This document shows positions 1 through 38,068 of a stretch of DNA of 38,068 bases, in pieces (positions within the stretch are counted from its first letter, which is position 1; each line of letters starts with the position of its first letter). The position numbers and the translations under genes were made by a program. Below the pieces are notes generated by a model. It saw only the letters and a list, made by a program, of their open reading frames with translations. It was not told where the DNA came from and did no database searches. Source of the DNA: Planctomyces sp. (GTDB lineage: Bacteria; Planctomycetota; Planctomycetia; Planctomycetales; Planctomycetaceae); NCBI GenBank assembly GCA_027483145.1, contig JAIXVG010000563.1, forward strand, positions 1 through 38,068. Reading direction: 5' to 3'.

Positions 1-1383
1 ATCCCATATATCTTGTTCTTGCAGGACGGTCCCACCAAACGCGGGCATCGGTGTTCCCTTGATCCCGGCATACAGTCGACGATACAGATCAATCGGGCGT
101 CGTCCCCCTCGGTACTGACCCTTAGTTAAGTCGCGAGGTGGAATCGGGTTTCCCCAACTGTCGTGCAGCCCTTTAACCGCATACTTTTCATCGGAACCAG
201 GCTTGGCCCAATACTGATCCTGCGAAGAGCCATCCCCCCGTCCTGTGATCCCGTGGCAAGTGTAGCACTTAGTTTTGTCGGACAAGTAAAGCAGCCGTCC
301 CCGTTCGCGTGACGCTTCGTCGTCGTTGACCCGTTCAGAAATCGGCACGACCAAACTTCCTGAATCTTCCCCCCGCTTCCACAGGCTGGCGACGAAGTCG
401 GCAGTTTCTTCTTCAAGGTCAGGCAGATCATCCTTAACGAAACCAGCAAATGACTCCGATGCCTTTGCAAGAGCTGTTTCTGAGGTCAAAACAGGTTCTT
501 CGGGCTTCTCGCCTGCAGCAATCGCTTCAGCCTGCTTTTCTTCTGACTTCTTGATCGATTCGTTGACCCCATCGATTGTGAAGTCGGCCAATTCGTCGAT
601 CAGCCGTTTTTCGTATTCGCCCCGCATGGCCAACCAGCGAACATATTCAATCACCGCGGTTGTCTCATCCTCACCTAGTAAAAGAAACGAGGGCATATAT
701 GTCCCAGGAATCCCGTTGGCTAACAGTTGTCGCAAGTCCTCCCGAGTTGCCTTCTCGCCCGAATGAGTTGATGTAAACTTGAAGACCCCATTCCGAAAGT
801 CACGTGGCAGGGGATTGAGGTAAGGAGCCGTTGGCCCCTGACCATCGCCCGTCGTCCCATGACAATGCATACAGTTTCGCTGGTAGACTTTCTTCCCGAA
901 GACAAGCGTCTTTCCGGCATCGACCAGCATTCGATCACCGACTGCAACCTCTGCTGACGAACCGCTTGCAGTGAACTCTAGTTTCTCTCCGGCCGACTCA
1001 TACCGGGCGACGCGGTCTTCCCCAGCGGTTCGCTTTGCTCCGGACAGCCAGACGAGACTGCGATTGGCAATCGGTCCAGTGGGGGCCTCACCCTGCCACT
1101 CGATTGCTAACGCTGTTGGTGAATTGATCCCCTTGATTGTTCCCTCGTAGCCACCATACGCGACTGGAAACTTGGCCCAGGCAACCAGCGTATCGGGAGT
1201 TCCAAAGTTGTCGGCGATGACCTGCTTGATCTTGCCTGCAGCGGGGGCGATCAGCTTTGCCGTCCTCTCATTCGGCTTGAACTGAGCCATTGACGGCTTG
1301 CTGCAACCTGCTTGGGCCACCAGGCCCAGCATTCCCGCCAAACCCAGGATAGTTGCGACAGTTCTCTGACGATTCGAGTTCAT
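1..1383 (-). CDS. Diheme c-type cytochrome, 3' end cut by window edge
   Basis: The reading frame is open from an ATG at 1383 to the left edge (461 codons, no stop), so the C-terminus is missing. The N-terminus is a hydrophobic signal segment ending in an A-G-C lipobox-like site (about residue 25), followed by an uncharacterised region of roughly 140 residues. Two CxxCH heme sites follow: C171-M-H-C174-H175 and C373-Y-T-C376-H377. Each is followed by a plausible Met axial ligand (the GTYMPSF and GTPMPAF contexts), so both hemes are probably His/Met. Between the heme domains lies an acidic, Lys/Glu-rich linker. It is probably an exported or lipid-anchored electron carrier of a respiratory chain. 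The small lipoprotein at 1499-1672 lies just upstream on the same strand. Two cytochrome c domains are clear; the partner complex is not identified. Confidence 0.85.
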   Translation of the reverse strand, partial: MNSNRQRTVATILGLAGMLGLVAQAGCSKPSMAQFKPNERTAKLIAPAAGKIKQVIADNFGTPDTLVAWAKFPVAYGGYEGTIKGINSPTALAIEWQGEAPTGPIANRSLVWLSGAKRTAGEDRVARYESAGEKLEFTASGSSAEVAVGDRMLVDAGKTLVFGKKVYQRNCMHCHGTTGDGQGPTAPYLNPLPRDFRNGVFKFTSTHSGEKATREDLRQLLANGIPGTYMPSFLLLGEDETTAVIEYVRWLAMRGEYEKRLIDELADFTIDGVNESIKKSEEKQAEAIAAGEKPEEPVLTSETALAKASESFAGFVKDDLPDLEEETADFVASLWKRGEDSGSLVVPISERVNDDEASRERGRLLYLSDKTKCYTCHGITGRGDGSSQDQYWAKPGSDEKYAVKGLHDSWGNPIPPRDLTKGQYRGGRRPIDLYRRLYAGIKGTPMPAFGGTVLQEQDIWD

Positions 1384-1498
1384 TCCGGGAAATTCCAACT
1401 GACCGAAACACGGGCGACTGAAACGTCTTAAAGCAAGAGGGGGCGAATTTAAGGAGGGAGCAATACTTAATGGATTCTATCGCTGACCGGTATTGAAT

Positions 1499-1672
1499 TC
1501 ACTCTTCAGCTGCCGCACTCTTATCGGGCTTGTACTTCACCGTAGTCGGGACCGCCGTCCCTGATCCGCACCCGGAAAAAAGAATGCTGACTACCAGGCA
1601 TACTGCTCCGGCGGGCAGCATTCGACGGAAGAAAAAAGTTCCTTCTACAATCTTCCTAAGCCGATAATACAT
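1499..1672 (-). CDS. Small lipoprotein, unknown function
   Basis: This is a 57-codon ORF from an ATG at 1672 to a TGA at 1499. A basic N-terminus leads into a hydrophobic stretch and a lipobox-like L-F-S-G-C, then a short polar tail (about 22 residues) rich in Lys, Ala and Glu. An internal ATG at 1621 would give a 40-residue protein with a more conventional lipoprotein signal, and may be the true start; neither start has a convincing Shine-Dalgarno site. It precedes the diheme cytochrome gene by about 115 bp on the same strand, so the two may be cotranscribed. Tiny lipoproteins of this kind are common in Planctomycetota. No function can be assigned. Confidence 0.55.
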   Translation of the reverse strand: MYYRLRKIVEGTFFFRRMLPAGAVCLVVSILFSGCGSGTAVPTTVKYKPDKSAAAEE

Positions 1673-2263
1673 AAAGGTTTATCCGATATTCTGTCGGTTC
1701 GAGCGGCCATAACTGGCTACAGGAATCGGCAAGTGAAAAGTTGCTCGGCTAGCATGTCAGGACCGCTGACAGAATTTTTGCGTTCCGCGCTCGGCGAAAC
1801 AACTCGGCTTTGGCAAAGGGTGGCTAGAACCCCGTTTTTCTCGCGAAACGGAACTGCTCCAGCCGGTTGCGGCGATCAGTCAGGTAAATTGGACCGCAGA
1901 TCCAGGCCGATCGACTCCGGATTACCTAATTCTTTCGCCGAAATCGACCGGCAGCTTGGTCTCTACAATCCGTGCGTTCGGTTGTTTCACACCCCGCTCC
2001 CGTATTGTGATGTGGCGTTCTTTACCTGTTTTAAGTTGTGTTCAGTAAAACAGTTATGTTCGAAACACCCCTCTACAACCGCTGCGGGTTCTGACCGTTT
2101 AACCATTGAATGGGCTAGTGCAGGGACCTAAGCTGGAGGGAAAGTCAGCCTTGACCTTTCACGCCCACCTTAGCAGCCACCCTGGCAACTCGCCCGTTTC
2201 ATCTTGGCTATAACTCTATAACTCATTTGGCTGTATTGCTTTACCGCAGAAAGTCTGTTTCGT
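1673..2263. other. Intergenic region between divergent genes
   Basis: These 591 bases separate the leftward lipoprotein/cytochrome unit from the rightward inositol-phosphate synthase. A 132-codon ORF at 1733-2131 on the plus strand has no recognisable domain, low-complexity composition and no good ribosome site, and I do not accept it as a gene. Promoters for both divergent units should lie here, but I could not identify a convincing -35/-10 pair. Confidence 0.5.
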
Positions 2264-3475
2264 ATGTTGGCTCCCAAAGTAGGAATCTGGTTCGTCGGTG
2301 CCTGGGGTGGTGTTGCGACAACAGCAACCGTTGGCTTATTGGCACTCCAAAAAGGTCTAAGCGGAACCAGCGGCCTCGTTACGGAACGCCCCGAGTTCGC
2401 CAATTTGAAGCTTATCGATTGGCAGCAACTTGTCGTCGGGGGGCACGACATTCGGGAGACCACGTACTGGGCCAGCGCCCAGGAGCTCTGGGAAAAGTCC
2501 CGAGTTTTCTCACCCCCGCTTCTTGAAGCGATCAAATCCGATTTGGCACTCTTCGACCAGAACGTCAGGCAGGGAAGCCTGAAAAATGCTGGCAAGACAA
2601 TCACCTCGCTCGCTTCGCAGCCCACGGTAGAGCAGTCAGCCCCGGAAACTGCCATCGAAGCGATCCAGCGCTTGTCAGCCGACATGATCGAGTTCAAGGC
2701 CAGGCATCAACTGCAATCCGTTCTGGTGGTTAATGTTGCATCGACTGAGCCCCCTATCGATGCATCCCTCCGCGATCTGTCACTTGGCCAGTTGGAAGCA
2801 GGGCTCGCGAAAAACTCACTTGCTCTTCCACCCAGTTGCCTATACGCCATCGCAGCCATTCAAGCCGGCTTTGCCCATATCAACTTCACCCCATCGGTCG
2901 GAACCGATATCCCCTCGATAACCGAAATGGCTGAACGCGCTCGGGTGTTGCATACCGGTCGCGATGGCAAAACGGGCGAGACATTAATGAAGTCGGTCCT
3001 GGCGCCCATGTTTGCCGCCCGGAATCTGATGGTTCAAAGCTGGGTCGGGCACAACATCTTTGGAAACATGGATGGCAAAGTATTGGACGACCCGGTCAAC
3101 AAGTCCAACAAAGTTCGCTCTAAAGATCATTTGCTGCAGGAGATACTGGGGTACAAGCCCCAGACGCTCGTCTCCATCGAGTACATCGAATCGATGGGAG
3201 ACTGGAAGACGGCCTGGGATCATATTCACTTTGAAGGGTTTCTGGGGACAAAAATGATGCTCCAGTTCACGTGGCAGGGTTGCGACTCACTTCTCGCGGC
3301 ACCACTCGTACTGGACCTCGTGCGGCTGGTTGAGCGGGAATCTCGACGCGGGAAGTTTGGCCTCGCTACGTTTCTGGCGTCGTTTTTCAAAAGCCCGATG
3401 GGAAGCGACCAGCCCGAGTTCGCAAAGCAGTTCTGGCAATTGCAGCAGTGGGTGAATGATGTTCGCGAAGGTTGA
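2264..3475 (+). CDS. ino1: Myo-inositol-1-phosphate synthase (archaeal-type)
   Basis: This 403-residue protein matches the inositol-3-phosphate synthase family, which converts glucose 6-phosphate to inositol 1-phosphate using NAD. Visible marks are the N-terminal Rossmann motif V-G-A-W-G-G-V-A-T-T-A (residues 11-21), the central V-V-N-V-A-S-T-E-P segment, the substrate/NAD core N-F-T-P-S-V-G and D-G-K-T-G-E-T, and the catalytic-lysine region ending in the F-F-K-S-P-M motif near the C-terminus. The length and motif spacing resemble archaeal and actinobacterial enzymes rather than the longer eukaryotic form. The product would feed inositol lipids or inositol solutes. It stands alone here: the downstream gene is a membrane protein 133 bp away, separated by a MITE-like repeat. 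The ATG start at 2264 sits directly before the Rossmann strand and fits family length. Confidence 0.92.
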   Translation: MLAPKVGIWFVGAWGGVATTATVGLLALQKGLSGTSGLVTERPEFANLKLIDWQQLVVGGHDIRETTYWASAQELWEKSRVFSPPLLEAIKSDLALFDQNVRQGSLKNAGKTITSLASQPTVEQSAPETAIEAIQRLSADMIEFKARHQLQSVLVVNVASTEPPIDASLRDLSLGQLEAGLAKNSLALPPSCLYAIAAIQAGFAHINFTPSVGTDIPSITEMAERARVLHTGRDGKTGETLMKSVLAPMFAARNLMVQSWVGHNIFGNMDGKVLDDPVNKSNKVRSKDHLLQEILGYKPQTLVSIEYIESMGDWKTAWDHIHFEGFLGTKMMLQFTWQGCDSLLAAPLVLDLVRLVERESRRGKFGLATFLASFFKSPMGSDQPEFAKQFWQLQQWVNDVREG

Positions 3476-3492
3476 TCAAGGCGTCCAAAACC

Positions 3493-3590
3493 CTTAGAGC
3501 CTATCCGAGAACTCGCTGCTGCGGCGACGTGGTACGGTCAGATCGAAGGTTTCCGAACAAGCACAACCCGATTTTCGGATAGGTTCTTAG
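3493..3590. repeat. MITE-like inverted repeat with CTTAG direct repeats
   Basis: The left end reads CTTAG-AGCCTATCCGA (3493-3508) and the right end reads TCGGATAGGTT-CTTAG (3575-3590). The inner 11-base termini are inverted repeats with one mismatch. Each is flanked by the same 5-base CTTAG in direct orientation, as expected of a target-site duplication. The whole is 98 bp and contains no ORF. It fits a small non-autonomous element related to IS5-like transposons, whose targets often look like YTNAR, but no transposase is present in the window. CTTAG is almost palindromic, so part of the direct repeat could simply extend the inverted repeat. Confidence 0.55.
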
Positions 3591-3607
3591 CCTGCAAAGA
3601 GACTCCA

Positions 3608-5308
3608 GTGGGTCAATCCAAGCCATTAAAGGTTCCTGACACCTTTTTACTCACATGGCTGCTGGTGTGGACCGTCTGGTTTTCTTGCGCTGCTGCCGGA
3701 TTGTGGTTCGTCAACAGCTTCTCGACCGATATTCCTTCGGGCGATGACTTCGAACTAATCGAGGTCTTCACCGGCCACAAACCCCTGACCCTGCAATGGC
3801 TCTGGTCGCTCCACAACGAACACAGAATCTTTTTGCCGAGACTGCTGCTGTTGACGCTGCATCAGACAGTCGGGCTCCATTCTGCCGGGATGTACGCCAT
3901 CGTTGTCATCCTCAGCTTGTGTGCCATGATCTGCATCTTGGCCGCTTCCCAAATCCGGGGGCGGCCCTCTGTGACTGATACGTTTTTTCCACTGCTGTGG
4001 CTCCACTGGGGGCAAGCAGAGAATTTGCTCTGGAGCTTTCAGGTCGGATTTGCGCTCCCCTGCTTACTGATCGCAATCGTTGTCTTCTTGTTGGCGTCTA
4101 GTCGAACAGGTAGCCTGCAGAAGAAGCTAACCCTCTTAGGACTGATCACAATTGCCCTTACTCTGTGCGGCGGTAACGGCCTGCTCATGGCAGGGCCTCT
4201 GCTTGTGTTCTTGTGGTCCGTAGTCATTCGCCATGATCTTTATCAACAGTCAGACCCTGGTGCGTCTCCACGATCATGGTGGCCGGTGGTGGGCCTGCTT
4301 CTCGCGGCCTCGCTTTTCCTGTGCTTCTACTTCGTCGGGTTCCACCTTGCTCCGCGCGCAGCCTCTGTCCCACCTGGTCTTTCAAAGCGAGTTTCCACCC
4401 TCTTTCAATTCTTCGCAGTCGCGTGGGGACCTTACTACTCAGGCTATTGGGGAGTCGTTGGCCCGATAACGGTCTTTTTATTGATATGTTCTGCGGCTCT
4501 TATTCTCAACTCGGTATACCGAGAGAAGGAGAATCGGTTTCGATCACTCGGACTGCTGACGCTGCTTGTCAGCCCTGCATTGTTGGGTATTGCGGTCGCA
4601 ATCGCTCGCAGCGACCAGGGAGGGAACGCTCCTCGCTATACGACTCTGCTGCTGCCCAGTCTGGCTGCATGTTATCTGGTCGGAGTCTATGTCGTTCGGC
4701 CGCGATGGCGAACGGTATGGCAATCTTCGCTTTTAGTGATGGCTGTGGCGATCCAACTGAATTTCAGTTGGGCGCTTCGATATGGCGAAGCATTCGCAGA
4801 GCGTCGCTGGCAGTTCGTCAATTGCCTGAGGGCCGGGTTGCCATCAGCCGTGCTGTCGGCCATCTTTCATCAGGATCCATACCCGGTTTACATCGATGAG
4901 CGCATCTTGAACGATCGGCTCATCATGCTTCACAATGCAAAAGTGTACCCGTTCGCCGAAATGCCCGTTTCCGATCATGTCAACGTGCTGCGGACCGAGC
5001 AACTCGATTCAGGCACTACGTTTTTGCACAAGCTTTCGCTGAATCGTCCGACGCGGGTCTACTTAATCGAGTTCAACTTGGTGCGCAAAGGAAAGACTCA
5101 AGAGGTATTGCCCGTTACCGTGACTGGAACGAATTCCCTTGAACGTGACCAGTCAAGCTTGCGATGGCAGCAAGTTTGCGTTTCTGTTCCAGTCGAGCAT
5201 CGCAGCTTTCGGTACATTGTCAATTCGACCTTCGATACGCTTTCCTTTGAGAACGCTCGCTGGCCCGAAGAGTTCAGCATTACCAGCCTGGTTTTGTATA
5301 CCGACTGA
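3608..5308 (+). CDS. GT-C-like polytopic membrane protein
   Basis: This 566-residue protein has about ten to twelve hydrophobic segments between residues 13 and about 400, followed by a soluble C-terminal domain of about 160 residues rich in beta-type sequence. After the first membrane segment lies a G-D-D-F-E motif (D46, D47). An acidic pair in the first extracytoplasmic loop is the hallmark of GT-C glycosyltransferases that use polyprenyl-phosphate sugars. The architecture resembles GT39/GT87-type proteins, but no specific family is certain. The start is a GTG at 3608 after a weak AGAG; no upstream ATG is available. It sits 18 bp beyond a MITE-like repeat, so it is probably not cotranscribed with the inositol-phosphate synthase. 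Likely role: adding a sugar to a lipid, glycan or protein outside the membrane (inference). Confidence 0.6.
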   Translation: MGQSKPLKVPDTFLLTWLLVWTVWFSCAAAGLWFVNSFSTDIPSGDDFELIEVFTGHKPLTLQWLWSLHNEHRIFLPRLLLLTLHQTVGLHSAGMYAIVVILSLCAMICILAASQIRGRPSVTDTFFPLLWLHWGQAENLLWSFQVGFALPCLLIAIVVFLLASSRTGSLQKKLTLLGLITIALTLCGGNGLLMAGPLLVFLWSVVIRHDLYQQSDPGASPRSWWPVVGLLLAASLFLCFYFVGFHLAPRAASVPPGLSKRVSTLFQFFAVAWGPYYSGYWGVVGPITVFLLICSAALILNSVYREKENRFRSLGLLTLLVSPALLGIAVAIARSDQGGNAPRYTTLLLPSLAACYLVGVYVVRPRWRTVWQSSLLVMAVAIQLNFSWALRYGEAFAERRWQFVNCLRAGLPSAVLSAIFHQDPYPVYIDERILNDRLIMLHNAKVYPFAEMPVSDHVNVLRTEQLDSGTTFLHKLSLNRPTRVYLIEFNLVRKGKTQEVLPVTVTGTNSLERDQSSLRWQQVCVSVPVEHRSFRYIVNSTFDTLSFENARWPEEFSITSLVLYTD

Positions 5309-5688
5309 CAACTGGTCCTCGGAAACGTGACCAACCTTGCAGACTATGCGACCGTAATTGCTCTGTCTGCGCACCGCGTTTGCCGACTATCAGCACCAAT
5401 CGCGGCGAGGGCTCTTCATCATGAAGAGCATTTCCAAGTCCTTTCTGATATGGCGTTGCCGAACCGTCAATCCGGGGTTCTCGCACCAGCACAGCCATTT
5501 GTCCCAAGGAGGTGATGCGATGGAACTTCCTTCCGCGTAACCCTAACAGGCTAATCACGAAAATATAGATGCAGCGGGTTTCATTTTTCGGGAGAAACCG
5601 GCAGGATTTCTGAATCTGACAGGCGTTTCAGCCAGGTCGGCCGAATCGATACGCCCAAGTCTGTGCTCCGCTTACGTTGGACAATTCA
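5309..5688 (+). other. Leader region upstream of exported protein gene
   Basis: These 380 bases between two rightward genes hold two notable items. The first is a near-perfect Shine-Dalgarno site with a six-codon ORF (5506-5540, listed separately). The second is a potential hairpin GGTTTC (5577-5582)/GAAACC (5594-5599) with an 11-base loop and no following T-run. A 60-codon ORF at 5358-5540 contains the mini-ORF in frame, but its sequence does not look like a protein. Confidence 0.4.
5506..5540 (+). promoter_or_regulatory. Strong Shine-Dalgarno site plus six-codon ORF
   Basis: AAGGAGGTGAT at 5506-5516 matches eleven bases of the anti-Shine-Dalgarno complement. It is followed after an ideal 7-base gap by ATG (5520), then Glu-Leu-Pro-Ser-Ala and a TAA at 5538-5540. 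Strong sites like this are rare in this window. A small hairpin (5577-5599) and the start of the next gene (5689) follow. It could be a leader peptide acting on the downstream gene or a chance match. Confidence 0.35.
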
Positions 5689-6570
5689 ATGAAGATTGTT
5701 TTCGGCTCCGCTTTGTTGTTATTGCTTGGCATCACGTTTCTTTTAAACGAAACGGTCGCGAATGCAGAGGACTGGGAGACATGGTCGTCGAACACCGTGG
5801 CCGAGCGGTTTCGGAGGTCAGCCCAGTTTCAGGTTGGTGAAGAGGCTACGGCAAAACCAGCAGTCGTAGATGAAACCCCACGGCTCCGCTGGACCAACCC
5901 ATCCGCAGGAACAGTGCACGGCCTCGACTATCTCGTGCTCGATCAGGGAATTCCCGTCGCCTACTGCTCCGTCTACCAGTGGTTCTCGCCACTAACAAAT
6001 GCGACGGTGGACCTGACCAGTTTGTCGGCTCAGCCGATTCAGTTGAAGATGGGATCAAAGCTGGCCTGGGATTCGCATGAACCAGGAGTCAGTTTCACGC
6101 CAGTTGGTCAGCCGCTCCTCGCTACACTTCCAGCAGGCCAGCGACTGGCAGCCATGCGGCGACTGACTCAACAGTTCTCTGTGATACTTAACAGAGACAG
6201 CCGTGCCTCTTCGGACAACGTTGTTCGCACATTGAGACTTCTTGAGCGTCCGATCTATCGTTACGAGAAGCCAGCCGCACCGATTGTCGATGGCGGACTC
6301 TTTGCTTTCGTCGAAGGGACCGATCCCGAAGTTCTGCTTTGTCTCCAGTTTCGCGCAACTGACAAGGGGGAGCTGCAGCTCGAATACGCCTTCGCTCGCA
6401 CAAACAACAGCGAGCTGGTGGCCAAGCTAGGTGAGCAAACCGTCTGGACCGTTCCAGAAGTCGGCGAGGCATGGGTCGATAAGTCGCGTCCCTATTACTT
6501 GCTTTCCCTTGATGACTTAAAGCCCGCCCCCGAGGAGTTCACTGCAGCCGACAAACCCAGCGGTGAATAA
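5689..6570 (+). CDS. Exported protein of a planctomycete-type family
   Basis: This is a 293-residue protein with a clear signal peptide (hydrophobic residues 3-18, probable A-N-A cleavage near residue 26). I chose the ATG at 5689 because it opens directly into the signal peptide; a TTG at 5677 would add four residues. The mature part has two recognisable blocks. One lies around residues 185-200, where R-L-L-E-R-P-I-Y-R-Y-E is followed by a hydrophobic D-G-G-L-F-A-F-V-E-G-T-D-P-E-V-L-L strand. The other is a later Y-A-F-A-R-T segment followed by a V-W-T-V motif. I recall this pattern from many uncharacterised planctomycete exported proteins. No enzyme motif is seen. It probably works in the periplasm or cell envelope. 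Confidence 0.7.
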   Translation: MKIVFGSALLLLLGITFLLNETVANAEDWETWSSNTVAERFRRSAQFQVGEEATAKPAVVDETPRLRWTNPSAGTVHGLDYLVLDQGIPVAYCSVYQWFSPLTNATVDLTSLSAQPIQLKMGSKLAWDSHEPGVSFTPVGQPLLATLPAGQRLAAMRRLTQQFSVILNRDSRASSDNVVRTLRLLERPIYRYEKPAAPIVDGGLFAFVEGTDPEVLLCLQFRATDKGELQLEYAFARTNNSELVAKLGEQTVWTVPEVGEAWVDKSRPYYLLSLDDLKPAPEEFTAADKPSGE

Positions 6571-6646
6571 CAACCTATCCAGGAACAAAAGCGTGGCTTT
6601 TCGAACCTGCTCCAATTTTCCAAAAGAGCAAAGCGCTGCGACCCGC

Positions 6647-7765
6647 CTATGGGTGCAGCCCCGCAATCCCTGCCAGAATATCATCAAGCCCCTGTGAAAC
6701 TCGCCCAACGTCCAGCTCGTTAAAGCACGCCAAATGAGCCGTTCCGTGGAATGGACAAACCTTCTTGTAACTGGCCGCACACGAGACTTGCGTCGCAATC
6801 AATCGATGCCGTTGTCCAACCTCCCCGGCAAGTGAAGGCCCCGAAATCTCGGCCGACGTACACGTGAAGACGCCACAAACCGGCGTTCCGACAGCCGCAG
6901 CCAGATGGAGCGGCCCCGAGTCATTGGTCAAGACGCAATCAACTCGCTTAAGAATTGCCGGTAGCAACTGCAAGCTGGTCTGTCCTGTCAGATTGCACAC
7001 CGCCATTTTAGGGGCGAATCGTCTGATCGAGTTGGCGCACGAGTCAGTCAATTCCCGTTCCGCTTTACCGCCAATCAGGACAGCACTCCCGCCGAACTTG
7101 TTGGAAGCGTCTGCCACCACTTGCGCAAACTTCACCGCTGGCCAGCGTTTGGTCTCCCATTTCGCACCAGGGTGAACAGCAACAATCGGCCTGGGGAGGT
7201 CAGCCAATAGCTTATTGGCGGCATCTGCATACTCGTCAGGAATCGGCCATTCATAGGGTGGCCAGTCTGCATGAAATGCACTAGCGACGTGGCAATATCG
7301 CTGGTAGGCAGGTAGTTCCCAGCCTGTTGCATTGAATTGAGCGTGATTGGCCAGCCACGCCATTTCGCGAGAAGTCTCCATCCCCAGGCACAGCGTACCA
7401 CGTGCCGCAGCCGCCATCAGCCCTGTTCGCAATAGCCCCTGCAGGTCCAATACCAAGTCAAACTTCTCGTGATAAAGCCGTTGGTATAGCGCGAGCCAAC
7501 TTCCCCAGCTTCCCCGCCGTTCAAACGGAATCAAACCATCAATCATTGGGTGGTCGACCAGCAGGTCGTGTAGTTCCTGATTAATCACCCATTTGATCGA
7601 ACAGTCGGGAAACGCCTGTTTAATGGCAGGCAGAATGACTGTGGTCTGGGCAATATCCCCTAACGCGCTCGGCTTGATCACGCATGCTTTGGCCGGGGAG
7701 CTTGTCCCCTTGGACTTCCGGTTCCATAGCTCGGTCAACTGACCGATTGAAGCAACGCCTCGCAC
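6647..7765 (-). CDS. GT9 (ADP-heptose:LPS heptosyltransferase-type) glycosyltransferase
   Basis: This 372-residue protein has the GT9 two-Rossmann layout. An N-terminal I-K-P-S-A-L-G-D-I motif lies near residue 30, the interdomain V-H-P-G-A-K-W-E-T-K-R-W-P near residue 195 and the donor-binding N-D-S-G-P-L-H-L-A-A-A-V-G-T-P near residue 280. The GT9 family transfers heptose or a related sugar to the inner core of lipopolysaccharide at the cytoplasmic face. The C-terminal region has several cysteines. The start is a GTG at 7765, three bases past the lhgO stop, so the two genes are very probably cotranscribed and translationally coupled. About 25 residues precede the first family motif, so a later start is possible, but no better codon is seen. 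Confidence 0.85.
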   Translation of the reverse strand: MRGVASIGQLTELWNRKSKGTSSPAKACVIKPSALGDIAQTTVILPAIKQAFPDCSIKWVINQELHDLLVDHPMIDGLIPFERRGSWGSWLALYQRLYHEKFDLVLDLQGLLRTGLMAAAARGTLCLGMETSREMAWLANHAQFNATGWELPAYQRYCHVASAFHADWPPYEWPIPDEYADAANKLLADLPRPIVAVHPGAKWETKRWPAVKFAQVVADASNKFGGSAVLIGGKAERELTDSCANSIRRFAPKMAVCNLTGQTSLQLLPAILKRVDCVLTNDSGPLHLAAAVGTPVCGVFTCTSAEISGPSLAGEVGQRHRLIATQVSCAASYKKVCPFHGTAHLACFNELDVGRVSQGLDDILAGIAGLHP

Positions 7766-7768
7766 TTG

Positions 7769-8971
7769 CTAGCCCGCCAACCTGGGAGCCATCAGTTCAA
7801 CAACCATCTGCCCAATGTTAAGCGAGGCCGTCGCAGCCGGTGACGGAGCATTACAAATGTTGATCACCAGGTCTTTTTCCTGAATGAGGAAGTCGTCGAC
7901 CAACTGGCCGTTGGGCCACAAGGCCTGAGCGCGCACACCAGCAGGCGCAGCCACTAACTGATCTGCTCGGATCTCCGGCACCAACTTCTGCAGGGCAGAT
8001 ACGAAGGCCGTCTTACTCATTGATCGCCACATCTCACCGAGGCCTGCCTGCCAGTGCCGCAGTGCCAACGCCAGAAAGCCCCGGTACGTGACTGCTTCTG
8101 CCAGATCGTAGAGATTGACGTTCAGTTTCTGGTAACCCTCACGGGAGAATGCAAAAACGGCGTTCGGGCCACACTCGACACCTCCGTGTATCATGCGAGT
8201 GAAGTGGGCACCCAAAAACGGGAACTCGGCATCGGGGACGGGATAAATCAACCCATTACACAAATGCTGTGCCGAGGGTTTTAACTCGAAGTACTCGCCA
8301 CGAAATGGAACAATTTGAGCGGGTGGGCTTTGTCCCGACATCCATGTGACCCGATCGCTGTAGAGACCGGCACAATTCACGACAAGCTTCGCACTTACTT
8401 CGCCCCGCGTGGTCTCAATCACCATTTCCGAGCCATCGCGATACATTCCGTAAACACGGGCACTGGTCAAAATCTGGTCCCCACCTGCAACCAGCCGATC
8501 AACCATCCGGTCGCAAACTTCCCGATAGTCAACGATCCCTGCATCAGGAACCCAAATCGCTTTCACCCCCTGAGCGTGCGGCTCAATCTCTTTTAATCGC
8601 TCAGGGCCAACCAGCTCGCACCGAATCTGGTTCGCAAGGCCACGCTCATAAATCTTCTGCAATTGCGGAAGTTCGGACGGCTTTGTGGCGACGATGACCT
8701 TGCCACACAACTTGTAGTCGATTCCTTCCCGGTCGCAAAAGTCTTGAATCGCGAGCTTACCATCGCGGCAATTGCTGGCCCGCAGCGATCCCGGCTGATA
8801 GTAAATACCAGTATGCAGGACGCCCGAATTGTGACCCGTCTGATGGAGCGCAACGTGCGGCTCTTTCTCGATCACCGTCACCCGCTGTTCAGGAAACCGC
8901 TGCAGCAATCGGTAGGCAGTGGCCAACCCGACAATTCCTCCGCCGATAATGGCGACGTCGGTTGATTCCAT
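7769..8971 (-). CDS. lhgO: L-2-hydroxyglutarate oxidase
   Basis: This 400-residue FAD-dependent oxidoreductase of the DAO family oxidises L-2-hydroxyglutarate to 2-oxoglutarate. The dinucleotide-binding G-G-G-I-V-G-L-A-T-A lies at about residues 9-18. The family-typical T-G-H-N-S-G-V-L-H-T-G-I-Y-Y segment is near residue 45, and the sequence closes with the C-terminal N-I-C-N-A-P-S-P-A-A-T-A-S FAD motif. The start at 8971 is chosen because an AGGAGG lies at 8981-8986, nine bases upstream. An in-frame upstream ATG at 9043 would add 24 residues rich in Arg that do not fit the family. The GT9 gene follows three bases after the stop. The role is metabolite repair feeding electrons to the membrane quinone pool (known for E. 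coli LhgO). Confidence 0.93.
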   Translation of the reverse strand: MESTDVAIIGGGIVGLATAYRLLQRFPEQRVTVIEKEPHVALHQTGHNSGVLHTGIYYQPGSLRASNCRDGKLAIQDFCDREGIDYKLCGKVIVATKPSELPQLQKIYERGLANQIRCELVGPERLKEIEPHAQGVKAIWVPDAGIVDYREVCDRMVDRLVAGGDQILTSARVYGMYRDGSEMVIETTRGEVSAKLVVNCAGLYSDRVTWMSGQSPPAQIVPFRGEYFELKPSAQHLCNGLIYPVPDAEFPFLGAHFTRMIHGGVECGPNAVFAFSREGYQKLNVNLYDLAEAVTYRGFLALALRHWQAGLGEMWRSMSKTAFVSALQKLVPEIRADQLVAAPAGVRAQALWPNGQLVDDFLIQEKDLVINICNAPSPAATASLNIGQMVVELMAPRLAG

Positions 8972-9216
8972 GCCCCTGTTCCTCCTGAAGCCACGTCGTC
9001 GCTTTTGCAGGGGAAAAATTCTCCCCGCACAATCCAGTTCCATTTCTGCTGATAGTCGGCTGGAAGTTTAGCCAAGCCGGGACGGTTGGGCTATCCCAGT
9101 TGACCCGGATCAGTTTCTGCAGAGACCACGGTCGATGGCGCTTCACGAGTTCGAGAACCGCTGCTCGACAAGTTCTTTGCTCGGTGGCCCCATCGGTCGA
9201 GTTGATCAGCCAGTCC

Positions 9217-9696
9217 TTAGGAACGAGGACCTTCCCCGGAAGCGGAAGTCGTTTTCATCAAGTGAATCGCAATGCAAATCCAGCCGACCAAAAACCCAAC
9301 CCCGCCAATCGGCGTAATCGCACCCAGCCAACGCATGCCCGACAGTGTCAATGCGTAGAGGCTACCCGAAAAGAACACGATTCCGACGCAAAATGAAATC
9401 CCAGCAGCGGTCTTCCAGGCGCCCGGCCGCAGGCTGGCAAGCGCCAGGAGCGCTAGACCGTGAAACATCTGATATTCTGCCCCGGTCTTAAAGTCGGCGA
9501 GGTACTTGTAACCCGCAGCTAGTTCCTGACCACCAACCGTTCGAGTTTGACCCTCATACTGCTCGGCAAAAACTTGTTCCAGCGAATGAGCAGCGAAGGC
9601 ACCGCAAGCTACAGCCAGACCGGCGAAAATCGCCCCCATAGCGCTGAACCACGGAATCCTTGTGGACGAAACAGAACTGGTGGACGACACTGGCAT
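9217..9696 (-). CDS. DUF423 family membrane protein
   Basis: This 159-residue protein has four hydrophobic segments, typical of the DUF423 (YgdD) family. Visible family marks are the G-A-F-A-A-H-S-L segment in helix one, T-G-A-E-Y-Q-M-F-H-G-L-A-L-L, F-F-S-G-S-L-Y, and I-T-P-I-G-G-V-G-F-L-V-G-W. A Gln/Glu-rich insert of about 20 residues follows helix one, making it longer than the usual 120-130 residues. The family sits in the inner membrane and its function is unknown. The ATG at 9696 is favoured; a GTG at 9699 directly before it is the alternative. It lies 246 bp upstream of lhgO in the same direction, too far to assume an operon. Confidence 0.85.
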   Translation of the reverse strand: MPVSSTSSVSSTRIPWFSAMGAIFAGLAVACGAFAAHSLEQVFAEQYEGQTRTVGGQELAAGYKYLADFKTGAEYQMFHGLALLALASLRPGAWKTAAGISFCVGIVFFSGSLYALTLSGMRWLGAITPIGGVGFLVGWICIAIHLMKTTSASGEGPRS

Positions 9697-9816
9697 CACC
9701 GTAAAACACCTTTGTTTGTGACTAAAACTTCACGCAACTGGCTCGAACACCGGTACACTATTCCAATTGGCTAATCATAGCACGGCCACCCTTTACAGGC
9801 CCAATCGGAAATCGGC

Positions 9817-11016
9817 ATGTCTCAGATCGTTTCGCTGGTAGTTCTCGCACTACTGATTGTTTTGCTGGGAGGGATGTTTTACCAGGTTTTGCTTCCATTT
9901 CTGATGCCGCTACTTCTGGCCGGGATGGTTGCCATTGTGTGTCAGCCGCTCAATCGATACTTCCTCTCTCGAACGGGGAACCATAGCGTCTGGGCAGCGA
10001 TGCTGACGACTGTCTCTCTGGTGGCGGTGGTCGTTATTCCCGTTGGCATGGCGTTACTTACGACGGCCCTTGAGCTGACCGACTGGACCATAAATCACTA
10101 CCCATCAATTCGCCAGTCCCTCTCTCTGGCATCTAATTCCGACCAGCTTCGGGAGTATTGCGAGAAAATCCTGCCTAAAGAGTGGGTCACTCCAGCCCTG
10201 CTGCAGGCGGTCGATCAGGCGATTGATTCTTTGGGCCAGGCCAGTACCTACGCCGCTCGGACTCTTGGCCGATCCTCACTAGGAATCGCAGCTGCGATGA
10301 CCAGCTTTACAATCAGCGCTGGGATGTTCCTGCTAGCCCTGTTTTTCTTTTTGCAAGATGGTCCCAAGATGCTGCAGGCCGTACAGCAGATGATTCCGCT
10401 CCCCGACAGCCACCAGGAAGCCCTCTTCAATCGATTCGCGGTTGTGACGGGTGCTGTTTTCAATGGCACCATTCTGTCTGCTCTTGTTCAGGGATTGATG
10501 ACCTCATCTGTTTGCTGGTTCTTAGGATTTGGCCACTTCTTTACCTTTACTATCCTTGCCACTATCTCAGCCATGATTCCCCTCGCAGGAACCTGGATTG
10601 TCTGGGTTCCGTGTGCGATTATTCTCTTCTTCTCGGGGCACGTCACCTGGGCCATCTTGCTGGTTCTATGGGGGATAATCGCCATTGGTCTGGCTGACAA
10701 CGTGATTCGCACCTACCTGTTAAATGGCGACGCAAAGCTCCACCCTCTGTTGGCCTTCGTGAGCGTACTGGGTGCATTACAAGCCTTTGGCATCCTTGGA
10801 ATTTTTGTTGGCCCTATCGTCGCATCGTGCTTTGCCGCACTCATCGACTTGTTCAATGCCGAACTCTCTAGCTGGATTCGCAGCTCCCACCCCATCCCTC
10901 GGCTCGATCAATTGTCTGTCAACCAGTTAACGGGCCAGCGGTCGCCTGCTGCTCGGTATTCTTCCGTTTTTGCATTGGCCCGACGTTCACAGCGTCAACA
11001 ACGTCGTCGCCGCTAG
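9817..11016 (+). CDS. AI-2E family transporter
   Basis: This 399-residue protein has about eight membrane segments in the pattern of the AI-2E transporter family. Two or three hairpin helices occur at residues 5-85. A long amphipathic region (90-165) follows, then helices, with conserved L-F-F-F-L-Q-D-G near residue 178, the G-T-I-L-S-A-L-V-Q-G block, and the Y-L-L-N-G-D-A-K-L-H-P-L motif near residue 305 followed by G-I-F-V-G-P. Family members include TqsA and sodium/proton antiporters, so the substrate is not fixed by this call. The C-terminal tail (about 30 residues) is unusually rich in Arg and Gln. The ATG start is at 9817. The next gene follows after 172 bp with a short tandem repeat between. 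Confidence 0.88.
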   Translation: MSQIVSLVVLALLIVLLGGMFYQVLLPFLMPLLLAGMVAIVCQPLNRYFLSRTGNHSVWAAMLTTVSLVAVVVIPVGMALLTTALELTDWTINHYPSIRQSLSLASNSDQLREYCEKILPKEWVTPALLQAVDQAIDSLGQASTYAARTLGRSSLGIAAAMTSFTISAGMFLLALFFFLQDGPKMLQAVQQMIPLPDSHQEALFNRFAVVTGAVFNGTILSALVQGLMTSSVCWFLGFGHFFTFTILATISAMIPLAGTWIVWVPCAIILFFSGHVTWAILLVLWGIIAIGLADNVIRTYLLNGDAKLHPLLAFVSVLGALQAFGILGIFVGPIVASCFAALIDLFNAELSSWIRSSHPIPRLDQLSVNQLTGQRSPAARYSSVFALARRSQRQQRRRR

Positions 11017-11067
11017 CGTCGTATCTCGCAAGGGTAAGGTCTAATCATGGTTTGCCACTGGCTTCGA

Positions 11068-11101
11068 CAGTGCCTTCACATGAGCAGTGTCTTCATATGA
11101 T
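11068..11101. repeat. Tandem 17-base duplication
   Basis: Two adjacent 17-base units, CAGTGCCTTCACATGAG and CAGTGTCTTCATATGAT, match at 14 of 17 positions. They lie about 90 bases upstream of the RNase HII-like gene. They could be a paired protein-binding site or a chance slippage product. Confidence 0.4.
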
Positions 11102-11188
11102 CAAGCGAATCTCAACAGCACAGGTTAGTCGCCGCAAGATCATGTCTCTCACTTGCGAATCACTACACTACCCAAAGCCATTCTCGTG

Positions 11189-12133
11189 ATGCAGTACAAC
11201 TATCTGGGAATGGACGAAGCGGGGCTAGGCCCAAACCTGGGTCCGCTGGTTCACGCGATCGTCGGGCTATCTCTCCCTTCTCCGGCTGCGATCGACCAAC
11301 TTTGGAACTCTCTAAAGCCCGTCATCTCGGCCGCCCCTCCTGCGTCGCTGCATCAGTTGCATGTGGCCGACTCCAAGGTGGTTTACACTGCTGGCGGTTC
11401 TCGCGAACCTCTCGAACGAGCAGTCGCCGTGGTGCTGAGGCATTTGGGTTATCAGCCTCGAACCGTAGCTGAACTCCTTACAGCGGTTCGCGCTACGTCG
11501 GCTCCTGCGTCGGAGCCTTGGTTCACAGATATCGAATTTCCGCTAGCCGGTTGGTGGTCCGATCAACTGACTGTCGACCTCGCGGCTGACCTTGGCCAGC
11601 AACTGGCTAGCAACAAAATCGAAGTCTTTCTAGTAGCCGCCCGAATAACCTGGACCTCCGACTTTAACGCATTCCTGGAAAGCTCCGGCAACAAGGCCGA
11701 AGTAACATCGTCGCAAGCCATGTCGCTATTGAAGACCAGTTGGCCCGATGCCGAAGCCCTGCCCACTTTGTTGGTCGCCGACAAGCATGGTGGCCGCAAT
11801 CGTTACGATGGGCTTCTCTCGCTCGCCTATCCCGGCCTGTTCGTAACGCGAGAGCAAGAGACCGCTCTCCTCAGTCGTTATCACCTGGGCAACATGGAAG
11901 CCCGGTTTCAACCACGGGCCGAGTCCCATTTCCCCGTCGCACTCTCGTCAATGATTTGCAAAACCTTGCGAGAGCTATTGATGGAAGCCTGGAACAGTTG
12001 GTGGGGGAGTCGTATTCCCGGTATCAAACCGACCAAAGGCTATCCCGTCGATGCCAAACGCTTCGCCGCCGACTCGGCCAACTTTCGAGCAGCAAATTAC
12101 ATCGCCGATAAACACTTTTGGCGTGCTAAATAG
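11189..12133 (+). CDS. Divergent RNase HII-like nuclease
   Basis: This 314-residue protein aligns by eye with the type 2 RNase H fold. It starts with a strand and D9-E10-A-G-L-G-P, followed by G-P-L-V as in RNase HII. It continues with a D61-S-K motif and a strand ending in A-D198-K-H-G-G-R. Then comes R-A-E245-S-H-F-P-V-A-L-S-S-M, which aligns with the family K-A-D-x-x-x-P-V-x-x-A-S segment. Three of four catalytic carboxylates are present as D9, E10 and D198; the fourth is E245 in place of Asp. The 2'-OH-sensing G-R/K-G motif reads G12-L13-G14. It is longer than RNase HII (about 200-230 residues) because of an insert at about residues 90-190. The ATG at 11189 is favoured over a TTG at 11153. 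Whether it cuts RNA-DNA hybrids is unknown. Confidence 0.65.
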   Translation: MQYNYLGMDEAGLGPNLGPLVHAIVGLSLPSPAAIDQLWNSLKPVISAAPPASLHQLHVADSKVVYTAGGSREPLERAVAVVLRHLGYQPRTVAELLTAVRATSAPASEPWFTDIEFPLAGWWSDQLTVDLAADLGQQLASNKIEVFLVAARITWTSDFNAFLESSGNKAEVTSSQAMSLLKTSWPDAEALPTLLVADKHGGRNRYDGLLSLAYPGLFVTREQETALLSRYHLGNMEARFQPRAESHFPVALSSMICKTLRELLMEAWNSWWGSRIPGIKPTKGYPVDAKRFAADSANFRAANYIADKHFWRAK

Positions 12134-12193
12134 GCTGCAGAAGGCGGCGGCTCAACCGTTCACTCGTTGGCCATGGCCTTGCCGCACCAAGTC

Positions 12194-13357
12194 CTAACCC
12201 GGTAATTCCAGTATCCCCGGAACAAGCACTTCGGCCCCTTTCACAGCAATACTAAGCTGGGGCCAATCGGTGGCCGGCGTCAGCAACTCGGGGCCCTTGG
12301 AAGTAACAAGAACTGTCTCCCCCCCAAGTGCCGTGCCAACCGAAGGATGCCAGAAGACAGGTACCCCAGTACTCAAGCGATATTGGCTTGTCGGTGCCAG
12401 CGAGATCTCTTCGAACGCATATTCTGCGATACAAGCTTGATCGGCGGCTCGCCATTCATCTTCGGCTCCCGCCTTCTCATAGATCCGCCGCACGCGATTC
12501 CAGACTTCGTACAGCTCCCACTCTTCTTGAGAGAAGAACATCCCCGTCGCCAGAATCAGCGACATCTTTTCGAAGTCTGCTTTGAATGCTTCAGGAACCG
12601 GCCCCAACGAAACTGTCCTCGCTGCAGCCACGTGACGTCCCCGAATTCGGGCAACTGCTAAGAGCGTGCAGGTCTTGAACATGGCTGAGTCATCATGCCC
12701 CCAATGCCTGAACCGCTGCCCCCGCCCATCCATCAGCACCTGCAGCCGAACGGGTTGGCCCCCATACTTCAAAATGCGGTGAGCCAATTCCCCTGCCACT
12801 TCGTTCTCGTGACGCCCAGCCACCAGCCCGCGCGCCGTCGCCTCAACCGCATGGGCCACTACCCGCCCCGCATGTCGCACCTGTTCAACGTCGAAGTCGA
12901 CATATGGCAATCGCAGCCCGGTCAATCGCAGTGAAACATCTGTTGTTCCGGCTGCACCGGTATCACTGGCGACACGTCGGCCGCGGCATAAGTCGCCCAG
13001 CAGCACATCACGTGGCTCGTACCAGGGACGCTCTTTGAGTTGGAACCCAAAACCAGCCAAATCAGTTTCAAACAACTGAGCAGTCGCCACATTACTGCAC
13101 ACGACCACACGCGAATCGGGTGTTACAAAAATCGCCGCGCTCGTAGCTGGTCCAAGCCCACGCTGACAATCCGACCCGGCAGTCAGCCAGCTCAGGTTTT
13201 CGGGCTTTTGCAGCAGAATCGCCCCGTAGTTCTCACTCTGCAAAAAGTTAGAAATCTGCCGATGCCGTACCGAAATCTCAGCCACTCGCTGCAAGTCGAC
13301 AGCGGCAAACTCGGATGACGAGACAGGATTTGATCGGTCAATTTCCATAGTTGACAT
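12194..13357 (-). CDS. M24-fold (creatinase/prolidase-like) protein without metal ligands
   Basis: This 387-residue protein has the two-part layout of the M24 family. An N-terminal creatinase-like domain contains N-L-S-W-L-T-A-G and a strand-helix pattern (residues 25-160). A C-terminal pita-bread-like region starts with R-x-A-G-R-V-V-A-H-A-V-E and a G-R-H-E-N-E-V-A-G-E helix (about 175-205) and ends with V-L-V-T-S-K-G-P-E-L-L-T-P. The five metal ligands of active aminopeptidases are not visible. No D-x-G...D-x-x-R-T, H-G-x-G-H or final E-D motif occurs where expected. It may bind but not cut peptides, or use metal-free chemistry like creatinase. The start at 13357 has an AAGGA six bases upstream; a GTG at 13408 would add 17 residues. 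Confidence 0.65.
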   Translation of the reverse strand: MSTMEIDRSNPVSSSEFAAVDLQRVAEISVRHRQISNFLQSENYGAILLQKPENLSWLTAGSDCQRGLGPATSAAIFVTPDSRVVVCSNVATAQLFETDLAGFGFQLKERPWYEPRDVLLGDLCRGRRVASDTGAAGTTDVSLRLTGLRLPYVDFDVEQVRHAGRVVAHAVEATARGLVAGRHENEVAGELAHRILKYGGQPVRLQVLMDGRGQRFRHWGHDDSAMFKTCTLLAVARIRGRHVAAARTVSLGPVPEAFKADFEKMSLILATGMFFSQEEWELYEVWNRVRRIYEKAGAEDEWRAADQACIAEYAFEEISLAPTSQYRLSTGVPVFWHPSVGTALGGETVLVTSKGPELLTPATDWPQLSIAVKGAEVLVPGILELPG

Positions 13358-14013
13358 GGCGATTCCTTGCCCAGGCAGGCAACGTTTGTTTGCTCGACTC
13401 GTCGACACAGTATGCGTACGGGGAAATGCAAAAGCTAACGTGACACCTTAGACCGGGCCTGACCGATCCAGCGATGATCTCGCCTGAATCTTTGATCGTT
13501 GGCATCTTGGGCGCAGATTGTTGAATCGATCGCGGCCAAGCTCACCTGTTTGTGCGTCATGTCTGTTTGAACATCATGACCGTACAGACGCGAGCTTTCC
13601 ACAGAGAACCAGTAGCAGCCGGGGAACCCAAAGACGCCAAACCATCCAGAACGCGACGCAAGAAAATAGGCCGAAGAGACGGTCGGGGCAATCACCAGAA
13701 GATGAGATAAGAAGCTACCGCGATCCACTCCAGCCTCTAAGTGTACCACAAAAAAAGGCGCGCGGCACACCTCGAATTTTTCACCCGGCCAAGCTTCTTA
13801 TGCGCGCCTGTCCACTGCCACTAAACGATTGGCGAGCAATGGTGCGAACCCGGAGGTTCCTCGTCCCCTTAAGCGAATGACAGCTAGCAGCCGCCAATTC
13901 AAACCTCATACGCAGGAACATTTCACCCAGCGAATCAAGGTCCCGACTTCGCCACATGTCGGTTTTGCAGCCACTCCCTGAAATCCATGCTCTCATACGT
14001 AACCAGCAGCTGA
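13358..14013. other. Region without a confident gene
   Basis: These 656 bases lie between two leftward genes. Two minus-strand ORFs (13435-13770, 111 codons; 13781-14017, 78 codons) and one plus-strand ORF (13518-13880) overlap it. None shows a recognisable domain or a good ribosome site. The region could hold decayed coding sequence. A promoter for the M24-like gene should lie near 13360-13430, but none is clear. Confidence 0.4.
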
Positions 14014-16848
14014 TCAATTCCCAGCCCTCAGCCGCAGCGACTTCCAGACCGCGACCTCATAGTTCCAGTCGTTCGAACCGTTCTCAACTACAAGCACGAC
14101 GTTCTGCCCGGCAAAACGACTCAAGTCAACTCGGTGAGTCTCCCAGACCGCGGTTTGCGGGTCGGCTGGTGCCTGAGTCGGAATCAAGACCTCCAAAAAA
14201 CTCTCGCCATTCGCCAAAACCTTCAGGGGCCAGTTATGGCCGGGAAGATGCGAACAAACAATCTCCAGTTCAGTTCGCTGGCCAACCTGCAGTTTAACGC
14301 AATGGACTAACCGCACAGGCTGATTTTGCTCATTCGGGTTGGTCTGCAAAACCCGCTCTTCGCCAAAATGCTCTTTGCCGACCACAACACCAAACCAGGT
14401 CGCGCTCGGCGCAAACGGCTCAATAATCGGAGCCGAATACTGCCCCGCTAGCGAGTACTCACGCTCGTGCACCAGTCGACCAGCCTCCAGCGGTTCTCGC
14501 GGCTTTTGTTGTTCCCGCAGCCAGTGAAACATCTGCGGATGCCGCGCCAGTATCAATCGCGATATCTTGCTTCCCCCTTCATCCCCAGCAGAGAAACGAA
14601 TCGCCGAAATCTCGAACGGCCCAAAATCATCAAACAAGTTTCGTTCAACTCGATGCTTGTCAGTCCCAATGTTTTGACCAAGGACAATCGAAGATGACGT
14701 ATGCCGCCCTTCGATGTAAGAATACGAATTGCGCCAGCCTCGCTCCTCGCGCGGTCCTGCTTGATTCCGATTGCCCTGCCGATAGCGTTTTGTCATTGCC
14801 TGCGAGTCCTTGGTTAAGTCAGCTACGAACTGGCCATGATCGGCAAACTCCAGTTTCATCCAGCTTCCCGCTTCCCCCTGCCACTCATAGTCAACGTAAG
14901 CGTACTGGCCCAGCATCGGTTCCTGACGAATCGCAACCTGCCTCGGTAGCTTTGTTATCCCATCACCCCCCTCCTCCAGCGGAATGACCAATAGCCCCGG
15001 CCGATCAACACTTAACGTCACTCCCCGAAAGTCGAGACTAGCCGTCTCCTTTGTTGGTATGAAGCTCAATTCAACGGTCAGGTTTTCGCCAAGCTCTTCG
15101 GGAATAAACGCCATCAGCGGATCGGGATAGTACGACCCCTCACGCATGCTCACTTCGGCATACAAAAGTGGCCAGCGATTGACCGTCACGCAGGCATGCA
15201 TCGGCTCTTTCAAGTCAGGACCGCATCGAAACGCATTCACCGAAATCCACTTCTCCCCGGGCGCACGACGGATCGTTCGAGTCATCGTCAAGAAGCGATC
15301 CGTTGTACCCAATAGCACCCGACGGCGCTCATCGTTCCAGCGAGTTCTGTCAACAATCGCCTGAGTCGTCATCTTGGCCGCGTCACTCGGAGCGATCTTC
15401 CAGCCTTGTAGCTGCGGCAAAGCAGTTGTTAATGCTCCATTCGCTTTCGCATGCAGCTTCTCGGCCGAAAGCTGAACCTCTGGAGCCAACCAGCAGAACG
15501 TATCTCGAATGTCATACGGGTCTGCATCGACGGGTCGATCGGCGTGCCCCATCTCTGTCTGCAGACTGATTTGTGATTGCCCCTCCGGAAGGTCGAACCA
15601 ACTCGATTGAGTACTAGTCTTGCTCGCACATAGTCCATTCACCTGAAAAAGCTCTGTTTCGCCTCCCGAGCCTACTTCGCCCAACGTCTCTTTTGATGAC
15701 TGGCTCGCAACAACACGGGCATGGCCAAACCCTCCCGGCCCGTGATTTGTCACAAGGCCAACTCCCGTTCGCATTCGCTCGGCCCAGGCTGGAATGGCAA
15801 ACGTGATTTCCGTTGTCCCCATTACTCCAATCCCGAACAGATAGAGCTTATCCCCAACTTCTATTGGTAGTCCTTCAACCGACTGATTGCTGCGCGGAGG
15901 CCAGCCCGCTGCCAGGACCGGCCGACTTTCAACACGGCTCGCATCGCTTAGGTTCAGTCGCATCACATCTGGTTTGGGAAACTCCCAGCACAGAATTTCG
16001 CTAACGCGAGTGAATAACGGATCGACCGACCAAATGGGATGAAGCCAATGCCAGCACTCCTCCAACTTGTTGGCATCACCAAAATGCCGCGCAACAAATG
16101 TATCGGCCGTCGAAGTAAACCTTGCCCCCTTGCTCGAAGTCAGCCTGACAAGACGCCCAGTATGACTTGGAGCCAACCGGGCCAGCCGTTGAACATAACC
16201 TTCCCACGGGTCCTTTTCGGGAAATGAAATTTCTGCAATCTCGGTCCATGGAAACTCTTTGACTCCGCCTGTTTGAAGAAGGGTCAGCGTTCCATCACCC
16301 CAGCGGGCCGCCCGAAAACTAATGATTGCCCCAGTTCGCAAGACCGCGGTTCCGGGAGGTGTCGCCCGATCCCCGCGCGAGTCCCAGACCACACGCCTCA
16401 CATCATCAGCAAAAACCCGAACCGAATTCGGAAATCGACCATCCGGATGGACGCAGTTGACTGCAGGCGAAATGATCAAACAAGGGGCAGTCGCTTCAGA
16501 CGCCTGGTCCGCCTCGGCTGAGTAGCCAATCACTTCCCCTGGCAGACAATCATCCCCTGCAAATTCAACTAATGCCGGCAAATTGCTGACCGGCTTAACA
16601 GTCGTATTGACGACCCATTCCACATGTCGATCAGCCTGCAATAACCCACGTCCATTGAGTGTCGGCTGCGAGCCAACGTCGTGCCAGTTCCGCAGCTCGG
16701 TCCCAGAAATTCGCTCTCCATCGCTGAACTCGGCCACAAATTGATCAGCCCTCGCAGCCGACAAACCGGCAATGCCACAAGCTGCAACCAGCATGAGCGC
16801 TAACCCAACTGGCTGAACTTTCGACAACGCCATTAGCGATCTGTTCAT
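14014..16848 (-). CDS. Large exported protein with NPCBM-like segment
   Basis: This 944-residue protein has a signal peptide (hydrophobic residues 15-32, probable A-R-A cleavage near residue 34). The start at 16848 is chosen because a GAGG lies nine bases upstream and the signal follows directly; a TTG at 16914 would add 22 residues. The first part (about 35-215) is beta-rich, resembling planctomycete domains that read out D-G-x-x-x-x-G at strand turns. A segment at about residues 310-440 (from S-x-S-x-E-G-L-P through G-I-G-V-M-G-T-T-E-I-T-F to G-V-G) resembles the NPCBM/NEW2 carbohydrate-binding fold. The last 150 residues look like another beta-sandwich with an H-R-V-D-L-S-R-F-A-G-Q segment. 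No catalytic motif was recognised. It probably binds polysaccharide outside the cell (inference). Confidence 0.7.
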   Translation of the reverse strand: MNRSLMALSKVQPVGLALMLVAACGIAGLSAARADQFVAEFSDGERISGTELRNWHDVGSQPTLNGRGLLQADRHVEWVVNTTVKPVSNLPALVEFAGDDCLPGEVIGYSAEADQASEATAPCLIISPAVNCVHPDGRFPNSVRVFADDVRRVVWDSRGDRATPPGTAVLRTGAIISFRAARWGDGTLTLLQTGGVKEFPWTEIAEISFPEKDPWEGYVQRLARLAPSHTGRLVRLTSSKGARFTSTADTFVARHFGDANKLEECWHWLHPIWSVDPLFTRVSEILCWEFPKPDVMRLNLSDASRVESRPVLAAGWPPRSNQSVEGLPIEVGDKLYLFGIGVMGTTEITFAIPAWAERMRTGVGLVTNHGPGGFGHARVVASQSSKETLGEVGSGGETELFQVNGLCASKTSTQSSWFDLPEGQSQISLQTEMGHADRPVDADPYDIRDTFCWLAPEVQLSAEKLHAKANGALTTALPQLQGWKIAPSDAAKMTTQAIVDRTRWNDERRRVLLGTTDRFLTMTRTIRRAPGEKWISVNAFRCGPDLKEPMHACVTVNRWPLLYAEVSMREGSYYPDPLMAFIPEELGENLTVELSFIPTKETASLDFRGVTLSVDRPGLLVIPLEEGGDGITKLPRQVAIRQEPMLGQYAYVDYEWQGEAGSWMKLEFADHGQFVADLTKDSQAMTKRYRQGNRNQAGPREERGWRNSYSYIEGRHTSSSIVLGQNIGTDKHRVERNLFDDFGPFEISAIRFSAGDEGGSKISRLILARHPQMFHWLREQQKPREPLEAGRLVHEREYSLAGQYSAPIIEPFAPSATWFGVVVGKEHFGEERVLQTNPNEQNQPVRLVHCVKLQVGQRTELEIVCSHLPGHNWPLKVLANGESFLEVLIPTQAPADPQTAVWETHRVDLSRFAGQNVVLVVENGSNDWNYEVAVWKSLRLRAGN

Positions 16849-17167
16849 TTCCAATATCCTCACCGGGTTCACCAAACTTCCCCGCAGGAATGATTTGCGA
16901 TCAACCAGTCGCAAGTTCCAGAAAATCCCTGGCCATCGCCCTATTTCTCACAATGATCGAGCCAGAATCCCCGTTTTTCAGCACACCATTTGCCTGTGGC
17001 CACGTCTCGGCGGCGAAATCGGTCTTCAAATCGAATTGGCGCAATAAAGCCACTGGCGATACCATCCACCGATAGGAGACTTGAAAGGCCAAAGCTGGCA
17101 GACCAGATTGCCTTCAGGTGAACCTGTTTTCTTGGGTGCGTTCCATTCAGGCGGGAGGGAGTCGACC
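16849..17167. other. Intergenic region between divergent genes
   Basis: These 319 bases separate the leftward exported-protein gene from the rightward ispF. Promoters for both are expected. The ispF ribosome site GGGAGGG lies at 17153-17159. ORFs here in both directions lack domain signal. I saw no clear inverted repeat or operator. Confidence 0.45.
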
Positions 17168-17662
17168 GTGTGGGCAAGTAATTTTCGCGTTGGACAAGGT
17201 CACGATACCCACCGCCTGGAAGCCGGACTACCCCTCATGCTGGGTGGGGTCAAAATTCCCCATACCCACGGAGCCGTCGGCCACAGCGATGCCGATGTCC
17301 TTCTGCACTGTCTAACCGACGCTCTGTTTGGTGCTTTGGCTGCCGGTGACATCGGCGAATGGTTTCCTGATACCGACCCCGCCAACAAGAAAGCTGATTC
17401 TCGCCGGTTTCTGCAAGCCGCGGTCGAGGAAGTCAGGTCCAAGGGCTGGGCGATCGTCAATGTCGACTGCACCGTCCATCTCGAACAACCCAAGCTGGCC
17501 AAACACAAGCCCGCTATCCGCCAATCGCTAGCCACACTGCTGGAAATCGAACTCGACCGCGTCGGCCTGAAGGCCAAAACCGGTGAAGGCCTGGGCCCCG
17601 TTGGCGAAGGTCGGGCCATCGTCGCCGACGCTGTCGTCCTGCTCGAACGTAACCCAATTTAG
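17168..17662 (+). CDS. ispF: 2-C-methyl-D-erythritol 2,4-cyclodiphosphate synthase
   Basis: This 164-residue enzyme of the MEP isoprenoid pathway cyclises CDP-methylerythritol 2-phosphate to the 2,4-cyclodiphosphate, releasing CMP. The metal ligands are visible in G-H-D-T-H-R near the start (Asp and His) and in G-H-S-D-A-D-V-L-L-H (His). The core then reads L-T-D-A-L-F-G-A, G-D-I-G-x-x-F-P-D-T-D-P, and K-T-G-E-G-L-G-P-V-G-E-G near the C-terminus, a variant of the usual T-T-E-x-L-G-F-T-G. The start is a GTG at 17168, nine bases behind GGGAGGG. The longest ORF (TTG at 17081) would add 29 residues and exceed family length. The neighbours are not MEP genes, so it seems to stand alone. Confidence 0.95.
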   Translation: MWASNFRVGQGHDTHRLEAGLPLMLGGVKIPHTHGAVGHSDADVLLHCLTDALFGALAAGDIGEWFPDTDPANKKADSRRFLQAAVEEVRSKGWAIVNVDCTVHLEQPKLAKHKPAIRQSLATLLEIELDRVGLKAKTGEGLGPVGEGRAIVADAVVLLERNPI

Positions 17663-17772
17663 CCCTGAACGACTAGATTGGCTGGGTCTTTAAGCAACAA
17701 GTTGCCTCACCATCAGGCTTCTAACGCTCTCGGCACTCGTTCTTCATGACCATGATGCACTTCGGGCATCAT

Positions 17773-18606
17773 TCAAGGCAACATCGGAAACAATCGCTTG
17801 ATATCCCCATCAGTCATCGGCGACCCATATTCGCACGGCTCAAACGCTTCGATATAGCGAATCTTCGCCCCGCGCTCTGGCCCATAGGTTTGCACCACCA
17901 GGTCCCGAAACCGATCTGCCAAGGGCGAAATACGCGACAGGTACCACCCCTTCAACCACTCTCGTTTTCCCGCATCATCAGTCGGAAGCGAGCTTTCGAT
18001 CTGCTGGTTGTAAGGCAGCCACTCGTAAAACTGCGAAACATGGCAGGCCAATTGATTGACCACTTGCTCGAGCACCGGTTCAATGTCAATCACCACTCGG
18101 GGCGACAGCGGGCAGGGCTTAGTAAAACTATCCGACAGATAGGCGATGATCGGGTTCGTTCGCAGTGCCGGTGCTTCAGGGGCAATCAGTGGCACGGTCA
18201 CCATATAGGCCGCATCACAAACCAGAGTGCTTGTCGCCCGATGATCGGGATGGTAGTCATTAGGTCGATGGGTCAAAATCAAATCGGGCCGAAAGCGGCG
18301 AATCAGCCGAATCATCGTATGCCGCGCTTCAATGGTCGGAACAAGCCCACCATCAGGATACGGCAGGATCTCGTACTCGATTCCCATCAGGTCCGCGACC
18401 CCCTTGGTTTCCAGTTCGCGGCGTCTCGCCAGTTCCGGGGCCACCATCGAATGATGCCCCGCATCCCCTCTGGTTACGCTCACATATTTCACGTGATGAC
18501 CATCCGCCCGGTACATCGCCGTCAGCCCCCCTGCCTGCAGTTCGCAGTCGTCAGGGTGGGCACCAATAATCAGTATTCGGAGTTTGGTCATCGCAGTCAG
18601 TTTCAT
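17773..18606 (-). CDS. PIG-L family deacetylase
   Basis: This protein of about 277 residues belongs to the LmbE/PIG-L zinc deacetylase fold. The zinc and catalytic site is G-A-H-P-D-D-C-E near residue 15, and the third ligand lies in H-P-D-H near residue 115. A T-R-G-D-A-G-H-H turn, typical of planctomycete and BshB/MshB-like members, lies near residue 45. Family members remove acetyl groups from N-acetylglucosamine-type conjugates; the substrate is unknown here. The ATG at 18606 is used, with 18591 as an alternative; neither has a strong ribosome site. An upstream in-frame codon at 18696 would add 30 residues without family support. It converges with ispF and diverges from nadA. Confidence 0.88.
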   Translation of the reverse strand: MKLTAMTKLRILIIGAHPDDCELQAGGLTAMYRADGHHVKYVSVTRGDAGHHSMVAPELARRRELETKGVADLMGIEYEILPYPDGGLVPTIEARHTMIRLIRRFRPDLILTHRPNDYHPDHRATSTLVCDAAYMVTVPLIAPEAPALRTNPIIAYLSDSFTKPCPLSPRVVIDIEPVLEQVVNQLACHVSQFYEWLPYNQQIESSLPTDDAGKREWLKGWYLSRISPLADRFRDLVVQTYGPERGAKIRYIEAFEPCEYGSPMTDGDIKRLFPMLP

Positions 18607-18954
18607 TGGAAGTAGAGGTAGAACGAGATCGAAGCACTCAACGAAGGGAATCAACGAATGTTTTTCTGGCGAGGAAGCACCGTCAACAGGAGCCAACCTC
18701 TTTCACCATTCAAGCAAAACTAGGCCACTTTCGCGAGTTCAGCCTCGAAAGCGATAGGCAAAAGCGATGGACACACTGGGTCGAAAATGGCCGTTAACCT
18801 GCGAACTGGCCGTTTTTTCAAGGCAATCTGGCATTCGTTCGTTTCGCGTCCCCATTCGCATTGCCTCCTAAGGGGGACATCGAGAATAATCGAGATCGAA
18901 ACTTCTGCCCTCTCGACTTCTTCGGCCAAGCGAACCACGCCGCAGGATTGACCT
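18607..18954. other. Intergenic region between divergent PIG-L and nadA genes
   Basis: This is 348 bases. The nadA ribosome site AGGA (18943-18946) lies at its right end. A 7-base direct repeat GGCCGTT occurs at 18789-18795 and 18808-18814. No other structure or gene was recognised. Confidence 0.4.
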
Positions 18955-19965
18955 ATGAGCTTGAACATTCTTGATCGACAATTAACAACTTCAGCCCCCG
19001 CACCTGCGATCGAAGAAGATCCGCTCGATCTCATGGAAGAAATCGACCGGCTCAAGGCTCAGAAGAATGCCGCTATTCTCGCCCACTTTTATGTCGACGG
19101 CGATCTCCAGGAAATCGCCGACTTCACCGGCGACAGCCTCAAGCTCGCCCGCGATACGACTACGGTCCCCCATCCCGTTATCGTTTTCTGCGGCGTCCAC
19201 TTCATGGGCGAATCGGCCAAGATCCTCAGCCCGCAGAAAACGGTCTTGATGCCCGACCTCCTGGCTGGTTGCTCGCTGGCCGATAGCTGCCCAGCCGACA
19301 AACTTCGCGCGTTTCAAGAAAAGTTGCGGGCTGAAGGGCGAGATTTTCAAACCGTCGCCTACATCAACACCACTGCAGCGGTCAAAAGCCTCTGTGATTG
19401 GATTGTGACCAGCGGCAATGCCCGGGAAATCATCGACCGTGTTCCTGCCGATAAAGAAATTCTTTTCGTTCCCGATCAACACCTCGGCCGATACCTCAGC
19501 GAAGTGACCGGCCGTCCCATGATCCTCTGGCCCGGCTCATGTATGGTTCACGAGGTCTTCAGCATTCAAGACCTGCTAAGAGCCAAAAAGAATACGCCGG
19601 GAGCCGTGGTGATGGCCCACCCTGAATGCCCTCAGAACATTTTGGAGCTGGCTGACGTTATCGGCGGGACCGAGAAGATGCGACGCCATGTCGCCAGCAT
19701 CACCACTCCGACGACGTTCCTCGTCGCCACCGAGGCAAACATGATTCACCCGCTCACCAAAATCGCTCCTCAGCACACCTATATTCCAGTGCCAGGGATT
19801 ATGGCTTCAACAGGTGAAACTTGTGCCTGCAACCGTTGCCCGCACATGGCCCGCAACACGTTGCAAAAAGTACGCGACTGCCTTCGAGACGGCACCCCCG
19901 AAATTGTCTGGCAACCCTACTTCGCCGACGCCCAAGCCGTCCTGCAACGGAGCCTATTGCAGTAA
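18955..19965 (+). CDS. nadA: Quinolinate synthase NadA
   Basis: This 336-residue enzyme condenses iminoaspartate with dihydroxyacetone phosphate to quinolinate in NAD biosynthesis, using a [4Fe-4S] cluster. The three expected cluster ligands are visible: Cys106 in L-L-A-G-C-S-L-A-D, Cys196 in W-P-G-S-C-M-V-H-E, and Cys295 at the end of C-A-C-N-R-C-P-H-M. Substrate-binding blocks are A-H-F-Y near residue 43, [14 protein letters not shown] near residue 78, and A-H-P-E-C near residue 221. Length is typical. The ATG start at 18955 has an AGGA about 8 bases upstream. No nadB or nadC lies nearby, so it appears to be single. Confidence 0.96.
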
Positions 19966-20062
19966 TCATCATGTACCGCAGCGATTTCAATCGGCCACGC
20001 GTCGGTCTGCAACGCCACTATATGTCACCCAAATTCGAGCGAACCGGTCGGCCAGAGGTCGA

Positions 20063-20140
20063 GCTCATAGCCGCGTAGTGAGACTACGAGCCTGCTCAAA
20101 CCAAGGGTGCGTCAGGCATAGTGAGATCTACGCTCACTTT
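20063..20140. repeat. Two related small palindromes after nadA
   Basis: The first, CGTAG-TGAGA-CTACG at 20074-20088, is a perfect 5-bp stem with a 5-base loop. About 45 bases on, a related CATAGTGAGATCTACGCTCAC can form a GTGAG/CTCAC stem. Both share TAGTGAGA and CTACG. They lie between the 3' ends of nadA and the convergent His-rich lipoprotein gene, so they may be REP-like units or part of a termination region. No T-run follows. Confidence 0.4.
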
Positions 20141-20208
20141 GGCATCTCGCGGCCATTGATTGAGCAGTCTAACCCATGCCCAGACGCAGCACGAAACTGC
20201 CACGCGGT

Positions 20209-20766
20209 TTAGAAGTGAGCGTCAATACTGGCCGTGTAAGCCTTTCCACCCAGGTTGACGGTGAACTTCCCGTGCGCGTACCCCAAGTCGAGAAGGTCGT
20301 GGACCAGCTTGTCGTCCAGCACTTCAAAGCACGATGTCTTGCCTTCGGCCTCGCCAGCTTGCGGCGCTGCCTTTAGCTCCGCATCACCTACTTTTTCGAA
20401 CGAAATCTTCAGCGATGTGTCGGTCGTTGTTGAAGCCGTCTTGGCGTCTGCCCCCAACAGATAAATCCTCACAGCGTGCGCATCGTGGTCGACAACCAAT
20501 TCGGCATGGAACTCGTCTTCGCCAATCTCAATCAGGGTTCCCTTATGGGGTCCCGGCTCCGAGTGCCCATGGTCATGGTCGTGATCATGCCCGTGATCAT
20601 CCTTGCCCTTTGCCGCCGTCTTTGCTCCTCCTTTTGCTTCCGCCGCCGTCTTATAGCCCCCTCCGCCCGAGTCGTTGCAGCCAACTTGTAGCAGCGCCAG
20701 TACCAAACCCAGCTTGGCAGCCGTAAAGAATCCAATCGTTGACTTGGCAACAAACGAGCGAAACAT
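20209..20766 (-). CDS. Histidine-rich lipoprotein
   Basis: This 185-residue protein starts at an ATG at 20766, preceded by GGGAAGA, with a signal ending in a V-G-C lipobox near residue 30. After a Gly-rich spacer and an Ala/Lys linker comes a cluster of eight His alternating with Asp and Gly (about residues 55-70). It is followed by a conserved-looking domain: P-H-K-G-T-L-I-E-I-G, F-H-A-E-L-V-V-D-H-D, V-R-I-Y-L-L-G, and a final G-K-A-Y-T-A-S-I-D-A-H. I associate this His-rich plus H-G-G-type domain with planctomycete envelope proteins likely to bind divalent metal. It lies 155 bp downstream of the POT transporter gene on the same strand. A longer ORF starting at 20889 would place the signal internally and is rejected. 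Confidence 0.7.
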   Translation of the reverse strand: MFRSFVAKSTIGFFTAAKLGLVLALLQVGCNDSGGGGYKTAAEAKGGAKTAAKGKDDHGHDHDHDHGHSEPGPHKGTLIEIGEDEFHAELVVDHDAHAVRIYLLGADAKTASTTTDTSLKISFEKVGDAELKAAPQAGEAEGKTSCFEVLDDKLVHDLLDLGYAHGKFTVNLGGKAYTASIDAHF

Positions 20767-20921
20767 GAGATTAATCTTCCCAAAAAAAGTTTTCAGCATC
20801 AGCCAAATCAATGGCTTTGTCACAGCAAACCAATTTTCAATATCGAACACCAAAAGCTCATCAGCAAACACTCGTGGCATTTCCGCCAAAAAAGCTTCCG
20901 GCGTAATGCAATTGAACTCAA

Positions 20922-22379
20922 TTACGTTACCGAATCATCACCCTGTTGGAAATGCGCGATACCACTCGGCCCCTTTTTGGGCCAACTCGCCCACGGAACG
21001 TAAAAAATCGCCGCCACCAGCATGAGGCCTGCAAAAAACCAAAAGTACGACGCTCCCGCCAACTTCGACGTTCCATCCGTATTCTGGATAAACCAGTTCA
21101 CCAGCGCCGTAATCAAGTTCCCCGCAGAGACCGACAACAAATAGGCCGACGATACGATCGATTTCATCCGGGCCGGGGCCTGCAAATACGCATACTCCAG
21201 GCTGGTCGTACTCACCAGCACTTCTGAAGTCGTCAGCACCACGTACGCCAAAAACTGCCAGTAAATCGCTGGTGACTCTCCCCGGTCAATCCGCTCTTGA
21301 ATGAGGGCCGAAATCGAAAACGCCCCCACCATCAAAAAAAAACCGACCGCAATTCGCCTCAGTGGCGTCGGCGTCACAACTTTCCCCACAACCGGATAAA
21401 CAACATACGCAAACAGCGGAACCAATATCAAAATGAGCAGCGGGTTGATCGCCCCAATCTGCGATTCCGTCGGAATCCAGCCCCCAATGCTGCGGTTCAT
21501 CTTTTCAGCCTGCAGTACCCACGACGAGTGCGTCTGATCGTATAGCGACCAAAACACCGCAATAAACGTAAATAATGGAAGCAGGTTTTTCAGTATCCCC
21601 CACCCCTCGGCCCCAATCGCGGCCGTCACCCCTTCCAGTCCCGCCGGTGGTCGATGCACGAATCGATTTCGACCCAGCCAAAACACAAACGTCGCCAATA
21701 GCATCAAGACACCCGGCAGCCCAAACGCCAGATGCGGCCCATAATGCACTGGCCAGCCCATTCTGGGGCAAATCTCTGTCAGCAAATAAGGGGTCGCCAG
21801 AGTCGAGGCACATGCACCCAGGTTGATCGCCCAATAAAACCACGCGAATGCCTGAGGAATCAACCCTTCGTTTCTTGGTCCAAACTGGTCACCCATATGA
21901 GCGGAGACGCACGGCTTAATTCCCCCCGAACCGACTGCAATCAACAATAGCCCCAGCGTTAATCCCATTCGGCCTGGGACAGCAGCCAATAGCCCATGCC
22001 CCAAGCAATAAACCAGCGACAGCCAAAAGATTGTCCGGTACTTCCCCAGTAGCGAATCAGCCAGTAGCGCCCCGCCAATCGAAAGCCCATACATCAGCGA
22101 CGTAAAGGCGTGTACCCACGCCTTGGCTTCATCAGCCGCATAGACACTCGAAGTCCCGTCCGCTTCGACCAAATACTTGGTCATATAGACGGCCAGAATC
22201 GCTTTCATCCCGTAAAAGCTGAATCGCTCGGCCGCTTCATTACCTATAATGTAAAGAATCCCGGGAGGCATTCCCGCCGTGTCAACTGGTTCAGTTCGGT
22301 AGACAGGTTGAGGCAATTGACGTTCTTTGCAACCAAGTCCAAAAATCAGATCGAAACCGTTTTGGCGAGCGATCGCCAA
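20922..22379 (-). CDS. POT/PTR family proton-coupled peptide transporter
   Basis: This is a 485-residue MFS transporter of the proton-dependent oligopeptide family (POT). The family signature G-N-E-A-A-E-R-F-S-F-Y-G-M-K-A-I-L carries the conserved E-x-x-E-R-type proton site in helix one. About 12-14 hydrophobic segments follow, including the G-S-G-G-I-K-P-C-V-S signature and the N-L-G-A-C segment. The protein imports di- or tripeptides coupled to protons. The start is uncertain: the ORF opens with TTG at 22379, while an ATG at 22271 (residue 37) lies eight residues before the signature. Related proteins usually have about 20 residues before it, so a non-ATG start between these two is possible. 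It diverges from the large membrane protein at 22526. Confidence 0.85.
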   Translation of the reverse strand: MAIARQNGFDLIFGLGCKERQLPQPVYRTEPVDTAGMPPGILYIIGNEAAERFSFYGMKAILAVYMTKYLVEADGTSSVYAADEAKAWVHAFTSLMYGLSIGGALLADSLLGKYRTIFWLSLVYCLGHGLLAAVPGRMGLTLGLLLIAVGSGGIKPCVSAHMGDQFGPRNEGLIPQAFAWFYWAINLGACASTLATPYLLTEICPRMGWPVHYGPHLAFGLPGVLMLLATFVFWLGRNRFVHRPPAGLEGVTAAIGAEGWGILKNLLPLFTFIAVFWSLYDQTHSSWVLQAEKMNRSIGGWIPTESQIGAINPLLILILVPLFAYVVYPVVGKVVTPTPLRRIAVGFFLMVGAFSISALIQERIDRGESPAIYWQFLAYVVLTTSEVLVSTTSLEYAYLQAPARMKSIVSSAYLLSVSAGNLITALVNWFIQNTDGTSKLAGASYFWFFAGLMLVAAIFYVPWASWPKKGPSGIAHFQQGDDSVT

Positions 22380-22512
22380 TATGGTAGCTTACGCCAATCA
22401 GGAAAAGGTTGGTACCGTCCGGGCGATACCAGTCCGGGAAGATCACTGCGTCCCCAAAGCCAAAACAACTCATTGCAATCCCAGGATTTGCTTACGCATC
22501 TGTTTCACGGGC

Positions 22513-22518
22513 AGGAGG
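22513..22518 (+). promoter_or_regulatory. Ribosome binding site deciding a TTG start
   Basis: AGGAGG lies seven bases before a TTG at 22526 that is in frame with the large ORF. This supports starting the giant membrane protein there rather than at the upstream TTG at 22409, whose first 39 codons do not look like protein. Confidence 0.55.
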
Positions 22519-22525
22519 GCCCAGG

Positions 22526-25500
22526 TTGTCGTTGTTCACCGCAGTTCTTAAAGCCTACTCCAGCGGTTCCCCGCAGCCGGTCACAGATGACTGGGTTGCC
22601 CAGGTCGAACAGCAAATTCGCCACCGCGATGCAGCAGCTTTCCCTGTCCCTCCCCGCGTCTTGCGCCGCGTCATTCGCAATATGCTGGAAATCAGCAGCA
22701 TCTTCGCTCGCCTGCCGCACCGGAAAACACTCGTCTTTGACCGCGATAAACTTTTGTGGCTGGTCGCCCTCGATGAGTTAGGTCTTCCCCCCACTGCCTC
22801 CCTCCCCAGGCAGGTCTTCCTTCTCGCACGTCCAGAGCCGCAAGAGATCGAAAAGCTCTCGCCCGATGATCTCTTAACCCAGTACTGGCAGCTCTTATTT
22901 CATGCCCGCCTCGATGCCCGCTTAGCCATCGAGACCGACCATGAGAAAATGCCTGCCGCCGCTCTCAGAGAGCAGATCGACCTGATCGGCCAAACCCAGT
23001 TTGACGAAATCCGCGCGGTCCTCAAACAAGAGGCCATGCTCGTCGATCCCGCCAGCCTCAGAAACTCATTCGCCGAATTCATCGCAGTCCTCTTGGAACT
23101 GCACTACTTCGCACCAGACCTGGTCCCCGTTTACTTCCCTTCCCTTACCAATGCCAGCCACCTCATCGAACGGCTCGATACTTGGCTTGCTGCTAAAGAA
23201 ATCTACGAAGCGACTCGTCCGGAAGGGATCGTCGCACGGCCGGTTGAGCCAGCCCCCTCGCAGTCGACTCGTATGCTTCTCACCCCCGGCACTACCGGCC
23301 GTAGCTCGCTACGTAAGTCCAAAGCCTGTGTCAGGCAGGCCGAGCGGCAACTGCAGCGAGGTAACTCAATTCGGGCGTTACTGGCCCTGCAAGCAGGCTG
23401 GGAAGCAGGCGACTCGCAGCAGCAGCGGATCATCGAACCCCTGATTTCGCACGACCTGCTAACCCTCATTACCCGCCTCGAAGCAGCCCTCGAAATCGAA
23501 TCCGAAGACTCCGAGCGTTGGTATCGCTGCCTGCGAAACGTTCTCAGCTCGTCCACCTCGGGATTCTTTAACTCCAGCGCTCGGCTTCTGTTCGATTTGC
23601 AAAAAGTCTGTATCGATCACGAGCGTGACATCTACCGGGTAGACCTTTGGACGTTCCTGGTAAGCGGGTTTCGAAAGGCACTCAAAACCCCACTTCCCAA
23701 TCAACGAACCGTCCTGATCTCGAAGCATTTGCGGAGTGCCATCAAGCGCATTGCAGGTCTCAAAATCGACCGCCATACTCGCACCGAACTACAAGAACTG
23801 CTCGATGCTGCGGCCCACGCTGCCGAAGCCTTGCTGCGCAAACGTCTCGATGATCCCATCGCGTCGGCCCTCAAAGCGGTTGGCCTCGAAGCCAAGACCG
23901 TTGTCGAGACCGTCGCCTTTCGCAAGGTTGTTGAAGAGCTCAACGATAGCGTCGTCAGTCGCGGCTTTATCACCATCGGCGATGTGCGCGATTCCTTGTC
24001 GCGCAGTCAGTTAAAGCTAGATGATCTTTCTAGCATCAAAGAGTTCTACAAGGGGGACTTAGTCCTGCGGGCCGACCATAGCCTCGCCGAAGCACTGCCC
24101 GGTGTCTATCAACCCGGCCCCCTATACATGCGGTTCTTTCAGCGGCTTTCGTCCCTTGCGTTTGGAATTCCGACCGGCCGCTGGTTAACCAGGTTTGTCG
24201 GTCTCCCTTACGGCGGGGCCTACATCATTATGGAAGGGCTGCAGCACCTGGTCCACGAGGTCGCTCACTTCGCGGGAGGTCATCCCCGTAAACTCGATGG
24301 GTACGAAACGCTCACCATTGTCCTCATTTTTGGAACGTTTCTCCTGGCGTTAATCCATTCAACGCAGTTTCGTGCTGTTGTGCTCAACGTCCTCACTGTC
24401 GGTTGGAAACTTTTAAGGGGACTCTTCCTCGATTTTCCTCATTGGGTCAGCGAGCTCGAAGCTGTCCGCTGGCTGATGCGCAGCCTCCCCGCACTCATTA
24501 TTCGCCGCTACATGTGGACCCCGCTATTGGTCACAGCCCTGCTCTGGGGATTGGTCCCACTCACCGGTGCATACTCACGTGGTTCCTCCTGGAACGCCTT
24601 GGGGATCCTTATCGTCGCTTTCACCATCCTGAACTCCCGCGTCGGCCGCGATACGGAAGAGCTTTTCACCGAATGGATCGGTGTATCCTGGCACCGGTTT
24701 CGTGTTCATATCCTGGTCGCCCTCCTAACCCTCATTGTTGACACCTTCAAACAGGTAATGGACTGGATTGAGAGGTTCCTCTACGCAGTCGACGAGTGGC
24801 TCCGCTTTCGCAGTGGCGAAACCAGCCTGTCGCTTGCCATGAAAGCTGTCCTCGGGCTGTTCTGGTCGGTCATTAACGGCGTCATTCGCTTCATCGTCAC
24901 CCTGCTGATCGAGCCTCAGGTCAATCCGATCAAACACTTCCCGGTCGTAACCGTATCGCACAAGCTCATTCTGCCTCTCATTCCCACACTAACCGCAATT
25001 CTGCAGCCCATCCTGCAACCCGTTCTTAGCCCCTTTGTGGGCCGAATTCTGGCCGAGTGGATCGCCGGTGGTACCGGAACGGTCATCATCACCTGTATTC
25101 CCGGCGTCTTTGGGTTCCTCGCCTGGGAACTCAAAGAAAACTGGCGACTCTACGCCGCCAACCGGTCACCAGTTCTCAAGCCGGTCAGCATTGGTCATCA
25201 CGGAGAATCGATGCTCCGTTTGCTGAAACCTGGCTTTCACTCGGGAACCATCCCCAAGCTCTTCGCCAAACGCCGCCGCGCTGCCCGACAAGCCTTAAGA
25301 ACACCCGATCTCAATCGCACCAGCAAGTTCGAAGTCCAGCTTCATCATGAAGCCGAGGCCATTCAGCATATTGTCGATCGCGAGCTGATCACTCTGCTTC
25401 AGACAACCAGCTTCCTTGAAGGGGAGAGGCTGCGTGTTACCAGCGTCAAGCTGTCGACAAACCGGGTAGAAGTGGCCATTCATTCCCCTCAGTTTCCCAA

Positions 25501-25954
25501 CGAACTCCCCTTGGGTCTTTCCTTTGCCGAGCAATCGGGTTGGCTGCTAGCGCTCGTTACTCAGCCCGGTTGGCTGCATCAGCTTTCTCCCACCGATCGC
25601 AGCAAGCTTCAGTCAGCCCTTGCTGGCTTCTACAAGCTGACTGCCGTCGACCTGGTGCACGAACAAGTCCTCTCTGCCTTGGGACCACAAACCATGGCCT
25701 ACGATGTGGCGGAACAAGGCCTGATCGTCTGGCCCGACCGCAGCTACCAGTCAGAGGTCCATTATCCTCTCTCCGAGCGGCCCATCGTGAACCCCCGCCC
25801 CCGCACTCTTGCACGTGCGGCAGGCCTGGAACCAATCCCCGCCGAAAAGCTCCTCTTTTCGCTGCAACCACTACAGTGGAACGATTGGCAATCCCACTGG
25901 GAAGGTGACCGATCGTCAACCTCTCTCTCGCACCAGGTCTTGCCCCTGAGCTAA
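22526..25954 (+). CDS. Giant membrane protein with HEVAH motif, unknown
   Basis: This 1142-residue protein begins at TTG 22526, behind AGGAGG. The first about 530 residues are soluble, helical and charged, with a domain rich in Leu/Arg/Glu and a stretch reading R-Q-A-E-R-Q-L-Q-R-G-N. From about residue 555 hydrophobic segments begin. The first contains Y-I-I-M-E-G-L-Q-H-L-V followed by H577-E-V-A-H581, an HExxH zinc-protease-like motif at 24254-24268. About seven or eight more membrane segments follow to about residue 875. The last about 250 residues are soluble. No family was recognised. The HEVAH sits in or beside a membrane segment, but the distant third ligand of site-2 proteases (M50) was not identified. 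A membrane-linked protease or scaffold is possible. The gene is monocistronic, converging with the kinase. Confidence 0.75.
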   Translation: MSLFTAVLKAYSSGSPQPVTDDWVAQVEQQIRHRDAAAFPVPPRVLRRVIRNMLEISSIFARLPHRKTLVFDRDKLLWLVALDELGLPPTASLPRQVFLLARPEPQEIEKLSPDDLLTQYWQLLFHARLDARLAIETDHEKMPAAALREQIDLIGQTQFDEIRAVLKQEAMLVDPASLRNSFAEFIAVLLELHYFAPDLVPVYFPSLTNASHLIERLDTWLAAKEIYEATRPEGIVARPVEPAPSQSTRMLLTPGTTGRSSLRKSKACVRQAERQLQRGNSIRALLALQAGWEAGDSQQQRIIEPLISHDLLTLITRLEAALEIESEDSERWYRCLRNVLSSSTSGFFNSSARLLFDLQKVCIDHERDIYRVDLWTFLVSGFRKALKTPLPNQRTVLISKHLRSAIKRIAGLKIDRHTRTELQELLDAAAHAAEALLRKRLDDPIASALKAVGLEAKTVVETVAFRKVVEELNDSVVSRGFITIGDVRDSLSRSQLKLDDLSSIKEFYKGDLVLRADHSLAEALPGVYQPGPLYMRFFQRLSSLAFGIPTGRWLTRFVGLPYGGAYIIMEGLQHLVHEVAHFAGGHPRKLDGYETLTIVLIFGTFLLALIHSTQFRAVVLNVLTVGWKLLRGLFLDFPHWVSELEAVRWLMRSLPALIIRRYMWTPLLVTALLWGLVPLTGAYSRGSSWNALGILIVAFTILNSRVGRDTEELFTEWIGVSWHRFRVHILVALLTLIVDTFKQVMDWIERFLYAVDEWLRFRSGETSLSLAMKAVLGLFWSVINGVIRFIVTLLIEPQVNPIKHFPVVTVSHKLILPLIPTLTAILQPILQPVLSPFVGRILAEWIAGGTGTVIITCIPGVFGFLAWELKENWRLYAANRSPVLKPVSIGHHGESMLRLLKPGFHSGTIPKLFAKRRRAARQALRTPDLNRTSKFEVQLHHEAEAIQHIVDRELITLLQTTSFLEGERLRVTSVKLSTNRVEVAIHSPQFPNELPLGLSFAEQSGWLLALVTQPGWLHQLSPTDRSKLQSALAGFYKLTAVDLVHEQVLSALGPQTMAYDVAEQGLIVWPDRSYQSEVHYPLSERPIVNPRPRTLARAAGLEPIPAEKLLFSLQPLQWNDWQSHWEGDRSSTSLSHQVLPLS

Positions 25955-25996
25955 GAACCTGTCTTCAAGTCCCAGCCGACCCGACGGTGGGTTCTT
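25953..25996. terminator. Weak inverted repeat between convergent genes
   Basis: AAGAACC (25953-25959) can pair with GGTTCTT (25990-25996), giving a 7-bp stem with a 30-base loop. It lies between the ends of the large membrane protein and the convergent kinase. The stem is short and the loop long, with no T-run, so a bidirectional terminator is only a possibility. Confidence 0.2.
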
Positions 25997-26069
25997 GTAA
26001 TCAGAAGCTGAATCGTCTATCTGACCTTGAAGCCGTTTCGTTCGATTTCACTCCTCGCCCCGCCACCCA

Positions 26070-27773
26070 TTATTTGGCGACCGGCGTTGATGGCGAAGTG
26101 GATGTCGGCTGCGGGTTCCGTACCTGATTCGACAAGTTCGAAATAATATTCGGCAGGTACATCCACGCCGCTACCCCAATCGCAATCACAATCGCCAGAT
26201 AAATGATGAAGTTGACGAAGCCGAAAATCCCTTTGAAGAATCCAAAGATGGCCTGTGTCGTCTTTCGCCATCGCTGTTGCCGATCCAGCTTGGCATACAT
26301 CGACTTCATATCGCCCGCTTTCTTGTTGGCTTGATCGCGTAGCAACGCAGCCTTAGCCGCCTGCTCGAATTCACCAAACTGGGCGATCGGCAAAAATGAA
26401 GCATCGGTTGGCTTTCGTTTCACCTTGGCCTTATTACTCAGGCCACCCGCCCGCAAAGCTTGATTGATTTTCTCCGTCGATAGCCGAGCGACTGTTTCCT
26501 TCCCCTGAGCATTCACAAACTGAACTGTCCACAAGTTCTCATTCAGCGGGGCGACACTGGCCCCACCAGCCGCCGCGACTGGCCGAGCAGCACTGGCTCC
26601 AGAAGATGCCGATGCCGTTGGAGCCGCCGCTCGCCCACTTGCCCCTTGTCGAGATACGGTCACTTTGTTCGGAGCATCAATAAAGCTGAGGGACGGATTA
26701 TCGAGCCCCAACGCCGACAGGTTCTTGATGACCTCGTTAAAGTCCTTAAAGCGATGCTCGGGGTTAGCCGCGACCATCTTGTCGATGACCAGATCGAGTC
26801 TCTCCGGAACATCGGGAACCAGCTTTTTCGCCGAATTAAACTTCCCTTTTTCCTTATTGATCAGCAGCTCCATCGTCGAGTTCCCCCCAAACGGCAGCTT
26901 ACCCGTCAGGAAGTGATACAGCGTGACCCCCAATGCATAGATATCGCAGCGCCCGTCAACATGCTTTGCATTTCGGGCCTGCTCAGGAGACATATAGTAA
27001 GGTGTCCCCAACCCCGTCCCGCTTTGGGTGAGCGAGTTATCCTCGTCATCCAAAGCCTTCGCTAAACCAAAGTCAGCCACCTTCACCTGGCCATTGGCCG
27101 TCATCATAATGTTGTCTGGCTTGATGTCACGGTGCACCATGTTCTGGGCATGGGCCGTTGCCAGGGCCTCAGCACAGCGCAGCGTCACATGCAGCGCATC
27201 CCCAATACTCAGCTTCCCAAGCTTTTCAATCCAGTACTGCATGCTCTTGCCATCGATGAACTCCATTGCCACATAATGAACCCCATCGTCCTGATCGACC
27301 GCAAACACCCGCACTGCATTCGGGTGGTCAATCCGGGCCATCGACTTCGCTTCTCGGTAAAACCGCTTAACGAAGTCTTCTTTACCCGCCAGCTTGTCCG
27401 AGAGAACTTTAATGGCTGCTTTGCGATCGAGGCTTTCCTGATGAGCCAGGTAAACAGCCCCCATTCCCCCTTCGCCCAGCTTGCGGACCAGCTTAAAGTC
27501 CCCCAGCGAAGTTCGGCCCTTCAGTTGACCATCAGCTGCCGGTTCATTACCCGCACCTGCTGCTGTCGCTTGCTGCTTCACTCCAACCGTCTTGGCCGCA
27601 GGCTTCGCAGCGCTGACCCCTGCTGGGACATACGTTTTGTCCACCGCATCGGTCGCGTCAGGCACAAATGTTTTGTCGGCGTCTTTCGACGTGACTACCG
27701 TCCCGTCAAAATCCTGCGGGTTACCAGTTTGACCAATCACCGTCGCGCTGGGATCGGGTTTCGGAGTAGACAT
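26070..27773 (-). CDS. Hanks-type serine/threonine protein kinase, membrane-anchored
   Basis: This 567-residue protein has a disordered N-terminus (about 90 residues) containing repeated K-T-F-V-P-D and K-T-Y-V-P-A motifs, possible phosphorylation sites. The kinase domain runs about 93-350: G-E-G-G-M-G-A-V-Y P-loop (100-108), Lys122, H214-R-D216-I-K-P-D-N, D234-F-G and S-P-E-Q (262-265), all catalytically complete. After an Ala/Ser-rich linker comes a short beta-type domain (about 410-475) with a W-T-V-Q-F start, resembling a GYF_2-like module. One membrane helix lies near residue 525 and the C-terminus is Pro/Ser/Thr-rich. The kinase therefore lies in the cytoplasm. The ATG start has AGGAAG eight bases upstream. 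Autophosphorylation of the N-terminal Thr-x-x-Pro repeats is a plausible regulatory mode. Confidence 0.92.
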   Translation of the reverse strand: MSTPKPDPSATVIGQTGNPQDFDGTVVTSKDADKTFVPDATDAVDKTYVPAGVSAAKPAAKTVGVKQQATAAGAGNEPAADGQLKGRTSLGDFKLVRKLGEGGMGAVYLAHQESLDRKAAIKVLSDKLAGKEDFVKRFYREAKSMARIDHPNAVRVFAVDQDDGVHYVAMEFIDGKSMQYWIEKLGKLSIGDALHVTLRCAEALATAHAQNMVHRDIKPDNIMMTANGQVKVADFGLAKALDDEDNSLTQSGTGLGTPYYMSPEQARNAKHVDGRCDIYALGVTLYHFLTGKLPFGGNSTMELLINKEKGKFNSAKKLVPDVPERLDLVIDKMVAANPEHRFKDFNEVIKNLSALGLDNPSLSFIDAPNKVTVSRQGASGRAAAPTASASSGASAARPVAAAGGASVAPLNENLWTVQFVNAQGKETVARLSTEKINQALRAGGLSNKAKVKRKPTDASFLPIAQFGEFEQAAKAALLRDQANKKAGDMKSMYAKLDRQQRWRKTTQAIFGFFKGIFGFVNFIIYLAIVIAIGVAAWMYLPNIISNLSNQVRNPQPTSTSPSTPVAK

Positions 27774-28524
27774 GATTCAACTTCCTGAACGGCAACTCGC
27801 AACACAAATTAAAGACAAATCAACAATACGAATTACAACCGAGTTCCAAAACCCGGCTTCTGCCAGCTATTCACAGAAAGACCGACTCCATGGCAGTAAC
27901 CGAAATTCGCTTCAATGCGACACCCGATCCGATCACTTGGTTTCTCGGGCGATTCAGAAGAAGAAGGACCGGGCGGGCGTTCACACACTGCAGAATTCTT
28001 AGAAACTTCTAAGTATTATGCGAAGCAAGACCCGCTGCCGCAAACTCCCTTTCAGCTGAATTCCGCCTCTCCACATAAATCGTCGAGCTTTCGAGTTTTG
28101 GACAAAGCGGAAGCTTTCGACAAATCGTCCCTGCTCTTTCGCAATCCAAACCGCTGACCCAAGCACGAATTCTGCTTCTGATTTTATCTGAACAAAAAGA
28201 CACTTTCTTCGCGATTTCCCTTCTTCGCCTCTGGCATCGGCAACCAAACCCGACCTATACTTCACGTAGAAATATCTGCTGATGCGTCTCCCCGGGGACG
28301 AGTTCCGCGCTCGTGAGACGACGACCCTGCAATCAGCCACTGCTACCGCCCCAGACAGATGCAAAGTCTGCTCCCAACATCAGGTTCGAGTTCCAAAACC
28401 CGAATCAATTTTCAGCCTCCAGTCCGTTTCAAGCCCCGAGGGCACCAGCCTCGTACTCGATTTTTTGATTCAGCCGAGTGCATCACCCGGCCCGTTCATC
28501 CGTCGAAGCATCGCCATAGTCACC
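27774..28524. other. Intergenic region upstream of PSD1 gene
   Basis: These 751 bases lie between the divergent kinase and the PSD1 protein. A 240-base in-frame extension of the PSD1 ORF back to 28282 is low-complexity and precedes the signal peptide, so I treat it as noncoding. At 28284-28319 CGTCTC and GAGACG flank an inner ACGAG/CTCGT stem and a CCCCGGGG palindrome. This could form a bulged hairpin in the 5' leader. Other ORFs here are short and unsupported. Confidence 0.4.
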
Positions 28525-31500
28525 ATGGAACGTCTCCCCATGATCATTCGTCTCTTCCGAATCCCGTTAACGCTGCTAATCGCAGTGACAGCACTACTCG
28601 TCTTGGCTCTCCAGAATCTAGTTTCGGCCGACGAGCAACCCCCCCCAGTCACAACTCCAGAGGCCGACCCCGCTCACGCGGCAAAAATGATTGAAGGCCT
28701 CGCCCTCTTCAATCAAAGCGTCAAACCGGTGCTTGTCGATCGTTGTGTTCATTGTCATAGCGGCCAGGAACTGAGTGGCGGCCTCGACCTCGCCTCACGC
28801 GAGGGCCTCCTCAAAGGGGGTGAATCAGGCCCCGCAGCCGTTGTTGGTCGCGGCGATCGCAGCCTCGTCTACAAGCTGACCAGTCACACTCAAGAACCTT
28901 TTATGCCTGAAGAAGGGGAGAAGCTAACTGACGTCGAATTGGCCGCACTCGCCAAGTGGATCGACCTCGGCGCCCCCTACGAAAAATCACTAATCGAGTC
29001 GGCCACTGCGACTGAAACCCTTTGGACCGAGAAAAAAGTCAGCGATAAGGCTCGCGAGCACTGGGCCTTTCAACCCTTATCGACTGCACTTCCCCCAGCC
29101 GCAATTTCAGCTTGGGCCACCAGCCCCATCGATCGTTTTATCGAAGCAAAGCTGGCCGAGCAGGGGCTGGTCCCCAATTCTCAAGCGTCGCGCGTGCAAC
29201 TCGTCCGTCGCCTTTACTTCGCCATCATTGGCTTGCCACCCACTCCCCAGGCAGTGACCCGCTTTGTCAACGACCCTCGTCCGGATGCCGTAGCTCATTT
29301 GGTCGACGAACTTCTGGCCAGCAATCATTTTGGCGAACGCTGGGCACGCCGCTGGCTCGATTTGGCCCGCTTCGCCGAAAGTCATGGATTCGAGCACGAC
29401 TACGATCGCCAATCGGCCTATCAATACCGCGACTTTGTTATCCAGGCCTTCAACGAAGGCCTTCCCTTCGACAAATTCATCGAGTGGCAGATCGCTGGTG
29501 ACGAACTGGAGCCGTCCGACCGCCGGGCATTAATGGCGACTGGCTTCCTCGCGGCTGGCGTCCACAGCACGCAAATCACCAAAAACGAAGTCGAGAAGCA
29601 TCGCTACGACGAAATGGACGACATGCTGGCGACCACCAGCACCACATTCCTGGGCCTGACCGTGGGCTGCGCCCGCTGTCACGACCACAAGTTCGACGCC
29701 ATTCCACAAGCCGACTATTACCGGATGCTTTCGACTTTCACCTCAGCCATCCGCAGTGAAACAATCATCGATTTCGATCCCACCGGCTATGCGATCGCCA
29801 AAGAAAAGTTTGATGCGGCCCACGCCCCCTTAGAACAAGCGGTCATCGATGATGAATCGCACCACCTCATGTCCCGATTCACCGCCTGGCAGCAAGCCAG
29901 CGACCGAGACCTGATTTTCTCAGACTGGCTTGCTCCCTCCGACGTCCGCTGGCGCGGTGACAGCGGCGAAGTCTTCACCCCTCAGGCCGATGCATCTCAT
30001 TTGGTGTCGGGAAACAACCCCGTCATTGGCTCGTTTCATGCAACTTTTGTAACGAAGTCTTCCGGTATCCGCGCTATCCGAATCGAGGCCCTTGCTGATC
30101 CCAGCCTCCCCCAGAATGGTCCGGGGCGTGCTGGCAACGGGAACTTCGCTCTGTCAGACGTGGTTGTCACCATCGCGCCGGACATTGATGAAGCACGACT
30201 CAACCTTCCCGCCCTGGCTGATCAGCCTTCAAACTTCGAAGAGCCTGGACCCGCTCTTGATCAGTTGCAGCCACAAACAATCAAACTGGTCTCAGCTGCT
30301 GCCACCTTCGAGCAGGTGGGGCTTTCCGTGGCGCACGCCATTGATGCCGACTCGATCTCTGCCTGGGCTGTCGACCCGCAACTGGGACAAAGTCACGCCA
30401 TCGTACTGACTCCCGAAACTCCGTTTGGTTACAAGGCAGGGTCAAAGGTTACCGTCACTCTCAAGTTCCATAACAACGCCCAGCACCAGATCGGTCGGCC
30501 GAGAATCTCGTTTTCGACCAAATCCGAACCCCCATGCGTGGTGGGTGGGGCCAGCGACGAAGATTTGCTGCACCTCGTGACCGCACCTTATGAAAGCCTG
30601 ACCCCCGCCAATCAGGAGCGAGTTCTCAACTGGTACAAGCGGACTCAAGACACCCACTGGCAACAACTCGATGCCGCTCGCAATCAGCATTTGGCTACCG
30701 CCCCCAAACCTCGTTTGGAAAAAGTCCTCATCACGTCAGAAGGGGTTCCCCCACTTGTTCTCCATACACAAGCCGAACGCGAATACCTGGAAGTCACTCA
30801 CTTTCTGAAGCGGGGAGATGTCAACAACAAAGAAGGGATCGCCGAACCGGGATTTCTGCAGGCATTAACACCCGACCTGGGCACTCCATACCCTTGGGTG
30901 CAACCACACCCCGAAGGAAGTCCACTCAGTTATCGCCGTGCTGCATTTGCAAAATGGCTCACCCATCGTGAAGGGGCCGCCAACCTCGTCGCACGAGTTG
31001 CAGTCAACCGGCTGTGGGCACAAGTGTTCGGCCGGGGGCTGGTTGCAACGCCCAGCGATTTTGGAGTCCGGGGCGAGCGTCCGTCACACCCGGAACTTCT
31101 CGACTACTTGGCCAGCGAACTGTTACGCCGGAATTGGGATTGGAAACCAATCCTGCGGGAGATGTTCATCAGCAGCACGTATCAGCAGTCGAGTCACAGC
31201 GAAGACGCTGCCAAGGCAAGCATCGATCCGCTCAATGTTTATCTATGGCATTACCCATCACGTCGCCTGGAGGCAGAAGTCATTCGCGACAGCATTCTCG
31301 CTTCCAGCGACTTGCTCGATCGGCGGATGTATGGCCCTGGAACGCTTGATGAAAATCATCGCCGCCGAAGCCTGTACTTCACCGTCAAACGCAGCCAACT
31401 GGTCAGCATGATGACGGTTTTCGATGCGCCGGATGCCCTGCAAAGTACCCCCGAGCGTCCTTCGACAACCGTCGCACCACAGGCTTTGCTGCTCATGAAC

Positions 31501-31758
31501 AACCCGCTCATTCGCACTGCCTCTCAATCGCTGGCGCAGAAATCGCTTACCGACAGTCAGTCCTCGCTTTCCGGTGCGATCGAATTGGCTTACCTGGCAA
31601 CCGTTTCGAGACCACCGACAACCGAAGAACAAGCTGCAGGCCTCGCATTTATCAGCCAGCAGCAATCCCAGTATTCGGGCGAAGGGGCAACGCTATCTGC
31701 CATGACCGACTTTTGCCAAGTGTTGTTCTGCTTGAATGAATTCATCTATTGCGACTGA
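28525..31758 (+). CDS. PSD1 cytochrome protein with DUF1549 and DUF1553 domains
   Basis: This is a 1077-residue exported protein (signal peptide about residues 6-30). A PSD1-type planctomycete cytochrome domain follows, with C-V-H-C-H near residue 73 and the planctomycete F-M-P-E-E/D segment. Next is the DUF1549 region: P-I-D-R-F-I-E-A-K-L near residue 200, G-L-P-P-T-P, F-G-E-R-W-A-R-R-W-L-D-L-A-R and a second C-A-R-C-H-D-H-K-F-D site. A middle region of roughly 350 residues is less conserved. DUF1553 closes the protein with L-V-A-R-V-A-V-N-R-L-W, P-S-D-F-G and S-S-T-Y-Q-Q-S. Start at 28525 (or ATG 28540). Paired genes of this type are a planctomycete hallmark and probably carry heme; their substrate is unknown. 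The DUF1501 gene follows after 58 bp. Confidence 0.93.
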   Translation: MERLPMIIRLFRIPLTLLIAVTALLVLALQNLVSADEQPPPVTTPEADPAHAAKMIEGLALFNQSVKPVLVDRCVHCHSGQELSGGLDLASREGLLKGGESGPAAVVGRGDRSLVYKLTSHTQEPFMPEEGEKLTDVELAALAKWIDLGAPYEKSLIESATATETLWTEKKVSDKAREHWAFQPLSTALPPAAISAWATSPIDRFIEAKLAEQGLVPNSQASRVQLVRRLYFAIIGLPPTPQAVTRFVNDPRPDAVAHLVDELLASNHFGERWARRWLDLARFAESHGFEHDYDRQSAYQYRDFVIQAFNEGLPFDKFIEWQIAGDELEPSDRRALMATGFLAAGVHSTQITKNEVEKHRYDEMDDMLATTSTTFLGLTVGCARCHDHKFDAIPQADYYRMLSTFTSAIRSETIIDFDPTGYAIAKEKFDAAHAPLEQAVIDDESHHLMSRFTAWQQASDRDLIFSDWLAPSDVRWRGDSGEVFTPQADASHLVSGNNPVIGSFHATFVTKSSGIRAIRIEALADPSLPQNGPGRAGNGNFALSDVVVTIAPDIDEARLNLPALADQPSNFEEPGPALDQLQPQTIKLVSAAATFEQVGLSVAHAIDADSISAWAVDPQLGQSHAIVLTPETPFGYKAGSKVTVTLKFHNNAQHQIGRPRISFSTKSEPPCVVGGASDEDLLHLVTAPYESLTPANQERVLNWYKRTQDTHWQQLDAARNQHLATAPKPRLEKVLITSEGVPPLVLHTQAEREYLEVTHFLKRGDVNNKEGIAEPGFLQALTPDLGTPYPWVQPHPEGSPLSYRRAAFAKWLTHREGAANLVARVAVNRLWAQVFGRGLVATPSDFGVRGERPSHPELLDYLASELLRRNWDWKPILREMFISSTYQQSSHSEDAAKASIDPLNVYLWHYPSRRLEAEVIRDSILASSDLLDRRMYGPGTLDENHRRRSLYFTVKRSQLVSMMTVFDAPDALQSTPERPSTTVAPQALLLMNNPLIRTASQSLAQKSLTDSQSSLSGAIELAYLATVSRPPTTEEQAAGLAFISQQQSQYSGEGATLSAMTDFCQVLFCLNEFIYCD

Positions 31759-31816
31759 AGTCTTGGGAAAAGTTTTGACAACTCACCCTCGACCTGTTGC
31801 TTGCGGAGCTTGAATC

Positions 31817-33265
31817 ATGCACTTCTTTGCCGACCCGTTCTATACCGATCGTCGCAGTTTCTTGCAGCAAGCAGGCAACGGCTTTGGTGCCTTGGCATTG
31901 GCTGGGCTATTGCAACAGGAAGGGCGGCTGGTCGCCTCGCCTGGTGCTGCTAATCCCTTGGCACCTCGAATTGCCCATCGTCCTGCACAAGCCAAATCGG
32001 TCATCTGGTTATTCATGAACGGCGGTCCCAGCCACGTTGACACCTGGGACTACAAGCCCGAATTGGCTCTCCGTGACGGGAAAGAGCTGGAAGGGTTCGA
32101 TCCCAACACGGGTTTCTTCAACGGTAGCGTCGGCCCTGTGATGAAGTCCCCCTTCGAATTCAAGCAGCACGGCGATTCCGGGGCGTGGGTCTCTGAAATC
32201 TTTCCCCACATGAGCCAGCATGTCGACAAAATGGCCTTCATGTACTCTTGCTGGACCGATAGCAACAATCACTCTCCTGCACTATTCAAGATGAATACCG
32301 GTATGACCCGGATGGGCTTCCCCTGTGTCGGGGCCTGGGTCACGTATGGTCTGGGGAGCGAAAGCCAAAACCTTCCTGCCTTCGTTGTTATGTACGATAC
32401 TCTGGGTCGCGGTACACCCAAGGGATATGCTCAGAACTGGGGAACCGGGTTCCTTCCCAGCGTTTATCAAGGGACAGCGCTCAAGCCTCAGGGCGATCCA
32501 ATCGATAACCTTCGGAGGCCAGCCGAACTGGGTGACAGTCAGCAGCGTGCCCAGCTCGACTTGCTCAAGTCACTCAATCAACGGCACTTCGGTCAGCATC
32601 CAGCCGAGACCGAACTGGCTGCCCGCATTGAAAGCTTCGAGCTGGCTTATCGCATGCAAATGGCTGCCCCTGAGGTTCTCGATCTTTCGCAAGAGACTGA
32701 AGAAACCCAAAAGCTTTACGGCCTCGACGACGATCGCTGCAAGCATTTCGCCCAGCAATGCCTCGTGGCTCGCCGCATGGTCGAGCAGGGAGTGCGGTTC
32801 ATCCAGATTTATTCTGGGGGGACCGAGAACGAGCGAAGCTGGGACGGTCACTCTGATATCGTCAAGAATCATGCGGGCTTCGCAGGCGAAACCGATAAGC
32901 CAATCGCCGCACTCCTCCAAGACTTGGAACAGCGCGGGCTGCTCGATTCAACTCTCGTGGTCTGGGGTGGCGAGTTCGGCCGGTTGCCACTGGTCCAAAA
33001 AGGGGGAACAGGTCGAGACCACAATCCCCACGCCTTTACTACTTGGTTTGCGGGTGGCGGCGCCAAGGGGGGAACGTTGTATGGAGAGACCGATGAAGTC
33101 GGTCACAAAGCAATTATCGACCGCGTGAGCGTCAACGATCTCCATGCCACCATGCTCTATACGCTGGGACTCGATCACGAAAAGCTAACTTATCGTTACA
33201 ACGGCCGAGACTTCCGCTTGACCGATGTCGCTGGCCGTGTTGTTAAAGAAGTTCTCAAGTCGTAA
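31817..33265 (+). CDS. DUF1501 (sulfatase-like fold) Tat-exported protein
   Basis: This 482-residue protein starts with a twin-arginine motif, D-R-R-S-F-L, followed by a hydrophobic Tat segment (residues 12-35). The core has the family marks F-M-N-G-G-P-S-H-V-D-T-W-D near residue 68, G-A-W-V-T-Y-G-L-G, a catalytic-looking D-G-H-S-D segment near residue 336, and G-G-E-F-G-R-L-P near residue 385. C-terminally it has R-D-H-N-P-H-A-F-T-T-W-F-A-G-G-G. DUF1501 is related to the alkaline phosphatase/sulfatase superfamily and is usually encoded next to a PSD1/DUF1549/DUF1553 gene, as here. Together they probably process an extracytoplasmic substrate, often suggested to be a polysaccharide or other organic matter (inference). 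ATG start at 31817. Confidence 0.92.
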   Translation: MHFFADPFYTDRRSFLQQAGNGFGALALAGLLQQEGRLVASPGAANPLAPRIAHRPAQAKSVIWLFMNGGPSHVDTWDYKPELALRDGKELEGFDPNTGFFNGSVGPVMKSPFEFKQHGDSGAWVSEIFPHMSQHVDKMAFMYSCWTDSNNHSPALFKMNTGMTRMGFPCVGAWVTYGLGSESQNLPAFVVMYDTLGRGTPKGYAQNWGTGFLPSVYQGTALKPQGDPIDNLRRPAELGDSQQRAQLDLLKSLNQRHFGQHPAETELAARIESFELAYRMQMAAPEVLDLSQETEETQKLYGLDDDRCKHFAQQCLVARRMVEQGVRFIQIYSGGTENERSWDGHSDIVKNHAGFAGETDKPIAALLQDLEQRGLLDSTLVVWGGEFGRLPLVQKGGTGRDHNPHAFTTWFAGGGAKGGTLYGETDEVGHKAIIDRVSVNDLHATMLYTLGLDHEKLTYRYNGRDFRLTDVAGRVVKEVLKS

Positions 33266-33301
33266 CGAGTTCGATTGTAATAGCACCAGTCAACCAAAAG
33301 A

Positions 33302-34207
33302 TCACCAGCGGCCAGCCAACTCGGTGATCCCCAATTCCACTGTCTGACAGTGAATTTGGGCGATCTCCTCGACTTGGGTGGCGTAGCCCCCGGCCATGCT
33401 GATGACTACGGGAAGTCTCTTTTGTTTAGCCAACTCGAAAACCAGCTTATCGCGACGCAATAGTCCCTCTTTGGTCAGCTTCAAATGCCCCATCCGATCT
33501 CGCTCATACGGGTCGGCTCCTGCAAGATAGATGATCAGGTCTGGCTCGAAGCGGGCGAACGCCTGATTGAGGCCGTGTTCAAGCGCCTCCAAATAGGCAG
33601 CGTCAGACGTCCCCACCGGGAGTTCGACATCAAGATCGCTGACTTCCTTCTCAAACGGGAAGTTCTTTTCGCAATGAATTGAAAACGCAAAAACTGTTTC
33701 GTCGTTACGGACCAGGCTGGCCGTCCCATTCCCTTGATGGACATCGGCGTCAATCACCATCACCCGAGTTGCCCGCCCTTCCGCTTGAAGTGCTCTGGCT
33801 GCAATCACGCTGTCATTGAACAGGCAAAACCCTTCTCCCCTGTCAAAAAACGCATGATGAGTCCCCCCCGCCAGGTTTGCTCCAAACCCCTTCTGAACCG
33901 CAACCCGCCCTGCAGCAATCGTTGCCCCTGATGAGCGCCGCGAGCGTTCCACAAGTTCTGGCGACCACGGAAACCCGAGTTGCCTGATTTCTGCGGGAGA
34001 CATATGGCCTGTTGTCACTCGCTCAAGATACCGAGGACAATGGACCCGCAGAATTTCGGCATCACTTGCAGCAGGGGGAACAAAAAAGTCCGTGGGGCGA
34101 GCAATACCCGATGCCTGTAGCATTTCCCGCAGCAAACGGTACTTCTGCATCGGAAAGCGATGAGTTTCCGGCAGCGGCAGCACAAACTCATCGCAGTAAA
34201 ACAGCAT
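33302..34207 (-). CDS. Histone deacetylase family (zinc) deacetylase
   Basis: This 301-residue enzyme belongs to the arginase/HDAC fold. Visible marks are G-G-T-H-H-A-F (His pair), V-I-D-A-D-V-H-Q-G-N-G-T (zinc Asp and His, near residue 155), the A-G-A-D-P-Y second Asp ligand, and the S-M-A-G-G-Y-A catalytic Tyr near residue 273. Length and motifs match single-domain bacterial HDAC proteins of the class IV (HDAC11-like) type. The likely activity is removal of acyl groups from lysines or small amines. It lies 66 bp behind hemB on the same strand, so cotranscription is possible. The ATG start at 34207 begins the first strand and fits family length. Confidence 0.92.
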   Translation of the reverse strand: MLFYCDEFVLPLPETHRFPMQKYRLLREMLQASGIARPTDFFVPPAASDAEILRVHCPRYLERVTTGHMSPAEIRQLGFPWSPELVERSRRSSGATIAAGRVAVQKGFGANLAGGTHHAFFDRGEGFCLFNDSVIAARALQAEGRATRVMVIDADVHQGNGTASLVRNDETVFAFSIHCEKNFPFEKEVSDLDVELPVGTSDAAYLEALEHGLNQAFARFEPDLIIYLAGADPYERDRMGHLKLTKEGLLRRDKLVFELAKQKRLPVVISMAGGYATQVEEIAQIHCQTVELGITELAGRW

Positions 34208-34273
34208 CGGCGTTTTTTGTTCTGAAGTCCGGGACTAAATCGAGTGCTGCTCCGGGCAAGCGGCTCCCTATCG

Positions 34274-35275
34274 CTACCGATCAGCCAATTGCATTGCCAC
34301 CTCCAGGGCAAAGTAAGTCAAAATCCCGTCAGCACCGGCTCGTTTAAAGGCCAGCAGGCTTTCGTGCACAACCTTGCGACGATCGAACCAGCCATTGTTC
34401 GCGGCTGCAACCAGCATCGAGTACTCACCACTCACCTGGTAGGCAAACGTCGGGACTCCAAACGTCGACTTCACTCGATAAACAATATCCAAATAGGGCA
34501 TGCCAGGCTTCACCATGACCATGTCGGCCCCTTCAGCCAGGTCCAGGGCCACTTCTTTGATCGCCTCATCGGAATTCGCCGGGTCCATTTGATAAGTTCG
34601 TTTGTCTCCCGTCAGGTTGCCCGCACTCCCAATGGCGTCCCGAAAGGGCCCGTAATAGGCCGAGGCATACTTGGCCGCATAAGAGAGAATCAGCCGATCC
34701 TGAAAGCCAGCCTCATCGAGTGCTCGCCGAATTGCCCGCACCCGGCCGTCCATCATGTCTGAGGGGGCCAGGACATCGCAGCCTGCTTCCGCTTGCACAA
34801 CCGCCTGCTTTCCCAACATCTCCAGTGTTTCGTCGTTCAGAATGATGTTGTCGCGCATCAGGCCATCGTGGCCGTGCGAAGTATACGGGTCGAGTGCTAC
34901 ATCGCAAATGATTCCCACATCCAGCCTGGCTGCCCGAATCGCCCGCACTGCCTGACAAACCAGGTTGTCGGGGTTTAGCGCTTCCCGGGCGTCATCTGTT
35001 TTTCTGGTTGGTTCGGTTGCGGGAAAAATTGCAATGGCGGGGATTCCCAGTGCCGCGCCGGCGGCCACCGTCTCGGCCAGCAGATCGACCGTCACCCGTT
35101 CGACCCCCGGCATCGTCTGCACTGGCGAGCGGCTTCCTGTCCCTGGCTGAACAAAAATTGGCCAAATCAGGTCATTGACGCTTAGGGAATGCTCCCCAAC
35201 CAATCGGCGGGTCCAGTCGTGTCCCCGCAAACGTCTGGGGCGGGTGTTCGGGAACGAGCCAAACGGATGTCGCAT
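34274..35275 (-). CDS. hemB: Delta-aminolevulinic acid dehydratase (porphobilinogen synthase)
   Basis: This 333-residue enzyme joins two 5-aminolevulinate molecules into porphobilinogen in heme and corrinoid synthesis. The metal-site segment reads C-D-V-A-L-D-P-Y-T-S-H-G-H-D-G, with Ala and Asp where the zinc-type enzymes have Cys. This is therefore the Mg-dependent or metal-free form. The catalytic lysines are visible in S-Y-A-A-K-Y-A-S-A-Y-Y-G-P-F-R-D-A and M-V-K-P-G-M-P-Y-L-D. The ATG start at 35275 has a GAGAGGA about five bases upstream. The HDAC gene lies 66 bp beyond its stop on the same strand. Confidence 0.96.
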   Translation of the reverse strand: MRHPFGSFPNTRPRRLRGHDWTRRLVGEHSLSVNDLIWPIFVQPGTGSRSPVQTMPGVERVTVDLLAETVAAGAALGIPAIAIFPATEPTRKTDDAREALNPDNLVCQAVRAIRAARLDVGIICDVALDPYTSHGHDGLMRDNIILNDETLEMLGKQAVVQAEAGCDVLAPSDMMDGRVRAIRRALDEAGFQDRLILSYAAKYASAYYGPFRDAIGSAGNLTGDKRTYQMDPANSDEAIKEVALDLAEGADMVMVKPGMPYLDIVYRVKSTFGVPTFAYQVSGEYSMLVAAANNGWFDRRKVVHESLLAFKRAGADGILTYFALEVAMQLADR

Positions 35276-35557
35276 CCGTGTCCTCTCTGAAAATGATGGC
35301 CATGAAAAATGGCGGGAACTAACTGTTTTTGGCGGTCGACAGGCAACTCAATTTCACCGAATCGCTCGGAACTTTCCTACTGTAGGAGAGGCGATGCCGT
35401 GAGGTAAATCGTATAATCAAGGAGAATAGTCGAGTTAGGGTGATTTGCCCTTCCAAAGAATCGTAGCTGTCCCGTTGTCCGATACCGAACTTCTTGATCG
35501 AGTAACGGTAGGCCACGTCGTCAATATGCCAGCCTGAATTAAAGGAAACTCTAGGGT

Positions 35558-35827
35558 ATGCTCACGTACGAATACTTCTGTGAAGAAAATCAGCAAACGC
35601 TGCAGGTACGGCATGGCATGACCGAGTCGCTCAAGACTTGGGGCGAGCTTTGCCAGGCAGCCGGAGTTGATACTGGTGAAACACCAGCCACAACGCCGGT
35701 CGAGAGACTTATCTCGGGTGGCCTGATGTTGATTGCCAACAGCGACTCGGCCGAACGCAGTGGTCCACCCCTGCCGATGTATGGAAGTGGTTGCTGCGGG
35801 ATGCCCGAACGCTGCGGTCACCGATGA
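35558..35827 (+). CDS. FmdB-like small protein with half its zinc ligands lost
   Basis: This 89-residue protein starts like the FmdB/Zn_ribbon_8 family (M-L-T-Y-E-Y-F-C8-E-E-N11) and continues to C32-Q-A-A35-G, where the family has C-P-x-C-G. Thus both zinc knuckles keep the first Cys and lose the second (C11 to Asn, C35 to Ala). The middle E-R-L-I-S-G-G also fits the family, and the C-terminus is Cys-rich (C79, C80, C86). FmdB-like proteins are short regulatory or chaperone-like proteins of uncertain role. An AAAGGA lies eleven bases upstream of the ATG. The gene stands between hemB (divergent) and a small ORF/repeat region. Confidence 0.6.
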   Translation: MLTYEYFCEENQQTLQVRHGMTESLKTWGELCQAAGVDTGETPATTPVERLISGGLMLIANSDSAERSGPPLPMYGSGCCGMPERCGHR

Positions 35828-35863
35828 TTAAGGCCTGTGCGAGTAACCTCTGATGCGGCTTCA

Positions 35864-35986
35864 ATGGACCAAGATTCAGAACGGGCGCAACCGGTTTCCC
35901 GGATCGATTTTACGAAACTCGCCTACCATATCGACCAGGCGATCGCTTTCACTCAGGCGGCTTTGTTAACTGACGATCACCTCTGA
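35864..35986 (+). CDS. Possible small protein (40 codons)
   Basis: A short ORF from ATG 35864 (or GTG 35837) to TGA at 35984-35986, in the same frame as the FmdB-like gene just upstream. The C-terminal half has alternating hydrophobic and polar residues like a genuine helix (F-T-K-L-A-Y-H-I-D-Q-A-I-A-F-T-Q-A-A-L). No ribosome site or family was recognised, and it ends right before the REP-like inverted repeat. Confidence 0.3.
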   Translation: MDQDSERAQPVSRIDFTKLAYHIDQAIAFTQAALLTDDHL

Positions 35987-35997
35987 TTGCACCATGC

Positions 35998-36126
35998 CCC
36001 TCGCTGACGCTTCGGGCTACGGAAATTGGAATGCAAAAATCGATCCGGCGTATCAACAGGCTGCTCCTTGAAGCCCCCCAGTGCCCGCAATCAGCTATAA
36101 CTCGTAGCCCGAAGCGTAAGCGAGGG
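35998..36126. repeat. REP-like inverted repeat doublet
   Basis: The left arm at 35998-36022 (CCCTCGCTGACGCTTCGGGCTACGG) is, in reverse complement, CCGTAGCCCGAAGCGTCAGCGAGGG. The right arm at 36103-36126 reads CGTAGCCCGAAGCGTAAGCGAGGG, a match of 23 of 24. The 80-base interior is unique. The arm motif TAGCCCGAAGCG recurs in planctomycete genomes as I recall it, so this looks like a mobile REP/BIME-type doublet rather than a terminator. Confidence 0.6.
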
Positions 36127-36348
36127 ATCTTCACCATTATGGGCTTGTCCAAGCCCTTCTGATTTAACGATGTCCTACAATCAACCTTTGATTTTTCCGT
36201 CGGTTGAGTGCCACGCTCGATGATTTCTTTCACTCATTAGCAAGGGATTCAACCCGAATGCGCGCGACAACACTCCCCCGGTTCTCGTCCCTAATTGCGT
36301 TAGCATCTGTCTGATTCTCATTGCCTCCCCCGTTTGCATGTTCCCGTC

Positions 36349-37227
36349 ATGAATGCCGCTGATTCGATGTCTGCCTCTTCATTCGTCCCAACACCCGCAG
36401 GGCTGATCGCTGGTTGGCTAACCACTCGCCTCGCTCCTGAGGCGGCGGCGTGGCATGGCCAGTTATCTCAGCAGGTTGCGGCTGGTGAGATCAGGCCCCT
36501 CTATTTGGGCTTCAGCCTGATGCCACGGAAAACCGGCAAAGCCGATCTATCGCTGAACGCTACCGAGTTAGCTCAGGCGTCGAGCGTGATCCCCGGGTGG
36601 ACTCCAACCGACTGGACGACTGATGACCTGGGTCGCTGGTCGCTCCTATTGGCCTATCCTGCCGCCGATGCCGCTGCGCTGGTTAAAGTTCTCGAGCAGT
36701 TATTCGCGACCGGCGAAGTTCGGGAATTGATCTGCCTTTACCGAGGCCTGTGTCTATTGCCCTGGCCCGAGGCTCATGCCCCCCGACTGGCCGAAGGGAT
36801 TCGCTCGAACATCCGCGGAGTGTTGACCGCCATCGCTCATGCCAATCCATTGCCTGCCAAAGTCCTTTCCGAAGCGGCCTGGAACCAGCTTGTCCTGAAG
36901 TGTTTGTTCAACGACCTTCCTCTCTACAAGATTCAGGGGTTCGACCAGCGTGCTAATCAGCCCCTGTCGCTATCCCTCATCGACTTTGCCAAGGAACGGC
37001 TGGCTGCCGGACGAAGCTTCAATCCCGAACTATTTCGCGGCGTAGCAGGTCATGCTCCCATTGAATTACGGGCCTTTATCGAAGAATTACCAGCAGATCA
37101 TTGGATCAGGTCGAGTCCCGCTATCGAGCTCGCCCTTCCCAAATCAACTTCCAAAACAATCTCCTTCAACCCCGTGGAGTGGGATAAACTAGGTGCATCT
37201 TGGGAGGCTTCATTACGTCCTTCGTAA
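36349..37227 (+). CDS. eboA: EboA domain-containing protein
   Basis: This 292-residue protein is helical and Ala/Leu-rich, with no signal peptide. It matches the pattern of EboA proteins I recall: P-L-Y-L-G-F-S-L-M-P-R near residue 50, a W-x-x-x-D-L-G-R-W-S-L-L-L near residue 95, an A-x-x-N-Q-L-V-L-K-C-L-F-N segment near residue 185, and S-L-I-D-F-A-K-E-R-L-A-A-G-R near residue 215. The next gene is a TatD-type hydrolase in the known order eboA-eboB, which makes the assignment much stronger. In cyanobacteria the ebo cluster is needed to move a precursor of the sunscreen scytonemin to the periplasm; other hosts probably make different products. Start: ATG at 36349 (36367 possible). Confidence 0.8.
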   Translation: MNAADSMSASSFVPTPAGLIAGWLTTRLAPEAAAWHGQLSQQVAAGEIRPLYLGFSLMPRKTGKADLSLNATELAQASSVIPGWTPTDWTTDDLGRWSLLLAYPAADAAALVKVLEQLFATGEVRELICLYRGLCLLPWPEAHAPRLAEGIRSNIRGVLTAIAHANPLPAKVLSEAAWNQLVLKCLFNDLPLYKIQGFDQRANQPLSLSLIDFAKERLAAGRSFNPELFRGVAGHAPIELRAFIEELPADHWIRSSPAIELALPKSTSKTISFNPVEWDKLGASWEASLRPS

Positions 37228-37350
37228 CCAGCCATGATTGGATCACTTTGGCCTAATCGCCCGTCCGCTACATCGCTTACCGTTCTTGTGGCCCACGTTT
37301 CTTGGAAACCTGGCCAGCCCAAACTTGTATCTCTGAAGACTGCTTCACCT

Positions 37351-38068
37351 ATGCCCTACATCGATCCCCATATTCACATGGTCTCGCGGACGACATCCGA
37401 CTACGAAGCGATGGCCAAAGCGGGTGTTGTCGCCGTCATCGAACCCGCTTTCTGGCAGGGTCAGCCCCGAACTCAAGTTGGCTCGTTTCAAGATTATTTC
37501 TCCAGCCTCGTCGGCTTCGAGCGATTCCGGGCCGCGCAGTTTGGAATTCGCCATTACTGCACGATGGGCCTCAATTCCAAAGAGGCCAACAACGAACCCC
37601 TGGCCGAGCAGGTTATGGATTTGCTCCCCCTCTTTTGTGGAAAGGAAGGGGTGGTCGCGATCGGGGAAATCGGCTACGACGATCAGACACCGGCCGAAGA
37701 AAAGTACTTCCGCTTGCAATTGGAACTGGCCAAGGAGGTCGATCTTCCCGTTCTGATCCACACTCCCCATCGCAACAAAAAAGCAGGAACCTACCGCAGT
37801 ATGGATGTCATTGCCGAGCATGGCATCCCTCCCCATCGAGTGGTGATCGATCACAACAACGAAGAGACCTATCGCGAAGTGCTCAATCGCGGCTACTGGT
37901 GCGCGTTTACCATTTACCCCAATACCAAAATGGGGAACGAACGCATGGTCGAGATCGTCAAGCAAGTCGGTAGCGAGCGAGTGATTATCGACTCATCAGC
38001 CGACTGGGGGATTTCCGATACCCTGGCCGTTCCCAAAACGGCTGAGCTGATGGCCCGGCATGGCATCG
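37351..38068 (+). CDS. eboB: EboB-like TatD-family metal-dependent hydrolase, 3' end cut by window edge
   Basis: The frame is open from ATG 37351 to the right edge (239 codons). It begins M-P-Y-I-D-P-H-I-H-M, the H-x-H metal site of the TatD amidohydrolase-like TIM barrel, and continues with G-E-I-G-Y-D near residue 108, I-H-T-P-H-R and V-I-D-H-N-N-E-E near residue 163, then I-I-D-S-S-A-D-W-G. An in-frame ATG at 37234 (right after the eboA stop) would add 39 residues without family support. The gene follows eboA by 123 bp. The remainder of the cluster, if present, continues to the right. Expected partners are a UbiA-type prenyltransferase (EboC), a dehydroquinate-synthase-like protein (EboD) and others. 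Confidence 0.85.
   Translation, partial: MPYIDPHIHMVSRTTSDYEAMAKAGVVAVIEPAFWQGQPRTQVGSFQDYFSSLVGFERFRAAQFGIRHYCTMGLNSKEANNEPLAEQVMDLLPLFCGKEGVVAIGEIGYDDQTPAEEKYFRLQLELAKEVDLPVLIHTPHRNKKAGTYRSMDVIAEHGIPPHRVVIDHNNEETYREVLNRGYWCAFTIYPNTKMGNERMVEIVKQVGSERVIIDSSADWGISDTLAVPKTAELMARHGI

Follow-up and report, generated by a model that had tools for sequence, protein, structure and literature searches.

The gene and its product

The window (the whole stretch of planctomycete DNA that was analysed, 38,068 nucleotides) carries an intact open reading frame of 314 codons, which begins with an ATG at 11189 and whose stop codon ends at 12133.

11189..12133, forward strand: planctomycete RNase H2-like coding sequence, 314 aa (open reading frame and translation, PF01351 match, AlphaFold2 model and 30-row family alignment)

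An in-frame TTG is found upstream at 11153, and the ATG at 11189 is favoured as the start because the alignment of homologues begins at about residue 4–6. With 25.2 bits (E 1.8e-5) the protein just misses the 25.8-bit cut-off of the Pfam RNase_HII model PF01351, and its score of about 18 bits with the NCBIfam RNase HII models is far short of their cut-offs, which are at least 123; the curated cut-offs of TIGR00729 and of the NCBIfam HII models are not reached, and that of PF01351 is passed in 4 of 40 relatives. All 30 homologues in the family alignment (A1) match PF01351, with a best E of 1.8e-13, and a PDB search with the A1 profile gives RNases H2 and H3 with E values down to 2.6e-10, the top match being an RNase H3. 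An AlphaFold2 model was built from 74 sequences (mean pLDDT 94.8, pTM 0.93) and compared with the PDB using Foldseek, and the best 32 matches were all RNases H2 or H3. By this model the protein is of the RNase H2/H3 fold, and the structural comparison that the original prediction had proposed agrees with the family-wide Pfam matches in bearing out the RNase HII-like fold that it had read from the sequence.

The adjoining gene, previously described as AI-2E, does match that family (PF01594). It says little about function because nothing is conserved around the RNase H2-like gene: among 80 homologous loci no other family recurs in more than 16, antisense shadow frames aside. A scan for promoters and terminators gave nothing above chance. 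Also in the window, on the reverse strand, 12194–13408 encodes a product with a weak peptidase M24 match (E 7e-4, below the cut-off), which may be an aminopeptidase-like protein that has diverged or lost its activity, and 14014–16914 encodes a 966-aa protein with an NPCBM/NEW2 domain and no further Pfam match.

Predicted active-site and junction-sensing residues

Residue conservation was counted over 78 family sequences from across Planctomycetota. The following features were located in the window, all on the forward strand.

11213..11233, forward strand: D9-E10-A11-G12-L13-G14-P15, carboxylates 1 and 2 and the GxGP 2'-OH loop, with Leu in place of Arg/Lys (residue counts)
11369..11377, forward strand: D61-S62-K63, the DSK motif, 78/78, co-aligned with the DSK of RNases HII and HIII
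11438..11563, forward strand: main insertion, about residues 84–125, with invariant W111; absent from RNase HII and HIII (alignment, span counts)
11780..11806, forward strand: D198-K-H-G-G-R203-N-R-Y206, carboxylate 3 and a family-specific signature (residue counts, alignment)
11921..11923, forward strand: E245, carboxylate 4, Glu in 55 and Asp in 23 family members; aligned with the Asp of RNase HII and the Glu of RNase HIII
11960..11974, forward strand: K258-x-x-R261-E262, by alignment the phosphate-contacting Lys and a GRG-bracing Arg, 78/78; T. maritima K138 and R141 (roles: PMC3025331)
12038..12052, forward strand: G284-Y285-P-V-D288, by alignment the junction-sensing Tyr (T. maritima Y163); G284, Y285 and D288 78/78
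12122..12124, forward strand: R312, aligned with the second GRG-bracing Arg (T. maritima R182), 78/78

In the alignment to Thermotoga maritima RNase H2, D9, E10, G12, G14 and D198 correspond to D18, E19, G21, G23 and D107, while E245, K258, R261, Y285 and R312 correspond to D124, K138, R141, Y163 and R182, the last of these pairs resting on sequence alignment only. D9, E10, A11, G12 and P15 are invariant and G14 is found in 76 of the 78 sequences; D198 is present in 77, R203 in 76 and Y206 in all. The D-E-D-(D/E) active site of the RNase H fold is thus present in the sequences, the model and the alignment, and all four carboxylates are retained, with a single exception at D198, in proteins that share merely 30–40% identity overall. 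The junction Tyr in a G-Y pair and the GxG glycines, which are features of type-2 RNases H, are likewise present. The arginine of the RNase HII GRG motif is absent throughout: position 13 is Tyr in 52 sequences, Leu in 22, Phe in 3 and Val in 1 (in 79 named genome records, Tyr 64, Leu 11 and Phe 4).

The two substitutions singled out by the original prediction, Leu at residue 13 and Glu245 as the fourth carboxylate, are both as stated, and the observation holds in essentials across the phylum, the fourth position alternating between Glu (55), as in the DEDE site of RNase HIII, and Asp (23). Arg or Lys at residue 13 of close homologues, which that prediction had named as evidence against itself, occurs in 0 of 78. 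The roughly 100-residue insertion that it placed between the two halves of the protein is real, and proved to be smaller and split. The span from DSK to carboxylate 3 has a median of 137 residues in the family (115–153), compared with 65–68 in RNase HIII and about 60 in the alignment to E. coli RNase HII, for a net insertion of about 70 residues by span counts. The extra sequence comes in pieces. About 15 residues precede DSK; the largest piece, which carries W111 (78/78), separates the DSK helix from the strand at 145–154; and the segment between 198 and 245 is longer. Both the insertion and the DKHGGRxxY signature could redirect the enzyme.

Distribution and RNase H gene content

The genome from which the window comes (4.96 Mb, 89% complete) encodes one RNase HI, and no second PF01351 match was found in it; the absence of any other rnhB was half of a further case that the original prediction had raised against its own reading. 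The protein is present in 37 of 40 relatives, including 33 of 33 high-quality genomes, and no strong PF01351 match other than the family itself was found in those 40. In a wider sample of 294 genomes across Planctomycetota, with the family scored by the A1 profile, 289 gave a match. Two of these matches (G043 and G065) are weak; the strong PF01351 genes in these two genomes are ordinary RNases HII above the TIGR00729 cut-off, and both genomes are without the planctomycete family. Once they are removed, the family is present in about 287 of the 294 genomes, as a rule in single copy, and the other 5 genomes without it are drafts of 90–94% completeness. The search for a co-occurring normal rnhB that had been suggested therefore returns ordinary RNase HII in 2 of 294 genomes, neither of which has the family, and one exception, G199, in which the family stands beside a bacterial-type RNase HII-like gene. 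This gene (L243, G199:C21:13300-14800) has Leu for the GRG Arg (DEVGLGPLAGP), keeps GY and HRxS, and is possibly of phage origin.

RNase HI was found in 219 and RNase HIII in 65 of the 294 genomes. Both occur in 17, RNase HIII only in 48, RNase HI only in 202 and neither in 27, an anti-association with a Fisher p of 1e-21, uncorrected for kinship; the counts were tallied by hand from tables, and because members of the phylum are related they are not independent. Most bacteria have been found to combine RNase HII with either RNase HI or RNase HIII, and in the same survey the one planctomycete genome then available scored RNase HI alone and was placed in group E (Kochiwa et al. 2007, PMC1950709). 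With the family constant and RNases HI and HIII exchanging around it, gene content places the family in the RNase HII position, and the anti-association supports this placement because it mirrors that in genomes with ordinary RNase HII (PMC1950709).

Strong PF01351 matches in other planctomycetes were considered as coexisting ordinary RNases HII and rejected, since their N-terminal domain shows them to be RNase HIII; the extra matches in G072 (L245) and G088 (L244) were likewise rejected, being larger proteins without the GY tyrosine. The latter two have an RNase HII-like domain with GTGNAGH, and the taxonomic family in which they occur also carries the planctomycete RNase H2-like protein. RNase HIII (L157–L184) is common in some planctomycete lineages (65/294), while a 2022 review places rnhC in few, mostly host-associated microbes. 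Two further RNase HIII-like proteins of one family (L247 and L248, in G184 and G293; DESGKGE) have scores well short of the rnhC cut-off and seem to be degenerate or truncated.

Among named genomes, the best 80 loci are all titled Planctomycetota or its members; these were found with the alignment as query, the window protein alone giving no match among the named-genome contigs. Viral contigs, plasmids and phages gave no homologue, and no archaeal RNase HII was found on plasmids. A literature search found no paper describing the family.

Phylogeny and comparison with known RNases H

In a maximum-likelihood tree built from 217 columns of 76 sequences, three clades are well supported, the planctomycete family (100/99), RNase HIII (100/94) and RNase HII (100/97); the tree is unrooted, with long branches, few RNases HII and HIII and bootstrap values that are not fully settled. 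The planctomycete family is a separate clade from both; it does not group with RNase HII, from which it is divided by a branch of 1.6 changes per column, and an unrooted tree is silent on the closest pair. The planctomycete branch that had been suggested is thus a phylum-wide clade of its own.

The family resembles RNase HII (rnhB; PF01351, TIGR00729) in its fold, four carboxylates, DSK, GxG glycines, GY Tyr, GxGP Pro and two bracing arginines, and its role in the genome is probably the same. Unlike RNase HII, it lacks the GxG Arg, has Glu or Asp as carboxylate 4, carries about 70 extra residues with W111 and the DKHGGRxxY signature, and forms its own clade below the curated cut-offs. With RNase HIII (rnhC; TIGR00716) it shares the catalytic fold, a Glu as carboxylate 4 in most members, tolerance of a non-Arg GxG and a [YF]N motif, but it has no N-terminal TBP-like hybrid-binding domain, the DEAG motif starting at residue 9, it has the junction Tyr (78/78) and Pro of RNase H2, and in many genomes it is found beside a genuine RNase HIII. 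RNase HI (rnhA; PF00075) belongs to the same RNase H-fold superfamily but is a different family, encoded by a separate gene in the window's genome.

Functional interpretation

Given the altered loop and fourth carboxylate, the roles of the equivalent residues in known enzymes were compared. T. maritima RNase H2 contacts the 2'-OH through the main-chain amides of G21-R22-G23 and the Y163 hydroxyl, and the side chain of R22 merely lies along the minor groove (PMC3025331). The RNase H3 motif is written GXG, the glycines alone being strictly conserved (PMC4132731), and the sequence of Bst RNase HIII has GTG. These cases do not support the premise of the original prediction that Arg/Lys is essential for recognition of RNA. 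Glu as carboxylate 4 is already known from RNase HIII, whose motif is DEDE (PMC9719913). Leu13 and Glu245 alone therefore predict no new substrate. Changing both the junction Tyr and the Pro after GRG gives RNase H2 an RNase H1-like preference (PMC4132731); P15 and Y285 are the counterparts of this pair, and both are kept in the planctomycete family.

A change of substrate, in which the altered GxG loop and the insert direct the protein to another nucleic acid or structure, would fit the aromatic or aliphatic residue found at position 13 throughout, the approximately 70 added residues, among them the conserved W111, and the DKHGGRxxY signature. The step from altered residues to a different substrate is nevertheless a weak one, since the GxG glycines, Y285, P15, R261 and R312 are retained, the backbone amides and Tyr that sense the 2'-OH are among the parts kept, Bst RNase HIII itself has GTG, and gene content puts the family in the RNase HII slot; we regard this reading as quite improbable, and the evidence on the family does not require it. 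That the protein is instead an RNase HIII-type, hybrid-degrading enzyme also appears quite unlikely. Its carboxylate 4 is often Glu, it shares the [YF]N motif and an A-E-x(n)-A-x-A-S block with that type, and its top PDB profile match is an RNase H3, yet the N-terminal hybrid-binding domain is missing, both the junction Tyr and the Pro are of RNase H2 type, and the clade is separate. Moreover, genuine RNase HIII stands alongside it in 65 genomes and RNase HI in most others, so that the task of degrading hybrids is already taken.

That the protein resembles characterised RNases HII so little might suggest a remnant without catalytic activity or a protein with a structural role, but the near-complete retention of four carboxylates in 78 sequences at 30–40% identity makes this very improbable indeed. 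An unlikely reading is that of a distinct prokaryotic RNase H class ranking with HII and HIII, which arose or was fixed in Planctomycetota and would have its own substrate range through the aromatic GxG and the W111 segment, for example RNA–DNA junctions within a given structure or complex.

The protein is probably a planctomycete type-2 RNase H, serving as the phylum's RNase HII and predicted to nick DNA at RNA–DNA junctions, and the family is most likely a diverged, so far unnamed version of RNase HII. The exclusion between the family and ordinary RNase HII is supported by two genomes, and G199 has the family together with an RNase HII-like gene. From conservation, the model and gene content we infer catalytic activity, substrate and cell role as follows. 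The enzyme would bind duplex DNA containing a ribonucleotide, or an RNA–DNA junction, from the minor-groove side; the 2'-OH of the ribonucleotide at the junction is predicted to be recognised by the backbone amides of G12-x13-G14 together with the hydroxyl of Y285, a residue that would also stack on the deoxyribose that follows. The four carboxylates (D9, E10, D198 and E245) are predicted to bind a pair of metal ions for a cut 5' of the ribonucleotide, and this cut may start ribonucleotide excision and trim RNA primers. The protein would thereby take the RNase HII slot, beside RNase HI or RNase HIII.

RNase HII is near-universal in bacteria. Nearly all members of the phylum appear instead to have an enzyme in strongly diverged form, which curated models overlook. 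If the reading as RNase HII is right, a missing part of what is known of ribonucleotide repair is supplied, as Planctomycetota seem to clear ribonucleotides from DNA by their own version of the enzyme. The family would then also serve as a natural experiment on the importance of the GRG arginine, and as a third lineage in which to study how a type-2 RNase H comes to prefer junctions to hybrids.
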